Below are positions 1 through 64,000 of a stretch of 64,000 nt of DNA, piece by piece. The translations under genes were made by a program, and so were the position numbers. Under the pieces are notes generated by a model. That model saw only the letters and a program-made list of their open reading frames with translations, was not told the origin of the DNA and searched no databases. Position 1 is the first letter of the stretch, and the number at the start of each line of letters is the position of its first letter. Where the stretch lies: NCBI GenBank assembly GCA_000471925.1, contig CP006668.1:1302001-1366000 (forward strand). Direction: 5' to 3'. The stretch comes from Ralstonia pickettii DTP0602. Lineage in GTDB: Bacteria; Pseudomonadota; Gammaproteobacteria; Burkholderiales; Burkholderiaceae.

Positions 1-1164
1 GACATTATCGACATGAGCATGGGCAATCCCGATGGCGCCACGCCGGCGCATATCGTGGCCAAGCTCACCGAGGCGGCGCAGCGGCCCGATACGCATGGCT
101 ACTCGGCCTCGAAGGGTATCCCGCGCTTGCGCCGTGCGATCTCGCACTGGTATCGCGAGCGCTATGACGTGGAGATCGACCCCGATACCGAGGCCATCGT
201 CACCATCGGCTCCAAGGAAGGGCTGGCGCACCTGATGCTGGCCACACTGGATCGCGGCGATACGGTGCTGGTGCCTGATCCCAGCTACCCGATCCATATC
301 TACGGCGCGGTCATTGCCGGTGCGGATATCCGTTCGGTCCCGCTGGTGCCGGGCATCGACTTCTTTGCCGAGCTGGAGCGCGCGATCCGCGGCAGCTATC
401 CCAAGCCCAAGATGATCGTGCTGGGCTTTCCGTCGAACCCGACGGCGCAATGCGTGGAGCTGGATTTCTTCGAGCGGGTGATCGCGCTGGCGCGCAAGCA
501 TGACATCTTTGTCGTGCATGACCTGGCGTATGCGGATATCGTCTTCGATGGCTGGAAGGCGCCGTCGATCATGCAGGTGCCGGGCGCCAAGGACATTGCG
601 GTGGAGTTCTTTACGCTGTCCAAGAGCTACAACATGGCGGGCTGGCGCATCGGCTTCATGGTGGGCAATCCGGACCTTGTGGCGGCGCTGACGCGCATCA
701 AGAGCTATCACGACTACGGCACCTTCACGCCGCTGCAGGTGGCGGCCATTGCGGCGCTCGAAGGCGACCAGCAATGCGTGCGCGAGATTGCTGCGCAGTA
801 CCAGTCGCGCCGCGACGTGCTGGCGCGCGGGCTGATCGAATCGGGCTGGCCGGTGGATATCCCGAAGGCGTCGATGTATATCTGGGCGCGGATTCCGGAG
901 CCGTATCGCCACCTCGGTTCGCTGGAGTTTGCGCGGCAGCTGCTGGAGAAGGCGAAGGTGACGGTGTCGCCCGGCATCGGCTTTGGCGACTATGGCGACG
1001 AGTACGTGCGCTTTGCGCTGATCGAGAATGAATCGCGCATCCGGCAGGCGGTGCGGGGCATCAAGGCGATGTTCCGTGCGGACGGGCTGGTGAAGGTGCC
1101 TGCGCCGGAGCACGGTGAAAACGCGGCAAAACCCGCGAAGACCACCAAGCGCGCGGCTCAGTAA
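1..1164 (+). CDS. alaC: Alanine transaminase AlaC-type, PLP-dependent class I aminotransferase (5' partial)
   Basis: Fold-type I aminotransferase that would interconvert pyruvate/glutamate and alanine/2-oxoglutarate in the cytoplasm. The frame is open to the first base, and the codons before the first ATG (position 13) read D-I-I-D, which continues the family pattern before SMGNPDG, so the true start lies outside the window. The PLP-binding lysine is in [10 protein letters not shown] (codon 622-624), followed by the usual R-I-G-F. Other family blocks are GSKEGL, PDPSYP and FPSNPT. The C-terminal tail is rich in Lys and Ala and not conserved. It ends with TAA at 1162 and overlaps the convergent Crp/Fnr gene by 7 bases. 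The AlaC assignment rests on overall resemblance; another alanine or aspartate-like aminotransferase is possible. Confidence 0.88.
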
Positions 1165-1835
1165 CGTCGCAGCGCCTCCAGGTCGAGCACGTGCACCATG
1201 CCGTGCTCGACCGCCAGCAAGCCTTCATCCTCCAGAACCTTCAGCGCCGCATTGGCGCGCTGGCGCGAGATGCCGGCCAACAGGCCGACTTCTTCCTGCG
1301 TCAGGTGCAGGCTCGACGCCGCGTCGGCACCGAGGGCGGGGCACAGCACCGGATGGAACAGCGCCGCCAGGGCACGCGCCACGCGGCCTTCGACGCCATG
1401 CATGCGCTCATGTTCGACCGTGGCGATGAAATGCCCGAGGCGTTCGTTCAGTTGCGTGATCAGATAGCGATTGAAGGGCAGGCTGCTGGCCAGCAACCAT
1501 TCGAAGGTGGCCAGCGGCAGACAGGCGATGCGCGAATCGCGCAGCGCCACCACGTCATAGCGCCGCGCTTCGCGCTTGAGGAGCGAACCTTCGCCCAGCC
1601 AGCCGCCGGCGGGTACGCCGGTCAGCGTGGCGCGCTTGCCCGACGCGACGGAGCAATGCACCTTCACCAATCCCTGCGCGACACCCAGCCAGCAATCCGC
1701 AGGCTCACCCTTGCGGCTGACGTAGGCGCCCTGCGGCACCAGGCGCTCGCGCAGTTCGGTGCGCACGCGCTGGCGTTGCTCCGGCGTCAGCAAGCCGGCC
1801 CACGCGCTGCGCGCCAGCAGCGCGTCCAGGCTCAC
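1158..1835 (-). CDS. Crp/Fnr-family transcriptional regulator
   Basis: Cyclic-nucleotide-binding-like N-terminal domain followed by a winged helix. The C-terminal helix-turn-helix is visible in [21 protein letters not shown]. No cysteine cluster for an Fe-S centre is seen near the N-terminus, so it is not an oxygen-sensing FNR in the strict sense. I place the start at GTG 1835, just after the stop of the upstream hydrolase gene (1852-1850). An in-frame ATG at 1892 would add 19 residues that lie inside the hydrolase reading frame and do not look like the family. The gene is the last on the minus strand after the valine cluster and may be co-transcribed with it. Effector and targets are unknown. 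Confidence 0.82.
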
Positions 1836-1849
1836 GGCACCGCAACCGC

Positions 1850-2977
1850 TCAGGCGTGCAGGGGCAACGGCTGCTCGCCCGGTGCCCACCACGGCCGGAA
1901 CAGCGCCTGCACCGCGGCGTCGTCGACGGCTTCATAGCTGGCGGTGCGCCAGTGCGGCGCGTTGTCCTTGTCGACGATCAGCGCGCGTACGCCTTCGATG
2001 AAATCGCCCTGCGAGAACGTATTGACCACCACTGCCAGTTCCATGCGGAAGCAGTCGGCCAGGTCCATGCGGCGGCCGCGCAGCAGAAGTTCGCGCGTGG
2101 CGCAGGCAGACAGCGGTGAGCGCGTGCGCAGTACGTCGATGGTGCGGGTTGCCCACGCGGTGTATTGGGGATCGTCCTGGCAGGCCAGCCCGGCAAGGAT
2201 CTCGGGCAGCGTGGCGTGTGCCGGGAAATGCCGCAGCAATGCCGGCAGCGTCTGCAGCAGCGGCGCATCGGCGGCGCTTGCCACCGGCTCGCGCACCAGT
2301 GCGTGGCGCAGGTCTGACAGCACGTCCTTGCCCCAGGCAATGCCGGCAAGTGTCTGCTCCAGGCCGGCCAGCGAGCCGCTGTCGACAGCCGCGTCGGCCA
2401 ACCCGCACAGCAGCGCGTCGGCCGCGCCGATGGTGACGCCGGTCAGCCCCAGGTACAAGGCCAGCTCTACCGGCAGCTTCGACAGGAAGTGGCTGGCGCC
2501 CACGTCCGGCACCAGCCCGATACCGGTCTCCGGCATGGCCACGCGCGAGCGCTCGGTGACGATGCGCAGGTGTGCCGCCTGCGCCAGGCCCATGCCGCCG
2601 CCCATGACGATGCCGTCCATCAGCGCCACCAGCGGCTTGGCATAGCGGTGCAGGCGGTAGTCCAGCGTGTATTCGTCGATAAAGAAGCGCCGGTGCAGCG
2701 GGGTGCCGTCGCGGTAGCTGTCAGTCAGTGCGCGAATGTCGCCGCCGGCGCAGAAGGCCTTGGGGCCGGCCCCGCGCAGCACGACCGCGCGGATGGCGTC
2801 GTCCTGCGCCCACGCCTCCAGCTGCGCGCCAAGCGCGACGATCATCGGGTACGACAGCGCATTGAGCTGGCGCGGCCGGTTCAGCGTGGCGATGCCGACG
2901 CCGTTGACGGCGTGGAACAGCACCTCGGGTTCGGCGGCGTCCAGGTTGGCGGCCGTGGTCTCCTCAGTCAGGCGCAT
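1850..2977 (-). CDS. 3-hydroxyisobutyryl-CoA hydrolase-like enoyl-CoA hydratase/isomerase family protein
   Basis: Crotonase-fold protein of 375 residues, the length typical of 3-hydroxyisobutyryl-CoA hydrolase rather than the ~260 residues of a simple hydratase. It carries the oxyanion-hole segments CAGGDIRAL and GIVMGGGMGL, the glutamate-containing MPETGIGLVPDVG, and the C-terminal D-F-I-E-G-V-R-A-L-I-V-D-K-D block that marks the hydrolase subgroup. In valine catabolism it releases free 3-hydroxyisobutyrate, the substrate of the neighbouring MmsB. It follows the enoyl-CoA hydratase gene (start 3757) with a 9-base gap, so translational coupling is likely. Some annotations would call it simply enoyl-CoA hydratase. 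Confidence 0.85.
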   Translation of the reverse strand: MRLTEETTAANLDAAEPEVLFHAVNGVGIATLNRPRQLNALSYPMIVALGAQLEAWAQDDAIRAVVLRGAGPKAFCAGGDIRALTDSYRDGTPLHRRFFIDEYTLDYRLHRYAKPLVALMDGIVMGGGMGLAQAAHLRIVTERSRVAMPETGIGLVPDVGASHFLSKLPVELALYLGLTGVTIGAADALLCGLADAAVDSGSLAGLEQTLAGIAWGKDVLSDLRHALVREPVASAADAPLLQTLPALLRHFPAHATLPEILAGLACQDDPQYTAWATRTIDVLRTRSPLSACATRELLLRGRRMDLADCFRMELAVVVNTFSQGDFIEGVRALIVDKDNAPHWRTASYEAVDDAAVQALFRPWWAPGEQPLPLHA

Positions 2978-2986
2978 GGCCGGCTC

Positions 2987-3757
2987 CTAGGCGTTGCGCC
3001 ATTGCGGCGCGCGTTTCTCGAGGAAGGCGTTGACGCCTTCACGCTGGTCGGCATCGTCGAACAGGTCGACAAAGCGCTCGCGCTCCAGCGCCAGCGCGGC
3101 CTGGCGCGGCACGCCCTGGCGCGCCAGGTGCACCAGCCGCTTGCTATGCGCGGCGGCGCGCGGGCTCACGTTGCCGGCGCGCTGCGCCATCGCCATCGCT
3201 GCCTGCAATGCCTGGCCGCGCGGCACGACTTCTTCCACCAGGCCGATGCGCAGCGCGGTGGCGGCGTCGACGCGTTCGTTGGTCAGGATCATGCGCTTGG
3301 CCCAGCCTTCGCCGACCAGCCACGGCAGAGTCTGCGTGCCGCAGCCGCACGGCAGCAGGCCGACCGCGGCTTCCGGGAGCGCCATCTGCGCGTGTTCCTC
3401 GGCGATGCGGATATCGCAGGCCAGCGCGCATTCCAGGCCGCCGCCCATGGCATAGCCGTTGATTGCGGCGATCACCACGGGGCGGGCGTTCTGCAGCGCT
3501 TCGAAGGCGCTGCCGAACTGCTGTGCCATCACGCGGGCATGGGCGCGGTCGCCTTCGGCAAAGCCGTTCAGGTCGGCGCCGGCGCTGAAGAACTTCTCCC
3601 CGGCACCGGTGACGACCACGGCGCGGACTTCCGGGTTTGCGTCGATCTTTGCCACCAGCTCGCGCAGTTGCTGCAGGCCCTCGGCGGTGAAGGCGTTGGC
3701 GGGCGGGCGGCTCAGCGTCAGCGTGGCGACGTGGCCTTGCAGGGCGAACTCGATCAT
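2987..3757 (-). CDS. Enoyl-CoA hydratase (methacrylyl-CoA hydration, valine pathway)
   Basis: Crotonase-family enzyme of 256 residues, the usual short hydratase length. Oxyanion-hole segments are FSAGADLNG and GYAMGGGLECALACD, with an acidic catalytic region ALPEAAVGLLP. In this operon the expected substrate is methacrylyl-CoA, giving 3-hydroxyisobutyryl-CoA. Its start codon overlaps the stop of mmsB by four bases (3754-3757, ATGA), which indicates coupled translation. The hydrolase-like gene follows directly. Substrate choice is inferred from the neighbours; the fold call is firm. Confidence 0.87.
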   Translation of the reverse strand: MIEFALQGHVATLTLSRPPANAFTAEGLQQLRELVAKIDANPEVRAVVVTGAGEKFFSAGADLNGFAEGDRAHARVMAQQFGSAFEALQNARPVVIAAINGYAMGGGLECALACDIRIAEEHAQMALPEAAVGLLPCGCGTQTLPWLVGEGWAKRMILTNERVDAATALRIGLVEEVVPRGQALQAAMAMAQRAGNVSPRAAAHSKRLVHLARQGVPRQAALALERERFVDLFDDADQREGVNAFLEKRAPQWRNA

Positions 3758-4644
3758 TGCTTGGGCTCCAGGTACTGGCGGATCACGCCGGAGAAGTCGA
3801 GCTGGCCGTCGCCGCCATGGCTCATGGCCTGGTAGAGCTGCTGCGCCAGCGCACCGAGGAACAGCGGCTGCTTCACGCTGCGCGCGGCATCCGCTGCGAG
3901 GCCCAGGTCCTTGAGCATCAGGTCGGCGCCAAAGCCGCCGGTGTAGCCGCGCCCGGCCGGTGCGGTCTCGATCACGCCTGGCCAGGGGTTGCAGGTGTCG
4001 GAGGCCCAGCAGCGGCCGGTGGAGGTGTTGACGATGCCGGCCAGCACGTTGGCATCGATGCCGAGCTTGACGCCCAGCGCCATCGCCTCGGATACGCCGA
4101 TCATGGAGATGCCGAGGATCAGGTTGTTGCAGATCTTGGCGACCTGGCCGGTGCCGGTGCCGCCGCAGTGGACCAGGTTGCGGCCCATGCCGGCCAGTAT
4201 CGGGCGCACCTGGGCGAACAGTGCTTCGGTGGCGCCGACCATGAAGGTCAGCGTGCCCGCCTGCGCGCCGACGGTGCCGCCGGAGACCGGGGCATCGGCC
4301 AGGGCATTGCCGTGGGCTTCCGCGGCAGCGGCCAGTTCGCGCACGGTGGCGGGGTCGATGGTGCTGGAGTCGACCAGCGGCACGCCGGGACGCACGCCGG
4401 CGAGGACGCCGTCTTCACCCAGGTAGGCGCTGCGAACATGTGCCGCGGCGGGCAGCATGGTGATGACGAAGTCGGCTTCGGCTACCGCCTTGCGAGCGGA
4501 ATCGGCTGCGGCGGCGCCTTCGGCGCGCAGTGAGGCTACTGCGGTGGCGTTGAGGTCGAAGACGGTCAGGGTGTGGCCGGCCTTGAGCAGGTTGAGCGCC
4601 ATGGGGGCGCCCATGTTGCCGAGGCCGATGAAGGCGATATGCAT
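3754..4644 (-). CDS. mmsB: 3-hydroxyisobutyrate dehydrogenase
   Basis: NAD-dependent beta-hydroxyacid dehydrogenase of 296 residues that oxidises 3-hydroxyisobutyrate to methylmalonate semialdehyde. The Rossmann signature IGLGNMGAPMALNL is at the N-terminus, the substrate-binding PVSGGTVGAQAGTL lies near residue 120, and the catalytic lysine is in GQVAKICNN. The C-terminal helical domain is complete. It lies between mmsA (upstream) and the enoyl-CoA hydratase gene (four-base overlap). The 245-base gap to mmsA holds two facing copies of a GC-rich palindromic repeat, so the operon may be partly attenuated there. Confidence 0.95.
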   Translation of the reverse strand: MHIAFIGLGNMGAPMALNLLKAGHTLTVFDLNATAVASLRAEGAAAADSARKAVAEADFVITMLPAAAHVRSAYLGEDGVLAGVRPGVPLVDSSTIDPATVRELAAAAEAHGNALADAPVSGGTVGAQAGTLTFMVGATEALFAQVRPILAGMGRNLVHCGGTGTGQVAKICNNLILGISMIGVSEAMALGVKLGIDANVLAGIVNTSTGRCWASDTCNPWPGVIETAPAGRGYTGGFGADLMLKDLGLAADAARSVKQPLFLGALAQQLYQAMSHGGDGQLDFSGVIRQYLEPKQ

Positions 4645-4688
4645 GGGGTGTCTCCTTCGTACAAGGTGTCAAATCCCTGCCTGTTTTT

Positions 4689-4732
4689 CTCCCTCTCCGG
4701 CCTGCGGGAGAGGGGCGGGGGAGAGGGCGGGG
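4689..4732. repeat. REP-like palindromic repeat (first of an inverted pair in the mmsA-mmsB gap)
   Basis: GC-rich extragenic unit containing GCGGGAGAGGGGCGGGGGAG. The same core recurs at 4819-4860 in the opposite orientation, at 23922-23966 and in a variant at 24001-24042. All copies lie between genes. Function is not shown; such units often act as transcript stabilisers or attenuators. Confidence 0.7.
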
Positions 4733-4818
4733 ATGTTAATCGCTACTGCGTCAGTTCAGCAGCCATGAAAGTTCGCGTGCCGGTGGTTCGCGTAGGTCAG
4801 AGGTCCTGCCAGCGCCTG

Positions 4819-4860
4819 CCCTCTCCCCCGGCCCCTCTCCCGCAAGCGGGAAAGGGGAGC
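4819..4860. repeat. REP-like palindromic repeat (second of an inverted pair)
   Basis: Contains the hairpin CTCTCCCGCAAGCGGGAAAG, in inverse orientation to the copy at 4689-4732. The two copies could pair with each other in the mRNA between mmsA and mmsB. Confidence 0.7.
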
Positions 4861-4889
4861 AAACCGCCGGCCCTGCGACGTGCCTCGCA

Positions 4890-6413
4890 TTACTTCAGAC
4901 TGATCGTCGTATTCACCCCATCATTCACCGTCGCGTCATCAAACCACCGCGCCGTCACCGTCTTGGTCTGCGTATAGAACTGCACCACCTGCTTGCCATA
5001 CGGTCCGAGGTCGCCCAGCTTGGACCCGCGCGAGCCCGTGAAGCTGAAGTAGGGCACCGGCACCGGGATCGGAATGTTGATCCCCACCTGGCCCACGTCG
5101 ATCTCGCTCTGGAACTTGCGCGCCGCGGCACCGCTCTGCGTGAATACGCCGGTGCCGTTGCCGAAGGGGTTGCGGTTGACCAGTGCGATGGCGTCATCCA
5201 GCGTTTCCACGCCGATCACCACCAGCACCGGCCCAAAGATCTCTTCGGTGTAGATCGACATCTGCGTACCGACGTCGGTGAAGATGGTCGGGCCGATGAA
5301 ATTGCCTTGCGGATACCCCGGCACCTGCACGCCGCGGCCATCGAGCGCCAGCGTGGCGCCTTCGCGCTCGCCGGCGGCGATCAGGCCGAGGATGCGTTCC
5401 TTTGCTGCCACCGACACCACCGGGCCGACATCGGTCCCGGCTTCGGCGCCAGCGCCGACCTTGAGCGTCTTGGCACGTGCCACCAGGTCAGGTACCCATT
5501 CGCGCGCCGCACCCACCAGCACCACCACTGAGGTGGCCATGCAACGCTGGCCGGCCGCACCGAAGCCTGCGCCTGCCAGCGCATTCAGCGTCTGTTCCTT
5601 GTGCGCGTCGGGCAGTACCACGGCGTGGTTCTTGGCGCCCATCATCGACTGCACGCGCTTGCCGTGCGCGCCGGCCAGGTTGTAGACGTGCGTGCCGACC
5701 GCGGTCGAGCCGACGAACGACACCGCCTTGATATCCGGGTGCGTGCACAGCGCGTCGACCACGTCCTTGGCGCCATGCACCACGTTCAGCACGCCCGGCG
5801 GCACGCCGGCTTCCAGCGCCAGCTTGACCAGTTCCATGGTCGACAGCGGATCCTGCTCCGAGGGCTTGAGCACGAAGGTATTGCCGCAGACGATGGCCAT
5901 CGGGAACATCCACAGCGGGATCATCGCCGGGAAGTTGAACGGGGTGATGCCCGCGCACACGCCGATCGGCTGCTGCAGCGTGTAGGTATCCACCGTGGCG
6001 GCGACGTTCTCGGCAAAGCCGCCTTGCTGCAGCGTGCCGATCGAGCACGCATGCTCGACCACCTCCAGCCCGCGGAAGATATCGCCTTCGGCGTCGGCCA
6101 GGGTCTTGCCCTGCTCGGCGGTCAGGATCGCGGCGATGCGCTTGCTATGCTCACGGATCAGGGCCTGGTAGCGCAGCATGATGCGCAGCCGCGCGCCGAT
6201 GGGCGTGTGGCGCCAGGTGGCGAAGGCGCGGTGCGCGGCGCCGACAGCGGCGGCGACCTCGCTGGCCGTGGCCAGTGGCACGCGTGCCAGCACTTCCTGC
6301 GTGGCGGGGTTGACCACCTGGCGGAATTCGGTGGCGGACGATTCCACCCATTCGCCGTTGATCAGCAGCGGTACGGTCGGCACGGCGTTGTCGGTCTTGG
6401 GCACGGCACTCAT
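4890..6413 (-). CDS. mmsA: CoA-acylating methylmalonate-semialdehyde dehydrogenase
   Basis: Aldehyde dehydrogenase superfamily enzyme of 507 residues that converts methylmalonate semialdehyde to propionyl-CoA. The start is ATG 6413 (MSAVPKTDN). Visible are [15 protein letters not shown], the Gly-rich [10 protein letters not shown], the catalytic cysteine in [18 protein letters not shown] and the C-terminal [16 protein letters not shown] that is typical of MmsA. The same frame stays open upstream through the acyl-CoA dehydrogenase region; that extension is only a codon-bias artefact. It lies 41 bases downstream of the acyl-CoA dehydrogenase gene in the same operon. Confidence 0.96.
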
Positions 6414-6454
6414 GGTTGTCTCCGGACGGTGTGGTTGTATGGGCAGGGCAAGGG

Positions 6455-7588
6455 TTACAGGCTGCGCGCGATCAGCATGCGCTGGATCTCGCTGGTGCCT
6501 TCGTAGATCTGGGTGATGCGGGCGTCGCGGTAGTGGCGCTCGACCGGGTAGTCTTCCAGGTAGCCGTAGCCGCCGTGGATCTGCAGCGCCTTGGAGCAGA
6601 CGCGCTCGGCCAGTTCGGACGCATACAGCTTGGCCTGCGAGGCCTCGGACAGGCACGGCACGCCCTGGCTGCGCATGCGCGCGGCACGGTGCACCAGCAG
6701 CCGCGCGGCGTTCAGTTCGGTGGCCATGTCGGCCAACATGTTGGCGATGGGCGGATGCTCGCGCAGCGCACGGCCGAACTGGATGCGCTCCGACGCATAG
6801 CGGCACGCCGCCTCGAAGGCCGAGCGCGCGATGCCGATCGCCTGCGCGGCAATGCCGATGCGCCCGCCTTCCAGGTTGGACAGTGCGATGCGCAGCCCCT
6901 CGCCGGGCTCGCCGAGCAGCGCGTCGTGCGGCACGGTGCAGTCTTCCAGGGTAATCGCGCAGGTGTCGGAGGCGCGGATGCCCAGCTTCTTTTCCGGCGC
7001 ATGGACGATAAAGCCCGGCGTATTGGTGGGGATGAGAAAGGCGGAGATGCCCTTCTTGCCACGCTCGGGCTCGGTGGCGGCAAACACCACCGCCACGCCG
7101 GCGCGCTTGCCATTGGTGACGAACTGCTTGCTGCCGTTGAGGACCCAGCCGTTGTCGGTGAACCTGGCGCGGGTGCGCAGGTTGTGGGCCTCGGAGCCGG
7201 CCTGCGGCTCGGTCAGGCAGAAGGCGCCGATCATTTCGCCGCTGGCTAGGCTGGCCAGGTAGCGCTCCTTCTGCGCGTCGGTGCCGTAGTGCAGGATCGG
7301 CCCGCAACCCACCGAGTTGTGCACGCTCATCAGCGTGGCGCAGGCTGCGCAGCCCGCTGCGATTTCCTCGATGGCAAGGGCGTAGGCGACATAGTCCGTA
7401 TAGGTGCCGCCCCATTCCTCGGGCACGATCATGCCGAGCAGGCCCAGGGCGCCCATCTCGGCCACCACGTCTTCCGGCAGGCGGCCGTCGCGGTCCCACT
7501 GTGCGGCGCCCGCGGCCAGGCGCTCGCTGGCAAAGGCGCGCGCGCTGTCGCGGATCATTGTTTGCTGTTCGGTGTAGTCGCTGTGCAT
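6455..7588 (-). CDS. Acyl-CoA dehydrogenase (isobutyryl-CoA dehydrogenase type)
   Basis: FAD-dependent acyl-CoA dehydrogenase, 377 residues from ATG 7588 (MHSDYTEQQ). An in-frame start at 7648 would add 20 residues that do not fit the family. Family blocks seen: [11 protein letters not shown], the flavin-contacting [25 protein letters not shown], and the catalytic glutamate in [16 protein letters not shown]. As first gene of the valine operon it most likely oxidises isobutyryl-CoA to methacrylyl-CoA. Short/branched-chain specificity is inferred from context. The AraC-type regulator gene is divergent, so the 7589-7713 interval should carry the shared control region. Confidence 0.92.
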
Positions 7589-7713
7589 GGCTATGGGGGC
7601 TGGCGTATGGGGAGCCTGTTCAGGGCTCCGTTTGGCGCCACGCGGCAAGTGAGGCAGAATGCGCGTTCGGCGTTGACCTGCGGGCAGTGTAGGAACGCCG
7701 CGGGCGGGCTCCT

Positions 7714-8841
7714 ATGCCAAAATCCGCCAATCTTCCTGAACTCGTTTGCCACGTTGGCGCCCCGGCAGCTTTGCCGATGGCTTTGCCAGCGGGCCTGCCG
7801 GCTTGCACGCCATCACCTAGCGCCATGGAAAAAGGCAGCGTTGCCATCTGTTTCGTCCACCACGCCATTGCCGGGCTGCGTCCGCGCGGCATCGACCCGG
7901 AACCCGTGCTGCGCGGCGCCGGCATTGCGCCGGCGCTGCTGGCGGTGCCGCAGGCGCGCGTGTCGGCCGCCAGCTACAGCGAGCTGTGGCTGGCCGTGGC
8001 GGCGGCGCTCGACGATGAATTTTTCGGCCAGGATTCGCGCAGCATGAAGTGCGGCAGCTTTGCCATGCTGTGTCACGCGGTGGCGGGCAGCCGCACGCTG
8101 GGGCAGGGCCTGGAGCGAATCACGCGGTATTTTCGCTTGCTGCTGGACGATATCGGCGTGCGGCTGGACCGGCACGGCAACGAGGCGGCGCTGGTGCTGA
8201 CCGCGCCGAGCGGCCAACTAGGCCGGCGGCCCGGCGTGTTCGCCAAGGAAACCATGCTGATCATGCTGCTCGGCCTGATGAGCTGGTTGCTGCGCCGGCG
8301 CGTGCCAGTGCTGCTGGCGGCGTTCGACTATGACGAGCCTGCCTACAGCGCGGAGTACCGCGTCATGTACTCGCGCCAGCTGGCCTTTGGCCAGCCGGCC
8401 ACGGCGCTGGTGTTCGATGCCGCGCTGCTCGATCAGCCGGTGCGCCAGGACGAACGCAGCTTGAAGTCCTTCCTGCGCGAGGCCCCGCACAACGTGGTGG
8501 TGAAGTACTCGGACCGCGCCAGCGTGGGCGCGCGTGTGCGTCGACTGCTGCGCAACCAGCGGCCGGAGCAGTGGCCCACCTTTGAAGCGCTGGCGCACAG
8601 CTTGAACCTGTCGGCGTCGTCGCTGCGGCGCCGGCTGATGGACGAAGGCGTCAGCTACCAAGACCTCAAGGACGCTCTGCGGCGCGACCTGGCCATCGAG
8701 GCGCTAAGCCATTCCGGCCGGCCGGTGGCGGATATCGCTGCGGAACTGGGTTTTGCCGAACCGGGCGCGTTCCACCGCGCGTTCCGGCGCTGGACCGGGT
8801 CGCGTCCCGGCGCGTACCGTAAGTTTGCGGACGAGGCCTGA
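7714..8841 (+). CDS. AraC-family transcriptional regulator (MmsR/OruR-like)
   Basis: Regulator with an N-terminal arabinose-binding-like domain (as in the OruR/ArgR-type AraC proteins) and a C-terminal double HTH. The HTH is visible in SLRRRLMDEGVSYQDLKDAL and in VADIAAELGFAEPGAFHRAF, ending with the family-typical R-R-W-T-G-S-R-P-G-A-Y-R. A second in-frame ATG at 7825 (MEKGSVAICF) is a strong alternative start, because the first ~37 residues are Pro/Ala-rich and not conserved. Being divergent from the valine operon, it probably activates that operon, as MmsR does in Pseudomonas. The inducer is not readable from sequence. Confidence 0.88.
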   Translation: MPKSANLPELVCHVGAPAALPMALPAGLPACTPSPSAMEKGSVAICFVHHAIAGLRPRGIDPEPVLRGAGIAPALLAVPQARVSAASYSELWLAVAAALDDEFFGQDSRSMKCGSFAMLCHAVAGSRTLGQGLERITRYFRLLLDDIGVRLDRHGNEAALVLTAPSGQLGRRPGVFAKETMLIMLLGLMSWLLRRRVPVLLAAFDYDEPAYSAEYRVMYSRQLAFGQPATALVFDAALLDQPVRQDERSLKSFLREAPHNVVVKYSDRASVGARVRRLLRNQRPEQWPTFEALAHSLNLSASSLRRRLMDEGVSYQDLKDALRRDLAIEALSHSGRPVADIAAELGFAEPGAFHRAFRRWTGSRPGAYRKFADEA

Positions 8842-9014
8842 CCGCCGCCGGCCGGTCAAAGGGGAGGGGGCTAAATGCTATGGAAGGGCTGTGTCAGACG
8901 CATTCATTTTGCAAGCTCCTTTCGTGAAACGGGTTCGCGAAGCTTTGTTTCACTTTGGGGGCTCATCTGTGGACGTCGCAACTCCGGCGGTCCATCGTCC
9001 GTCAGCCGCAATCG
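8842..9014. other. Left flank of the accessory island, no gene seen
   Basis: Short stretch between the AraC-type gene and the first duplicated block. It is less GC-rich than its surroundings and has no convincing reading frame. The junction between chromosomal backbone and inserted DNA should lie here. Confidence 0.4.
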
Positions 9015-9745
9015 GTCTGCCTCCGGGCATGAAGCTTCCTTGTAAATGAGCGGTTCATTTGATGGGCGACAGCATGACTGCGCCGAATGAGACCGGCAGC
9101 AAGAAAGCCGGATGGCATGGATACCGATTTATGATCGATGGAAAACGGTTGCCGCAGTGGTATGCGTCGATGGCGGCAGCCTGCGGGGCGGGAAACTCGT
9201 CTCGGGAGGGCGGGTGGAACCCCGTGGACCGCAGTGGAACTATCCCCAGGGGATAGCCCAGGATACGCCGCAGGTGAATCGCCTCGGCCTGTGCCACGTT
9301 GCTAGCGCATTCCTTGGCGTGGCAGGCGACGCTGTGGGTCAGGCTGATCTGCATGTTCAGCGCGATGCGCTGCAGCTCCATCGCGTACAGGTCGTCGATC
9401 AGCGAGGCCGGAATTGCGGGGTGGCCGAGCAGCGATTCCCACAAGGCCACGCCCGTGGATGAGCGGTCAATATTGCGCCAGCGCAGGACGGTCGTCCCTG
9501 CGCCAGTGGTTTGCAGGGCCAGTTGCACATCGAGCAGGTTGAAGGGGTAGGCCCTCGCCTGGGGCAGCACGCGCCGCTGTGCCAGGACGATCAAGCTGTC
9601 GCGCAGCGCCAGGCACTGGCTGGCCCAATGCCTCCAGACTCCCCTTACCTTTAAAAGGTTGTAAAAGGCCTTTTAGGTAGGCTGCGTGTTCCAGTCGCTG
9701 GAAGTCCGCCTGTTCCAGCGCCGTGAAGCACGTCGGCTGGACGGG
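9015..9745 (-). repeat. Inverted duplication, copy A (uninterrupted)
   Basis: This ~730-base block is repeated in inverse orientation at 14118-14206 plus 15667-16321. The match runs from TCTGCCTCCGGGCAT at the left edge to the DUF3158 N-terminal codons on the right. Differences are few scattered substitutions. The two copies are about 4.4 kb apart once the IS inside copy B is removed from the count. Confidence 0.93.
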
Positions 9746-9748
9746 CAT
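9055..9748 (-). pseudogene. DUF3158-family ICE protein, frameshifted copy A
   Basis: Reading leftward from ATG 9748 the protein begins MPVQPTCFTALEQADFQRL and continues YLKGLLQPFKG, as in DUF3158 proteins of integrative conjugative elements. One extra T in GAGGCATTGGGCC (complement, near 9626) then breaks the frame. In the next frame the family pattern resumes: ALRDSLIVLAQRRVLPQ, LLDVQLALQTTGAGTTVLRW, and RIALNMQISLTHSVACHAKE. The tail after the palindrome at 9240-9256 does not look like the family and is probably read-through. The same frameshift is present in copy B, so the gene was already broken before the duplication. The function of DUF3158 is unknown. Confidence 0.8.
9240..9256. repeat. 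Palindrome CTATCCCC-A-GGGGATAG
   Basis: Perfect 8-bp inverted repeat with a one-base centre. The same palindrome with centre T occurs at 9769-9785 and at 16080-16096. Confidence 0.75.
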
Positions 9749-9761
9749 GGAAGGCTTGGTG

Positions 9762-9792
9762 TGCCGTGCTATCCCCTGGGGATAGCACGGCA
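9762..9792. repeat. 31-bp perfect palindrome with CTATCCCC core, upstream of DUF3158 copy A
   Basis: Arms of 15 bases, TGCCGTGCTATCCCC and its complement, flank a single T at 9777. It lies 14-44 bases upstream of the DUF3158 copy A start and is absent from the equivalent position of copy B. It has no T-run, so a plain terminator is unlikely. An operator or a recombination scar is possible. Confidence 0.75.
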
Positions 9793-10020
9793 GTGTTCGG
9801 CTAGTTCATGTAGGGCTGTGGGCGCCATACCCTCTCGAGCTCTGTACCTGGCGGCCCGCTTACCATCCACGTTTCGGCAGCGAGCTCGAGTGACACAGCC
9901 AACACCAGTACGTCACTACTATCCGTGTATGACTGATCGGTACGCATGATGTTCTCCTGTGAGCAAACCTCAGCAGCTGATTGTAGGCGTCAGCTCGTGG
10001 AGTGCTTCACTTCATAGGAT

Positions 10021-10713
10021 CTACAGACGAATATCAACGGAAGTTGGCGTGGCGAATAGCTTGGGTTCCTTGCCGAGCGGAAACCCGATCACGTACAGGA
10101 CGTTAGCTGGCATTGGCCTGTCCGGGTCCGAGCCCCCCTTCAGCAGCACTTTGCGCTCGGCATAGCATAGCGAAACGCCAAGGGTCTTGAGCACATCGAT
10201 GTTGGCTTGCATCGTGTCAGACGCCTCGCGCTTCTGCGCTTCGGTGTAAGAGTCCAGGCCATCCCGGTAGTCGCGGAAATATTCCATCAGCGCGGCGAAG
10301 CTTTTATCCGCTTCGCGGCCCATCTCGAAGGCCAGTTGCGACATGTCCATCGTGCTGGTCTGCGCCAGCTCGGCCAACTGCTTACCCGTGGTCAGCCGAA
10401 TCGCCGCGAAGGTGACGTGCTCGTGCTCGAACTGTTCCTGCGCAGCCTTGAGTTCGTCTTCGGGTGGAATCGCGAATGGCTTGTTGAGCGCGTCGATGTC
10501 CAGGAAATCGAACGCCCTGGCCAGCGCCCGGCAGGTGTCGGGGCCGGCGGGCCAGCCTTGCTCGACGCGCTGAACGGTTCGCACGTTGAGCCCGGCGATC
10601 ACGGCCAACTGCTCTTGAGTCCATTGCCGGGCGTCGCGGAACACCTTGATGCAGACAGCCAGCTCGGCGGGGGTCAGCAGGCGTACTGGTGGCGTGTTTT
10701 CCGTCGCGTTCAT
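10021..10713 (-). CDS. Xre-family transcriptional regulator with C-terminal extension
   Basis: 230-residue protein starting at ATG 10713, preceded by AAGGAG six bases upstream. The N-terminal helix-turn-helix is in RDARQWTQEQLAVIAGLNVRTVQRVEQG (about residues 26-53). The rest is a longer region of unknown function with an acidic, helical middle and a C-terminal hydrophobic block around VLYVIGFPLGKEP. It starts 14 bases after the MHS transporter stop on the same strand, so the two form a unit. It may sense or regulate whatever the transporter carries. It lies inside the ICE-derived island and is intact, unlike most neighbours. Confidence 0.78.
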   Translation of the reverse strand: MNATENTPPVRLLTPAELAVCIKVFRDARQWTQEQLAVIAGLNVRTVQRVEQGWPAGPDTCRALARAFDFLDIDALNKPFAIPPEDELKAAQEQFEHEHVTFAAIRLTTGKQLAELAQTSTMDMSQLAFEMGREADKSFAALMEYFRDYRDGLDSYTEAQKREASDTMQANIDVLKTLGVSLCYAERKVLLKGGSDPDRPMPANVLYVIGFPLGKEPKLFATPTSVDIRL

Positions 10714-10727
10714 TTCGTGCTCCTTCG

Positions 10728-12098
10728 TTATCGACCGGCGTGGCCAGCCGTGCTGGCCACGCCATTGCGCATGGCATGGCCGCACCTGGCGAGGGGCCAG
10801 AACGCAAGCAAGAATCCGACAGCGGCCAGCACTGCCACATAGTGAGCAGGCGCCATGGTGTCGTGCTGCAGCCACAGCGTGAGAATCATCGGCGTGAGGC
10901 CGCCAAAGACTGCGTAAGACATGTTGTAGGCAAACGAGAGACCCGTGAAGCGCACCGGCGCCGGAAAGGCGTGCACGCCGGCAATCGGCACGGTGGCGAT
11001 GGTGCCGACGAACAGACCCAGCAGTCCGTAGTGCCAGAACAGCGTGCCAGGCGTGCCGGGCAGGCTGCCGTAGAAGAGGTAGGCGGTCATGAACAGTCCG
11101 CCCCAGCCGATCAGCATGACGGCGCGGGTGCCGATGCGGTCGCTCGCCCATCCGACGATCACGCAGCCGATGGTCAGCGTGAGGGTGGCGAAAGCATTGG
11201 CCTCGAGCGCGAGCGCGGCGGGAATGTGGTGCACCTTCTGTAGGTAGGCGGGTGTATACAGCACGACCACGACGATCGAGGTGGAAAGTACCCAGGTCAG
11301 CAGTGCGACGAACAGACTGGCCGAGCGGTGATCGCGCAGCACGGTGCGGATCGGCAGTTCGCGCGCCAGGTTGCTGCGGCTAGCCAACTCGCGGAACACG
11401 GGGGTCTCGTGCAGAAACCGGCGCAGGTACACGGACACAAGCCCGAAGACACCGCCCAGGAGGAAGGGAATGCGCCAGGCGAAATCGCTCACCTGCTCAG
11501 GCGAGTAATGGCGATTGATGGCGACGGCAACGAGCGAACCCAGCAGGATGCCGCCCGTGATGCCAGCGGTCAGCGTGCCGATGCCGAAACCGTAATGCCG
11601 GCTCGGCACGTGTTCGCCGACAAACACCCAGGCACCGGGCATCTCGCCACCGATGGCCGCGCCCTGCAGCACGCGCATCGCCAGCAGCAGCAGCGGCGCG
11701 GCTACGCCGATGCTGGCGTAGGTGGGCAGCAGGCCGATCATCAGCGTGGGCGCGGCCATCAGCAGGATGGAGAGGGTGAACATGCGCTTGCGGCCCAGCC
11801 GGTCACCAAAGTGTGCGATCACGATGCCGCCCAGCGGCCGTGCCAGGTAGCCCGCGGCGAAAATACCGAAGGTCTGCAGTTGTCGCAGCCAGTCAGGCAT
11901 GTTGGCCGGGAAGAATAGCGCCCCCAGCACCGTGACGAAGAAGACGTAGATGACGAAGTCGTAGAATTCGAGCGTGCCGCCAAGGGCAGCCAGGGCCAAG
12001 GTCTTGTAGTCGTGAGGACCCAGCGAGCGTGCCGGAACGGGAAAGACGCCGCCCGGTGCGTTCAGGGGTTTCAACTGCGGTTCTTGTTGTGGATTCAC
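10728..12098 (-). CDS. MHS-family (ProP-like) MFS transporter
   Basis: About 456 residues from GTG 12098, which has GAGGA six bases upstream; a TTG at 12125 is the upstream alternative. Twelve hydrophobic segments are evident. Family marks are GGTLEFYDFVIYVFF in TM1, GDRLGRKRMFTLSILLMA in the loop after TM2, RVLQGAAIGGEMPGAWVFV and RRFLHETPVF. MHS transporters are proton symporters for carboxylates, osmolytes or related solutes in the inner membrane; the substrate here is unknown. It is followed by the Xre gene and preceded by decayed ICE genes, so it looks like cargo. Confidence 0.88.
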   Translation of the reverse strand: MNPQQEPQLKPLNAPGGVFPVPARSLGPHDYKTLALAALGGTLEFYDFVIYVFFVTVLGALFFPANMPDWLRQLQTFGIFAAGYLARPLGGIVIAHFGDRLGRKRMFTLSILLMAAPTLMIGLLPTYASIGVAAPLLLLAMRVLQGAAIGGEMPGAWVFVGEHVPSRHYGFGIGTLTAGITGGILLGSLVAVAINRHYSPEQVSDFAWRIPFLLGGVFGLVSVYLRRFLHETPVFRELASRSNLARELPIRTVLRDHRSASLFVALLTWVLSTSIVVVVLYTPAYLQKVHHIPAALALEANAFATLTLTIGCVIVGWASDRIGTRAVMLIGWGGLFMTAYLFYGSLPGTPGTLFWHYGLLGLFVGTIATVPIAGVHAFPAPVRFTGLSFAYNMSYAVFGGLTPMILTLWLQHDTMAPAHYVAVLAAVGFLLAFWPLARCGHAMRNGVASTAGHAGR

Positions 12099-12462
12099 GT
12101 TCAGTCCTCGTCGGGTAGTGATCAAACGGACTTCGATTAGGGCTCGCCTTCTGAGGCCAAGACCCGGACGGTCGCCCGAGAGCGATGCCGCCCCGGCATC
12201 GTCCGATGCGCCACGCCTGCATGGAAACGGCCAGCCGCTGAGACATCAAGCCGTATCTCAGGCGGGGCCTCTTCTCACAGCAGCTCTACCAGCTCGTCAA
12301 CGAGATATCGCCTGAGGCGTCAGGCTTTGGATCTTCCGGGGCTAGAGCAAGCGCCTCAGGTCCCGCCTTATCGGTCTTTCCAGGTTGTTTGCTCTGAGCG
12401 ACAGCGGCGGCCCAAAGCACAACCTCTCGGGCCGGCCTACCAGAGTGGGCCAGCCGGTTCGG
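12099..12462. other. Intergenic region upstream of the MHS transporter
   Basis: No recognisable gene. It should hold the transporter promoter. A small palindrome GCCTGAGGCGTCAGGC lies at 12311-12326. An open plus-strand stretch around 12244-12396 does not resemble a family I know. Confidence 0.4.
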
Positions 12463-12812
12463 TCAGTCGGGGATCAAACCGTCGACCTGCGCCAGCTGCG
12501 CATACGCCGATAGCGGTCGCGTAGGCCGGAAGTACAGGTCGCGAAGAATCGGCTTTTTGAGCGGCCCAACGATGGATGCAAGGTCGGACCTTCATATGGC
12601 CGAGTTCGGGCATGCCGATACCCACGTCGCACAGACCGTAGGCGGTGTCACTATCGGCCGGGTCCAGTGCGGCCAGTAGCCAGGTCGCATGCTCGTCCAG
12701 GGTAAACAGCCGCACCACGGGCAACGGGTCGCCAGCATGGCCGGCTTGCGTTTGCCTGGCCGTTGGCGAGCAGTTGCGCGCGTTGTTCCGAGGTGATGAG
12801 GGATGGGTTCAT
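12463..12812 (-). pseudogene. DUF2958 domain protein, frameshifted
   Basis: Leftward from ATG 12812 (GGAGG eight bases upstream) it reads MNPSLITSEQRAQLLANG, the standard DUF2958 N-terminus. A frameshift near 12740 moves to PVVRLFTLDEHATWLLAALD and AYGLCDVGIGMPELG. A second shift near 12590 moves to DLASIVGPLKKPILRDLYF and PLSAYAQLAQVDGLIPD before a stop at 12463. All three parts are in family order, so this is one decayed gene of about 115 residues. DUF2958 genes are frequent on ICEs and plasmids; function is unknown. Confidence 0.82.
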
Positions 12813-12935
12813 GGTCACAGCCTCCATAAGATTCACTCCATGGAGGAGCGAGGCGACACTGGGCTCGGCCATTGCCGCCTTGCCACAATCAAGTGAAGCC
12901 CCGAACCTCCCGATCATCATTAAGAATATGAATAC

Positions 12936-12953
12936 TACCAAATCGGTAGTATT
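12936..12953. promoter_or_regulatory. Candidate operator upstream of the small Xre gene
   Basis: Inverted repeat ACTACC-AAATC-GGTAGT in an AT-rich stretch about 55-70 bases upstream of ATG 13005. The position and symmetry fit autoregulation by the Xre protein. This is an inference from pattern only. Confidence 0.5.
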
Positions 12954-13004
12954 TGCGCCAGAACAACGCCGGACGATCCTGTCTTCACCAATCAGAAGGC
13001 AGAA

Positions 13005-13307
13005 ATGTCAGTACTCGCGAAACGACTTAAGGAGGCGCGGCAGCGTGCCGGGTTATCGCAAGAAAAGCTGGGGATTGAATCCGGGCTAGACCCTATGTCT
13101 GCCAGCACGCGAATGAATCGGTACGAACTCGGGAAAAGAACGCCTGATTGGCTGCTTGTCGAAAGGATAGCCGCCGTGCTGAAGGTGCCTACGTCCTACT
13201 TCTATGCATCAGCAGACGACGAAGCCGAGTTGCTGCTTGTATTTCATAGGCTTTCAAAGAAGCATCGAGCCGCTGTGATCGCGTTTGCAAGCGAGAATAC
13301 GCCTTAA
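13005..13307 (+). CDS. Small Xre-family HTH regulator
   Basis: 100-residue protein, essentially one HTH domain: LAKRLKEARQRAGLSQEKLG, then RYELGKRTPDWLLVERIAAVL, ending in a short helix. The start is ATG 13005 with an AAGG-containing upstream stretch. It appears intact between decayed ICE genes. Small Xre proteins of this shape often control excision or transfer of mobile elements; whether it controls anything here cannot be told. The upstream region 12890-13004 is AT-rich with ACTACCAAATCGGTAGT, a good candidate operator for autoregulation. Confidence 0.82.
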   Translation: MSVLAKRLKEARQRAGLSQEKLGIESGLDPMSASTRMNRYELGKRTPDWLLVERIAAVLKVPTSYFYASADDEAELLLVFHRLSKKHRAAVIAFASENTP

Positions 13308-13430
13308 TTAGCACATTCTGCCAAGTGCGACTGAAGTAGTCGTAACACAGTTGGCAAAGATGGGCCGCTGCATGTCGCCGCCTTAGCTAGTAGCGCTGAC
13401 CTGCAGCAGCCGTCAAACCACTACAGGTTC

Positions 13431-14103
13431 GTGGCTGATACAGGGGCTCCACCCCGGGCTGTTGCACGTCCACCCCGTGTGGGGGTCATGGATCGAGATC
13501 AGTCGGGATCGAACCAGCATGGCCGCGCTGCCGCGGAGGGGCGTCCCGGCATTATCGGGCTCAACGGCTACATTAGCGTGATGAGCAAGATGAAGTGCGG
13601 CGCCGAGCAGGACGATCCCTACTAGGGCTGGTGGATGCTGCGCATCGAGGACAAGTTGGCCGACACCAAGACGAGTCTACAGACGCTGCGCGAACAGGTG
13701 GAGCAGGCGCTGGCCGGCGTGCCTCCGGCGCTCAGCCTGGGTGAGAACCTGAACGTGCAACCGGTGAAACTCCCGCTGTTCGTCAACGCCCAGCTCGGCT
13801 TCGCCGCAAACTACTTGCTGGCCGACTACGATGACCTCGCGAGCAAGCTGATCCTTGCCTACCATGCGGCGCTGATCGACCTTGACACGCTGGAGCGCTG
13901 GCTCAACGATGGCGCGCCTGCGCAGCCTGTTTTCGCTGGCCCAGCAGCACCGCTTCGCTGGCACGACGCGCGATGACTTTGCGGAGAAGAACGCGCCGTG
14001 CGTGCGGCAGTGGACGGACTTCCACCTCACCCGCACAAAGTGGGGTATGGACATCGATGACCAGGCCGGCACCGCCGAACGCGACGAGGGTGCGACGGAA
14101 TGA
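13431..14103 (+). pseudogene. PFL_4669/TIGR03761-type integrating conjugative element protein, decayed
   Basis: Segments in family order: GRPGIIGLNGYISVM, an in-frame TAG at 13623-13625 after EQDDPY, then WWMLRIEDKLADTKTSLQTL, QALAGVPPALSLGENLNVQP, KLPLFVNAQLGF and LIDLDTLERWLNDGA. A frameshift near 13920 leads to LRSLFSLAQQHRFAGTTRDD, after which the C-terminus departs from the family. The N-terminus is also eroded. The TGA at 14101-14103 overlaps the ATG (14100) of the following DUF3158 gene, the coupled order seen in ICEs. Function is unknown; the family is part of ICE backbones. Confidence 0.85.
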
Positions 14104-14193
14104 CGGTACCCACTATTCCCATCCAGCCGACGTGCTTCACGGCGCTGGAACAGGCGGACTTCCAGCGACTGGAACACGCAGCCTACCTAAAAG

Positions 14194-14206
14194 GCCTTTT
14201 ACAACC
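14194..14206. repeat. Target-site duplication, left
   Basis: GCCTTTTACAACC, repeated exactly at 15667-15679. The empty site in copy A carries it once (complement at 9657-9669). If the outer C/G pair belongs to the element, the duplication is 11 bp. Confidence 0.92.
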
Positions 14207-15666
14207 ACCCCTTTCAAGGTGATTAGACGACACGTCCAGCCTTGATGACACGGGCGGTAGAAACATGCCGCCGTGCTACGCATCCGGCCACATAGCCTTT
14301 CTTCTTCGGCGCTTTCGGTCCCCGCGTATGTTTGCGCATCGCGCGGGGATCAACGTGCGTCGCCATCTTGATCAACTCGCGACCGAGCTGAGCTGGGGTG
14401 AGGAGGTCATAGGCCTGCCACACCTCGGGCGGCACCGCGATCATCATGCCGGCATAAGTTGCCCGGATTTCGCTGGCGAGGTAATACGGTGAGAGCTCGA
14501 TGTCGCTGGTATCCAGCTCATGCCGGATTCTCACCGCAGTCGCAATCACGCTCAGTACGTTATACGCGAGCGCCGCCACGCCGAAGGCCAGCAGCGCCGC
14601 GCGCGGTTGGCTCAACGAACGAATCTCACTGTTGAGCACCGATTCCAGTCGCTGAAACAGATTCTCTATGCTCCAGCGTCGCCGGTATAGCCGGGCGACT
14701 GCCTCGGCCGTCAGATGGGCGGCCGGGACATTGGTCAGCAGGCGGATGACGGTGTCACCATCCTCGGTGGCGCCATCCAGATGCAGCTCGATGCGCCGCA
14801 GCACCAGCGGCGCGTTCGATTCATCTGGGATGCTGACCGCTTGCTCGTACACGATGCCGGTTTCGACCCGGCCCATTTCGCGTAACGGCTCCAGCTCGCT
14901 GGGGCTCGGATTGCGGCCGTGCTCCCGCACGATGAAGGCGCTGCCGCGACGCTGCCACCCGGCAAGAATCGCCCGGGTGCTGAAGTTGCGATCGGCGATC
15001 CACAGTTCGGCCGGCTGGGCCGATGCGAGCAGGGTTTCCATGATGGCCCGCTCCTGGGCATGCGCATCTTCACAGGGCACCAGATCGACGATCATCGCCG
15101 TGTCCGGGTCATAGACCACCAATGACTGCCCTGGCAAGGCCGCACCCCGAAACCCCCGCAATGGTTTCAGGCGCTTTTCGCTCGCCGGCAAATGGCTGCC
15201 ATCCACGATGCGCAGGCGATAGCCATTCACCGATGGCGGCTGCTTGCGCAACATCGGTTGCACGACCGGCCCCAATCGCTGCGCACTGCCTTGCACCAGG
15301 GCACGAACCAGCCCCGGCTCGGTCCGGCTGAGCTTGTCGTACAGCGCGGTGATGGAAACCGGCAGCGCCGGACTGGCCTTGGCTGCCGCATGCACCGACG
15401 GGCGCAGCCCCACGGCGACCAGCGACATGATTTCCACCGTCGTCGAGAACAATAACTCCCGCGTGTACTGCGTTTCACGCTCTTGCTCGAACAACTCGTC
15501 GATCCAGGCCGGATCAAGGGCGCGTTGCAACCCCAGGCGCGCCATCACGCTGATCGGGCTGTGTTCGATAAAGCGTTCCACCACTGCGTCCAGTACCACG
15601 CCATTGACTCCGGTTTCTGTTCGAGAACACGGAGGGTGCCCCAATTTTCGTCACCTTGAAAGGGGT
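14207..15666 (-). mobile_element. Complete IS4-family insertion sequence (about 1460 bp)
   Basis: Bounded by a perfect 16-bp terminal inverted repeat, ACCCCTTTCAAGGTGA at 14207 and its complement ending at 15666; including the next C/G pair makes it 17 bp. It is flanked by a 13-bp (or 11-bp) direct target repeat, within the range known for IS4-type elements. It carries a single transposase gene on the minus strand. The empty site is preserved in the sister copy at 9657-9669, which fixes the boundaries. The element looks complete and possibly active. Confidence 0.95.
14223..15644 (-). CDS. IS4-family DDE transposase
   Basis: 473 residues filling almost the whole element. Acidic catalytic residues are visible in RIVDGSHLP (first Asp), ELWIADRNFST (second Asp) and the YRRRWSIENLFQRLE block, which holds the third acidic residue in the Y-(2)-R-(3)-E arrangement of IS4 proteins. 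The expected lysine six residues after the Glu is Glu here, so the YREK signature is not complete. The C-terminus is basic (RAMRKHTRGPKAPKKKG). The frame is unbroken, and the stop lies 16 bases inside the end of the element. Confidence 0.94.
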   Translation of the reverse strand: MGHPPCSRTETGVNGVVLDAVVERFIEHSPISVMARLGLQRALDPAWIDELFEQERETQYTRELLFSTTVEIMSLVAVGLRPSVHAAAKASPALPVSITALYDKLSRTEPGLVRALVQGSAQRLGPVVQPMLRKQPPSVNGYRLRIVDGSHLPASEKRLKPLRGFRGAALPGQSLVVYDPDTAMIVDLVPCEDAHAQERAIMETLLASAQPAELWIADRNFSTRAILAGWQRRGSAFIVREHGRNPSPSELEPLREMGRVETGIVYEQAVSIPDESNAPLVLRRIELHLDGATEDGDTVIRLLTNVPAAHLTAEAVARLYRRRWSIENLFQRLESVLNSEIRSLSQPRAALLAFGVAALAYNVLSVIATAVRIRHELDTSDIELSPYYLASEIRATYAGMMIAVPPEVWQAYDLLTPAQLGRELIKMATHVDPRAMRKHTRGPKAPKKKGYVAGCVARRHVSTARVIKAGRVV

Positions 15667-15679
15667 GCCTTTTACAACC
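15667..15679. repeat. Target-site duplication, right
   Basis: Exact copy of 14194-14206 directly after the right terminal inverted repeat. Confidence 0.92.
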
Positions 15680-16079
15680 TTTTAAAGGTAAGGGGGGTCT
15701 GGAGGCATTGGGCCAGCCAGTGCCTGGCGCTGCGCGACAGCTTGATCGTCCTGGCACAGCGGCGCGTGCTGCCCCAGGCGAGGGCCTACCCCTTCAACCT
15801 GCTCGATGTGCAACTGGCCCTGCAAACCACTGGCGCAGGGACGACCGTCCTGCGCTGGCGCAATATTGACCGCTCATCCTCGGGCGTGGCCTTGTGGGAA
15901 TCGCTGCTCGGCCACCCCGCAATTCCGGCCTCGCTGATCGACGACCTGTACGCGATGGAGCTGCAGCGCATCGCGCTGAACATGCAGATCAGCCTGACCC
16001 ACAGCGTCGCCTGCCACGCCAAGGAATGCGCTAGCAACATGGCACAGGCCGAGGCGATTCACCTGCGGCGTATCCTGGG

Positions 16080-16096
16080 CTATCCCCTGGGGATAG
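16080..16096. repeat. Palindrome CTATCCCC-T-GGGGATAG
   Basis: Third occurrence of this palindrome, here inside DUF3158 copy B. It is the counterpart of 9240-9256. Confidence 0.75.
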
Positions 16097-16429
16097 TTCC
16101 ACTGCGGTCCATGGGGTTCCACCCGCCCTCCCGAGACGAGTTTCCCGCCCCGCAGGCTGCCGCCATCGACGCATACCACTGCGGCAACCGTTTTCCATCG
16201 ATCATAAATCGGTATCCATGCCATCCGGATTTCTTGCTGCCGGTCTCATTCGGCGCAGTCATGCTGTCGCCCATCAAATGAACCGCTCATTTACAAGGAA
16301 GCTTCATGCCCGGAGGCAGACGCCGACGCTGAAGACCTCGGAGGGCAGCGCGGCGCATCGCGCTGGCGGCGTGCATCTTCTAGTCCATTGAATCACTGGA
16401 TGTATCGTGACCACATGCTTGGGCATGCA

Positions 16430-16860
16430 ACGAACGATGCGGACGAGCGGACAACGTACTGACCTGGAGGCCGTCATGCGCGAGCGCCACGGCAATGCGG
16501 CCCTTGCGTGACGCGCACTTTGGGCCGATGGAGAGCGCCGGATAGATACTCGCTCCAAGCTTGCTTGCAACGACGGATTCATCTCGCGATGGACGTCGGC
16601 GTAAGAGGCGCAAGGGCTGGCCGGTCTGGTGTCGTTCCATCTTGGCAGGGCGCCCAAGCGCCCGGTGGCCAAGCTGGAGGCGCGTGTGTTGGAGCGAACT
16701 TGCATACTCCCAAGGACGGCTCGACACACTGGAGCAGCCGCAAGTTGGCAGCCGAACTTGGCGATGTGTCGTTCTCCGCGATATAACGCATCTGGCGCAA
16801 ACATGGCGTCCATCCTCATCGGATTGATACCCACATGGTCTCCAACGATCAGAGCGCGTG
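16430..16860 (+). pseudogene. IS630-family transposase fragment
   Basis: Broken plus-strand pieces in family order: LACNDGFISRW, a stop, EAQGLAGLVSFHLGRAPKRP, KLEARVLER, a frameshift near 16700, then HTPKDGSTHWSSRKLAAELG and, after an in-frame TAA at 16784-16786, RIWRKHGVHPHRIDTHMVSN. This is the N-terminal HTH half of an IS630 transposase; the catalytic C-terminal half is missing. It abuts the remnant of a GGDEF-type gene on the other strand. No terminal repeats were found. Confidence 0.75.
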
Positions 16861-16899
16861 CGCGGCCTCCGGTGCCGCTTGCGTAGTCGAGGCAGGCTC

Positions 16900-17461
16900 G
16901 CTGTGCGCCGCAATGCGGTTGCGCCATGTAGGGGTTGCCCAGCCACTGAAGCGCCGACGGCGTGCCGCGCACCGCATGCCCGGTGGCGAAGAACAGCGCA
17001 AAGCAGGCGGTCGTGATGAAGAAGCGCGCCGACTTCCCGCGCGGGCGTCGGCGCAGCAAAGTCAGCCCGACCAGGGCGCGCAGCGGCGTGGAATGCCGAG
17101 ACGATCACGACGCGCGTGGTGAATTCGTCGACGGCTAGCGCCACACGATCACGCCGGCGGTGGTCACTGCCGTGGCTGCAACCAGCCGGTGCTAGGGCGG
17201 CACGCCGCCGCAGAAGCGCACGCTGCCGGCGTAGAACAGCGCCAGCGACCACGCCAGCGCGGCGTTGGCAACGCCGACCGAAAGCATGTCTGGGATCATG
17301 CCGCGCAGCGAGAACAGCACCAGCGCCCCGGTCGCGGTCAGGTTGGCATTGCACCATTCGCCAACACCGGGCAGCCCGCAGCGGCGCAGCGACCACACGG
17401 TGGCCAGCATCATGGCGCTGAGCGCGGTCGTGATCGTGAGCAGGGCGAACCGGACGGACAT
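16900..17461 (-). pseudogene. Remnant of a membrane sensor gene (GGDEF-protein N-terminal type)
   Basis: Leftward from ATG 17461: MSVRFALLTITTALSAMMLA, then alternating hydrophobic segments typical of the integral-membrane sensor half of diguanylate cyclases. A TAG near 17192, a further TAG, and a frameshift near 17060 interrupt it. Pieces such as VIVSAFHAA and ARFFITTACFALFFATGH continue the hydrophobic pattern to about 16930, where it meets the IS630 fragment. The GGDEF domain itself is absent. The GGDEF assignment rests on resemblance of the membrane part and is moderate. Confidence 0.55.
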
Positions 17462-17625
17462 CGGTCAGGGGCTGTCGGCGGCGCGACTAGAATGCCCCGG
17501 TCCGGCGAGACCTGTAATGATACGGGGCGAGCAGGGCCCGTGGGCGCTGGCAAAGGGCGCGCCATTGCGCTGTCCGTAGGATGTGAGGTCGCCGACGCCT
17601 GCGTCGGGAGTGGCGCGGCGCGTGC

Positions 17626-17772
17626 CTAGTCGGTTCGCCGCGGCGGCTCGGGCGGCTCGGGCGGCTCGTCCGCGCGCAACACCGGATCGTTCCTGAGCAG
17701 CCAGCGCACGGCGATCAGCAGCGCCGCGAGGAAGGCAAGGATATAACCGCCAACCGAAGTGACCTGGTTCAT
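17626..17772 (-). CDS. Small single-pass membrane protein
   Basis: 48 residues from ATG 17772 (MNQVTSVGGYILAFLAALLI). One transmembrane helix is followed by a short charged tail with three PPEP-like steps ending in RRTD. I do not recognise a family. It lies between the decayed sensor gene and the formaldehyde operon. The ribosome-binding site is weak, and expression is uncertain. Confidence 0.5.
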   Translation of the reverse strand: MNQVTSVGGYILAFLAALLIAVRWLLRNDPVLRADEPPEPPEPPRRTD

Positions 17773-17892
17773 TGTTCGACCCCATCTTCTTGTCCCGGCT
17801 TCTGTGGCCGGTCGGATTGTCATTATGGGAGCCAGCCCACGCGCCGGACATCCCCTGATTGGGGGCCGGCGCGGTCACATCGGCACGATTGC

Positions 17893-18735
17893 CTAGAGTT
17901 GCGCGGCGTGGTGGCGGACGTGGTCGGCGATAAAGGTCGTGATGAAGTAGTAGCCGTGGTCGTAGCCGCTGTGCCGGCGCAGCGTCAGCGGCTGGCCCGC
18001 CGCCTGGCAGGCGGCCTCGAAAGCATGCGGATGCAGCTGGCTCTGCAGGAACTGGTCATCCAGGCCCTGGTCGACCAGGATGCCGGCCGGGAAGGGCGCC
18101 GCTTCCTGGCGCGCCATCAGTTCGCTGGCGTCGTGCTCGGCCCATGTGGCGCGGTCGGGGCCGAGATAACCGGTGAAGGCCTTCTCGCCCCAAGGGCAGC
18201 GCGTGGGCGCGGCGATCGGGGCAAAGGCCGACACCGAGCGGAAGCGATCCGGATGGCGCTGCGCCAGCACCAGTGCGCCGTGGCCTCCCATCGAATGCCC
18301 GACGATTCCAACCCGCCCGGCATCGCCCGGCAGCGCCGTGGTGACCAGGTCGAACAGCTCGGTGGCGACGTAGCTCTCCATGCGCCAGTGCTTGCTCCAG
18401 GGCGCCTCGGTGGCATCGACATAGAAGCCGGCGCCTACGCCGAAGTCCCAGGCGTCGGCCTCGCCCGGCAGGCCCGCGTCGCGCGGGCTGGTGTCGGGCG
18501 CCACCAGCATCAGGCCGTGCTCGGCGGCGAAGCGCTGCGCGCCGGCCTTGATCATGAAGGTTTCCTCGGTGCAGGTCAGGCCGGCCAGGTAGAACAGCAC
18601 CGGCACCTTGGCACCCCCCTGCGCCTGCGGCGGCAGGTAGACCGAGAAACGCATCGGTAGCCCGATGGCCGTCGAATCATGGCGGTAGAAGCGCTGCACG
18701 CCGCCATGGCAGCCGTGTTGCGAGATCAGTTCCAT
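17893..18735 (-). CDS. fghA: S-formylglutathione hydrolase
   Basis: Esterase-D-type alpha/beta hydrolase of 280 residues that cleaves S-formylglutathione to formate and glutathione. The nucleophile elbow is GHSMGGHGALVLA, the acid is in DQGLDDQFL, and the histidine is in HSGYDHGYYF. The N-terminal CHGGVQRFYRHDS fits the family. It follows adhC with a 13-base gap on the same strand, so the two enzymes of glutathione-dependent formaldehyde removal are made together. Confidence 0.96.
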   Translation of the reverse strand: MELISQHGCHGGVQRFYRHDSTAIGLPMRFSVYLPPQAQGGAKVPVLFYLAGLTCTEETFMIKAGAQRFAAEHGLMLVAPDTSPRDAGLPGEADAWDFGVGAGFYVDATEAPWSKHWRMESYVATELFDLVTTALPGDAGRVGIVGHSMGGHGALVLAQRHPDRFRSVSAFAPIAAPTRCPWGEKAFTGYLGPDRATWAEHDASELMARQEAAPFPAGILVDQGLDDQFLQSQLHPHAFEAACQAAGQPLTLRRHSGYDHGYYFITTFIADHVRHHAAQL

Positions 18736-18748
18736 GTCGGCGCCGTCC

Positions 18749-19855
18749 TTAGTACAGCACCACCGAGCGGATCGACTCGCCGCGCTTCATCAGGTCGAAG
18801 CCGTCGTTGATGCGCTCCAGCGGCAGCGTGTGCGTGATCAGGTCGTCGATATTGAGCTTGCCCTCCATGTACCAGTCGACGATCTTCGGCACGTCGGTGC
18901 GGCCGCGCGCGCCACCGAAGGCCGAGCCTTTCCACTCGCGGCCCGTTACCAGCTGGAACGGGCGCGTCGAGATCTCGGCGCCGGCCTCGGCCACGCCGAT
19001 GATGATCGACTTGCCCCAGCCCTTGTGGCAGCACTCCAGCGCCTGGCGCATGACCTGCGTGTTGCCGATGCATTCGAATGAGTAGTCCGCGCCGCCGTCG
19101 GTCAGCTGGATGATGTGGTCGACTACGTTCTCCACGTCCTTCGGGTTGATGAAATGCGTCATGCCGAACTTGCGCGCCATCGCTTCCCGCGCCGGGTTCA
19201 GGTCCACGCCGATGATCTTGTCGGCGCCGACCATCTTCGCGGCCTGGATCACGTTCAGGCCGATGCCGCCGAGGCCGAACACCACCACGTTGGCGCCGGC
19301 CTCCACCTTGGCGGTGAACAGCACCGCGCCCACGCCGGTGGTGACGCCGCAGCCGATGTAGCAGACCTTGTCGAAGGGCGCATCGGGGCGGATCTTGGCC
19401 AATGCGATCTCCGGCACCACGATATGGTTGGCGAAGGTTGAGGTGCCCATGTAGTGGAAGATCGGCTTGCCGTCGAGCGAGAAGCGCGAGGTGCCGTCCG
19501 GCATCAGGCCCTTGCCCTGCGTGGCGCGGATCGCCTGGCACAGGTTGGTCTTGCGCGACAGGCAGAACTTGCACTGGCGGCATTCCGGCGTGTAGAGGGG
19601 GATCACGTGGTCGCCCGGCTTGAGCGAGGTCACGCCGGGGCCGACGTCGGTGACGATGCCCGCGCCTTCATGACCGAGGATCGCGGGGAAGATGCCTTCC
19701 GGATCGGCGCCGGACAGCGTGTAGTAATCGGTATGGCAGATGCCGGTGGCCTTTACTTCCACCAGCACTTCCCCGGCGCGCGGGCCGTCCAGGTCCACGT
19801 CTTCAATGGTCAGCGGGGCGCCGGCTTTCCAGGCGATGGCGGCTTTCGTCTTCAT
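18749..19855 (-). CDS. adhC: S-(hydroxymethyl)glutathione dehydrogenase / class III alcohol dehydrogenase
   Basis: Zinc-dependent medium-chain dehydrogenase of 368 residues (start ATG 19855, [12 protein letters not shown]) that oxidises S-hydroxymethylglutathione to S-formylglutathione. The catalytic zinc region is [10 protein letters not shown] with [12 protein letters not shown], and the structural zinc cysteines are in [17 protein letters not shown]. The NAD-binding motif is [13 protein letters not shown]. Class III marks [15 protein letters not shown] and [11 protein letters not shown] are present. It is the first gene of the adhC-fghA operon. The 135 bases upstream separate it from the MFS gene on the same strand. 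Confidence 0.96.
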
Positions 19856-19990
19856 GTGGGGTCCTCCGGGGTAGGGATACGGATGGGCGCGGCCGCGGGT
19901 GGCCGATGGCGACGATGCGGGGCCCGAGGGCAAGACTATACGGCCATCCGGCTGCCGGAGGCCAGCCTGTGCGGCGCGCAAGGCGCGCTT

Positions 19991-21385
19991 TCAGTGCGAC
20001 GGCGGCGATGACGGCGCGGCGTGGGCGCTCGTCGCGCTGGCGCTGGCAGCCCCGGGTTGCACCAGTTGCCCCTCGTGCCGCCGCCCCAGCCACCATCCCA
20101 GCCCGGCCCAGCCCAGCGCCAGTGCGGCACCCGCCAGCGCCACCGTGGCAGGATGCCCCGACAGCGCATCGATCCCGGTCTTGACCCATGCGCTGACCGC
20201 ATCACCAGCGCGATAGACCGCGGTGTCGATCACGTTCTTGGCCTTGTACTTGGTTTCCGGGTCGACCACGGTGAACAGCATCTCGCGCCCGGGGCGCAAC
20301 AGCGCGTATTCGCCCACGCGGCGCAGGATCATCACGCCGGCCAGCACGCCGAAGGTCGGCAGCAGCGCCAGCACCAGGAAACCGCCCGCGACCGCCAGCG
20401 GCACCGCGGTGAGCAGCAGCGAAACGCCGTAGCGGCGCGCCATGCGACCGGTGAAGAACAGCTGGACCAGGATGGTCAGCGCCTGCACGGTGGCGTCCAG
20501 CGCGCTGAAAACCTGGGTCTGGCGGGTGCGGTCGGGAAAGGTTTCGGACACCAGCCGCGCCTGTTCGAAATACAAAAAGGTGCTGGCGGTGGCCAGCAGG
20601 ATCACGAACAGGCCGATGCCAAGCAGGTAGCGCGAGCGCAGCAACAGCGATAGCCCGGCAAACAGCCCGCCGCCGACGGGGTTGGCAGGATCGTGCGCAT
20701 CCGCCGCGGCCTGGGCCTCGCCAGCCGAAGCCTGGCCCGCACCGGCGCGGCGGCGCCAGCCGAACAGCCAGCCCACGCCGGGCAGCGTCGCCGCCAGCAG
20801 CGCGGCGGACAGCAGCATCAGGCCGGTCAGCCCGATCTGCGGCACCAGCCAGCCGCCCAGCACCGGCCCCGTCAGCCCGCCCGCGCTGGCGCCGGCGGCC
20901 AGCAGCGCGAACAGGCGCCGTGCCTGCTCGGGCCGGAACACGTCGGCCATCAGGCTCCATGCCACGGAGACCACAAACAGGTTGAACACCGAAAGCCACA
21001 CGTAGAACACGCGCGCCAGCCAGACGTTGTCCGGCAGCGCGCGCGTGGCCAGCGCAAAGCCGAGCAGGTTGGCGATGAAGAAGGCGTACACCCACGGCAC
21101 GAAGCGCCGCCGCGGCAGCCATGCACAGACAGCGCCGTACACCGGGATCGCCGCCAGCATCACCACGAAGGTGGCGGTGAACAGCCACTGCAGGTTCTTC
21201 ACGCCGCCGGCGATGCCCATGGTCTCGCGCACCGGGCGCAGCATGAAATAGCTGGCGAACAGGCAGAAGAAAAACAGGAAGCCGGCCACCACCGCGCCGG
21301 CCTCGCCAGGGCGGATGCCGAAGCTGCGCCGCAGCCGCGCCACGCCACCGGAAGCGGGCGGATCGGGAACGGCGGGATCGTCCAC
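19991..21385 (-). CDS. MFS transporter, NTP/NDP-exchange-like
   Basis: 464-residue inner-membrane protein with about twelve hydrophobic segments. The N-terminus FGIRPGEAGAVVAGFLFFFC followed by LRPVRETMGIAGG matches the group of bacterial carriers annotated as MFS or NTP/NDP exchangers. The second half has FEQARLVSETFPDRTRQTQV and ILRRVGEYALLRPGREMLFT. The C-terminal tail is Ala/Ser-rich. Free-living proteobacteria have this type without known substrate, so nucleotide exchange should not be assumed. It follows the aldo/keto reductase gene by 19 bases on the same strand. Confidence 0.8.
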   Translation of the reverse strand: MDDPAVPDPPASGGVARLRRSFGIRPGEAGAVVAGFLFFFCLFASYFMLRPVRETMGIAGGVKNLQWLFTATFVVMLAAIPVYGAVCAWLPRRRFVPWVYAFFIANLLGFALATRALPDNVWLARVFYVWLSVFNLFVVSVAWSLMADVFRPEQARRLFALLAAGASAGGLTGPVLGGWLVPQIGLTGLMLLSAALLAATLPGVGWLFGWRRRAGAGQASAGEAQAAADAHDPANPVGGGLFAGLSLLLRSRYLLGIGLFVILLATASTFLYFEQARLVSETFPDRTRQTQVFSALDATVQALTILVQLFFTGRMARRYGVSLLLTAVPLAVAGGFLVLALLPTFGVLAGVMILRRVGEYALLRPGREMLFTVVDPETKYKAKNVIDTAVYRAGDAVSAWVKTGIDALSGHPATVALAGAALALGWAGLGWWLGRRHEGQLVQPGAASASATSAHAAPSSPPSH

Positions 21386-21404
21386 GGCGCGGGCGCCTTG
21401 CGCG

Positions 21405-22325
21405 TCAGGCCAGCAGCGCGGCGATGCGCTCGCGCTGGCCGGGATCGGGCATGCGGCCCAGCCCCGCGCCCAGGTTGTCGGCCATATTGCGCGGCTTGGA
21501 GGTGGCCGGGATGGCCGCGGTCACGGCCGGATGGCTGACGATGAACTTGAGGAAGAGCTGGCCCCAGGAGCCACAGTCGATATCGCCGGCCCAGGGCGGC
21601 ACCGGGCGGTCCTTGACGGCGCGGAAGAGGCGCCCGTCCTGGAACGGCCGGTTCGCCAGCACCGCCACGCCGCGCGACTCGCACAGCGGCAGCAGGGTAC
21701 GCTCGGCATTGCGCTCGGCGATGGAATAGTTGACCTGGACGAAATCGATGCGCTCGCTGCGCACGATCTTTTCCAGCGCTTCGTGCGCGTCTTCGCGGTA
21801 ATGGGTGATGCCCAGGTAGCGGATGCGCCCCTGTTCCTTCAGCTCGCGCAGCCAGCGCAGGTTGGCCTGCCAGTCGATCAGGTTGTGCACCTGCAACAGG
21901 TCGACCTTGTCCACGTGCAGGTCTGCGAGCGAATGGGCCCACTGCGCCTGCGCGGGGGCGCCGGCCGGGGCCGAAATCTTGGTGGCCAGGAACACGCGGT
22001 TGCGGGCATTGGCCGCGCGCAGCAGGTCGCCGGTCACGGCCTCGGCGGTGCCGTAGCTGGGCGCGGTGTCGACCACCGAGCCTTCGGTCTGCAGCAGCAG
22101 GCCCATGACCTCGGCCAGCGGCTTGCGGTCGGCAGCGGTGGCCCCGGCGTTGAAGGTGTCGGCGGTGCCCATGCCGATCACGGGCAGGGCTTCGGTGGTG
22201 CCCGGAATGTTGCGGCGCATCGGCGCGGCCACGGTGGCGGCGCCAGCGGGCACGACGGCGCCAAATCCGGCGGTGGCGGCCAGCCCGGCGGCCAGGCCAA
22301 GGAAGGAGCGGCGGTCGATCGACAT
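21405..22325 (-). CDS. Aldo/keto reductase with Tat signal peptide
   Basis: 306 residues. The N-terminus MSIDRRSFLGLAAGLAATAG carries the twin-arginine RRSFLG motif and a hydrophobic stretch ending near AGAA, which predicts folded export to the periplasm. The AKR barrel follows with DTAPSYGTAEAV (active Asp and Tyr), FLATKISAP (Lys) and YLGITHY (His). Exported AKRs are unusual because the cofactor is normally cytosolic NADPH. It is the first gene of a two-gene unit with the MFS carrier. The substrate is unknown. Confidence 0.85.
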   Translation of the reverse strand: MSIDRRSFLGLAAGLAATAGFGAVVPAGAATVAAPMRRNIPGTTEALPVIGMGTADTFNAGATAADRKPLAEVMGLLLQTEGSVVDTAPSYGTAEAVTGDLLRAANARNRVFLATKISAPAGAPAQAQWAHSLADLHVDKVDLLQVHNLIDWQANLRWLRELKEQGRIRYLGITHYREDAHEALEKIVRSERIDFVQVNYSIAERNAERTLLPLCESRGVAVLANRPFQDGRLFRAVKDRPVPPWAGDIDCGSWGQLFLKFIVSHPAVTAAIPATSKPRNMADNLGAGLGRMPDPGQRERIAALLA

Positions 22326-22496
22326 GGGGCGGTTCCCGGCGAGTCACACTGGTTGACCTTAGGCGCTGGCCGTAGGGTTGTAAACCGTTGCTTCAGAGCC
22401 AGTGCGCAAAGGGCCGGGCGGGGGCAAGGCAATCCCGGTTGCTGCCGGGGCCTCGCGGTGCGCCCCCGTCGAAAGGGGGGCGCGGAAGGGAAACGC

Positions 22497-23858
22497 TCAG
22501 ATCACCGTGGCCAGCCCCAGCGTCAGCAGCAGCGCCACCACCGAGATGATGGTTTCGCACACCGACCAGGTCTGGAAGGTCTGGGTCACGGTCATGTTGA
22601 AGTACTCCTTGACCAGCCAGAAGCCGCCGTCGTTGACGTGCGACAGGATCAGCGAGCCCGCACCGGTGGTCAGCACCAGCAGCTCGGGCCGGGTGCCCGG
22701 CACGCTGGCCGCGATCGGCGCGACGATGCCGGCGGCGGTGGTCATGGCCACCGTGGCCGAGCCGGTGGCGATACGGATCATCACCGCCACCAGCCAGCCC
22801 AGCACCAGCACTGACACGTTGGCGCCGGTGGCGACGTCGACGATGGCGGTGGAGATGCCCGAGTCGCGCAGGATGCGGCCGAAGCCACCGCCGGCGCCGA
22901 CCACCAGCGTGATGATGGCGGTGGGCGCCACGCACTCGTTGGTGAACTTGAGGATCATCTCGCGATTGAAGCCGCGCGCCTTGCCGAAGGTGTAGAAGCT
23001 CACCAGCGCGGCGATCAGCAGTGCCATCACCGAGTTGCCGATCAGTTTCAGGAAGTCGTTGGCAAAGGTCTTGGGCGTAGTGAACACGTCCGCCCAGCTG
23101 CCGATCAGCATCAGGATCACCGGCAGCAGGATGGTGAACACCGTGATGCCAAAGCTCGGCAGATGGTGCGATTCCTTGACGCTCTCATCCTCTTCGGTGA
23201 ACTGGTCGGCCAGCGGGTTGACCTCGGGCAGCTTGACGTAGCGGTCCATCAGCTTGGCGAACAGCGGGCCGGCGAGCGCCGCCGTCGGGATGCCGACGAT
23301 CAGCGCATACATGATGGTCTTGCCGATATCGGCGCCATACGCCGTCACAGCCAGCAGCGCGGCCGGGTGCGGCGGGATCAGGCCGTGCACCACCGACAGG
23401 CCGGCCACCATCGGGATGCCGACCAGCACCATCGACGTGCCGGTACGCTTGGCCACGTTGAAGGCGATCGGCACCAGCAGCACGAAGCCCACCTCGAAGA
23501 ACACCGGCAGGCCGACGATAAAGGCGATGGTCGCCATTGCCCAATGGACGTTCTTTTCGCCGAAGAAATCGATCAGCGTGCGCGCGATGCGCTCGGCGCC
23601 GCCGGACTCGGCCATCATCTTGCCGAGCATGGTGCCCAGGCCCACCACCAGCGCAATATGGCCGAGCGTGCCGCCGACACCGGCTTCAAAGGACTTGACG
23701 ATGTCGCCCATCGGCATGCCCACGGCAAAGCCGAGCAGCACCGAGACGACGACCAGGGTAATGAAGGGGTTGAGCTTGTAGCGCGCGATCAGCACCACGA
23801 GGGCGATCACGGCGATCAGCGCATACACCAAGAGCGTGGTTCCGGTGACGGCACCCAT
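22497..23858 (-). CDS. GntP-family gluconate/sugar-acid:H+ symporter
   Basis: 453-residue permease with 12-14 hydrophobic segments, full length for GntP. Typical segments are KLNPFITLVVVSVLLGFAVG, GLGTMLGKMMAESGGAERIA, VGLPVFFEVGFVLLVPI, HGLIPPHPAALLAV and, near the C-terminus, LILSHVNDGGFWLVKEYF. The family takes up gluconate or related aldonates, and some members D-serine or other small acids. It is last in the rpiR-led minus-strand unit, separated from the RidA gene by 219 bases holding REP-like repeats. By context it may import the substrate of this catabolic locus. Confidence 0.93.
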   Translation of the reverse strand: MGAVTGTTLLVYALIAVIALVVLIARYKLNPFITLVVVSVLLGFAVGMPMGDIVKSFEAGVGGTLGHIALVVGLGTMLGKMMAESGGAERIARTLIDFFGEKNVHWAMATIAFIVGLPVFFEVGFVLLVPIAFNVAKRTGTSMVLVGIPMVAGLSVVHGLIPPHPAALLAVTAYGADIGKTIMYALIVGIPTAALAGPLFAKLMDRYVKLPEVNPLADQFTEEDESVKESHHLPSFGITVFTILLPVILMLIGSWADVFTTPKTFANDFLKLIGNSVMALLIAALVSFYTFGKARGFNREMILKFTNECVAPTAIITLVVGAGGGFGRILRDSGISTAIVDVATGANVSVLVLGWLVAVMIRIATGSATVAMTTAAGIVAPIAASVPGTRPELLVLTTGAGSLILSHVNDGGFWLVKEYFNMTVTQTFQTWSVCETIISVVALLLTLGLATVI

Positions 23859-23921
23859 ATTGTCTCCTTGCGTGGAAAAAAAGCCGCTTGTGGCGGCAGC
23901 GATTCAGGTTTTTTGGTTTTC

Positions 23922-23966
23922 TCCCCTCTCCCGCAAGCGGGAGAGGGGCGGGGGAGAGGGCAGGAG
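23922..23966. repeat. REP-like palindromic repeat between gntP-like and ridA-like genes
   Basis: Contains CTCTCCCGCAAGCGGGAGAG followed by GGGCGGGGGAGAGGG, nearly the same unit as at 4819-4860 and 4689-4732. Confidence 0.72.
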
Positions 23967-24000
23967 GTTCCATGGCCGGCGGCGCATCATGGATACGCCC

Positions 24001-24042
24001 GGCCCTCTCCCACGGCCCCTCTCCCATTTCATGGGAGAGGGG
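24001..24042. repeat. REP-like palindromic repeat, inverse partner
   Basis: Inverse copy with the hairpin CTCTCCCATTTCATGGGAGAG. It forms a facing pair with 23922-23966. Confidence 0.7.
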
Positions 24043-24077
24043 CACACACCCTCAGCGATGGCAAGCAGGCAGTAGGC

Positions 24078-24470
24078 TCAGGCCGCCGGCTTCTTGTAGG
24101 CGATGCAGTCCACTTCGACCTTGCAGTCCACCACCATGCTCGACTGCACGCAGGCGCGCGCCGGGGGATTGGCGCCGAAGTATTCCTTGAAGATCCTGTT
24201 GAACGAGGCGAAGTCGCGCGCATCGTCCAGCCACACGCCGCAGCGCACCACGTGCTCGGGGCCGTAGCCGGCCTCGGCCAGGATCGCCAGCACGTTCTTG
24301 ATGGCCTGGTGGGTCTGCGCGACGATGCCGCCGTCGATGACTTCGCCGTTGACCATCGGCACCTGGCCGGAAACGTAGAGCCAGCCGTCGGCCGCGACCG
24401 CGCGGGCAAAGGGCATGTGCTGGCCGCCGGTGCCGGTGCCACCTTCGACGCCGAATCGTTTGATATCCAT
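24078..24470 (-). CDS. RidA/YjgF-family enamine/imine deaminase
   Basis: 130 residues. N-terminal KRFGVEGGTGTGGQHMPFAR is followed by YVSGQVPMVNGEV and GGIVAQTHQAIKNVLAILAEAG. The conserved arginine of RidA proteins is probably in HVVRCGVWL, and the C-terminus reads SSMVVDCKVEVDCIAY. RidA proteins hydrolyse reactive enamines and imines made by PLP enzymes. A DSD1-like PLP deaminase is encoded across the divergent promoter, so a housekeeping role for that enzyme's product is likely. It sits 51 bases downstream of the D-aminoacylase gene. Confidence 0.9.
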   Translation of the reverse strand: MDIKRFGVEGGTGTGGQHMPFARAVAADGWLYVSGQVPMVNGEVIDGGIVAQTHQAIKNVLAILAEAGYGPEHVVRCGVWLDDARDFASFNRIFKEYFGANPPARACVQSSMVVDCKVEVDCIAYKKPAA

Positions 24471-24521
24471 GGGAACTCCTGGAATTTGTTGCAGGGAAAA
24501 GATTGAGAAAGGAAGCCGGGG

Positions 24522-25976
24522 TCAGGCCGCGCCGCGCGCCAGGAACCTGCCGGCGCGCACGCCGGTGCTCTGGCGCTGCTGCCATGACAGCTCGCCGTTG
24601 ACCCAGACCGCGGCAATGCCTTCGGCCGGTTGCATCGGATCGGTGAAGCTGGCCGCGTCGCGGATGGTGGTCGCGTCGAACAGCACCAGGTCGGCCCAGT
24701 AGCCTTCGCGCACGAAGCCGCGCTGGTGCAGGCCGAAACGCTCGGCGGACAGGCCGGTCATCTTGTTGACGGCCACCGTCAGCGGGAACAGCTCGCGGTC
24801 GCGCGCATAGTGGCCCAGCACGCGCGGGAACGCGCCCCACAGGCGCGGATGCGGCAGCGGGTCGTTGGGCAGGCCGTCGGAGCCGATCACAGTGGCGGGG
24901 TGGCTCAGGATGCGGTCGACGTCGGCATCCTCCATGCAGTGGTAGACCGCGCCCGCGGGCATCAGCCGGCGCGCGGCCTCGTGCAGGTCGACCTGCCATT
25001 CGGCGGCGATATCGGCCAGCAGCCGGCCGCCCATCTCGGGCGCGCCTTCGGACCAGGTCACCATGATGTCGAAGTCGCTGGTGACCTGCTTCAGGTCCAG
25101 CGTGGACGAGCTGGCGGTGTAGGGGTAGCAGTCGCAGCCGACCGGCTGCCAGCGTTGCGCGCCGTCGAGGGCGTCGAGCACCTCGGTGCTGCGGCCCCAG
25201 TTGTCGACCCCCGCGCATTTCAGGTGCGAGATCACCACCGGCACGCGCGCATGGCGGCCGATGCGGAAGGCTTCGTCCATCGCGTCCAGGATCTCGGCGA
25301 ACTCGCTGCGCAGGTGGGTGGCATAGAGCGCGCCGGCATTGGCCAGCGGTTCGGCCAGCGCCAGCACTTCCTCCGTCGGCGCGCTGAAGGCGTTGGCGTA
25401 GGCCAGGCCGGTGGACAGGCCGAGCGCGCCGTGCTGCAGCGCTTCTTCCAGCTGCGCACGCATCGCCGCGATCTCGGCCGGTGTGGCGGCGCGGTCGAAG
25501 CGGTCCATATGGTTGCTGCGCAGCGCGGTGTGGCCGACCAGCGCGGCGACATTGACAGCGGGCTGCGCGGCCTCGACCGCATCGACGTAGGCCTTGAAAT
25601 CCGGGTAGCGGAAGGCGTCGGCATGGCCGAGCAGGTTCATCGGGTCGGGCGGCTCGCCGGCCAGCGTCACCGGCGCGGCGCTGATGCCGCAGTTGCCGAC
25701 GATTACCGTGGTGACGCCCTGCGACAGCTTGGGCGTCATCTCGGGCTGGCGCACGACGTTGGTATCGTCGTGCGTATGTACGTCGATAAAGCCCGGCGCA
25801 AGCACCAGGTCGTGGCCTTCGACCACGTGCGCGGCGGCATCGGGATCGATCGCGCCGGCTTCATCGATGCGCGCGATGCGGCCGTCGCGCAGCGCCACGT
25901 CGGCCAGGCGCGCGGTGGCGCCCGAACCATCGAGCAGCGTCACGCAGCGGATCAGGGTATCGAACAGGTGAGGCAT
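24522..25976 (-). CDS. N-acyl-D-amino-acid deacylase (D-aminoacylase) family amidohydrolase
   Basis: 484 residues from ATG 25976 (GGAG eight bases upstream); a TTG at 25988 is an alternative. Amidohydrolase-fold metal ligands are in APGFIDVHTHDD, followed by TTVIVGNCGIS, then a histidine in THLRSEF and the C-terminal SDGLPNDPLPHPRLWG. The family removes acyl groups from N-acyl-D-amino acids. Its start lies one base after the rpiR stop, so it is tightly coupled to that regulator. In this locus an N-acylated 2-amino-sugar acid is a plausible substrate, but that is inference. Confidence 0.88.
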   Translation of the reverse strand: MPHLFDTLIRCVTLLDGSGATARLADVALRDGRIARIDEAGAIDPDAAAHVVEGHDLVLAPGFIDVHTHDDTNVVRQPEMTPKLSQGVTTVIVGNCGISAAPVTLAGEPPDPMNLLGHADAFRYPDFKAYVDAVEAAQPAVNVAALVGHTALRSNHMDRFDRAATPAEIAAMRAQLEEALQHGALGLSTGLAYANAFSAPTEEVLALAEPLANAGALYATHLRSEFAEILDAMDEAFRIGRHARVPVVISHLKCAGVDNWGRSTEVLDALDGAQRWQPVGCDCYPYTASSSTLDLKQVTSDFDIMVTWSEGAPEMGGRLLADIAAEWQVDLHEAARRLMPAGAVYHCMEDADVDRILSHPATVIGSDGLPNDPLPHPRLWGAFPRVLGHYARDRELFPLTVAVNKMTGLSAERFGLHQRGFVREGYWADLVLFDATTIRDAASFTDPMQPAEGIAAVWVNGELSWQQRQSTGVRAGRFLARGAA

Positions 25977-25977
25977 G

Positions 25978-26883
25978 TCAGTCTCCAAGCGGCTGGCGGC
26001 TGTCAGGGCCGGTGCCGGGGCTGCCTTCGCCGCGGTGGCTGTCCAGCACGTACTTGAGCCGGCGCAGCCGCTCCTTGCTCTGGTCCTGCTGCAGCAGCGC
26101 GCACTGTGTGGCCAGCACGTCCAGCACCATCAGCATCGCGTAGCGCGACGCGGACGGCTTGAAAATGAAATCGGTCTCGAGCGTGCGCACCGGCAGCAGC
26201 ACGTCGGCGCGCGCCGCCAGCGGCGAGCCCAGCGCGGTCACCGCGATCAGCCGCGCGCCGTATTCGCGCGCGATGTCGCAGCTGGCCAGCATCTCCGGCA
26301 CGCGGCCGCTGGCCGAGAACGCCAGCACCACGTCGTCGCGGCTCAATGTCGCCGCCACCATCTTCTGCAGCAGGGCGTCCTGGTAGCTCGCCACCGGCTG
26401 TCCCAGTCGCGCCAGCCGGTGGCGCGCCTCGTCGGCCATGAACGACGAGCCGCCGCCCATGCCAAAAGCGTAGACCATGCGTGCGCCAAGCAACAGGCGC
26501 GCGGCCTGCTCGATGCGCTGCGCATCTATCAGGCCACGATTGACTTCGAGCGCGTTGATGATCTCGGCATGGATGCTGTCGGCCAGCGTGGCCGGGGCTT
26601 CTTCGCCGCCGGGCACGCCGCCCGGCTGCAGGAACCGCGCGCCCACCGCGGTGGCCTGCGCCAGCCGCAGCTTCAGGTCGCGCACGTCGCGGCAACCGAT
26701 CGCCTTGGCAAAGCGGGTCACGCTGGCCTCGCTGACGCCGGCCTTGCGCGCCAGCTCGTTGATGCTGGCGGCGGCCGCGCCGGCCAGGTCTTCCAGCACC
26801 ACCTGCGCGACCTTCTGCTCGGCCAGGCGCAGCGCGGGGCCGCGCTCGGCGATGCGGGTCAGGATGTCGAAGGGGGCGGTCAT
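25978..26883 (-). CDS. RpiR-family transcriptional regulator
   Basis: 301 residues from ATG 26883 (MTAPFDILTRI). N-terminal HTH_6 domain with INELARKAGVSEASVTRFAKAIGC written across residues ~40-63, then a SIS sugar-phosphate-binding domain with VYAFGMGGGSS, VVLAFSASGRVPEML and LIAVTALGSPLAA. RpiR proteins respond to phosphosugars, so a KDG/KDPG-type intermediate is a natural effector here. It heads the minus-strand unit and faces the deaminase-kdgK-eda unit across the 26884-27100 gap. A candidate operator lies at 27047-27064. Confidence 0.93.
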   Translation of the reverse strand: MTAPFDILTRIAERGPALRLAEQKVAQVVLEDLAGAAAASINELARKAGVSEASVTRFAKAIGCRDVRDLKLRLAQATAVGARFLQPGGVPGGEEAPATLADSIHAEIINALEVNRGLIDAQRIEQAARLLLGARMVYAFGMGGGSSFMADEARHRLARLGQPVASYQDALLQKMVAATLSRDDVVLAFSASGRVPEMLASCDIAREYGARLIAVTALGSPLAARADVLLPVRTLETDFIFKPSASRYAMLMVLDVLATQCALLQQDQSKERLRRLKYVLDSHRGEGSPGTGPDSRQPLGD

Positions 26884-27046
26884 GGGCGGGCTGGTCGGGT
26901 CGGAAAGTGGTCCGGGCGCAATGTGGCGGAGTCGGCAGCCCCTGCGCACAGGGGCTATAACAGTGACTGGCGCCGCGTCGCGGACACCAGTCCGGAGGCT
27001 GCCGGGGCACACTTCGGTCCGACTGCGTGTTACTTTATAACAAGGA

Positions 27047-27064
27047 TGAAATATCTTATTTTCA
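27047..27064. promoter_or_regulatory. Candidate RpiR operator in the divergent promoter
   Basis: TGAAATATCTTATTTTCA is an imperfect palindrome with TGAAA/TTTCA arms in a strikingly AT-rich island between rpiR and the deaminase gene. RpiR proteins commonly bind AT-rich palindromes of this kind. It lies 37-54 bases upstream of the deaminase start and could overlap its promoter. Confidence 0.5.
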
Positions 27065-27100
27065 GGGCTATCATTACGTCAATCAGATTTTTTCAGGGTG

Positions 27101-28375
27101 ATGACAAGGATGCGTGAAATAAAGTATCAGGCCGGCGTGATCGATCCACTCAACAAGGCGCTGGGCCGGATGGAAGCCCCGCTGGCCCCGGATGCCGGCC
27201 AGACCGGCTGGAGCCTGCTGCAGGAAGAACTGAGCCTGCCGGCCGCGGTGCTTTATGAAGACCGGCTTGCGCACAACCTGGAATGGATGCGCCGCTTCAT
27301 GAACGAATACGGCGTGCTGCTTGCGCCGCATGGCAAGACCACGATGGCGCCCAAGCTGTTCGCGCGCCAACTGGGCGCGGGCGCGTGGGGCATCACGCTC
27401 GCCACCGCGCACCAGACCGCCGCGGCACACGCGCATGGCGTCAAGCGCGTATTGATGGCCAACCAGCTGGTGGGCCGGCGCAATATGGAAATCATCGCGG
27501 ACCTGCTGCGCGATCCGGAGTTCGAGTTCTTCGCGCTGGTGGATTCGGCCGCGCTGGTCGACCAGCTCGGCAAGTTCTTCAGCGAGCGCGGGCAGAAGTT
27601 GCAGGTCTTGCTGGAGCTTGGCGTGGAAGGTGGGCGCACCGGCGTGCGCGATGACGCCCAGCAGCAGGCCGTGCTCGACGCACTGGCGCGCTGGCCGGAT
27701 GCGCTGTCGCTGGCGGGCGTGGAGATCTATGAAGGCGTGCTGCAGGAAGAGGCCGATATCCGCCGCTTCCTGCAGCGTACCGTCGCGGTCACGCGGCAAC
27801 TCGCAAAGGACGGCCGCTTTGGCCGCAGCCCGGTGGTGATGTCGGGCGCGGGGTCGGCCTGGTACGACGTGGTCGCCGAGGAATTCGCGCGCACCGACAT
27901 CGGCGCGCCGATCGACATCGTGCTGCGCCCGGGCTGCTACCTGACGCACGACGTGGGCATCTACCGCGCCGCGCAGCAGCGCATCCTGGCCAGCAACCCG
28001 GTCGCGCAGAAGATGCGCGAAGGCCTGCTGCCGGCGCTGCAGCTATGGGCCTATGTGCAGTCGATCCCCGAGCCGGAGCGCGCCATCATCGGCATGGGCA
28101 AGCGCGACGCGGCCTTCGACGCCGGCATGCCGATCCCGGCGCGGCTGTATCGCCCGGGCAGCGAGGCGCCGGTGGATGTGCCTGCGCACTGGGAGGTCAC
28201 CGGCATGATGGACCAGCACGCGTACCTGAAGATCCAGCCGGGCGACGACGTGCAGGTCGGCGACATGATCGCCTTCGATATCTCGCACCCGTGCCTGACC
28301 TTCGACAAGTGGCGCCATATCCCGGTACTCGACCGCGACCTGCGCGTGATCGACATCGTGCAAACCTTCTTCTGA
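27101..28375 (+). CDS. DSD1-like PLP-dependent amino acid deaminase / D-threonine aldolase family
   Basis: About 424 residues, with an alanine-racemase-type PLP barrel and a C-terminal D-serine-dehydratase-like domain. The PLP lysine is in LLAPHGKTTMAPKLF. Further marks are VLLELGVEGGRTGVR, VMSGAGSAWYDV and the C-terminal metal-site-like FDISHPCLTFDKWRHIPVL. Family members eliminate ammonia from D-serine or D-threonine, or cleave D-threonine. ATG 27101 is taken as start; GTG 27098 and ATG 27110 are alternatives. It is followed 13 bases later by a KDG kinase gene and then eda, so it may deaminate a 2-amino-2-deoxy-aldonate to KDG. The fold is certain, the substrate is not. Confidence 0.85.
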   Translation: MTRMREIKYQAGVIDPLNKALGRMEAPLAPDAGQTGWSLLQEELSLPAAVLYEDRLAHNLEWMRRFMNEYGVLLAPHGKTTMAPKLFARQLGAGAWGITLATAHQTAAAHAHGVKRVLMANQLVGRRNMEIIADLLRDPEFEFFALVDSAALVDQLGKFFSERGQKLQVLLELGVEGGRTGVRDDAQQQAVLDALARWPDALSLAGVEIYEGVLQEEADIRRFLQRTVAVTRQLAKDGRFGRSPVVMSGAGSAWYDVVAEEFARTDIGAPIDIVLRPGCYLTHDVGIYRAAQQRILASNPVAQKMREGLLPALQLWAYVQSIPEPERAIIGMGKRDAAFDAGMPIPARLYRPGSEAPVDVPAHWEVTGMMDQHAYLKIQPGDDVQVGDMIAFDISHPCLTFDKWRHIPVLDRDLRVIDIVQTFF

Positions 28376-28388
28376 GGTGGGCTGCCCC

Positions 28389-29324
28389 ATGAGCATCGAT
28401 ATCCTGGCCTATGGCGAGCCGCTGGTGGAGTTCAACCAGCTGCCCGACGATCCGTCGCGCTACCTGCAAGGCTTTGGCGGCGACACTTCCAACTTCTGCA
28501 TCGCGGCCGCGCGCCAGGGTGCCAGCACGGGCTATATCTGTGCCGTTGGTGCCGATACCTTCGGCGAGCGGCTGCGCGCGCTGTGGACGCAGGAGCGGGT
28601 CGATACGCGCAACGTGTACGTCGACCCGGGCGCGCCGACCGGCGTCTACTTTGTCACGCACGACAACCACGGCCACCGTTTCGACTACCTGCGCGAAGGC
28701 TCGGCCGCGAGCCGCTACCAGCATGAGCAGTTGCCGCTGGGCGCCATTGCCGCGGCACGCTACCTGCATCTGTCCGGCATCAGCCTGGCGATCAGCACCA
28801 GCGCCTGCGATGCCGGCCTGGCGGCGATGGAGCATGCGCGCAAGGCCGGGGTCAAGGTTTCGCTCGACACCAACCTGCGGCTGCGGCTGTGGTCGCTGGC
28901 CCGCGCGCGCGGCATCATGCGCGAGGCCTTTGCGTTCACCGACGTGTGCCTGCCGAGCTGGGACGACATCACGGTGCTGACCGGGCTGGACGACCGCGAT
29001 GCCATCGCGGACTACCTGCTTGGCTGCGGCATCGGACTGGTCGCGCTGAAACTGGGCGAAGAGGGCGCTTATGTCGCCACGCCTGAATCGCGCACGCTGG
29101 TGCCGCCGTACCCGGTCAAGCCGGTCGATGCCACCGGCGCGGGCGACTGCTTCGGCGGCAGCTTTATCGCGCGCCTGTCCGCGGGTGCCGATCCTTTCGA
29201 GGCGGCGCGCTACGCCAACGTGGCGGCGGCGCTGTCCACCACCGGCTACGGCGCGGTGGCGCCGATCCCCGATTCGCAGACTGTGCTGGCACGCCTGGCG
29301 CAGTCGGTGTCGGTGATCGCGTGA
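28389..29324 (+). CDS. kdgK: 2-dehydro-3-deoxygluconokinase (PfkB family)
   Basis: 311-residue ribokinase-fold sugar kinase. Its start is ATG 28389 (MSIDILAYGEPLVEFNQ). The substrate side has GFGGDTSNFCIAAARQG, and the PfkB signature 2 with catalytic Asp is PVDATGAGDCFGGSF. KDG kinases phosphorylate 2-keto-3-deoxygluconate to KDPG, and the aldolase for KDPG is encoded 56 bases downstream. It lies close behind the deaminase gene in the same transcription unit. Confidence 0.92.
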   Translation: MSIDILAYGEPLVEFNQLPDDPSRYLQGFGGDTSNFCIAAARQGASTGYICAVGADTFGERLRALWTQERVDTRNVYVDPGAPTGVYFVTHDNHGHRFDYLREGSAASRYQHEQLPLGAIAAARYLHLSGISLAISTSACDAGLAAMEHARKAGVKVSLDTNLRLRLWSLARARGIMREAFAFTDVCLPSWDDITVLTGLDDRDAIADYLLGCGIGLVALKLGEEGAYVATPESRTLVPPYPVKPVDATGAGDCFGGSFIARLSAGADPFEAARYANVAAALSTTGYGAVAPIPDSQTVLARLAQSVSVIA

Positions 29325-29380
29325 GCCGACATCCCTGAAATCTCTGCGTTTTTTTAACCATTCCTCCCGAGACAGCCACC

Positions 29381-30025
29381 ATGCAAAACCAGACTTCCCC
29401 GCTGCTCCAACGCCTGGCCGACGTGCCGGTGATTCCCGTGCTGGAGTTCCACTCGGTCGACGAAGCCCTGCACGTGAGCGAGGCGCTGGTCGCCGGCGGC
29501 CTGCCGCTGCTGGAAATCACGCTGCGCACGCCGGTGGCGCTGGAGGCGATCAAGGCCGTGGCCGCCGCGCTGCCGCAGGCTTGCGTGGGGGCGGGCACGG
29601 TGCTCACCGTCGATCAGCTGCACGCCGTGCGCGGCGCGGGGGCGCAGTTTGCCGTGTCGCCGGGGCTGACGCCGGCGCTGGCCGCGGGCGCGCAAGGGGC
29701 GGGGATCTCGCTGCTGCCGGGCGTGGCCACCGCCAGCGAGGCGATGGCGGCGCTGGAAGCCGGCTTCACCTTCCTCAAGTTCTTCCCGGCGCAGGCCGCG
29801 GGCGGGGTGCCGATGCTCAAGTCGCTGGGCGGCCCGCTGCCGCAGTTGCGCTTCTGCCCGACCGGCGGCATCGACGTCGCGCTGGCGCCGTCCTACCTGG
29901 CGCTGCCCAACGTGGTGTGCGTGGGCGGTTCGTGGGTGGTGCCCAAGGATGCCGTCGCCAGCGGCGACTGGGGCCGTATCCGTACGCTGGCCGAGCAGGC
30001 GCGGGCGTTGCGCAAGCAAGGCTGA
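29381..30025 (+). CDS. eda: KDPG/KHG aldolase
   Basis: 214-residue class I aldolase that splits 2-keto-3-deoxy-6-phosphogluconate into pyruvate and glyceraldehyde 3-phosphate. Recognised segments are [31 protein letters not shown], the Schiff-base lysine in [12 protein letters not shown], and [12 protein letters not shown]. It is the last gene of the deaminase-kdgK-eda unit and is followed by a strong hairpin terminator. Confidence 0.95.
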
Positions 30026-30053
30026 GCGCTGAAAAAGCCATCGGCAGCAAAGC

Positions 30054-30083
30054 AAAACGGCACGCGCTGGCGTGCCGTTTTTT
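30054..30083 (+). terminator. Rho-independent terminator after eda
   Basis: Perfect stem AAAACGGCACG / CGTGCCGTTTT with a six-base loop, followed by further T residues. The A-run on the left makes it usable on both strands, which suits the convergent entericidin gene. Confidence 0.88.
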
Positions 30084-30132
30084 CATGTCGACGCGGTCTG
30101 GGACCGCGCCCGCGGGACTGGGTCCGGACAGC

Positions 30133-30264
30133 TTACTTGTGGCGGTCCGCCGAGCTTTCGAGCTTCTGGCCACCGCGCTGAATGTCCTGGCCGAGCCCCG
30201 CCATCGTGTTGCAGCCAGCCAACAGGGTGGCAAACAAAACGCACCAGATCCAACCTTTCTTCAC
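30133..30264 (-). CDS. Entericidin A/B-family lipoprotein
   Basis: 43 residues starting at GTG 30264 with AAGGAG six bases upstream. The hydrophobic signal runs KKGWIWCVLFATLLAGCNTM with the lipobox L-A-G-C at Cys18. The mature part GLGQDIQRGGQKLESSADR is the standard entericidin tail. The predicted location is the membrane, as a small lipoprotein. It is convergent to eda, with the bidirectional terminator between them. Confidence 0.9.
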   Translation of the reverse strand: MKKGWIWCVLFATLLAGCNTMAGLGQDIQRGGQKLESSADRHK

Positions 30265-30422
30265 GCCGGGCTCCTTTCGAGAATGTTGAGAATCGACGGA
30301 TTCTTGTATTGAGGGTTTGCCGCAGATTTTACCGCTGCCGTGAGCGCCTTTGATATCTGGTATGTGCCAATTTGTAAATCGTGCAACGGACGCAACGGTG
30401 CCCGGGCGCTTCAGTCGGCGCT

Positions 30423-31871
30423 TTAGTCGACATTCCCCAGCAGTTCCTGCGCGCGTTGCTGGATAGCCGCATGGGTCTGCAGCAGCCAGGTGGCCGGGAA
30501 CGGCTGTGCCAGCAGGTAGCCCTGCACGCTATGGCAGCCCCACGCGCGCACGGCGTCGAGTTGCTGGCGGCTCTCGATGCCCTTGGCACAGACCGCTGCG
30601 CCGGCACGGCGCGCCAGCAGGCAGGCGTCGCGCAGGCGGTCGGAACTGTCGCCGGGCTGGTCGGCATGGCCCAGGCGGCGCACGTCCAGCGTGACGCGGT
30701 CCGGCTGCAGCGCCGCCAGGGCGTGGCGGCAGCCAGTGCTGTCGTCGAAGTCGCCCAGCGCCAGCTGCATACCGCGGCGCCGCAATGCGGTGAAGCGTGC
30801 CAGGATGTCGGCGTCCGCCGGCACGGCGCTGGCCGGCACCTCGATGCACAAGCTTTGCGGCGCGATGCCGCCGGCGTCGAGAATGTGGACCAGCGCGTCC
30901 ACCATCTGCGGGCGGTGCAGCTGGGCGCTGGAGGCCAGCAGGGTGAACTGCAGCGGGGCGATGACGTCGGCGGCGCGTACCAGCGGCAGCACGCTCTCCA
31001 GCAACCAGCTGCCGATCGGCCCGACCAGCCCGAGCGCTTCCACCGCGGGCAGGAAATCCTGCGGCGCTACGCGCCCCAGCGCCGGGTTGTGCCAGCGCAG
31101 CCGCACCGTATAGCCGCTGACCCTGGCGTCGGCAAAGTCGGCGCGTGGTTGCAGTTGCAGGCTCAGTTCGCCGCGCTCGAGCGCGGCGGGCAGGGCGGCC
31201 AGCAGCGGGGCGGCCGGGGGTGCCGCAGGCTTGTCGGCGCGCGCCAGGCCGGCGCCGCCCTGGCGGTCGACCCGCAGCATGGCGTCGAAGGCTTGCTGCA
31301 GACTGCGCTCGGCCGGGATGTCCGCATGGTCTGCGGACACGCCGATGCTGCAGGAGAGGAAGAGTTCAAAACCATCCAGCGAGAACGGCCGGCCCAGGTC
31401 GTTGGCAATGCGGCTGGCCAGCGGCGCGGGGTCGACGGTGCCGTCAGGCAGCGCCGTGATCACGCCCAGGTCGGCCGCCGCTACCCAGTGCATGACGGCG
31501 CCCGGCGGCAGCAGGCCCACGATGCGGGCCACTACCAGGGCCTGCAGGCGGCCCGCGCGCTGCGCGCCCAGCGTTTCGCAGGCGCTGGCAAAACGGTCGA
31601 GCCGGATCGCCAGGATGGCCTCCGGCTGCCCGGCGCGGGTGCGGCGCGCCGCCAGCGCGGAGACCAGGCTGGCAGGGGCCGTGGCACTGACCGGGCCAGA
31701 TGCTCCGGTCGGGCCATTCGGCACATTCGCGCCCCCGGCCGCACGCGCGGCGATGTCATCGGCGTCTGGATGCATGGATGGTATGGCGGACAGCAGATGG
31801 TGGCGCTTGCGCTGGCCGCGTCTCCCTGTTTTGTCAGTTTGTGTATTTTTTGCAAGCCGCTGGCGCGGCAT
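30423..31871 (-). CDS. Degenerate GGDEF/EAL-domain protein, likely non-catalytic
   Basis: About 482 residues; ATG 31775 (MHPDADD) is a likely shorter start. The C-terminal half (about residues 230-470) has the EAL fold order: SLQLQPRAD where catalytic members have an E-A-L, LRWHNPALGRVAPQDFLPAVE, LALGDFDDSTGCRHALA where D-D-F-G is expected, and GIESRQQLDAVRAWGCHSVQGYLLAQP. The N-terminal half resembles a decayed GGDEF domain without the G-G-D-E-F motif. Loss of EAL and of the paired Asp argues against c-di-GMP phosphodiesterase activity; a c-di-GMP-binding or protein-interaction role is more likely. Confidence 0.82.
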   Translation of the reverse strand: MPRQRLAKNTQTDKTGRRGQRKRHHLLSAIPSMHPDADDIAARAAGGANVPNGPTGASGPVSATAPASLVSALAARRTRAGQPEAILAIRLDRFASACETLGAQRAGRLQALVVARIVGLLPPGAVMHWVAAADLGVITALPDGTVDPAPLASRIANDLGRPFSLDGFELFLSCSIGVSADHADIPAERSLQQAFDAMLRVDRQGGAGLARADKPAAPPAAPLLAALPAALERGELSLQLQPRADFADARVSGYTVRLRWHNPALGRVAPQDFLPAVEALGLVGPIGSWLLESVLPLVRAADVIAPLQFTLLASSAQLHRPQMVDALVHILDAGGIAPQSLCIEVPASAVPADADILARFTALRRRGMQLALGDFDDSTGCRHALAALQPDRVTLDVRRLGHADQPGDSSDRLRDACLLARRAGAAVCAKGIESRQQLDAVRAWGCHSVQGYLLAQPFPATWLLQTHAAIQQRAQELLGNVD

Positions 31872-32103
31872 GGATTCCCCGTCCAGGCACCTGGCGAACC
31901 GTGCCTGCCGCAGCCGCGTGCCGGCCGCAGGGTCCGATCATAAGCCAAGGGAAGCGGCGGAGCACTGGAAGTTGCGGGCACAGTGACCGGCCCGCAACTT
32001 TCATCTGACGTCGATCAAAGCCGCATCAGGAGGACCGAAGGTTGACTCTGCCGCGCGGTTCCGGCAGCGGGGAGGAACACCGTCCGGGCATGGCCCTCGC
32101 GGC

Positions 32104-33417
32104 TCAGCCCGTGGTTTCGTCCTCCGGCCCGTCTTGTGGCGGCAGGCGCGCGGCCAGCACCTTGTCGATGCGCTTGCCGTCCATGTCGACGATCTCGAAG
32201 CGCCAGTCGCCCCATTGCACCGTGTCGGCGATCTGGGGCAGGCGGCCGAGCAGCAGCAACAGCATGCCGGACAGCGTGTGGTAGCGCTCCTTTTCTTCTT
32301 CCGGCACCTGGCGCAGGCCGATGCGGTCCTTCAGTTCCGGGATCGGGATCAGGCCGTCGAGCAGCCACGAGCCGTCCTCGCGCTGCACCGCCCATTCCTC
32401 GCCGGCGGCATCGGCCTTGAATTCGCCGGTGATGGCCTCGATCAGGTCCTGCAGCGTGACCAAACCCAGCACCTCGCCGTACTCGTCGATGACAAAGGCG
32501 ATCTGGCCGCCGGAGCCGCGGAAGTTCTCCAGCAGTTCCATGCCGGTCACGCTTTCCGGTACGAACACCGCCGGCGTCAGCACGGCCAGGAGGTCGGCTT
32601 GCTCGCCGCGCAGCCGGCGCGCCAGCAACTGGCGCGCGCTGACCACGCCGATGATGTCGTGCATGCCGCCGCGCACCACCGGGAAGCGCGAATGGTCCGA
32701 TTCTTCGATGCGGCGCAGGTTCTCTTCCAGCGGCGATTCCACGTCCAGGTAGACGACATCCCCGCGCGGCACCATCAGGGATGCCAGCTGGCGGTCGTCC
32801 AGGCGGAACACGTTGCGCACCATGGTGTGCTCGTGCTGCTCGATCACGCCGGCCTCGGAGCCCTCGACCAGCAGCGCATGGATTTCTTCCTCGGTCACGC
32901 CCGGGCCGCGATCGACCTTGGTGCCCAGCAGCCGCAGCACCAGCCGCGTGGAGCTGGACAGCAGCTTGACGAACGGGGTGGAAGCGACGGCCAGCCAGCC
33001 GATCGGGCGTGCCACCAGCCGCGCGATGGCTTCAGGGGCCATCTGGCCCAGGCGCTTGGGCACCAGTTCACCCAGCACGATGGAAAAGTAGGTCAGGCCG
33101 GCCACCACGATGGCGGTTGCCACATAGCCGGAGGTGCCCGCGGCCAGGCCAAAGCCCTGCAGCCAGAGGCCAAGCGGCTGCGCCAGCGTGGATTCGCCGA
33201 CCACGCCGTTGAGCACGCCGATCGACGTGATGCCGATCTGCACCGTGGACAGGAAGCGCGTGGGGTCCTCGCCCAGCTGGACCGCGGCAATGGCGCCACG
33301 GTCACCGTTCTCGATCTGGCGCTGCAGACGTGCTTTGCGGGCCGTGACCAGCGCGATCTCGGACATGGCGAACAGGCCGTTGAGCAGAATCAGCGCCAGC
33401 AGTATGGCAATTTCCAT
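32104..33417 (-). CDS. CNNM/HlyC-CorC-type membrane protein with CBS pair
   Basis: 437 residues from ATG 33417 (MEIAILLALILLNGLFAMSE), the typical N-terminus of the DUF21 membrane domain. Three to four hydrophobic segments follow (to about residue 180), with ITSIGVLNGVVGES and VLGELVPKRLGQ. Then come a CBS pair (around VPRGDVVYLD and VIDEYGEVLGLVTLQDLIEAITGEF, the latter crossing two elements) and a CorC_HlyC domain ending in IVDMDGKRIDKV. This family is linked to divalent cation handling in the inner membrane; older names call it hemolysin. It is a single gene. Confidence 0.9.
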   Translation of the reverse strand: MEIAILLALILLNGLFAMSEIALVTARKARLQRQIENGDRGAIAAVQLGEDPTRFLSTVQIGITSIGVLNGVVGESTLAQPLGLWLQGFGLAAGTSGYVATAIVVAGLTYFSIVLGELVPKRLGQMAPEAIARLVARPIGWLAVASTPFVKLLSSSTRLVLRLLGTKVDRGPGVTEEEIHALLVEGSEAGVIEQHEHTMVRNVFRLDDRQLASLMVPRGDVVYLDVESPLEENLRRIEESDHSRFPVVRGGMHDIIGVVSARQLLARRLRGEQADLLAVLTPAVFVPESVTGMELLENFRGSGGQIAFVIDEYGEVLGLVTLQDLIEAITGEFKADAAGEEWAVQREDGSWLLDGLIPIPELKDRIGLRQVPEEEKERYHTLSGMLLLLLGRLPQIADTVQWGDWRFEIVDMDGKRIDKVLAARLPPQDGPEDETTG

Positions 33418-33531
33418 CAGGGTGCGCGCCCTTTGCGTGTGAGTTGAAAGCACCAAGCATACCATCCGCACATGACGACTCGGCGCCGGGCCGGCTGGCG
33501 ATGGTGGCCGCGGCTGCCGCGGTCGGCGTAG

Positions 33532-33582
33532 CGATAACCAATGGATATAGCTCGTTGCCTAATATTCAATAGATAGTTATCG
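33532..33582. promoter_or_regulatory. Candidate operator upstream of the beta-propeller/MFS/amidohydrolase cluster
   Basis: CGATAAC at 33532 and its complement GTTATCG ending at 33582 frame an AT-rich stretch. Inner half-sites CAATGGATAT and ATATTCAATAG add to the dyad. It lies about 90-140 bases before the first gene and fits a LysR-type site; the cluster ends with a LysR gene. Inference from pattern. Confidence 0.45.
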
Positions 33583-33673
33583 TTTGCTGCGCCAAACTTC
33601 TGTCCGTGGCAGCACCTGTGCCGCCATGCAAAAAGCCTGGATCCCACAGGCGTGCGAATCACAAGGAGACAGA

Positions 33674-34618
33674 ATGGACAACCGATGGACGGCCGTGCTG
33701 GTGGAGAAATTCGGCCATAGCTTCAGCGCTTACGAACTGGCTGGCGGTCAGCGCCGCTTCAGCGTGCAGTTGCCGGACTATCCCCATGAATTCGTGGTGG
33801 ACCGCGAGCGCCTGTGTGGCTACGTCGGCCACTATGGCGTGCAGACCTTCGCGCATGCCGGCGACGGCGGCGCCGCGGTGATCGCAGTCGACCTGATGCG
33901 CGGCGCGGTCGGGGCACGGCTCGATTGCTCGCCCTATCACCGCATCCATGGCCTGCAGATCGACCGGCAAGGGCGCGTCTACGCGTTGAGCGAGCGCGAC
34001 AATATGCTGCTGGTGTTCGAGGCGCCGCTGGAGCGCCCGGTGCCGGACCGCGCCGTGCCGGCGGGCGGGGTGAAAAGCCATCTGTTCGTGTTGTCGGCCG
34101 ATGGCGAGCGGGCCTACGTGACCAACCTGCTGTCGCATACCGTGACACTGGTGCACCCCTACGATGCCACCCGCGCACCGCGCGCGGCCAACGCCGGCAG
34201 GCGCCCGGAGGGCTGCTGCCTGAGCCGCGACGAAGCAGCGCTCTACGTCGCCAGCCGCGACGATCACACTCTCACCCGGCTGGACGCGCGCACGATGGAA
34301 GCGCTGCGCACGGTGCCGACCGGCGAGGACCCCACCCGTATCTACTGGTCGCCGGACGATCGCCTGTTCGTGCTCAACTACGGCGAGCGCAGCATCCGCA
34401 TTTTCGATCCCGACACGCTCGCCGAAACCGGTCGGGTCGATACCGGCGCGAAGCCGATCGCGCTCGCCTTCCATCCCGCAGACCCGAGCCGCGCCTATGT
34501 CGCGCTCAACGACCACACCGTCGGCCAGCTTGACCTGCCTGGCCTGACCCTGCGCCATGCCTTCACTACCGGCAAGGAACCGGACGGCCTTGCCATCCTG
34601 GCTTTGCCGCCGCGGTAG
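33674..34618 (+). CDS. YncE-like beta-propeller protein
   Basis: 314 residues from ATG 33674 with AAGGAG upstream. Repeating blades are visible: HGLQIDRQGRVYALSERDNM, SHLFVLSADGERAYVTNLLS, GCCLSRDEAALYVASRDDHT, RIYWSPDDRLFVLNYGERS and ALAFHPADPSRAYVALNDHT. This is the pattern of 7-bladed lactonase/YncE-type propellers. No signal peptide is evident, so it may act in the cytoplasm, possibly as a sugar lactonase. It leads a unit with an MFS carrier and an amidohydrolase. Lactonase function is inference. Confidence 0.78.
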   Translation: MDNRWTAVLVEKFGHSFSAYELAGGQRRFSVQLPDYPHEFVVDRERLCGYVGHYGVQTFAHAGDGGAAVIAVDLMRGAVGARLDCSPYHRIHGLQIDRQGRVYALSERDNMLLVFEAPLERPVPDRAVPAGGVKSHLFVLSADGERAYVTNLLSHTVTLVHPYDATRAPRAANAGRRPEGCCLSRDEAALYVASRDDHTLTRLDARTMEALRTVPTGEDPTRIYWSPDDRLFVLNYGERSIRIFDPDTLAETGRVDTGAKPIALAFHPADPSRAYVALNDHTVGQLDLPGLTLRHAFTTGKEPDGLAILALPPR

Positions 34619-34701
34619 CCAGCGGGCGTTTCAACCGACAAGGCTGCGAAGGCAGCGCAGAAGCCGGCGGCTGACACCAGAAATCAGTACGGAGACAGAA
34701 T

Positions 34702-36039
34702 ATGAAAGGCTTGGACCAAGCCGGCGCCGGCACGTCCGTCGCCATCGATGCGGCACCCGTTACCGGTGCCGCCAGCATTCCGGCCCAGCGCTGGTGGCGC
34801 ATCATCCCGCCGATCCTGATGGTCTGCATCGTCTCGTACATGGATCGCGTCAATATCGCCTTCGCGATGCCGGGCGGGATGGGCGACGCGCTCGGCATCG
34901 GCGCCAGCATGGCCGGCCTGGCCGGCGGCATTTTCTTTGTCGGCTATCTCTTCCTGCAGATTCCCGGCGGCAAGCTGGCCGTGCGCGGCAGCGGGCGCAA
35001 TTTCATCGCCTGGTCGATGCTGGCCTGGGCCGTCATTTCCGTGCTGACCGGACTGGTGCGCAACGAGGCCGAACTGCTGATTCTGCGCTTTGCGCTGGGG
35101 GTGGCCGAGGGCGGCATGCTGCCGGTGGTGCTGACCATGGTCGGCAACTGGTTTCCCGATCACGAACGCGGACGCGCCAACGCCCTGGTGATCCTGTTCG
35201 TGCCGATCGCCGGCATCATCACCGCGCCGCTGTCGGGCCTGGTGATCGCGGCGCTCGACTGGCGCTGGCTGTTTATCGTGGAAGGCCTGATTTCGCTGGC
35301 CTGCCTCGGGGTGTGGTGGAAGCTGGCCTGTGACCGGCCGGAGCAGGCGCGCTGGATTTCGGCCGAAGAGAAGGCTTATCTGCTGGCCCGCCTGCGCGAG
35401 GAAGAGCAGCAGGCGGCCGCCGCTGGCGCGGACGTGGGGCAGGGTGCCGGCGGCACGCGGGCGGTGTTGGCGCACATCCTGTCGCAGGACGTGATCTGGC
35501 GCCTGATCGCCGTCAATTTTCTCTACCAGATGGGGATCTACGGCTACACGCTGTGGCTGCCCACCATCCTGAAGGGCCTGACCGGAGGCGGCATGGGGCA
35601 GGTCGGCATGCTGGCCGTGCTGCCATATCTGGGCACCATGGCCGGCATCCTCGCGATCTCCTCGCTGTCCGACCGCACCGGCCGGCGCAAGGCTTTCGTG
35701 GTCTGGCCGCTGCTGGGTTTCGCCGCCTGCCTGGCCGGTTCGGTCTGGTGGCACGACAATACCTGGCTGTCCTATGGCCTGCTGGTCGGCAGTGGCTTCT
35801 TCCTGCAGTCCGCAGCGGGGGTGTTCTGGACCCTGCCACCGCGGCTGCTGGCCGCCGAGCACGCGGGCGTGGCGCGCGGCGTGATCAATGCGCTCGGCAA
35901 CCTGGGCGGATTCTGCGGCCCTTACGCGGCGGGCGTGCTGATCGAGCGCGTCGGCGCGGGCGCCGGTGTCTACCTGCTGGTCGCCGCGCTGCTACTGGCC
36001 AGCGTCCTGGCCGCTACCTTGCCGGGGCGGTGCCGATGA
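34702..36039 (+). CDS. MFS transporter, ACS (anion:cation symporter) family
   Basis: 445 residues with twelve hydrophobic segments. ACS marks are SYMDRVNIAFAMPGGMGDAL in TM1, GGIFFVGYLFLQIPGG in TM2, GVAEGGMLPVVLTMVGNWFP and RGRANALVILFVPI. The family takes up organic anions such as aldonates, glucarate and phthalate. It follows the propeller gene and overlaps the amidohydrolase start by four bases (36036-36039), so the two are co-translated. A sugar acid or lactone-derived acid is a plausible substrate. Confidence 0.92.
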   Translation: MKGLDQAGAGTSVAIDAAPVTGAASIPAQRWWRIIPPILMVCIVSYMDRVNIAFAMPGGMGDALGIGASMAGLAGGIFFVGYLFLQIPGGKLAVRGSGRNFIAWSMLAWAVISVLTGLVRNEAELLILRFALGVAEGGMLPVVLTMVGNWFPDHERGRANALVILFVPIAGIITAPLSGLVIAALDWRWLFIVEGLISLACLGVWWKLACDRPEQARWISAEEKAYLLARLREEEQQAAAAGADVGQGAGGTRAVLAHILSQDVIWRLIAVNFLYQMGIYGYTLWLPTILKGLTGGGMGQVGMLAVLPYLGTMAGILAISSLSDRTGRRKAFVVWPLLGFAACLAGSVWWHDNTWLSYGLLVGSGFFLQSAAGVFWTLPPRLLAAEHAGVARGVINALGNLGGFCGPYAAGVLIERVGAGAGVYLLVAALLLASVLAATLPGRCR

Positions 36040-36992
36040 ACCGGGGAGCAAACGGGGCGCTGCCCCGAGGCCTGGCCATCGTCGACGCGCACCACCACCT
36101 GTGGCAACTCGGTCGCGGCCGCTATCCCTGGCTGCAGGATGAATACCGGCCGCAGGCCTTTTTTCTCGGCGATTACCAGGCCCTGCGCAGCGATTACCTG
36201 GAGGCCCAGTACGCGCATGACACCAGCGCCGTCACCGTGCTGGCCACCGTGCATGTAGAGGCCGAACGCGAGCGCAGCGAAGCCGTCGACGAGACCGCGT
36301 GGCTGCACCGCCAGGCCTGGCGCCCCGGCATGGCTGCAGCGGTGGTGGCCTACGCGCCGTTCGGGACTCCCGGGTGCGCCGAACTGCTGGCGCGCCAGGC
36401 TGGCTTCGCGCGGGTCAGGGGGACGCGATGCAAACCGCTGACCGCGGCGGCGCCGGGCGAGTCGGTGGCCGGCCGCCCGGGGTCGATGCAGGACCAGGAC
36501 TGGCTGGATGACCTGGCGCGGCTGGAACGCCATGGCCTGTCGTGGGACCTGCGGGTACCGTTCTGGCATTTGCGCGAGGCGGCCCAGGTGGCGGCGGCCT
36601 TGCCGGGGGTGCTCATTGCGCTCAATCACGCGGGCCTGCCGCTGGATCGCTCGGAGGAGGGCCTGGCTTGCTGGCGTGCCGGCATGGAGGCGCTGGCTGA
36701 TTGCGCCAATGTGTCGGTCAAGCTGTCGGAGTTCGGGCTGGCCGGCGGGCGCTGGGATGCGCAGGGCAACCGCCGCATCGTGCGCGAGGTGCTGGCGATA
36801 TTCGGGCATGAGCGGGCGATGTTCGGCAGCAACCTGCCGGTCTCGGGCCTGAGCGCGGACTTCGGTACGATCCTCGGCACGGTGTGCGAGGCGCTGCCGG
36901 ATCCTGTGTCCAGGCAGCGCGTGCTGGCCGGGAATGCGGCGAGGTTCTATCGCATTGCGCCGGCGCAAATGATGACGTTCCCGCAAGCGTGA
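36036..36992 (+). CDS. Amidohydrolase-family lactonase (COG3618/fuconolactonase-like)
   Basis: 318 residues from ATG 36036. The N-terminal metal motif is IVDAHHHLWQLGRGRYPWL, typical of the COG3618 group that includes L-fuconolactonase and 2-pyrone-4,6-dicarboxylate lactonase. Further marks are LNHAGLPLD, VSVKLSEFG, and a late FGSNLPVSGL where the catalytic Asp is often D/N. Here the position reads Asn, so the metal site may differ. It is translationally coupled to the MFS gene. The substrate is probably a sugar lactone, not proven. Confidence 0.86.
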   Translation: MNRGANGALPRGLAIVDAHHHLWQLGRGRYPWLQDEYRPQAFFLGDYQALRSDYLEAQYAHDTSAVTVLATVHVEAERERSEAVDETAWLHRQAWRPGMAAAVVAYAPFGTPGCAELLARQAGFARVRGTRCKPLTAAAPGESVAGRPGSMQDQDWLDDLARLERHGLSWDLRVPFWHLREAAQVAAALPGVLIALNHAGLPLDRSEEGLACWRAGMEALADCANVSVKLSEFGLAGGRWDAQGNRRIVREVLAIFGHERAMFGSNLPVSGLSADFGTILGTVCEALPDPVSRQRVLAGNAARFYRIAPAQMMTFPQA

Positions 36993-37005
36993 GAGGGGAG
37001 AAAGC
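36979..37005. repeat. Partial REP-like repeat
   Basis: CCCGCAAGCGTGAGAGGGGAG resembles half of the unit seen at 4819-4860 and 23922-23966, overlapping the end of the amidohydrolase gene. Confidence 0.45.
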
Positions 37006-37096
37006 CAGCGGCAACGGACACGCCCACTACGCTGCCAGCCGCCGCACGCATGCTATAAAGGCCGCTCTTCGCCGAGGCTCCTCCTGAGCGGCCACC

Positions 37097-38083
37097 ATGC
37101 CAGACCTCTCCGCCCCCCTCTCCAGCGCTGCCACGCTGCGCAAACGCCTGCATATGCGGCATCTGCGCCTGGCCCTGGCCCTGGCCGAGCACCGCTCGCT
37201 GCGGCGCGCCGCCGCACAGATGGCGCTGTCCCAGCCAGCCGTCACCAAGGCATTGCACGAGCTCGAGAGCGTGGTCGGCACGCTGCTGTTCACGCGCCAT
37301 GCGCGCGGCATCGAGCCGACGGTATTCGGCGAGGCGCTGATCCGCTACGCGCGCGTGGTGCTGGCCGACCTGGATGCCCTGCATGATGAATTTGCCGCCA
37401 TCGCCGCGGGTGAGGTGGGCAAGGTGCGGCTCGGCTCGATCCTGGCCCCGGTGCCTTCGGTGCTGTCCGGCGTCATCAACGCGCTCAAGGCGCGCTATCC
37501 GCATTTGCATATCGTGATGCAGGTCGACACCAGCGACGTGCTGGTACAGGCGCTGCGGCAGGATGCGCTGGACGTGGTGATCGGACGCATCCCCGAGGGT
37601 ACGATGGCCGACGATCTCGACTTCGAGCCTCTGTTCGAGGAGTCGCTGGCCATCGTGGCGCGTGCCGGCCATCCGCAGGCAGGCAAGCGCAGCGTCAAGC
37701 TGGCTTCCCTGGCTGGCTATCCCTGGATCATCCCGCCAGCGGCCGTGCCGATGTGGCAGATCATCGACCAGACCTTCCGCGACAACCGCGTGCCGCTGCC
37801 GGAAGACATCATCGAGACCTCGTCGATCATGGGCACGCTGCCGCTGCTGGCGGACAGTGACCGCATTGCCGTCGTGCCGGGTGCCATCGCGGACTACTTC
37901 GGCTCGCTGGGCGCGCTGGCAGTGCTGCCGGTGCCGATGCGCGGGCGGCTGGTGCCCTATGGGATCGTGGTGCGCCGGCGCCGTGCCGCCACGCCGGCCA
38001 TGCGCCTGCTGATCGACGCAGTGCGCGCGGCGGGGGCCGGCGATCCGCATGCCACTGAATTGGAGCCACTACCTGCCAGGTAA
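37097..38083 (+). CDS. LysR-family transcriptional regulator
   Basis: 328 residues. The HTH is MRHLRLALALAEHRSLRRAA followed by QMALSQPAVTKALHELE, close to the GbpR/PcaQ-type subgroup. The effector domain begins near KVRLGSILAPVPSVLSGV and runs to the C-terminus with ETSSIMGTLPLLADSDRIAV. It follows the amidohydrolase by about 105 bases on the same strand and probably controls the propeller-MFS-amidohydrolase unit. The dyad at 33532-33582 is a candidate target. Confidence 0.93.
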   Translation: MPDLSAPLSSAATLRKRLHMRHLRLALALAEHRSLRRAAAQMALSQPAVTKALHELESVVGTLLFTRHARGIEPTVFGEALIRYARVVLADLDALHDEFAAIAAGEVGKVRLGSILAPVPSVLSGVINALKARYPHLHIVMQVDTSDVLVQALRQDALDVVIGRIPEGTMADDLDFEPLFEESLAIVARAGHPQAGKRSVKLASLAGYPWIIPPAAVPMWQIIDQTFRDNRVPLPEDIIETSSIMGTLPLLADSDRIAVVPGAIADYFGSLGALAVLPVPMRGRLVPYGIVVRRRRAATPAMRLLIDAVRAAGAGDPHATELEPLPAR

Positions 38084-38110
38084 TGGTTATTCGCCGCGGT
38101 GCATGCTGTA

Positions 38111-39025
38111 ATGCATCCCATGGAGACGCTGACCCCCGCTTCCGAAGCCACCCTCGACTTCCCCGGCCTGCTGCGCTACTGGCGCGGCAAGCGCGGCTAC
38201 AGCCAGCTGGCGCTGTCCCTGGCCGCCGGGGTGTCGCAGCGCCACATCTCCTTCCTGGAATCCGGCCGCGCACGCCCCAGCCGCGAAATGGTGCTGGCAC
38301 TGGCCGACCGGCTTGGCGTGCCGCTGCGCCAGCGCAACCGGCTGCTGCTGGCCAGCGGCTTTGCCCCGGCCTATAGCGAACACGCGCTGGCCTCGCCGCC
38401 GCTGCAGATGGTGCAGCAGGCGATCACGCTGATCCTGTCCAAGCAGGAGCCTTACCCGGCCGTGGTGCTGGACCGGTTCTGGAACCTGGTGGACGCCAAC
38501 GGGGCCTACCGGCGCATGCTCGACACGCTGCTCGACGGCCGCGCGCCGGCGTCGCTGTCGGACGAGGAAAACGCCGGACGGCGGCGCATCAACCTGATGC
38601 TGACCGTGTTCGATCCCGAGGGCCTGTGGCCGATGATCGAGAATGCCCGCCAGGTCGGCCGCTACCTGGTGCGGCGCGTCTGGCAGGAGTTGCAGGTGCA
38701 GGCCCACGACCAGACCGCGCGCGAGATCTTCCGGCGCATCGCCGCCTGGCATCCCGACATGGTGGGGCCGGGCGGCGTGCTGCTGCCCGAGGACGACGGC
38801 GCCGAGGGCTCGCCGCCGCCGGTGCTGCCTGTGGTACTGCACGCAGGCGCGTTCCGCGCGTCGCTGTTCTCGACGCTGACCACGCTCGGCATTCCGCAGG
38901 ACATCACCCTGCAGGAGCTGCGCATCGAATGCTTCTTCCCGGCGGACGACGGCACGCGCGCCCTGTTTGAAACGCTGGGCGAGGCGGACTGTGCCGCCGT
39001 CAGAAGCGGTAGCGCAGGTAGATGA
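38111..39025 (+). CDS. Xre-family regulator with MmyB-like ligand-binding domain
   Basis: 304 residues from ATG 38111; GTG 38099 and ATG 38120 are alternatives. The HTH is LRYWRGKRGYSQLALSLAAG with VSQRHISFLESGRARPSREM. The rest is the MmyB-like domain: VVLDRFWNLVDANGAYRRML, INLMLTVFDPEGLWPMIENA and the C-terminal ELRIECFFPADDGTRALFE. Such proteins often repress a neighbouring dehydrogenase or reductase gene, but none is adjacent here. Its 3' end overlaps that of the convergent pagL-like gene by 26 bases. Confidence 0.9.
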   Translation: MHPMETLTPASEATLDFPGLLRYWRGKRGYSQLALSLAAGVSQRHISFLESGRARPSREMVLALADRLGVPLRQRNRLLLASGFAPAYSEHALASPPLQMVQQAITLILSKQEPYPAVVLDRFWNLVDANGAYRRMLDTLLDGRAPASLSDEENAGRRRINLMLTVFDPEGLWPMIENARQVGRYLVRRVWQELQVQAHDQTAREIFRRIAAWHPDMVGPGGVLLPEDDGAEGSPPPVLPVVLHAGAFRASLFSTLTTLGIPQDITLQELRIECFFPADDGTRALFETLGEADCAAVRSGSAGR

Positions 39026-39692
39026 CGTGGAAGGTGGTGCCGGGATTGGGGTCCTTGATGCCGGCGTTGGACAGGTGCTGGTAGCGGTAGCCCGCGGTAA
39101 AGCGGCGGTCCTTGCCGACCGTCACGCCGATGCCGGCATATTCCGAGAACTGGAAGGCGGTGGAGATGACGTGGTCATCCGAGGTACGCGTGCCGGTCAG
39201 CAGGCGCGGCCCGACCGACAGTTCCAGGAACGGCACCCAGTTGTGGCGCCACCACGCGATGCGCACCACCGGCGAGGCGCCGAACTCCCACAGGTCGTTC
39301 GGGTTGTGATCGCTGTTGCTGAACCAGCGCGCGACATTGACTTCCCATTGCAGGTCAACCTGCCAGCCCTGCGGATTGCCCCAGGCCCAGCCTGAATCCC
39401 ACAGCAGGGCGACCTCGGCCTTCTGTACATCATGGTCATTGTCGAAGCCGTAGTTCAGCTGCACGGCCGGCGCGGCGCGGGCCGCGGAGCCCAGGCACAA
39501 GGGCAGCGCTACCAGCGCCGCGAGGGCCGCGTGGCGCGCCCGGCGTCGCGGCAGCCATCGCGGCTGCGCTCGCGGGGATGGCGTGGGGTCAAAGGAGGAA
39601 CAACTCGCATGGCGGTCTGGCCTGGCTTCTTGATCTTGTCGGAGCATGGGAAGCACGGAGAAACGATGCTGCGTGGTTGTCAGGCGTGGCAT
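39000..39692 (-). CDS. PagL-like lipid A 3-O-deacylase (acyloxyacyl hydrolase family)
   Basis: Outer-membrane beta-barrel of the PagL family. After a hydrophobic signal (HAALAALVALPLCLGSAARA) the mature part has alternating barrel strands, with the catalytic His-Ser pair in GYRYQHLSNAGIKDPNPG and a C-terminal aromatic YLRYRF suitable for BAM-dependent insertion. PagL removes the 3-O acyl chain of lipid A. The start is uncertain: ATG 39692 is used, and ATG 39647 is a shorter choice; the N-terminal segment before the signal is long and Arg-rich in both. The 3' end overlaps the convergent Xre gene. Confidence 0.85.
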   Translation of the reverse strand: MPRLTTTQHRFSVLPMLRQDQEARPDRHASCSSFDPTPSPRAQPRWLPRRRARHAALAALVALPLCLGSAARAAPAVQLNYGFDNDHDVQKAEVALLWDSGWAWGNPQGWQVDLQWEVNVARWFSNSDHNPNDLWEFGASPVVRIAWWRHNWVPFLELSVGPRLLTGTRTSDDHVISTAFQFSEYAGIGVTVGKDRRFTAGYRYQHLSNAGIKDPNPGTTFHVIYLRYRF

Positions 39693-39867
39693 GGCCCGGC
39701 AGCCGCGACGGCGCCGCTTGCGTAGGCTCAGCCTCCTTAACCTATTTGTAGTACACGGCGACGCGCGTTGCAGCGCCGAGGGGGGCGCTGCGGAGAGCAA
39801 ATAGAAAAATTCAATCGTGCTAACATTCGCGGGCCGGTGCTGGCCGCAGGGCCGCACCGGTACGTTA

Positions 39868-40018
39868 CGTCTTCAGGGCGGGGTGAAAGTCCCCACCGGC
39901 GGTATGCCGCGGTGCGCAATGCGTGCCCGGCGAGCCCGCGAGCGCTCGCATTCCCGTGCGAGGTCAGCAGACCTGGTGAGAGGCCAGGGCCGACGGTCAT
40001 AGTCCGGATGAAAGAAGA
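39868..40018 (+). promoter_or_regulatory. FMN riboswitch (RFN element)
   Basis: Contains the conserved blocks of the FMN aptamer in order: TCTTCAGGGCGGGGTGAAAG, CCCCACCGGCGGTA, the GAGCCCGCGAGCG loop, GGTCAGCAGACCTGGTGAGA and CCGACGGTCATAGTCCGGAT. It lies 170 bases before ribB and should lower ribB expression when FMN is plentiful. The 40019-40190 stretch is GC-rich with small hairpins and may be the expression platform. Confidence 0.95.
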
Positions 40019-40190
40019 TGGGCGGAGCTTGCCCGCGTGGCCTGGCGCATTTGCCCTGGCCCGCGGCCTTGCCGTTGCCTTGCGCCGCGCGCGCAGGGCG
40101 GGGCTGTCTGTGCACGTGCCGTGCGCAGCGTGGCAACTCTGTCGACCCTTCCCCTGGAACGCCCAAATGATCTGAACAAGGAGCGTTTCA

Positions 40191-40874
40191 ATGCCTGGCC
40201 ATTCCACCGAAGTTGTCGATCCCGATGTGTCCGCGGCCTTTGCCGTCGATACCGATACGCGTGCGCTTGCCGAGCGCATCGCGCAGGCGCTCGACGCCAT
40301 GCGCGAAGGCCGTCCCGTCGTGCTGCTCGACGATGACGACCGCGAAAATGAGGCTGACCTGATCCTCGCCGCCGAGCGCCTCACCACCGCCAACATGGCG
40401 ATGATGATCCGCGAATGCAGCGGCATCGTCTGCCTGTGCCTGACCACGGGCAAGGTGCGCCAGCTGGGCCTGCGGCCCATGGTCGAGCACAACCGCAGCC
40501 AGTACGGCACGGCCTTCACGGTCTCGATCGAGGCGCGCGAGGGGGTCAGCACCGGCGTCAGCGCCGCCGACCGCATCACCACCATTCGCGCCGCCATTGC
40601 CGCAGACGCGGGCACCGATGCAGTCGTCAGCCCCGGCCACGTGTTCCCGCTGGTGGCGCGCGACGGCGGCGTGCTGGAGCGCCGCGGCCATACCGAGGGC
40701 TCGGTCGACCTGGCGCGCATGGCGGGCCTGTCGCCGGCCGCGGTGCTGTGCGAGCTGATGAACCCGGACGGCACCATGGCGCGCCGGCCCGAGGCGCTGG
40801 CCTTCGCCGAGATGTACCGGCTGCCGGTGCTGACCATCGAGGACCTGGTGGCCTGGCGGGAATTGCACGGCTGA
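40191..40874 (+). CDS. ribB: 3,4-dihydroxy-2-butanone-4-phosphate synthase
   Basis: 227 residues, monofunctional (no GTP cyclohydrolase II domain). It converts ribulose 5-phosphate to the four-carbon riboflavin precursor and formate. The catalytic and metal-binding segments are [58 protein letters not shown] and [10 protein letters not shown]. The start ATG 40191 has AAGGAG upstream. The FMN riboswitch in its leader gives feedback by the pathway end product. It is a single gene. Confidence 0.96.
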
Positions 40875-40987
40875 CGGCGGTGTGCCTGCCGCACGTTCCG
40901 GTCTGAAAACGTATCGGGATGTGTCGGAATGCGGCACCCGTGTGCGACAATGCGGATCGCTTTTCCCGTCAATACGAGGGCAATTCC

Positions 40988-41551
40988 ATGACGTTCCGCA
41001 TTTTTGGGTACGCAGCCGCGCTCGCTGGCTGCGTGCTCGGGCTGGCTGCACCGCTGGCGCATGCCGAAGGCAGCGCCGCGCCGGCCTCCCGCCCGGCCGC
41101 CGCCGCCGGGCTGTACGAGTGCCAGGTGCCTGGCGCCGGCACCGTGTTCCGCTCCACTCCCAGGGAAGGCTGCCGCTTGGTGGTGGCGCCCGATCCGGGC
41201 GCGCCTGACCCGCAGCGCTGGATTCCGCTGATGGGCGCCAACGGGGTGATCTCCTATTTCGACCAGTCCGCCGTGCGCCGCCAGGGCACGGAGGTAGGCG
41301 TGGTGGTGATGCGCAATTCCCCGTCGGGCGTGATCCGCACCGCCAGCGGCGAGCCGATCCGCTCGTCGCTCAAGCGCATGGTGCTGAACTGCGCCAACTC
41401 GATGTTCGCGGTGGTCGAGCAGACGCTGTACAGCAAGCGCTTTGCCCGAGGCGAATCGCTCTATACGATCCGCGCGCCGCAGTACGGTACCTTCCAGCCG
41501 GCCGGGCCGGGCACGATCGCCGGCGAGCTGCTGCGGCGGCTGTGCCGCTGA
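40988..41551 (+). CDS. Exported hypothetical protein
   Basis: 187 residues from ATG 40988. The signal peptide is about MTFRIFGYAAALAGCVLGLA ending near AHAEG. The mature part reads YECQVPGAGTVFRSTPREGC and continues to RMVLNCANSMFAVVEQTLYS; two cysteines may form a disulphide. A conserved surface-adhesin-like pattern is known in related bacteria but I do not recognise a named family. Periplasmic location is predicted. It sits 113 bases after ribB on the same strand. Confidence 0.75.
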   Translation: MTFRIFGYAAALAGCVLGLAAPLAHAEGSAAPASRPAAAAGLYECQVPGAGTVFRSTPREGCRLVVAPDPGAPDPQRWIPLMGANGVISYFDQSAVRRQGTEVGVVVMRNSPSGVIRTASGEPIRSSLKRMVLNCANSMFAVVEQTLYSKRFARGESLYTIRAPQYGTFQPAGPGTIAGELLRRLCR

Positions 41552-41710
41552 GCCGGGCGGCGATTCACGGCGCACAAGTACATCGTCTCAGGGTTTGTCC
41601 CCGTCAACCGCGTACAAACCATCCTCGTTGATGCTGATGACAGGGCGCAGAACAATGCGCCCCGGTCATTGCAGGCATTCCCACATGCAGGGGCTCACGA
41701 GGAGACCGAA

Positions 41711-41929
41711 ATGAAGAAGTGGATCGTCATGCTGTCGATGGCAATGTTTGGCGCGGGCGCGATGGCGCAGACGCCGGCAACCCCGGCCACGCCGGCAGCT
41801 CCGGCGGCGACCAAGGCTGCGCCGGCCAAGGCCGACAGCGGCAAGGCCAAGGCCAAGAAGACCAGCGCCAAGAAAAAGAAGAGCCACGCAACCGGCACCA
41901 AGGACCCGATGGCGAAGAAAGGCGCCTGA
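41711..41929 (+). CDS. Small exported Ala/Lys-rich protein
   Basis: 72 residues from ATG 41711 with GAGGAGACC upstream. The signal peptide MKKWIVMLSMAMFGAGAMAQ is followed by TP/A repeats (TPATPATPAAPAATK) and a very basic tail (KAKAKKTSAKKKKSH). Similar short exported basic proteins occur in Burkholderiaceae without known role. DNA or polyanion binding in the periplasm is possible from charge alone. Confidence 0.75.
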   Translation: MKKWIVMLSMAMFGAGAMAQTPATPATPAAPAATKAAPAKADSGKAKAKKTSAKKKKSHATGTKDPMAKKGA

Positions 41930-42271
41930 GCGCCGCTGCCAAACTGGCGGGCGGACGCACGGCTCCCCGGCAAGCGGGGACGCAAGCGGCGCCCTTACCG
42001 CCATGCCGCCACGCATCGATGGCGGGCCGGGCCGGCCGCCACCGCTGCGCGAGATGACAGCCTTGTGGCACGCAATGCGTGCCGTCCGGGGGGAGGGCGT
42101 GTCAGGCGGATCAGAACGGAGGCTTCGGCCTCCTTTTTTTCGTCTGCCGCACGCGGTGGCCCCGCCGCGCCGGCTTTGCGCATGCACCGGCCCACGCTAT
42201 GCTTGCGGGCATCGTGCCAGGCATGGCGTGTGGCCGTCGCGCTGGCAAGGCGAACTCGGACGGGAGCGTTT
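41930..42271. other. Intergenic region with terminator
   Basis: Holds the hairpin terminator at 42117-42140 and otherwise no gene I can support. A long upstream extension of the MscS frame runs through part of it but is unlikely to be translated. Confidence 0.5.
42117..42140 (+). terminator. Rho-independent terminator
   Basis: GGAGGC-TTCG-GCCTCC followed by seven T residues: a tetraloop hairpin with T-tail, about 190 bases after the Ala/Lys-rich gene and before the MscS gene. Confidence 0.85.
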
Positions 42272-44029
42272 ATGGCAGCGCTTGCAGCATGGCGGCGGTG
42301 GCAGCGGACGGCGGCAGCATGGGTGGCCGGACTGGCCTGGCTGGTTTGCATGGGCTGGACGCATGCCGGCCTGGCGGCGGCGCCAGCCCCATTGCCAGCC
42401 TCAGTGTCCGCCCCAGCGCCGGCGGCGATTGTCGTACACACCGGCGACGCGGCCGAGCTGCGGCTGATGGACCGGCCGGTCGCCACACTGCGCGCCAGCA
42501 TTGCAGGCGCCGGCCCGGCTGCGCGCGTGGCGCGGGCGCAGCAGGCGTTTGACGAACTCTCCGAAGCCGAACTCGCGCTGCCGTCTGGCCAGGTCAGCGG
42601 CACCTTAGGCGAGGCCCCGATGATCGCGTTCCGGCAGGGCGACTGGCTGCTGTTCGTGCTCACCGCGCAGGACCTGTCCCCGGAAGACAACCTCACGCTG
42701 GAAGCCGCTGCCACGCGCGCCGCGGCCGGGCTGCAACAGGCCGTCGAGGCGCGGCGCGCGCACCTGCACTGGCCCAACCTCTTGCGCGGCGCTGCGCTGA
42801 GCGCGCTGGGGCTGGCGGTGCTCGTCGCACTCGCGTGGGGGGTGGGGCGTGCGGGCATCGCGCTGCGTACCCGGGTGCAGGTGGCCCTGCAGCGGCACCT
42901 GGAACAGCGCACCGGCGCGGAGTTCGACTGGACCGGCGCGCTCTACCATTTGATCGGCCGCATCGTGCAGATCCTGACCATCGGCCTGGTGCTGGTGCTC
43001 GCCTTTGCCTGGCTGGACTTTGCGCTGGAGCAGTTTCCGCTGACGCAGCCGATGGGCGACCGCATGGGCGCGTTTATCGCCGGGCTGCTGTCGCGCATCG
43101 CCCTGTCGATGGTGGCGGCAGTGCCGGGCCTGGTCACGGTGGCGGTGATCCTGCTGATCACGCGCGCGGTGCAGCGGCTGGTGTCGAATATCTTCAAGGC
43201 CGTGCAGAAGGGCCAGATCACCGTGCCCGGCATGCACCCCGAAACCGCAGGTGCGACGCGACGGGTGGCGGCCGTGCTGATCTGGGCGCTGGGCTTTACC
43301 TTTGCCTACCCATATATCCCCGGCTCGGAGAGCGATGTGTTCAAGGGGCTGTCGGTGCTGCTCGGCTTTATGGTGACGCTGGGATCGGCCAATGTGGTCA
43401 ACCAGCTGATGAGCGGCATGGTGGTGGTTTACTCGCGCGCGCTGCGGCGCGGCGACATGGTGAGCATCGGCGAGACCGTCGGCACCGTGGCTTCGCTCGA
43501 CGCGTTGTCAGTGAAAGTCATCAACCTGCGCAATGAAGAAGTGACCCTGCCCAATGCGGTGGTGGTCGGCAGCGCCATTCACAACTACACGCGCCACGGC
43601 AGCGTGCGCGATCCGCAAGCGCACGAGGGCTGGCAGGCGGCGATGATCTCGACCTCGGTCACCATCGGCTACGACACGCCGTGGCGGCAGGTCCATGCCA
43701 TGCTGCTCGCGGCCGCCGCCGAGGCCACGCACTTGGCGCCGTCGCCCACGCCGTATGTACTGCAGCGCGGGCTGTCGGATTTCTACGTCGAGTACGAACT
43801 GTTCGCCGCGCTGGACCAGCCGCGCAACCGCTTCTTCGCGCTGTCGGCGCTGCATGCGGCGATCCAGGACCAGTTCAATGCGCACGGCGTGCAGATCATG
43901 TCGCCGCATTTCATGGCACAGCCGGAAAAGACGGTCTATGTGCCGGAGGCCAAGTGGTACGAGCGGCCGGGCGCGCCGGACATCGATCCGGCGGCGCATC
44001 CGCACCGGTCACCGTCGCAGACAACATGA
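42272..44029 (+). CDS. Large MscS-family mechanosensitive channel
   Basis: 585 residues from ATG 42272 (MAALAAWRRW, GGGAG upstream). Domains in order: signal-like hydrophobic segment, a periplasmic-type region with ELRLMDRPVATLRASIAGAG and LVFVLTAQDLS-like steps (seen as WLLFVLTAQDLSPEDN), several membrane helices, the MscS pore helix region GLSVLLGFMVTLGSANVVNQ, then the beta domain MVVVYSRALRRGDMVSIGET and NEEVTLPNAVVVGSAIHNYT. It should open on membrane tension during hypo-osmotic shock. It is longer than MscS proper (286 residues) because of the N-terminal extension. Confidence 0.9.
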   Translation: MAALAAWRRWQRTAAAWVAGLAWLVCMGWTHAGLAAAPAPLPASVSAPAPAAIVVHTGDAAELRLMDRPVATLRASIAGAGPAARVARAQQAFDELSEAELALPSGQVSGTLGEAPMIAFRQGDWLLFVLTAQDLSPEDNLTLEAAATRAAAGLQQAVEARRAHLHWPNLLRGAALSALGLAVLVALAWGVGRAGIALRTRVQVALQRHLEQRTGAEFDWTGALYHLIGRIVQILTIGLVLVLAFAWLDFALEQFPLTQPMGDRMGAFIAGLLSRIALSMVAAVPGLVTVAVILLITRAVQRLVSNIFKAVQKGQITVPGMHPETAGATRRVAAVLIWALGFTFAYPYIPGSESDVFKGLSVLLGFMVTLGSANVVNQLMSGMVVVYSRALRRGDMVSIGETVGTVASLDALSVKVINLRNEEVTLPNAVVVGSAIHNYTRHGSVRDPQAHEGWQAAMISTSVTIGYDTPWRQVHAMLLAAAAEATHLAPSPTPYVLQRGLSDFYVEYELFAALDQPRNRFFALSALHAAIQDQFNAHGVQIMSPHFMAQPEKTVYVPEAKWYERPGAPDIDPAAHPHRSPSQTT

Positions 44030-44062
44030 CACGTGCGCCGCGACGTGCCGGATCAGCGCGGC

Positions 44063-44485
44063 TTAGTCACCGACGTGCCGTGACTTCCATTGCCCGCTGG
44101 GCTGCTTGCAGAACCAGCCGTTCCAGTGTTCCTCGGCGCTGCCGCGCTTGAGGTCGGACTTCACGCGCCGGCACGGCTGGCCCTTGTCGGTCTTGCTTTC
44201 GATGGGTGTGATGGTGCCGTCGATCTGCTGGCGCCGTCCCGCGGCCGGGTAGGTCCATTCGACGGCCTGGCCGTCGGCGGTATCGTTCAGCGCCTTGCGC
44301 ACCGACTTGGCAAACGACGTGCCTTCCTTTTCGTTCATCGTGCCGATGATGGTGCCGCTCAGGTAGTTGTCGAAGTACGCCTGCGCGGGCGCGGTCATGG
44401 CGAGCAGCAGGGTGGCACCCAGCGCGCCGGCGATGGCGGCACGCTGGGCTGGGCGTGCGGTATGTTGTGTGGGCCGAGGCAGCAT
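44063..44485 (-). CDS. Exported 17 kDa-antigen-like (RT0821/Lpp0805-type) surface protein
   Basis: 140 residues from ATG 44485 with AAAGGA upstream. The signal peptide ends near APAQAYFD. The mature part has TADGQAVEWTYPAAGRRQQI, then DGTITPIESKTDKGQPCRR and WNGWFCKQPSGQWK, the pattern of the C-terminal domain of rickettsial-type surface antigens; two cysteines could bond. It is convergent with the MscS gene. Function is unknown. Confidence 0.72.
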   Translation of the reverse strand: MLPRPTQHTARPAQRAAIAGALGATLLLAMTAPAQAYFDNYLSGTIIGTMNEKEGTSFAKSVRKALNDTADGQAVEWTYPAAGRRQQIDGTITPIESKTDKGQPCRRVKSDLKRGSAEEHWNGWFCKQPSGQWKSRHVGD

Positions 44486-44740
44486 GACGATTCCTTTATG
44501 GCTTCGTGGTGGCGTTTGGGTGGCATTGTAAGCGAATGCCGGGCTGCCGACGACGGCAACCACGGCAGGCTACGCTGCCGCAGCGAGCGCGCATGCCGCG
44601 CCGCGTGGTTGACACATGCAAGGCCCTGACCTAGCGTTGATTGTTGCCCCGACGCTTGCCGTCCCTCACGCGCCGCAACTGCTGCCGCTGCGCCCCTTTC
44701 TATATAGCCATGGCAAGCCATCCCTGCGAGAGGAGATCCC

Positions 44741-45076
44741 ATGAAGCTGCGCTATCTCACCATCGGCCTGGCGCTTGCCTGCGCCTTCGGCACGCTGCAC
44801 GCCCAGACCTCGGGCAAGACCGACAAGTTCAATCCCTACACCGACGGCGCCAAGCAGGACAAATTCAGCCCGTACTCGGATGGCGCAAAAAGCGACAACG
44901 TGACCTCGCTGAATCCGGGTGCGCGACCTGACCAGCTGGAGCCGATTCAGGACGGTGCGCAGAAGTCCTTCGACTCCTACAGCCAGGGCGGCATGAAGAG
45001 CGGCAAGTTCGATACGTATTCCGACGGCGCCAGGAGTGGCAAGTTCGATACGTATTCGGAAGGGGCCAAAAAGTAA
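44741..45076 (+). CDS. Small exported protein with 12-residue tandem repeats
   Basis: 111 residues from ATG 44741 (GAGAGGAG upstream). The signal peptide is MKLRYLTIGLALACAFGTLH cleaved near HAQ. The mature protein is built of about eight units of ~12 residues of the type K-x-D-K-F-x-x-Y-x-D-G-A, for example KFNPYTDGAKQD, KFSPYSDGAKSD, KFDTYSDGARSG and KFDTYSEGAKK. Middle units are diverged. The last two units share an exact 20-base DNA repeat at a 36-base period. I do not recognise a named family. Confidence 0.78.
   Translation: MKLRYLTIGLALACAFGTLHAQTSGKTDKFNPYTDGAKQDKFSPYSDGAKSDNVTSLNPGARPDQLEPIQDGAQKSFDSYSQGGMKSGKFDTYSDGARSGKFDTYSEGAKK
45002..45057. repeat. 36-bp period tandem DNA repeat inside the repeat protein gene
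   Basis: GGCAAGTTCGATACGTATTC occurs at 45002-45021 and again at 45038-45057, encoding the last two protein units. Confidence 0.9.
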
Positions 45077-45442
45077 CACTGTATTAAGGGGTCCGCCGGG
45101 CGGCGGACCCGGATATCCAGCGAATTGTGAGGGGCCGGCAAGCATTGCCTACGCCGGGTGGGTGGCCGTGTGACCCCAACGCCCGCAAAGCCTTGCCTGG
45201 AGCGGCTTTCGGGCAACCTGGTGAACAATTTGTTTCAAACCTTGCGTGATCGAAACGTGACTTTGGCGTCTCGAATTGTTATGGTCTATTGCGCATCGCA
45301 ACAAACCAGACACATACCCCACGGGCCGTTCGCTTCGTGTCCGGGCCACGCCACTTCGCGCCGGGTCCGTCTCTTGCTGTGCCGTCCTTCGTTCCGACCG
45401 CCGATGCCGGTCACCCCGATTTAACCGCTCACCCTGGCATAC
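45077..45442. other. Intergenic region upstream of mdoG
   Basis: A hairpin GGGTCCGCC-GGGC-GGCGGACCC lies at 45089-45110 without T-tail. A more AT-rich stretch around 45220-45300 is the likely mdoG promoter zone. No gene seen. Confidence 0.45.
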
Positions 45443-47050
45443 ATGTCACAGACCGCCACGCCACACCTGTCCGCAACGCTATCCCGGCCCGCTCGCGCAA
45501 TCACCGCCGGCCCGGGCGCCCGCCACCGCGCGCAGCGCGCAGGCTTGCGGATTGCGGCATGGCTTGGCGGTGGCGCGCTGGCGCTGTGCGCCATGGCCGC
45601 GCATGCGTTCGACTTCGACACCGTGGCGGCGCGCGCGCGCCAGCTGGCGGCATCGCCGTACAAGGCGCCCCCGCAGAACCTGCCGCGCGAGTTGCGCGAG
45701 CTGTCCTACGAACGCTACCGTGAAATCGAATACAAGCCCGAACGTTTCGCCTGGCGCGGCACGCGCTCGCCGTTCGAGTTGTCGTTCTTCCACGAGGGCA
45801 TGGTGTTCGACCAGCCAGTGCGCATCCATGAAGTGGTGGGCAACAGCGTGCGCGAGTTCCGCTTCGACCCCTCTGCGTTCAACTACGGCCCGCACAAGGT
45901 GGATGCCGCCAAGCTCAAGACGCTGGGCTTCGCGGGCTTCCGCATCCTCTATCCGCTCAACGGCAAGCGCAAGGACGAGCTGGCGTCGTTCCTCGGCGCG
46001 AGCTATTTCCGCGCGCTCGGCAAGGACCAGTGGTATGGGCTGTCGGCGCGGGGGTTGGCGGTGGACACCGCGCTCAATTCGGGCGAGGAGTTCCCGCGCT
46101 TCGTCGAATACTGGATCGAACGCCCCGCGGCCAATGCCAAGGAGATCACGATCTACGCGCTGATGGATTCGCGCCGCATGAGCGGCGCGTACCGCTTCAC
46201 CATCAAGCCCGGTGAGGAGACCGCGATGGAGGTCAAGTCGCGCCTGTACCTGCGCGAGAACGTGACCAAGCTGGGGCTGGCGCCGCTGACCAGCATGTAC
46301 CTGTACGGCGAAAACCAGCCGTCGCCGGCGCAGGACTTCCGGCCCGAGGTGCATGACTCGGACGGCCTGTCGATCCACCTGGGCACGGGCGAATGGGTGT
46401 GGCGCCCGCTGGTCAATCCCAAGCGGCTGCTGGTGACGTCCTTCGCGGCGACCAACCCGCAGGGCTTCGGGCTGATGCAGCGCGACCGCAGCTTCAACAG
46501 CTACCAGGAACTCGGCGCGTGGTACGAGCGCCGGCCCAGCGGCTGGGTGCAGCCGCGCGGCAACTGGGGCTCGGGCCGGGTGGAGCTGGTGCTGATCCCG
46601 ACGCCGGACGAGACCAACGACAACATCGTCGCGTACTGGGTGCCGGACAACCCGCCCAAGCCGAAGCAACCCTTCGACTATGAATACCGGCTGCTGTGGC
46701 AAAAGGACGGCGAACAACAGCCGCCGCTGTCGTGGGTGACCCAGACCCGTCTGGGCCAGGGCCAGACCCGCAACAAGGAGGACATGAGCTTTTCGCTGGT
46801 GGTGGACTTCGAAGGCCCGTCCTTCCGCAGGCTGCCGGCTGACGTTCGCATCGACCCGGTGGTTTCGGCCGATGCCAACGGTGAATTGCTGAAGACGTCG
46901 GTGCAACGCAATGAGGCGACCGGCGGCTGGCGCATGACCATGGTGATGCGACGCAAGGACGAAACCAAGCCGGTAGAGTTGCGCGGCTATCTTCGCAACG
47001 GCAATACAACCCTATCCGAGACGTGGAGCTACATCTTACCCCCCGGCTAA
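45443..47050 (+). CDS. mdoG: Glucan biosynthesis protein G
   Basis: 535-residue periplasmic protein for osmoregulated periplasmic glucan synthesis. The N-terminal signal region has GLRIAAWLGGGALALCAMAA and ends near AHAFDF. Family marks follow: QLAASPYKAPPQNLPRELRE, YREIEYKPERFAW, FELSFFHEGMVFDQPV, GASYFRALGKDQWYGLSARG, FPRFVEYWIERP, and SDGLSIHLGTGEWVWRPL. It precedes mdoH, whose GTG start at 47023 lies inside its 3' end. The two should be translated together. Confidence 0.95.
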   Translation: MSQTATPHLSATLSRPARAITAGPGARHRAQRAGLRIAAWLGGGALALCAMAAHAFDFDTVAARARQLAASPYKAPPQNLPRELRELSYERYREIEYKPERFAWRGTRSPFELSFFHEGMVFDQPVRIHEVVGNSVREFRFDPSAFNYGPHKVDAAKLKTLGFAGFRILYPLNGKRKDELASFLGASYFRALGKDQWYGLSARGLAVDTALNSGEEFPRFVEYWIERPAANAKEITIYALMDSRRMSGAYRFTIKPGEETAMEVKSRLYLRENVTKLGLAPLTSMYLYGENQPSPAQDFRPEVHDSDGLSIHLGTGEWVWRPLVNPKRLLVTSFAATNPQGFGLMQRDRSFNSYQELGAWYERRPSGWVQPRGNWGSGRVELVLIPTPDETNDNIVAYWVPDNPPKPKQPFDYEYRLLWQKDGEQQPPLSWVTQTRLGQGQTRNKEDMSFSLVVDFEGPSFRRLPADVRIDPVVSADANGELLKTSVQRNEATGGWRMTMVMRRKDETKPVELRGYLRNGNTTLSETWSYILPPG

Positions 47051-49641
47051 AGCAGCGACCGGCCCAGGCGGCGGCATGCGAGCGCTATGTCGACCGCCTG
47101 CCCGTATCGCCTGAAGTGCGCAGCGAACTGCTGGCAGACGGCCCAAGCGCCGCGGCCACGCCTGCCGCACCCCTGACACCCGTGGCATCCGGTGCCCCCG
47201 TGATATCCGTCACTCCGGACGGCCGCGACGCGCAGGACGCGATCGCGCGCCTGCAGTCGCGCCTTGCGGCCAAGGACACGCCGGCCGCGCAGGGCGGCAG
47301 CGCCTACGCCTCCGTTGGCCGCCGTTTCACGATGGCGTACGGCAATCCGCAGGTAGGCGGCGAATCGCTGCTGCAGCGGCGCGAAGACGGCACCGTCAAG
47401 GTCGACACCGGCCCCGAGCCCGAGCGCAGTTCGATGGTGCCGCGCCAGTGGCCGCCGCATATCGTCACCGGCTGGCTGCGCAATACCTGGCGCCGCATGC
47501 TGGGCCGCCCGCCGGTGCCCGAGACCTGGGACACCCTGCACGACGGCCCCGATGCCGAAGGCAAGTGGCACCCGGCGGGCTCGCACCGCCGCTGGTTCCT
47601 GCTGGGCCTGGTCGTGATCCAGACCGTGCTGGCCACGTACTTCATGACCAGCGTGCTGCCGTACCACGGCGCCGACCCGCTCGAGATCGCGGTCCTGGGG
47701 CTGTTCGCCATCCTGTTCTCGTGGGTGTCAGCCGGTTTCTGGACGGCGATGATGGGCTTCCTTGTGCTGGCCAAGGGCGGCGACCGCCACCTGATCTCGC
47801 GCTCGGCCGCGCCTGACGGGCCGCTCGCGCCCGAGGCGCGCACCGCGATCATCATGCCGATCTGCAATGAGGACGTGACCCGCGTGTTCGCGGGCTTGCG
47901 CGCCACTTATGAATCGATGGCGCGCACCAGCCACCTGGCCAACTTCGATTTCATCGTGCTGTCGGACAGCGGCAACCCCGACCTGCGCACCGCCGAGCAC
48001 GATGCGTGGATGGAACTGTGCCGCGCGGTCGGCGGCTTCGGCCGCATCTTCTACCGCTGGCGCCGCCACCGCGTGAAGCGCAAGACCGGCAACGTGGCCG
48101 ACTTCTGCCGCCGCTGGGGCAGCAAGTACCGCTACATGGTGGTGCTCGATGCCGACAGCGTGATGAGCGGCGACTGCCTGGCCACGCTGGTGCGGCTGAT
48201 GGAAGCCAACCCCGGCGCCGGCATCATCCAGACCGCGCCGCTGGCGGTGGGCCGCGAAACGCTCTATGCGCGCGTGCAGCAGTTCGCCACGCGCGTGTAC
48301 GGGCCGCTGTTTACCGCGGGGCTGCACTACTGGCAGCTCGGTGAATCGCACTACTGGGGCCACAACGCCATCATCCGCGTCAAGCCGTTCATCGAGCATT
48401 GCGCGCTGGCGCCGCTGCCGGGCCGTGGCCCGCTCTCGGGCGAGATCCTGTCGCACGACTTCGTCGAAGCCGCGCTGATGCGCCGCGCGGGGTGGGGCGT
48501 GTGGATTGCCTACGACCTGGAAGGCTCGTACGAAGAACTGCCGCCAAACCTGCTGGACGAGGTCAAGCGCGACCGCCGCTGGTGCCAGGGCAACCTGATG
48601 AACTTCCGGCTGTGGCTCAAGCAGGGTTTCCACGTGGTGCACCGCGCGGTGTTCCTGACCGGCATCATGGCCTACCTGTCGGCGCCGCTGTGGCTGCTGT
48701 TCCTGCTGCTGTCCACCGCGATGCTGGCCAAGCACGCGCTGGTGCCGCCGGAGTACTTCACGCAGCAGTACCAGTTGTTCCCGACCTGGCCCGAGTGGCA
48801 TCCCGAAAAGGCGCTGGCGCTGTTCTCCGCCACCGCGACGCTGCTGTTCCTGCCCAAGCTGGCCAGCGTGGTGCTGCTGATGAAGCAGGCGCGGCGCTAC
48901 GGTGGCGCGGTGCAGCTGTTCGCCAGCATGCTGATCGAGGTGCTGCTGTCCGCGCTGCTGGCGCCTACGCGCATGCTGTTCCACACCAAGTTCGTGATCG
49001 CGGCGTACAGCGGATGGGGCATCTCGTGGAAGTCGCCGCCGCGTGAAGACGCGGAGACGTCCTGGGGCGAGGCCTTCCGCCGCCACGGCTGGCATACCGC
49101 GCTGGGGCTGGCATGGGGCGGGCTGGTGTACTGGCTGAACCCGTCCTACGTGCTGTGGCTGCTGCCAATCGTCGGCTCGCTGGCGCTGTCGATCCCGCTG
49201 TCGGTGATGTTGTCGCGGGTGTCGTTCGGACGTGCCTCGCGCAATGCGGGGCTGTTCATGATCCCCGAGGAGACGCTGGTTCCGCGCGAGATCGTCGAGA
49301 CGCAGCAGCATGTTGAGAATGCCGCGGAGACGCCGGACTTTGTCGATGCCGTGGTCGACCCGGTCACCAACGCACTGATGTGCGCGACCGCCACGCCGCG
49401 CACCATCCAGCCGGATTCGGCACGGAAGCGCCACGAGGGGCTGGTCGTGCATGCGCTGACCCATGGGCCGCGCGCGCTGACCCCGGCGCAGAAGCATATG
49501 CTGCTGGGCAACCCGTTCGCGCTGGCGCGCCTGCATGAACTGGTGTGGGGCTCGCCGCTGGCCGATGCCGGCTGGAAGGACACGCGCGTGCTGATGCGGC
49601 GCGCCGCCAACGTTCTGCCGCTGCGTCCGCGCGCGGCCTGA
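47023..49641 (+). CDS. mdoH: Glucans biosynthesis glucosyltransferase H
   Basis: 872-residue inner-membrane GT2-type glucosyltransferase that builds the beta-1,2-linked backbone of periplasmic glucans. Hydrophobic segments flank a cytoplasmic catalytic domain with AIIMPICNEDVTRVFAGLRA, the nucleotide-binding DADSVMSGDC, and the KRDRRWCQGNLMNFRLW motif. Further membrane helices follow, with a C-terminal tail ending near residue 872. I take the start at GTG 47023, overlapping mdoG by 28 bases, because no ATG gives a better N-terminus. A hairpin follows at 49676-49708. Confidence 0.93.
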   Translation: MELHLTPRLKQRPAQAAACERYVDRLPVSPEVRSELLADGPSAAATPAAPLTPVASGAPVISVTPDGRDAQDAIARLQSRLAAKDTPAAQGGSAYASVGRRFTMAYGNPQVGGESLLQRREDGTVKVDTGPEPERSSMVPRQWPPHIVTGWLRNTWRRMLGRPPVPETWDTLHDGPDAEGKWHPAGSHRRWFLLGLVVIQTVLATYFMTSVLPYHGADPLEIAVLGLFAILFSWVSAGFWTAMMGFLVLAKGGDRHLISRSAAPDGPLAPEARTAIIMPICNEDVTRVFAGLRATYESMARTSHLANFDFIVLSDSGNPDLRTAEHDAWMELCRAVGGFGRIFYRWRRHRVKRKTGNVADFCRRWGSKYRYMVVLDADSVMSGDCLATLVRLMEANPGAGIIQTAPLAVGRETLYARVQQFATRVYGPLFTAGLHYWQLGESHYWGHNAIIRVKPFIEHCALAPLPGRGPLSGEILSHDFVEAALMRRAGWGVWIAYDLEGSYEELPPNLLDEVKRDRRWCQGNLMNFRLWLKQGFHVVHRAVFLTGIMAYLSAPLWLLFLLLSTAMLAKHALVPPEYFTQQYQLFPTWPEWHPEKALALFSATATLLFLPKLASVVLLMKQARRYGGAVQLFASMLIEVLLSALLAPTRMLFHTKFVIAAYSGWGISWKSPPREDAETSWGEAFRRHGWHTALGLAWGGLVYWLNPSYVLWLLPIVGSLALSIPLSVMLSRVSFGRASRNAGLFMIPEETLVPREIVETQQHVENAAETPDFVDAVVDPVTNALMCATATPRTIQPDSARKRHEGLVVHALTHGPRALTPAQKHMLLGNPFALARLHELVWGSPLADAGWKDTRVLMRRAANVLPLRPRAA

Positions 49642-49675
49642 GGCACGCAGCCGAAAGCGGCAACAGCAGCAAAAT

Positions 49676-49708
49676 CGACAACGGCCCGCTTCATGCGGGC
49701 CGTTGTCG
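49676..49708. terminator. Hairpin after mdoH
   Basis: A perfect 14-bp stem CGACAACGGCCCGC / GCGGGCCGTTGTCG with loop TTCAT. The T-run is poor, so termination may need help. It also faces the convergent gene ending at 49755. Confidence 0.7.
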
Positions 49709-49754
49709 TTGGCTGCAACCAATCTCCTGTTGCAACCGATTCTTGTTATCGTGT

Positions 49755-50351
49755 TCAGCGCAGCGCGGCGGTGCAGATCGGCGAGTTGATATAGACGTCG
49801 CCCACGCGGCGCTCGCCGCGGTCCTTGCGCGTCATATAGCGGAACATCAGGCTGACGCCAAGCTTGGTCAGGATTTCCACGTCGCGGTTTGCGCAGATAT
49901 TGCGCTGCAGCGGCGCGGCGTAATTGACCTCGAAGCTGGCCAGGTCCAGCATCGGCCCGCGATAGTTGGTGAGTTCAAGCTGGAACAGCACGTGCTTGCC
50001 CGGGATCGACTGGCAGCGGCGCAGGCGCGTCTCGCCATCGATCTCGATCGGCAGGGCGTCGTTGAGCTGGCGGCAGGCGCGCGCCAGCACGTTGTCCGGG
50101 CGCGCGGTGCTGCGCAGAAGTTCGGGCACGCCCGCGGCGCCGGTGTTCTGGCCGGTGGCCGCGCCCTTGAGCATGCGCGACAAGGCCTCGGCTTCATCGA
50201 TCACTGGGGCGACCGGCGCCGAGGCGGCGGCGTTGCGCGTCAGTGCCGGCGCGGCCGTGGCCATCAATGGCACGGGTAGCACCCACAGCAGCGCAGCCGC
50301 GAGTGCGGCCGGGCCAAGCGAAGCGGAAAGCGGCGTTTGTCGTATTCTCAT
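49755..50351 (-). CDS. Exported hypothetical protein
   Basis: 198 residues from ATG 50351 (MRIRQTPLSASL). The hydrophobic signal LAAALLWVLPVPLMATAAPA is followed by an Ala-rich linker. The mature part has ACRQLNDALPIEIDGETRLR, HVLFQLELTNYRGPMLDLAS and RKDRGERRVGDVYINSPIC. Three cysteines are spread along it. I do not recognise a family. It is convergent to mdoH. Confidence 0.7.
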   Translation of the reverse strand: MRIRQTPLSASLGPAALAAALLWVLPVPLMATAAPALTRNAAASAPVAPVIDEAEALSRMLKGAATGQNTGAAGVPELLRSTARPDNVLARACRQLNDALPIEIDGETRLRRCQSIPGKHVLFQLELTNYRGPMLDLASFEVNYAAPLQRNICANRDVEILTKLGVSLMFRYMTRKDRGERRVGDVYINSPICTAALR

Positions 50352-50793
50352 GCAAGCTAACGTTGCCGGGACCGGTACTGTCGTCCGTCTCTGCGTGGCC
50401 GCCGGCGCTCTGGCGATCTCTCTCGCGCCGACAGGCTCGCATTGTACTCTCCACCCCGGCAGGCGTGAAAGGCACGGCACACTGCGAGGACGTCCGGATT
50501 GCATCGGGAGCGCGTTTTTGCTGCATGCATGCAAGCGCTTGCCTGATATCACTATCCAACAAAAATGCCAGGCATGCCATCTTCATCGAAGCCGGCGTTG
50601 GCGTGGCGTTGCCATGGTGCGCGACCGAACTTTCCGGCGCTCAACACCAGTTTTCCTGAACGACAGTTTCAAACCGCAGCACGCCCGAGCCGCAGCGTTT
50701 TCGTTATGCTGTGCAACAATTGTCCTTTGCACGCGTTGCACGGCCGGCTGTTTCACAAGCAGGCCGGCTGCGCGTGACCACCGCCGTTCCCGG
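50352..50793. other. Intergenic region between divergent genes
   Basis: About 440 bases with no gene I can support. It should hold promoters for the exported protein (minus) and the Bcr/CflA exporter (plus). Some AT-rich patches lie near 50540-50580 and 50640-50740. Confidence 0.45.
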
Positions 50794-52008
50794 ATGCCTT
50801 CCATGTCTCGTTCTCCGAGCGCTGCCTCGCCGGCGCGCTTTCCCGCCTGGCTGCTGATCTGCGGCTCGCTGATGGCGATCGCGCCGCTGTCGATCGACAT
50901 GTACCTGCCCAGCTTCCCGTCGCTGGCCGGCGATCTCGGCGTGGACATCGGCCAGGTGCAGCTCACGCTCGGCACCTTCCTGGTGGGGCTGGCGCTGGGG
51001 CAGGCGTTCTACGGGCCGTTCAGCGATCGTTTCGGGCGCAAGCCGCCGCTGTATGTCGGGCTGGGCCTCTATGTGGTGGCCGCCGTTGGCTGCGCGCTGG
51101 CGCGCAACGTGGAGTCGCTGATGCTGTGGCGCTTCCTGCAGGCGCTGGGCGGCTGCGCGGGCATGGTGATGGCGCGCGCGGTGATCCGCGACCGGCTCGA
51201 GGCGCATGAATCCGCGCGCGCGTTCTCGTCGCTGATGCTGGTGATGGGGCTGGCGCCGATCCTCGCGCCGATCCTCGGTGGGGCGATCCTGACGGCGTCG
51301 GGCTGGCGCACGATCTTCTGGGTGCTGGCGGCGGCCGGGACCATGATCCTGCTGCTGGTGCACTGGCGCATGGAGGAATCGCTGGACCACAGCCGTGCGG
51401 CGCCGCTGCGGCTCGGCACCGTGGCCAGGAGCTATGCCGAACTGCTGCGCGACCGCGAATTCCTGGGCTATTCGCTGTCAGCCGGCTTCGGCTCGGCGGG
51501 CATGTTCGCCTATATCTCCGGCTCGCCGTTCGTGCTGATCGAGCTGCATGGCATCGCGGCGTCGCACTACGGCTTTGTGTTCGGCGCCAATGCGCTGGGG
51601 CTGATCGCGATGTCGCAGCTCAATGGCCGGCTGGTGCGCGGCCGCTCGCTCGACCATGTGCTGGGGCGCGCGCTGCTGGGGGCGTGCGCGGCAGGGATCG
51701 GGCTGGCTGTCGCGGCGCTCGCGGGCGTGGCCGTGCTGCCGGTGCTGCTGGCCGGTTTTTTCGTCTTTATTGCGGCCCTGGGTTGTGTCACCCCGAATGC
51801 GTCGGCGCTGGCGCTGGCGCACCAGGGCCATCGCGCCGGCACAGCCTCGGCGCTGATGGGCACGCTGCAGTTTTCACTGGGCACGCTGGGCGGCGGTGCC
51901 GTCAGCGTGTGGCGCGACGGCACCGCGTTGCCGCTGGCGGTGGTGATGGCGGTATGCGGTATCGGCGCGGTGCTGATGCGGCATTACGGCCGCTCTGGCA
52001 CGCGCTGA
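50794..52008 (+). CDS. Bcr/CflA-family MFS drug/sulfonamide exporter
   Basis: 404 residues from ATG 50794; ATG 50803 is an alternative. Twelve hydrophobic segments. Family marks are SIDMYLPSFPSLAGDLG after TM1, GQAFYGPFSDRFGRKPPLYV, RFLQALGGCAGMVMARAVIR and LILAPILAP-type steps (LAPILAPILGGAIL). The Bcr/CflA group exports bicyclomycin, sulfonamides or cysteine-type compounds. The specific substrate is unknown here. Confidence 0.9.
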   Translation: MPSMSRSPSAASPARFPAWLLICGSLMAIAPLSIDMYLPSFPSLAGDLGVDIGQVQLTLGTFLVGLALGQAFYGPFSDRFGRKPPLYVGLGLYVVAAVGCALARNVESLMLWRFLQALGGCAGMVMARAVIRDRLEAHESARAFSSLMLVMGLAPILAPILGGAILTASGWRTIFWVLAAAGTMILLLVHWRMEESLDHSRAAPLRLGTVARSYAELLRDREFLGYSLSAGFGSAGMFAYISGSPFVLIELHGIAASHYGFVFGANALGLIAMSQLNGRLVRGRSLDHVLGRALLGACAAGIGLAVAALAGVAVLPVLLAGFFVFIAALGCVTPNASALALAHQGHRAGTASALMGTLQFSLGTLGGGAVSVWRDGTALPLAVVMAVCGIGAVLMRHYGRSGTR

Positions 52009-52033
52009 TGCCGCCCGCCGACGTCGGCCAGCC

Positions 52034-52864
52034 TCAGGCCGCCGCGGCCTGCTGCACCACCACCATGTGCGCCGGCATGGGCGCGGCATAGCCGGCCTGG
52101 CCGAAGCATTCGCGGAGGACGCGGTTGGTGTCGAAATAGACCTGCCAATAGTGGTCGTTGTGGCAGTGGGGGCGTACCGCCAGTACCGGGCCGACCAGCG
52201 TGAACTCCAGGATCTCCACGTCGACGGGGGGCTCGGCCAGCACGTTGGGGATCTGTGCGATGCGCTCCTTCAACAGCGCCACCGCCTCGGCCACGTCGGT
52301 GCTCCCCGCCAGCTGCGCTTTCAGTTCCACGCGCCGGAATGCATTGGCCGTGAAGTTCTGGATGGTGTCGCTGAAGATCTTGTTGTTGCCGACCACGGTC
52401 TGGACGTTGTCGGGCGTGTCCAGGCTGGTCGCGAACAGGCCGATCTCGCGCACCGTGCCGGTGACGCCGCCGATGGTGACGAAGTCTCCGACCTTGAACG
52501 GCCGCAGCACCACCAGGAACGCACCTGCGGCGAAGTTCGACATCAGGCCCGACCAGGCCATGCCGATAGCCACGCCGGCGGCGGCAATCAGTGCGGCAAA
52601 GGTGGTGGTCTGGATGCCGAAGTAGCCGAGGATGCCGATCACCAGCACCACGTTCAGCGTCACGGTGACGATCGAGCCGACATAGCGCAGCAGCGTCGGA
52701 TCGACCTTCTGCTTGCCGAGCGCGTTCTGCACCATGCGCACGACAAAGTGGATCAGCCATCGGCCAATGACCCAGAAGGCGAGGGCGGCGAGGATCTTGA
52801 CCCCGAACTGCGTGGCATAGGCGACAACCAGGGTCTTGAGGTTGTCCAGCGTGGTGGCTTCCAT
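52034..52864 (-). CDS. mscS: Small-conductance MscS-type mechanosensitive channel
   Basis: 276 residues from ATG 52864 (MEATTLDNLKTL), close to the E. coli MscS length. Three membrane segments, the pore helix AALIAAAGVAIGMAWSGLMS with NFAAGAFLVVLRPFKVGDFV, then the beta domain GVTGTVREIGLFATSLDTPD and NNKIFSDTIQNFTANAFRRV. Located in the inner membrane, it relieves turgor. It is distinct from the long MscS-family protein at 42272-44029. Convergent to the Bcr/CflA gene. Confidence 0.93.
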   Translation of the reverse strand: MEATTLDNLKTLVVAYATQFGVKILAALAFWVIGRWLIHFVVRMVQNALGKQKVDPTLLRYVGSIVTVTLNVVLVIGILGYFGIQTTTFAALIAAAGVAIGMAWSGLMSNFAAGAFLVVLRPFKVGDFVTIGGVTGTVREIGLFATSLDTPDNVQTVVGNNKIFSDTIQNFTANAFRRVELKAQLAGSTDVAEAVALLKERIAQIPNVLAEPPVDVEILEFTLVGPVLAVRPHCHNDHYWQVYFDTNRVLRECFGQAGYAAPMPAHMVVVQQAAAA

Positions 52865-53082
52865 CGGCGTTTCCTTTCGGTTTGGGGAGTCCGCCCGGCT
52901 GCCGGCGGCAACATCCATACCGATTTTGCCGGCTACTGGGTGCAAGCCCTGCGCGCTGACGCGGCGCAATACGAGGGCACGGCAATTATTGGAACGCCGT
53001 GCGGGGAAGTGCAAGCAAATAATCGTGAAGGCAAGCTGCGTCCGGGCAGCTTGCCTGTCTGAATCTGGCCGTCCCGCCGGGG

Positions 53083-54285
53083 TTACCAGTTGGTTTCACG
53101 CTCCGGTGTCGCGGAAATCCGATGCAGCGTCAGGTCGGCGCCATTGAATTCGCCCTCGGCGTCGAGCCGGATGCCCACCAGCTTCTTCAGCGTGCCGTAT
53201 ACCAGGGTGCCGCCGGCCAGCGCAATCGCGATGCCGAGCGTGGTGCCGATCGCCTGCGCGCCCAGCGACACGCCGCCCAGCCCGCCCAGCGCCTTCGCGC
53301 CGAAAATGCCCGCGGCGATGCCGCCCCAGGCGCCGCACAGGCCGTGCAGCGGCCACACGCCGAGCACGTCATCGATATGCCATTTGTTCTGCGCCAGCGT
53401 AAACAGGTAGACAAAGAGCGCGCCGGCCACACCGCCGGTGATCAGCGCCCCCAGCGGGTGCATCAGGTCCGAGCCCGCGCACACGGCCACCAGCCCCGCC
53501 AAGGGGCCGTTGTAGGCAAAGCCGGGATCGTTGCGCCCGGCCGCCCAGGCCGCCAGCGTGCCGCCGGCCATCGCCATCAGTGAATTGATTGCCACCAGGC
53601 CGCTGATCTTGTCGACCGTCTGCGCGCTCATCACGTTGAAGCCGAACCAGCCCACCGCCAGCACCCAGGCGCCCAGCGCCAGGAAGGGGATGTTCGACGG
53701 CGGATGGGCGCTGATGCGGCCATCCTTCTGGTAGCGCCCGCGCCGTGCGCCCAGCAGCAGCACCGCGGGCAGTGCGATCCAGCCGCCCACCGCATGCACT
53801 ACCACGGAGCCGGCAAAGTCGTGGAACGGCGCGCCGGTCACGTGCGTGATCCAGTCCTGGATGCCGTAGCGCTGGTTCCAGGCTATGCCCTCGAAGAACG
53901 GATAGACAAAGCCCACCAGCACAAAGGTGGCGACCAATTGCGGATTGAAGCGCGAACGCTCGGCAATACCGCCCGAGATAATCGCCGGAATGGCCGCGGC
54001 AAATGTCGCCAGGAAAAAGAACTTGACCAGTTCGTAACCGCTTTTCTGGGCCAGGGTTTCTGCGCCGGCCATGAATTGCACACCATAGGCGATGGTGTAG
54101 CCAATAAAGAAATAGGCGATTGTCGAAACCGCAAAATCCACCAGAATCTTCACCAGCGCATTGACCTGGTTCTTCTTGCGCACCGTGCCCAGTTCGAGAA
54201 AGGCAAAGCCGGCGTGCATGGCCAGCACCATGATGGCGCCAAGCAGTATAAACATGGCGTCGGTGCCAGTCTTCCAGTTGTCCAT
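53083..54285 (-). CDS. amtB: Ammonium transporter AmtB
   Basis: 400 residues from ATG 54285 (GAGGTGA upstream). Eleven membrane helices; Amt marks are NQVNALVKILVDFAVSTIAY, HDFAGSVVVHAVGGWIALPA (with a pore histidine), SNIPFLALGAWVLAVGWFGF, and DVLGVWPLHGLCGAWGGIAA (second pore histidine region). It conducts ammonium under nitrogen limitation. The partner PII gene glnK that often accompanies amtB is not beside it; the neighbour is hupB, divergent. A candidate sigma-54 promoter lies at 54319-54334. Confidence 0.95.
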   Translation of the reverse strand: MDNWKTGTDAMFILLGAIMVLAMHAGFAFLELGTVRKKNQVNALVKILVDFAVSTIAYFFIGYTIAYGVQFMAGAETLAQKSGYELVKFFFLATFAAAIPAIISGGIAERSRFNPQLVATFVLVGFVYPFFEGIAWNQRYGIQDWITHVTGAPFHDFAGSVVVHAVGGWIALPAVLLLGARRGRYQKDGRISAHPPSNIPFLALGAWVLAVGWFGFNVMSAQTVDKISGLVAINSLMAMAGGTLAAWAAGRNDPGFAYNGPLAGLVAVCAGSDLMHPLGALITGGVAGALFVYLFTLAQNKWHIDDVLGVWPLHGLCGAWGGIAAGIFGAKALGGLGGVSLGAQAIGTTLGIAIALAGGTLVYGTLKKLVGIRLDAEGEFNGADLTLHRISATPERETNW

Positions 54286-54793
54286 AGTCACCTCATGCTC
54301 AAAATGGGAGCGTGGGTATGCAAAAAGCATTCCAGCTTTCGCTGCATCCTGGTGCTCATTGCACCTTCCTGAGCAAAACCGCACCGGAATGCCGCGTGGC
54401 AAGCTTGCGGAGACGGGGTGAAAATCGGAAACGGCTGGTCGGCGGGGCCTGGAATGCGCCAGAATGGAGCCTTGGTGCGAGGTCTGGTTGATCCGTTGTG
54501 GTGCAGCGCCCCAAGAGTGGGCATATGTTCCATCGCGGGTAGGGACGGTCGTGGCAGTCGCAGCCGAGATTCCCAGGCAAACGCTACAGCCCGGGAAATC
54601 GCGCCGCTGGCAAGCGGAAAAAGAGTGGGAAATTGACCGCTAACCGGCCTCAATCAAGGATTTGCGGGTTTTTTCGTTGCATTGGTGCCACTGGGGATTG
54701 CTCAACGCGCGAAGGGCAGATTAGACTGCGCCGATCGATGGCTTGCCGCCAGGCCAGCTCATCGGTGACGACGACCAACAAGGGAAATCAGCC
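54286..54793. other. Divergent promoter region between amtB and hupB
   Basis: About 510 bases without a gene I can support. It contains the candidate sigma-54 site for amtB and should contain the hupB promoter near 54690-54740. No PII-type gene was found in either strand. Confidence 0.5.
54319..54334 (-). promoter_or_regulatory. Candidate sigma-54 promoter of amtB
   Basis: On the minus strand the sequence TGGAATGCTTTTTGCA has the GG-N10-GC spacing of sigma-54 promoters and matches TGG-N-A-N-G-N4-TTGCA. The implied transcript start is about 20-25 bases before the amtB ATG, leaving room for the visible ribosome-binding site. Confidence 0.72.
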
Positions 54794-55075
54794 ATGAATA
54801 AAGGTGAACTGGTATCGGCCATTGCCGCGGAAGCAGAACTGAGCAATGCCGCTGCCGAGCGTGCGCTCAACGCAGCGCTGGACAGTATCAAGAAGGCAGT
54901 GGCCAAGGGTGACTCGGTGACGCTGGTGGGCTTCGGCAGCTTCAGCGCCGGCAAGCGCGCCGCCCGTACCGGCCGCAACCCGCGTACCGGCGAAACCATC
55001 AAGATCCCGGCCGCCAAGACGGTCAAGTTCTCTGCCGGACAGGGTTTCAAGGACGCCGTGAACAAGAAAAAGTAA
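54794..55075 (+). CDS. hupB: HU family DNA-binding protein
   Basis: 93 residues from ATG 54794 ([20 protein letters not shown]). HU marks: [40 protein letters not shown], and the C-terminal [12 protein letters not shown]. It bends and compacts DNA as a dimer in the nucleoid. It has its own hairpin terminator at 55097-55125. Confidence 0.96.
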
Positions 55076-55096
55076 GTGGTCTGCGTCCACAGCTAG

Positions 55097-55125
55097 AAGA
55101 GCGGCCTGGCAGGCCGCTTTTTCTT
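55097..55125 (+). terminator. Rho-independent terminator after hupB
   Basis: Stem GCGGCCT-GGC-AGGCCGC, extended by A/T pairs, followed by TTTTTCTTTT. Confidence 0.88.
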
Positions 55126-55240
55126 TTGGGGCCGCCTGGGCACACCAGTGCCGCTGCGCTCGGGTTAAACTGCCGGCGCGCCCGGGTCGTCGTCAGTGCC
55201 GCCCCGGCCATCCAGCCCCCGCAATCCCCGACTCCGCATC

Positions 55241-55726
55241 ATGAACGACCAGTCCCACCAGCTTTCCATGACCGTGCTGATGACGCCGGACATGGCCAAT
55301 TTCTCCGGCAACGTCCACGGCGGCACCATCCTCAAGTACCTGGACATGGTCGCCTACGCCTGCGCCAGCCGCTACGCCGGGCGCTACGTGGTCACGCTGT
55401 CGGTCGACCAGGTGGTGTTCCGCCAGCCCATCCACGTGGGTGAGCTGGTGACCTTCCTGGCCTCGGTCAACTACACCGGCCGCAGCTCGATGGAAATCGG
55501 CATCAAGGTGGTGACCGAGAACATCCGCAGCAAGCTGGTGCGGCATACCAACAGCTGCTACTTCACCATGGTGGCCGTGGATGACAACGGATCGCCCGCC
55601 GAGGTGCCGCCGCTGGAGCCGCGCGACGAGGTGGAGCGCCAGCGCTTTGCCGCCGCGCAGCAGCGCCGCGCGTTGCGCCAGGAAATGGAAAAGCGCCACG
55701 ACGACATCAAGACGTCAGTGACCTGA
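55241..55726 (+). CDS. Acyl-CoA thioesterase, hot-dog fold (YciA-like)
   Basis: 161 residues from ATG 55241 ([20 protein letters not shown]). Hot-dog marks are [20 protein letters not shown] with the catalytic-type Asp, [20 protein letters not shown] and [14 protein letters not shown]. It hydrolyses acyl-CoA to free acid and CoA, probably as a hexamer. The C-terminal tail is charged. The gene precedes creA on the same strand with a 17-base gap. Confidence 0.9.
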
Positions 55727-55743
55727 GGAGCGCGGGCCCAGCC

Positions 55744-56223
55744 ATGAAGTCCAATCGCATCCGTACCATCCTGGCCGCGGCCGCCTGCGTGGCGGCGGCG
55801 ACAGGCGCGCAGGCCGAGGAGATTGGCAGCGTCAGCACCAATTTCCGCATGACCGGCTCCGACAAGGTGGTGATCGAAGCCTATGACGACCCCCAGGTGG
55901 ACGGCGTGACCTGCTACGTGTCGCGCGCCCGCACCGGCGGCATCAAGGGCCAGCTCGGCATGGCAGAAGATCCGCCCGAGGCCTCGATCGCCTGCCGGCA
56001 GGTCGGCACCATCGCCTTCAAGGCGCCACTCAAGCAGCAGGACAACGTCTTCTCGGAGCGCATGTCGATCCTGTTCAAGACGCTGCACGTGGTACGCGCG
56101 GTTGACCGCAAGCGCAATACGCTCGTGTACCTGACGTATTCCGACCGCATCGTCAGCGGCAGCCCGCAGAACAGCGTGACGGCCGTGCCGGTGCCGGCCG
56201 GCACGGTGATCCCCGTCAAGTAA
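55744..56223 (+). CDS. creA: CreA family protein
   Basis: 159 residues. Signal peptide about [20 protein letters not shown] ending near AQAEE. The CreA domain follows: [40 protein letters not shown] and [15 protein letters not shown], with two cysteines. Periplasmic, function unknown although widely conserved. It follows the thioesterase closely and is convergent with the acid phosphatase. Confidence 0.93.
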
Positions 56224-56244
56224 CAGGCCCCGGCAGCGCGCCGC

Positions 56245-57045
56245 TCAGGGCGCCAGCGCCGCCGTTTCCGCCTGGCAGTCGCGTGCCGGTCGGGCGCCAC
56301 TTGCACGTACCGCGGCCACTTCCTGGCGGGCCTTTTCCAGGTCGGCGCGGAACACCGGGTCGGCATGCAGCCGCGCCACGGTGGCCGCGGCCATCATGCG
56401 GCCCTCGTTGACATCGCTCTGCCAGTGCACATTGCACACCACGCGGCTCTGGCCGAACGCGCGCCCCCGCGCCAGGATGTCATTGGCACGCTCCGGCTCG
56501 ACCTCGGCCAGGATCAATGCCCAGGCCCAGCCGATCGCGCTGTGGCCGGACGGGTAGGAGCCGTCCTTTTCCAGGTGGGCGCTTTCGGCCGGCGTGCACA
56601 TCTGCGTCTTGTTGGCGACGAACGGGCGCGTGCGCTGGTAGCGGTTCTTGGCGCCGTAGGTGGACAGGCCGGCATCGACCAGGCTGCGGCGCAGCAGCAT
56701 GTAGAGGTAGGGCGTGTCCTTCTCGCTGACCGGCACGCCGAGCGCGCACGAGAACGCCGTGGCTGCCTGCGGGAATTTCAGCACGGCATCGTCGCTGGCC
56801 AGTTGCCAGCGCGGCGAACCGCGCAGCGTGCCGGCCTGGCGCGCCGCATCCTCATCCATCGCCAGGGCCGCCGAACCCTGCGCCGGCGGCGTGGGCAGCA
56901 GCTTCAGGCTGTCAGGGCGCGCTTCGGCCGCCAGGTAGCCGGCCGGCACGCCCGGGCGCAACTCGGGCACCGCGGACAGGTTGGTGCCGCCGGCCGCGCA
57001 GCCCGCGAGCAGCGCGGCCAGTGCCACGGCGGCGATTTGCCGCAT
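56245..57045 (-). CDS. Class A non-specific acid phosphatase (PAP2 superfamily), lipoprotein
   Basis: 266 residues from ATG 57045 (MRQIAAVALAALLAGCAAGG); a TTG at 57069 is an alternative. The lipobox LLAGC predicts lipid anchoring. PAP2 motifs are complete: KNRYQRTRPF (K-x6-RP), GSYPSGHSAIGWAWA and SRVVCNVHWQSDV. It would release phosphate from organic monoesters in the periplasm. Its start lies close to the end of the acyl-CoA ligase gene on the same strand. Confidence 0.9.
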   Translation of the reverse strand: MRQIAAVALAALLAGCAAGGTNLSAVPELRPGVPAGYLAAEARPDSLKLLPTPPAQGSAALAMDEDAARQAGTLRGSPRWQLASDDAVLKFPQAATAFSCALGVPVSEKDTPYLYMLLRRSLVDAGLSTYGAKNRYQRTRPFVANKTQMCTPAESAHLEKDGSYPSGHSAIGWAWALILAEVEPERANDILARGRAFGQSRVVCNVHWQSDVNEGRMMAAATVARLHADPVFRADLEKARQEVAAVRASGARPARDCQAETAALAP

Positions 57046-57065
57046 CGGATGCAATGGGGCTCGAT

Positions 57066-58832
57066 TCAATTGGTCGTGTCCTTGTTGTTGGTGGCATCGA
57101 ACAGCTTGCGCAGGTTCGACTTCAGTATCTTGCCATTGGCATTGCGCGGCAGCATCTCCGGGAACACCAGGATGCGCACCGGCACCTTGAACGCCGCCAG
57201 CCGTTTGCGCACGAACTCCTGCAGCTCGGCTTCGGTCGCCTGCATGCCGGGCTTGATGCTGACCACCGCGGCGGGTTCTTCGCCCAGCGTCCGGTGTGCG
57301 AGCCCAACCACGGCCGCGTCCACCACCGCGGGATGCTCATACAGCGCGCTTTCCACCTCGATGCAGTAGATGTTCTCGCCGCCGCGGATCAGCATGTCTT
57401 TCATGCGGTCGACGATATAGACGTAGCCTTCCTCGTCCAGCCGGGCGATATCGCCGGTGCGCAGCCAGCCGTCGACAAAGGTCTGCGCCGTGGCCTCGGG
57501 CTTGTTCCAGTAGCCGCGCACGACATTGGCGCCGCGCGCCATCAGCTCGCCGGTTTCGCCTGGCGGCAGCGCATCGCCGCGTCCGTCGACGACTTTCATT
57601 TCGCCGATCGGCAAGGCCGGGCCGCTGCTGTCCGGGCGCATCTCGTACTCTTCCGCGCTGTGGCTGGTAAAGGTCGACGAGGTTTCCGTCATGCCCCAGC
57701 CAATGCCTGGCGCGGCCTGCGGAAAGACCTCGCGGATGCGCCGCACCAGCTCGGGCGAAGCCGGCGCGCCGCCATAGTTGACGTTCTCCAGCGACGACAG
57801 GTCGAAGCGCGCGCGCTCCGGATGCTCCAGGATCTGCCACGCGATGGTGGGCACGCCGCCGGCCGAAGTGCAACGCTCGCGCTCGATCAGCCCCATGCCG
57901 CGCAGTGCGTCCCAGCGGTGCATCAGCACGATCTTGGCGCCGGTCGCCAGCGCGCCGTTGAGCACCGCCATGCAGCCGGTGACATGGAAGAACGGCACTG
58001 CCAGCAGCGCGGCCTTCTGCGGTGCGGCGGGGTCGGGCGCGGGGATCGGCTCGCCCCGGCGCAGCAGGTTGCGGATCACGCTGAAGCTGCCGGCGGCGAC
58101 CACCGAAGCAGAATTGCGGTGCGTACCGAGCGCGCCCTTGGGTTTGCCGGTGGTGCCCGAGGTGTAGAAGATGGTGGCGTCGTCTTCCGGATCGATCTCG
58201 ACCTGTGGTGGTGCCTGGTCCCGCAGCGTTGCCCAGGCAACAGGGGGGCCGATCACGTTTTCCAGCGGCACCACGCGCGCCTCGGCCACCGTGCCGCCGG
58301 CGCGCGACACGTAGACGCGTTCCAGCGCCGGGCAGGCCGGCAGGTGCTCCAGGATCCGGTCGAGCCGTTCGGCATCGACGATGGCCACGCGGCTGCCGGA
58401 ATCTGCCAGGCCGTATTGGAGCTCCGCTCCGCTCCACCACGCATTGAGCGGCGTCACGATCGCGCCGGTGAGCAGCGCACCGTAGAACGCCACCGGCCAC
58501 TCCGGCAGGTTGCGCATGGCCACTGCGACGCGATCGCCCTTGCGCACGCCGTCGCGCACCAGCGCATGGGCCAGCGCAATGGCGGCGCGCTGGAAGGCAT
58601 CGTAGGAAACGCGCTCGTCCTCATAGACCACGAAGGTGCGGTCGGCAAAGGCGCGCGTGGCCAGGAACAGCTCGCGCAGCGTGTGCGGGGCGTTTTTCCA
58701 GACCTTGGTGGGGATGCCGCGGATCGTGCGCGTTTCGGTTTCGAACGGCGCGCCGGGCGCGGTAAGCCGGGCGTGGGCCTCGGCCAGGGACATGACCGGC
58801 CAGCTGCCGGCCACTTGCGGATTGCTCGACAT
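57066..58832 (-). CDS. AMP-dependent acyl-CoA synthetase/ligase
   Basis: 588 residues from ATG 58832 (MSSNPQVAGSWPV, GGGAGG upstream). The ANL superfamily P-loop-like motif is ATIFYTSGTTGKPKGALGTH. Further motifs are GWGMTETSSTFTSHSAEEY and GWLRTGDIARLDEEGYVYIV with RMKDMLIRGGENIYCIEVES, and the catalytic lysine is in PRNANGKILKSNLRKL. It activates a carboxylic acid to the acyl-CoA via the adenylate. With the SDR and the thioesterase near by, a fatty or aromatic acid is plausible; no precise substrate is readable. Confidence 0.93.
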   Translation of the reverse strand: MSSNPQVAGSWPVMSLAEAHARLTAPGAPFETETRTIRGIPTKVWKNAPHTLRELFLATRAFADRTFVVYEDERVSYDAFQRAAIALAHALVRDGVRKGDRVAVAMRNLPEWPVAFYGALLTGAIVTPLNAWWSGAELQYGLADSGSRVAIVDAERLDRILEHLPACPALERVYVSRAGGTVAEARVVPLENVIGPPVAWATLRDQAPPQVEIDPEDDATIFYTSGTTGKPKGALGTHRNSASVVAAGSFSVIRNLLRRGEPIPAPDPAAPQKAALLAVPFFHVTGCMAVLNGALATGAKIVLMHRWDALRGMGLIERERCTSAGGVPTIAWQILEHPERARFDLSSLENVNYGGAPASPELVRRIREVFPQAAPGIGWGMTETSSTFTSHSAEEYEMRPDSSGPALPIGEMKVVDGRGDALPPGETGELMARGANVVRGYWNKPEATAQTFVDGWLRTGDIARLDEEGYVYIVDRMKDMLIRGGENIYCIEVESALYEHPAVVDAAVVGLAHRTLGEEPAAVVSIKPGMQATEAELQEFVRKRLAAFKVPVRILVFPEMLPRNANGKILKSNLRKLFDATNNKDTTN

Positions 58833-58928
58833 GACTGCCTCCCGGAACTGCACTGCAGGTTGAGGGAAATGCAGGAAAGCGGCGGGCGCCGGTCTCGCCG
58901 GCGTCCGCGCAACGCTTGCGTCAAAAGC

Positions 58929-59693
58929 TCAGATGGTCACGCCGCCGTCGACGACCAGGGCCTGCCCGGTCATGAAGGTGCTGGCTGCGGAGGCCAGGTA
59001 GACGGCTGCGCCGGCGATTTCGACCGGCTCGCCGATACGGCGCAGCGGGGCGCCCTGGGTGGATTGCTTGTAGCGCTCCGGGTCTTCCCACAGCGCCCGC
59101 GCGAAGTCGGTCTTGATCAGCCCCGGCGCGATGCAGTTCACGCGCACGTTGTGCGGGCCGAACTCGACCGCCAGGTTGCGCGCCAGCTGGAAGTCGGCGG
59201 CCTTGGAGATGTTGTACACGCCGATGGTGGGCGAGCCGCGCAGGCCGCCGATCGACGACACGATGATGATGGAGCCGTCCTTGCGGTCGATCATCTGCGG
59301 CGCCACCATCTGGATCAGCCAGTGGTTGGAAATGACGTTGTTGTCCAGCACCTTGCGGAACTGGTCGTCCGTCACGCCGCTCATGGGCCCGTAGTACGGG
59401 TTGGACGCGGCATTGCAGACCAGCACGTCGATCTTGCCGAACACGCGGTTGGTCTCGTCGACCAGGTGCTGCAGGTCATCCTTGGACGAGATATTGGCGG
59501 GGACCGCGATCGCGGTGCCGTCGCCGTGGCGGGCGTTGATGGCGTCCACCACTTCCTGGCAGGCCTCGGCCTTACGCGAAGAAATGACGACTTTGGCGCC
59601 CTGTACGGCCATCTGCTCGGCGATGGCGCGGCCGATGCCGCGCGAGGAGCCGGTGACGATGGCAACCTTGCCCGTCAGATCGAACAATGACAT
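58929..59693 (-). CDS. SDR-family oxidoreductase
   Basis: 254-residue short-chain dehydrogenase/reductase. Cofactor motif KVAIVTGSSRGIGRAIAEQM, then VLVCNAASNPYYGPM (N-A-A-S in place of NNAG), IIIVSSIGGLRGSPTIGVYN with the Ser, and the YNISKAADFQLARNLAVEFG block with Tyr-x3-Lys. The C-terminal FMTGQALVVDGGVTI is complete. It is 96 bases upstream of the ligase gene on the same strand, a likely operon. Beta-oxidation-like or ketone reduction is possible. Confidence 0.92.
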   Translation of the reverse strand: MSLFDLTGKVAIVTGSSRGIGRAIAEQMAVQGAKVVISSRKAEACQEVVDAINARHGDGTAIAVPANISSKDDLQHLVDETNRVFGKIDVLVCNAASNPYYGPMSGVTDDQFRKVLDNNVISNHWLIQMVAPQMIDRKDGSIIIVSSIGGLRGSPTIGVYNISKAADFQLARNLAVEFGPHNVRVNCIAPGLIKTDFARALWEDPERYKQSTQGAPLRRIGEPVEIAGAAVYLASAASTFMTGQALVVDGGVTI

Positions 59694-59935
59694 GGAGTCT
59701 CCTGTATGGCTGCGCCGGCATCAGGGGCCGGCTTTGTGCAGGCGGCATGTGCCGCGCTGTTGTCCTGGCGATGCGCCACGCGGGCGGCATCGACGGGACA
59801 TTATGGTGGCGCCTGTGCACCCAGTCCACAGCCCCAGGGGGCGCGCGCGAGCCATATCAGTATTCTTTCTGAGGGCAATGCGCGCCGTGCATGGCAGCAT
59901 GCCGCACAGCGGAACGCCGGTGCGGATCAGGCGCT

Positions 59936-60793
59936 TCAGGGGGACGTGGAGCCAGCCAGCAGCGGCGGCAGGGCGGCCATCAGCGCGCGGCGCAGCACAT
60001 CGTCCAGTTGCAGGCCGAAGCGCGCCGACAGCACCTGCAGCACGGCCTCGGGCGTTTCCAGCCGCTGGCGCCGCACCGTGCCGTCCGGATCGCGCTCGGC
60101 CAGGTCGCCATCGGCCAGCGTCACGCGCGTACCGCCGTCGGTGCGCGCGGCCATCAGCCGGTGCAGGAATATGCTGTCCGGATGCGTCGACATGTACCAG
60201 TTGCGCGGCACGAAATCGATCCACGGCTGCGGCGTCAGGTCGAAGCGGTAGACCTTGATCCAGCCGGCATCGCCACGCGCCTCGAGGTCATAGCTGTGGA
60301 AGGCGGTGCCAGCCGCTTCGGACGGAGACGAGACCAGCCGGTAGGGAAAGCTGTCATCGGTGGGCGCCGACAACGGCATCGCCCCGAACGGCGTGGGGCC
60401 GCCAAAGCCGACATCGGCCAGATAGCTTTGATGCGCCACTTCCACGCGCAGCAGCATATGCGAGGTGACGGTCGGCACGTCTTCCGGCATGCCCCAGCGC
60501 ACGCGCGCGGCCAGCGGCGTCACGGGGTAGCCGAGCGCCGCCAGCGCGGCCGCCAGCAGCGTGTTGAGTTCGAAGCAATAGCCGCCGCGCCGCTGCGTGA
60601 CGAGCTTGTCGAAGACCGCGTCCAGCTCGATGCGCACCGGCCGGCGCAGCAGCGGGTCGACATTCTCGAACGGGATGCTGGCCAGGTGCGCGGCCAGCAC
60701 GGTATCCAGCGCTTCCAGCGTGGGCGAGGGCGGGGCGGCGATGCCCAGCCGCGCGAGAAAGGCGTCCAGTTGCGGCGCGTCGAGCGAGATCAT
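59936..60793 (-). CDS. nat: Arylamine N-acetyltransferase
   Basis: 285 residues. Catalytic triad Cys in RRGGYCFELNTLLAAAL, His in VTSHMLLRVEVAHQSYLADV and Asp in LADVGFGG. It transfers acetyl from acetyl-CoA to arylamines, hydrazines or similar acceptors in the cytoplasm. It lies 27 bases downstream of the Crp/Fnr-type gene on the same strand, so the two may be one unit. Confidence 0.93.
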   Translation of the reverse strand: MISLDAPQLDAFLARLGIAAPPSPTLEALDTVLAAHLASIPFENVDPLLRRPVRIELDAVFDKLVTQRRGGYCFELNTLLAAALAALGYPVTPLAARVRWGMPEDVPTVTSHMLLRVEVAHQSYLADVGFGGPTPFGAMPLSAPTDDSFPYRLVSSPSEAAGTAFHSYDLEARGDAGWIKVYRFDLTPQPWIDFVPRNWYMSTHPDSIFLHRLMAARTDGGTRVTLADGDLAERDPDGTVRRQRLETPEAVLQVLSARFGLQLDDVLRRALMAALPPLLAGSTSP

Positions 60794-60820
60794 GGCGTGT
60801 GAGGCTCCGATGCGAATGGG

Positions 60821-61579
60821 TCAGTTGAGCGCTTCCAGCGCGGGCAGGTCGAGCAGTTCGATGCCGCCGTATTCGAGCCGCAGCAGGCCACGTGCTTCCA
60901 GTTCGCGCAGCGCGTGGTTGACGGTCTGGCGCGACAGCCCGAGCATCTGCGCGAGCTGCTCTTGCGGGATGCGCACGCGCTGCGCTGCATGCGCCTGCAC
61001 CGGCAGGTTGCCGTAGCCGCGTGCGATCGCGGCCAGGCGCCGGGCAATGCGTGCCGGCGGCGGCAGCAGCTGCGCCTCTTCGACATAGTCGAAGGCCTGG
61101 CGCGTCTTGGCCGCCAGCAACTGGCCAAACGCCTGCCACCACGCCGGCTGCTGCGCGAGCCGCCGTTCCAGGGGCGCGCGCGGCACGTGCCACAGCGTGG
61201 TGGCGCTGACCGCACGAGCATCGTGCGTACGGGGCAGGCCGTCGAACAGGCAGATCTCGCCAAACCAGGTGCCGGGCTCCAGCAGCCCGAGCAGCGCCGC
61301 CTTGCCGGATTCGCCGCTGGCGTGGATCTGCACGGTGCCGCTGGCGACACAGTACAGGCCGTCGAAGCGGTCGCCGCGGGCAAACAGCGTTTCGCCCGGC
61401 ACCAGGCGGCGCAGGGTGCCGTCATCGAGCAGTGCCTGTTGCAGCGCTGGTGGCAGCTGGCTGAACCAGGTGCCGGTGCGCACCGCCGCGAGCGGGTCGT
61501 CATGTTGCGATGCGGTGCCGGGCAGCGCGGCGTTGGCGGAATGCGCGTGGGGGCGTTGCGGAGGGGGCGCCAGTCCCAT
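60821..61579 (-). CDS. Crp/Fnr-family transcriptional regulator
   Basis: 252 residues. Cyclic-nucleotide-binding-like domain with RRLVPGETLFARGDRFDGLY and LLEPGTWFGEICLFDGLPRT, then the HTH IPQEQLAQMLGLSRQTVNHA. No N-terminal cysteine cluster, so oxygen sensing through Fe-S is not indicated. The start at ATG 61579 gives a Pro/His-rich leader; a shorter start is possible. It heads a unit with the NAT gene. Effector unknown. Confidence 0.9.
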   Translation of the reverse strand: MGLAPPPQRPHAHSANAALPGTASQHDDPLAAVRTGTWFSQLPPALQQALLDDGTLRRLVPGETLFARGDRFDGLYCVASGTVQIHASGESGKAALLGLLEPGTWFGEICLFDGLPRTHDARAVSATTLWHVPRAPLERRLAQQPAWWQAFGQLLAAKTRQAFDYVEEAQLLPPPARIARRLAAIARGYGNLPVQAHAAQRVRIPQEQLAQMLGLSRQTVNHALRELEARGLLRLEYGGIELLDLPALEALN

Positions 61580-61810
61580 GCCGGTCTCCTGTCTGGTTAT
61601 CCCGCTTGCGCGGGGGCTTGCGCCGGCGTGTCTGCCAGCACACGCAACGGCATGCTGTAGCGCAGCGGACTGTCAAAAACCTGACAGACCTGGCCGGCAC
61701 GCGCCCACTACTATAAATCCACATCGCGCACGCCGTGCAGCAGCGGACGGCAGCGACCGGCGCCAACGCCGCGCCGGACGCGCACGCCCGCGCACAAAGG
61801 AGACGCCCCC

Positions 61811-62308
61811 GTGAAAACCCTGATCGAACACCTGGCCAACTATGCCGCTTACCACCGCGACCCGCGCAACGTCTTCACGCATTTCATCGGCATCCCGATG
61901 ATCGTGCTGGCGGTGACGACGCTGCTGGCACGCCCGGCGATGGCGCTGGGCGACGGTTCGGCCTACATGACGCCGGCGATGCTGGTGTACATCTTGTCTT
62001 GCCTGTTCTACCTGCGCCTGTCGCTGGGCTTCGGGGTGGCGATGGCGGCGATCCTGGCGGCGTTTCTCTATGGCGGTGCGCGGATTGCCGCAATGACGAC
62101 CGTCTGGTGGCTGGTAATCGGCATCGGGTTGTTCGTGGTGGGCTGGATCATCCAGTTCGTCGGCCACTACTACGAGGGGCGCAAGCCGGCCTTTGTCGAT
62201 GACCTGGTCGGGCTGCTGATCGGCCCGCTGTTCCTGGTGGCCGAAACCGCCTTTGCACTGGGCCTGGCGCACGATACGCGCGAGGCCATGGCGGCCCGCA
62301 CGCAATGA
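61811..62308 (+). CDS. Mpo1-like (DUF962) membrane protein
   Basis: 165 residues, preceded by AAGGAG. N-terminal LANYAAYHRDPRNVFTHFIG with a conserved His, then FIGIPMIVLAVTTLLA, several hydrophobic segments and the block WIIQFVGHYYEGRKPAFVDD with a second conserved His. Family members in fungi are Fe-dependent dioxygenases in phytosphingosine breakdown; the bacterial role is not settled. Single gene, divergent from the Crp/Fnr gene. Confidence 0.9.
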   Translation: MKTLIEHLANYAAYHRDPRNVFTHFIGIPMIVLAVTTLLARPAMALGDGSAYMTPAMLVYILSCLFYLRLSLGFGVAMAAILAAFLYGGARIAAMTTVWWLVIGIGLFVVGWIIQFVGHYYEGRKPAFVDDLVGLLIGPLFLVAETAFALGLAHDTREAMAARTQ

Positions 62309-62350
62309 GCCGCGCCAAGGTAGTCTCTACGGCAATCTCTAAGGCAATCT

Positions 62351-63691
62351 CTAAGGCAGTCCCGCCGGCAGCCGCAGGCGCGCCGCCAGCCCGCCCAGCG
62401 GGCTCGAGGCCAGCGCCAGGCTGCCTTCATACAGCGCGGCGATCTCGGTAACGATCGCCAGGCCCAGCCCGCTGCCGGCAGCCGTTTCATCCAGCCGGCC
62501 AAAGCGTGCGGAGGCCAGTTCGCGCGCCTGTTGCGGCATGCCGGGGCCATCGTCTTCCACCAGGATTTCCAGCGCCCCATCCGCTTCGCGCAGCGTGACT
62601 TGCACGCGCGTGCGGGCCCACTGGCAGGCGTTGTCGAGCAGGTTGCCAAGCATCTCGACCAGGTCCTGCCGATCCCCGGCAAAGTGTCCTTCGCCCGCCA
62701 CCGTCAGCGCCAGCGCGCGCTCGCCGTGCAGCCGCGACAGCGCGCGCGTCAGTTCCCGCACGGCCGGGCCGGCGTCGATGCGCACGCCTCGTGCCGCGGC
62801 AGCGCCAGCGGCACGGGCGCGCGCCAGGTGGCGGTCGACCTGCCGGCGCATCGCTTCGACCTGCGCCGCAACGGCTTGCGCAGCCGCGCCCGGCAGCGCC
62901 GCGGCCTCGTTGGCCAGCACCGCCAGCGGCGTCTTGACCGCATGCGCCAGATCCGCCGCCTGTCCCCGCGAGCGCTCCAGCGCCTGCGCATTGCGTGTGA
63001 GCAGGGCATTGATCTCGGTCACCAGCGGTTCCACTTCCGTGGGCCAGGCGCCGCCCAGGCGCGCCTCGCGCCGGGCCTGCATCGCGCCCAGTGCGCGGCG
63101 CAGCCCTGCCAGCGGGGCGAGCCCGAACTTCACCTGCGCGGCCACGGCGAGCATCAGCCCCAGCCCCAGCGCCGTCAGCGACCACACCAGCGTGCGGTCG
63201 AAGCTGCGGCGCGCGGCGCGCAGTTCGGTCCGGTCCAGCGCCACGGAGACATCCACCGGCGTGTCGGACGATGCCAGCACCAGCCGCCGCGACACCACCA
63301 GCAGCGACTGGTGGCTGGGACCGGGACGCACGTCGGCCTGGGTGCCGGCCACGTGCCGTTCCACTATCACCGGCATCTCCGTATCCCACAGCGAGCGCGA
63401 ACGCAGCAGCGCGCCGGGCGCGCGCGCCTGCCAGTAGGCGCCGGAATAAGGCAGCTCGTAGCGGGGATCGGCAGGGGTGCGCGTGAGCACCAGCTTGCCG
63501 TCGGCGCTCCAGTCCAGCGCCGCGGCCAGGCTTGCCAGCTGGTGGTCGAGCTGGCGTACATAGGTCTGGTTGACGTGGCGCTCGAACAGCGTCGACAGCA
63601 GCCAGCCGCTGACGCCCAGCGCCCCGGCGAGCCAGATCGCGGCCACCACCAGCAGGCGCAGCGCGAGGGAGCGGCGCAGGCGGGCGGGCAT
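62351..63691 (-). CDS. Two-component sensor histidine kinase
   Basis: 446 residues. Two membrane segments (about 10-30 and 165-185) flank a periplasmic sensor region. The phospho-accepting His is in QAADLAHAVKTPLAVLANEA. ATP-binding blocks are LLDNACQWARTRV (N box), LVEDDGPGMPQQAREL (G1) and AAGSGLGLAIVTEIAALYEG (G2). Its start follows the response regulator stop directly (63692-63694), so the pair is one operon. The signal is unknown; PhoQ/QseC-like layout. Confidence 0.93.
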   Translation of the reverse strand: MPARLRRSLALRLLVVAAIWLAGALGVSGWLLSTLFERHVNQTYVRQLDHQLASLAAALDWSADGKLVLTRTPADPRYELPYSGAYWQARAPGALLRSRSLWDTEMPVIVERHVAGTQADVRPGPSHQSLLVVSRRLVLASSDTPVDVSVALDRTELRAARRSFDRTLVWSLTALGLGLMLAVAAQVKFGLAPLAGLRRALGAMQARREARLGGAWPTEVEPLVTEINALLTRNAQALERSRGQAADLAHAVKTPLAVLANEAAALPGAAAQAVAAQVEAMRRQVDRHLARARAAGAAAARGVRIDAGPAVRELTRALSRLHGERALALTVAGEGHFAGDRQDLVEMLGNLLDNACQWARTRVQVTLREADGALEILVEDDGPGMPQQARELASARFGRLDETAAGSGLGLAIVTEIAALYEGSLALASSPLGGLAARLRLPAGLP

Positions 63692-64000
63692 CTAGGGCTG
63701 CGTGCCGGCAGGCGGGCGCAGCCGGTAGCCCTGTCCGCGCACGGTTTCGATCACGTCCACGCTAAGCTTGCGGCGCAGCCGGCCGACAAAGACCTCGATG
63801 GTATTGCTGTCGCGGTCGAAGTCCTGCGCGTAGATATGTTCCGTCAGCGTGGTCTTGCTGACGATGGCGCCGGGGTGGTGCATCAGGTAGTCCAGCACGC
63901 GGAATTCATGCGAGGTGAGCACCACCGGCACGCCGTCCACGGTGACGCTGCCCGCGCGCGGATTCATCCGCACGGGGCCACATTGCAGCTCCGGTGTGGG
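63692..64000 (-). CDS. OmpR/PhoB-family response regulator, C-terminal part (cut by window edge)
   Basis: The last ~102 residues of a response regulator; the frame is open to position 64000, so the receiver domain lies outside the window. The winged helix is complete: VTVDGVPVVLTSHEFRVLDY, LMHHPGAIVSKTTLTEHIYA, RDSNTIEVFVGRLRRKLSVD and IETVRGQGYRLRP. It is upstream of, and directly abuts, the histidine kinase gene. Confidence 0.95.
   Translation of the reverse strand, partial: PTPELQCGPVRMNPRAGSVTVDGVPVVLTSHEFRVLDYLMHHPGAIVSKTTLTEHIYAQDFDRDSNTIEVFVGRLRRKLSVDVIETVRGQGYRLRPPAGTQP

Follow-up and report, generated by a model that had tools for sequence, protein, structure and literature searches.

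A divergent locus of Ralstonia pickettii DTP0602 as a probable Cupriavidus version of the ong core for N-acetyl-D-glucosaminate

Seven intact genes in two divergent units of Ralstonia pickettii DTP0602 very probably represent, in the form it takes in Cupriavidus, the cytoplasmic core of the pathway for oxidative chitin utilization (ong), which breaks down N-acetyl-D-glucosaminate (GlcNAc1A). We observed the gene content, orthology, active-site residues, linkage and a conserved palindrome; we infer the function of the locus in this organism, the substrate of its importer, its operator and its effector. The pathway itself is known: in Pseudoalteromonas prydzensis ACAM 620 it comprises a RidA protein, the D-aminoacylase-like OngB, the D-amino-acid-deaminase-like OngC, KdgK and the MurR/RpiR repressor OngR, with kdgA added in the clusters of Vibrio, Klebsiella and Serratia (Jiang et al., 2022; PMC9537276). 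The same account demonstrates, for relatives of the present proteins, the OngB, OngC and KdgK reactions, and shows that OngR represses the operons ongCRBD and ongOT-1; a structure of the OngB deacetylase followed in 2025 (PMC12017989). The preliminary description of this DNA knew of no pathway with exactly this enzyme set, which the ong report contradicts, and a role of the Cupriavidus deaminase and kinase in glucosaminate use was already on record in 2010 (PMC2842291) and 2013 (PMC3734047). What is different here is the importer and the presence of the only Eda copy inside the locus.

Gene Organization and Proposed Pathway

Open reading frames and profile matches place the genes at 22497–30025 of the window, the whole 64-kb stretch of DNA analysed, to which all positions refer unless a contig is named. 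All seven frames are open and belong to the families first assigned to them; the two units, initially described as facing, lie back to back. Read outward from the divergent gap, the minus-strand unit encodes a MurR/RpiR-family regulator with HTH_6 and SIS matches, the counterpart of OngR (25978..26883), the deacylase, a D-aminoacylase-type amidohydrolase (24522..25976), a RidA-family counterpart of OngD (24078..24470; PF01042, 95 bits) and a GntP-family permease (22497..23858), and the plus-strand unit a PLP-dependent deaminase (27110..28375), a PfkB-family kinase (28377..29324) and a KDPG aldolase, Eda (29381..30025). The most likely starts are ATG 26883 for the regulator (301 aa), rather than the GTG of its open reading frame, ATG 27110 for the deaminase and ATG 25976 for the deacylase, whose frame reaches TTG 25988.

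In the proposed pathway, GntP would import the aldonate; OngB, a zinc enzyme of the D-aminoacylase fold, would remove acetate from GlcNAc1A; PLP-dependent OngC would convert D-glucosaminate to KDG and ammonia, RidA assisting the pathway; KdgK would turn KDG into KDPG, and Eda would yield pyruvate and glyceraldehyde 3-phosphate. OngR would exert repression at a palindrome between the two units and be released by a pathway intermediate, most likely KDPG. This reaction series, like the example substrate N-acetyl-D-glucosaminate, had been anticipated in the preliminary description, and both are well supported by orthology to assayed enzymes and by active-site residues. The P. prydzensis cluster has OngB, OngC, OngD (RidA), KdgK, the MurR/RpiR repressor and the order of reactions in common with the locus, but its importer is the SSS protein OngIT instead of GntP, its operon layout differs, and neither its GH20 enzyme OngA nor its TonB receptor OngOT-1 has a counterpart among the locus genes.

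The arrangement recurs across the family. Among 150 family genomes sampled, OngB (at least 66% identity) is present in 99 and OngC in 102, and the two occur together in 99; every OngB-bearing genome has the deaminase, within 5 kb in 98 and divergently oriented in 93, so the arrangement is not due to chance. The search for the gene set in other Burkholderiaceae, proposed at the outset, bore out the association. A core that had been described chiefly as gammaproteobacterial is now placed in two thirds of the family members sampled, and also in MAGs of Acidobacteria. By published description, the locus can be likened to cluster 3 of C. necator H16 (H16_B1211-B1213; PMC3734047), in which H16_B1213 is named KDPG aldolase (PMC9636797), and to the glucosaminate genes of strain JMP134 (PMC2842291); the deacylase, RidA, permease and regulator are not named in the passages of the H16 and JMP134 accounts used here.

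Deacylase and Deaminase

The deacylase is, on structure-sequence matches and specificity residues, a well-supported OngB-type GlcNAc1A deacetylase: it scores 673 bits against 9g5m and 534 against PpOngB (9kb1), compared with 467 against a true D-aminoacylase (1m7j). It is 53% identical to PpOngB (9kb1, 9kb3; PMC12017989) and, in the alignment, matches it at each of the 17 residues checked for metal binding, catalysis or substrate contact; these include the zinc ligands, the catalytic Asp, Lys254, Ser290-Ser291-Ser292, Gln298 and Arg379 (PpOngB numbering), of which Ser292 and Gln298 set GlcNAc1A specificity, and Gly348 of PpOngB is replaced by Cys. The signature of D-aminoacylases of the AfDam and BbDam type, Thr292 with Leu or Arg298, is absent from the locus enzyme, which has Ser and Gln instead. 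A second D-aminoacylase in the genome (C2:639079-640500, 46% identity) carries SST and lacks Gln at the specificity sites. In the assays reported for PpOngB and two homologues, GlcNAc1A was the sole substrate deacetylated among those tested (PMC12017989). At the Gln298 column AfDam has Arg by sequence alignment and Leu298 by the published structures (PMC12017989), non-Gln either way, and the AfDam comparison relies solely on this residue being other than Gln.

The deaminase, of the DSD1 / fold type III kind (PF14031 and Ala_racemase_N), scores 632 bits against 3gwq. In a tree that left out P. prydzensis OngC itself, it joins the OngC proteins encoded in ong clusters of Vibrio, Photobacterium and enterobacteria (42–47% identity; support 100/99), and its three PF14031 paralogues in the genome (26–32% identity) fall on the other side of the 100/99 branch. 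Because P. prydzensis OngC is also active on D-serine and D-threonine (PMC9537276), sequence leaves the substrate of the deaminase unfixed. For these genes the analysis corrects the usual annotations as D-aminoacylase and D-serine deaminase.

Importer and KDPG Aldolase

The permease (PF02447, 545 bits) is the single GntP match in the genome. It exceeds the cut-off of the gluconate:H+ symporter subfamily TIGR00791 (495 vs 293 bits) and falls below that of the gluconate transporter equivalog NF011560 (416 of 744 bits); from its sequence it is probably an inner-membrane aldonate importer that takes the place of OngIT. Among 102 GntP places in the family sample (at least 68% identity), 61 have eda within 2 kb and ongB elsewhere, 19 are near ongB only, 13 near both and 9 near neither. 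In genus g10, whose permeases are the closest outside the source genus (83–84%), all 11 places are eda-adjacent and away from ongB. That the permease carries an N-acyl aldonate, as originally suggested, is possible, but its closest relatives outside the genus adjoin eda, and linkage as proof of such an importer was dropped in view of the eda-linked places and the GntP tree.

These places favor another reading, which falls just short of an even chance: the locus would be a merged gluconate and glucosaminate module, in which GntP is a gluconate permease, Eda serves the whole Entner-Doudoroff pathway and specificity for amino-sugar acids is limited to OngB, OngC, RidA and KdgK. Like GntP, Eda (235 bits; TIGR01182 over cut-off) is the single match to its family, PF01081, in the genome, and gluconokinase and one of the two over-cut-off Edd proteins are encoded together elsewhere (C1:1166696-1169203). 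The four eda-linked GntP regions read also contain edd and an RpiR gene, and the GntP tree does not divide the permeases by linkage to edd-eda or to ong. In other family genomes, the edd-eda-gntP regions L094-L097 resemble the locus in their RpiR-type regulator, Eda and same-subfamily GntP, but have edd and lack OngB and OngC in the stretches read. In H16, the cluster that includes kdgK and eda is reported as induced in the growth phase on fructose (PMC3734047). Against a merged module, 23 of 26 Pseudomonas loci combine a GntP of this subfamily with OngB but with neither eda nor OngC, and such a permease is also linked to OngB in four of five Acidobacteria and in Cellvibrio. These linkages tie GntP to the acetylated aldonate. 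The probabilities of the merged module and of the ong core overlap, because the two differ only on the importer and Eda.

Kinase and Choice of Substrate

The best NCBIfam match of the kinase (PF00294) is KDG/KDGal kinase, at 187 bits below the cut-off of 400, and its best solved structure is the KDG kinase 1wye (132 bits); it is distant from the kinases of Vibrio and Photobacterium ong clusters (78–85 bits) and is a probable KDG kinase.

It is unlikely that the substrate is instead free D-glucosaminate or a stereoisomer, for example N-acetyl-D-galactosaminate, with GlcNAc1A minor. OngC occurs without OngB in three of 102 genomes, one of these 70% complete, and the deacylase accompanies the deaminase in the other 99. 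The enterobacterial loci L054, L068 and L073 would fit a galacto series, since they have instead a kinase of the DgoK cluster (PF05035 shown on one member, L021) together with an aldolase that resembles Eda distantly (61–68 bits), and the galacto acid is not among the PpOngB substrates listed (PMC12017989); the KdgK-like kinase and classical Eda of the present locus, by contrast, belong to the gluco series. Catabolism of N-acyl-D-amino acids (N-acetyl-D-serine, N-acetyl-D-threonine), with kinase and aldolase as neighbors for other reasons, would suit the family names and the side activities of P. prydzensis OngC, but is made highly improbable by the deacylase specificity residues, the substrate range of PpOngB and its homologues, the KDG-kinase-like gene within the deaminase unit and the separate D-aminoacylase, and simple D-amino-acid catabolism was set aside on the first and last of these grounds.

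Chitin Side

The P. prydzensis strain has working LPMO and chitinases, whereas the present genome has no match to GH18 or GH20, and its one LPMO_10 gene is interrupted by an in-frame TAG. Complete chitin degradation by the host was set aside on these grounds; an ong core without GH18 or GH20, at least in this genome, suggests that the host may scavenge the oxidised monomer. An Aeromonas study describes OngB and OngC as only distant or absent (PMC11653859); a Vibrio chitin paper (PMC11906056) contributed little here.

Regulation

The best NCBIfam match of the regulator is HexR, at 177 bits below the cut-off of 296, and KDPG is a plausible ligand. Between the two units lies a 15-bp palindrome, TGTTACTTTATAACA (27028..27042), which is a good candidate for the OngR operator: it is the sole match with at most one mismatch in the window (0.05 expected), and across loci 39 sites fall in 19.7 kb of divergent gap vs 4 in 853 kb elsewhere. 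Of 46 divergent loci, 36 have the palindrome in the corresponding gap and ten do not, and it is absent from all 26 Pseudomonas loci; these counts do not derive from the gap DNA alignment, in which L005 and L006 are cut too short for the site. It also occurs in gammaproteobacterial clusters, among which L065, L073, L080 and L081 have an SSS importer.

Tentatively, and with failure somewhat the likelier outcome, a GlcNAc1A module may have absorbed the cell's only Eda and GntP, so that a KDPG-sensing OngR, acting at a single palindrome, controls the last step of the whole Entner-Doudoroff pathway. Amino-sugar-acid catabolism would then be induced during growth on fructose or gluconate, and loss of ongC-kdgK-eda would block all sugar use. 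The candidate operator, the swapped importer and C. necator H16 together provide a system for KDPG as OngR effector.

Two weak, divergent sigma-70-like promoter matches from a promoter scan adjoin the palindrome (27046..27082), near the chance level (2 found vs 0.9 expected). A terminator scan gave 4 sites vs 4.1 in shuffles, its hits not including a perfect, terminator-like 12-bp inverted repeat located 3' of eda by the repeat search (30054..30081). The same search found a GC-rich inverted-repeat array with repeated CCCCTCTCCC / GGGAGAGGGG in the gap between ridA and gntP (23921..24043).

Locus organization and known chemistry

The locus at 22497-30025 is real and well conserved, and its chemistry is already known. 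Its seven genes, all intact, form two divergent units: the minus-strand unit encodes, in transcription order, an RpiR-type regulator, a D-aminoacylase-type amidohydrolase, RidA and a GntP permease, and the plus-strand unit encodes a DSD1-type PLP enzyme, a PfkB kinase and a KDPG aldolase (Eda); ~226 bp separate the likely start codons at 26883 and 27110. The genome (8.13 Mb, three contigs, the window lying on contig 2) has its nearest named proteins and loci in Cupriavidus. The four flanking genes (aldo/keto reductase, MFS-like protein, EAL-domain protein and CNNM/CorC protein) have no evident link to the locus.

Pfam and NCBIfam bear out the gene families assigned in the preliminary description; its belief that no such enzyme set had been described fails, given the ong (oxidative chitin utilization) cluster of Pseudoalteromonas prydzensis (Jiang et al., 2022; PMC9537276) and the structure of its deacetylase PpOngB, solved by Wang et al. 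(2025; PMC12017989). In the eight-gene ong cluster, OngB deacetylates N-acetyl-D-glucosaminate (GlcNAc1A), OngC converts glucosaminate to KDG by deamination and KdgK phosphorylates KDG; the RidA protein OngD is required for growth, and the MurR/RpiR-type OngR represses the ongCRBD and ongOT-1 operons (PMC9537276). Vibrio, Klebsiella and Serratia versions carry an extra kdgA, and Achromobacter piechaudii is the sole betaproteobacterium named with the complete pathway, LPMO included (PMC9537276). The terms Cupriavidus, Burkholderia, GntP, operator and binding site are all absent from the Results and discussion of that paper, and the literature searched, with most subscription journals outside its reach, held no description of a GntP version of the pathway or of an OngR operator. 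The variant merits attention for its importer swap, missing front end, capture of the genome's sole Eda and conserved palindrome.

Deacylase and deaminase

Against solved structures, the window deacylase scores 673 bits with 9g5m (database name merely "amidohydrolase family protein"), 534 with PpOngB (9kb1), 467 with D-aminoacylase 1m7j and 390 with 3gip. Of 20 positions tied to metal, catalysis, substrate or cavity in PMC12017989, 19 are identical to PpOngB; the sole difference, Gly to Cys at 348, falls where residues vary freely across 80 related loci. Among these loci, the best 80 of at least 485 relatives and hence selected by similarity, Gln298 is kept in all, Ser292 in 78 and Ser290 in 74, with Gly in the other six. 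Thr replaces Ser292 in L028 and L032, the Trinickia and Burkholderia singularis deacylases, whose substrate may be different; in PpOngB this substitution decreased activity (PMC12017989). The second D-aminoacylase of the genome reads SST and has Arg in the Gln298 column; judged from its sequence, the upstream neighbour of this gene appears to encode a tripartite-type binding protein. Across the 150-genome family sample, deacylase matches at E 1e-100 fall into two classes, at least 66% identical (99 genomes) vs at most 50%. Genome G078 carries two OngB-type genes (C23:262384-269437), ~4 kb apart on opposite strands and 68% and 72% identical to the window's.

Among solved structures, the window deaminase scores best with 3gwq (632 bits), which bears the name D-serine deaminase. 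In a tree of 24 sequences, 21 of them picked across lineages from ong-type loci outside P. prydzensis, the window protein groups with proteins from the ong clusters of Vibrio, Photobacterium, Serratia and further enterobacteria, across a 100/99 branch from the three PF14031 paralogues of the genome, one of which has a very long branch. One of the genome's other PF14031 proteins (C2:1653757) adjoins an RpiR-type regulator that scores 93 bits with the window's.

Conservation of linkage

OngC is present in 102 of the 150 family genomes and OngB in 99, every one of which also has OngC: 98 pairs lie within 5 kb (93 divergent, five in the same direction) and one is split between contigs. The distance between OngB and Eda is 3.3-3.7 kb in 14/14 genomes of the window's genus and ~2 kb in 13/13 of genus g24; L018 and L098, the g24-type loci that were read, have Eda on the opposite side, after GntP. 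Fixed score limits applied to 80 named loci (the best 80 of at least 485 relatives, some interrupted by contig ends) recover RpiR in 68, OngC in 52, RidA in 51, GntP in 44, KdgK in 13 and Eda in 9.

All 26 Pseudomonas loci (among L040-L077) lack OngC, RidA, KdgK and Eda over these limits inside the locus; their deaminase must differ or sit elsewhere, and 23 have a GntP-RpiR-OngB arrangement. In three enterobacterial ong clusters (L054, L068, L073, at ~13.5-15 kb), the SSS importer is followed by a kinase of the DgoK cluster and an aldolase distantly similar to Eda, which take the place of KdgK/Eda; this could reflect a galacto-series substrate or enzyme replacement.

The importer

The importer varies with lineage, being GntP in Cupriavidus, Ralstonia, Herbaspirillum, Collimonas, Glaciimonas, Amantichitinum, Andreprevotia, Cellvibrio and most Acidobacteria and Pseudomonas loci. 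Family scans of one member each point to other proteins elsewhere: an SSS-family importer in L054, L065, L068, L073, L080 and L081, an MFS protein, probably the importer, adjoining the loci of Paraburkholderia and kin, and, close to the Achromobacter loci, an ABC protein of the oligopeptide type.

The window's genome has one GntP, and 102/150 family genomes have a match at E 1e-30. Sorted by distance (5 kb to OngB, 2 kb to Eda), the 102 places of at least 68% identity comprise 19 near OngB only, including all 14 of the window's genus; 13 near both, every one in g24; 61 near Eda and away from OngB (68-84% identity, including 11/11 of g10); and nine near neither. Each of the four Eda-linked regions examined (two in g10, one each in g25 and g13) contains an RpiR gene and edd, the latter confirmed by Pfam in one and presumed from a motif in three. 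A tree of 34 permeases, poorly supported at its inner nodes and with E. coli on long branches, places edd-eda-linked GntPs among ong-linked ones. Given this mixed linkage and the unseparated tree, the window GntP may carry gluconate, amino aldonates or both. GC-rich, REP-like inverted repeats occupy the ridA/gntP gap (23921-24043) and could possibly set permease expression lower.

Regulation

The palindrome TGTTA-N5-TAACA, at up to one mismatch, has a single match in the window, the candidate operator TGTTACTTTATAACA at 27028-27042, vs 0.05 expected. At this stringency it lies upstream of OngC in 34/53 regions, the window counted, vs 10/1060 single-base shuffles, and in the gap of 36 of the 46 named loci where OngC is divergent to its partner, whose 19.7 kb of gap DNA holds 39 sites vs 4 in 853 kb elsewhere, counts that are not independent because the loci share ancestry. 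Of the ten palindrome-free gaps, seven belong to loci without RpiR over the limit (five Acidobacteria, one MAG, Trinickia) and three to loci with it: Amantichitinum, which has a two-mismatch variant, Leclercia, where a site precedes the RpiR gene, and an enterobacterium. Vibrio penaeicida (L071) shows the reverse, a site but no over-limit RpiR. No palindrome at up to one mismatch occurs in the four edd-eda regions.

The window palindrome is similar in build to the targets of HexR and RccR, KDPG-responsive RpiR-family regulators of Pseudomonas: TTGT-N7-8-ACAA and a 15-bp TGTAGT-type palindrome (PMC5489143). We infer KDPG as the effector, because it is common to fructose and glucosaminate breakdown and because fructose induces cluster 3 of C. 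necator H16 (H16_B1211-B1213; PMC3734047).

Substrate source

The genome has zero GH18 and zero GH20 matches, and its single LPMO_10/GbpA-type gene (L002:1282-3168; C1:3938220-3938804) is broken by an in-frame TAG, which may be a sequencing error. The likeliest role of the locus is to scavenge GlcNAc1A or glucosaminate produced by other organisms. The second LPMO piece, in which Pfam names no winged-helix domain, reads beyond its GbpA_2 domain into an apparent winged-helix regulator.
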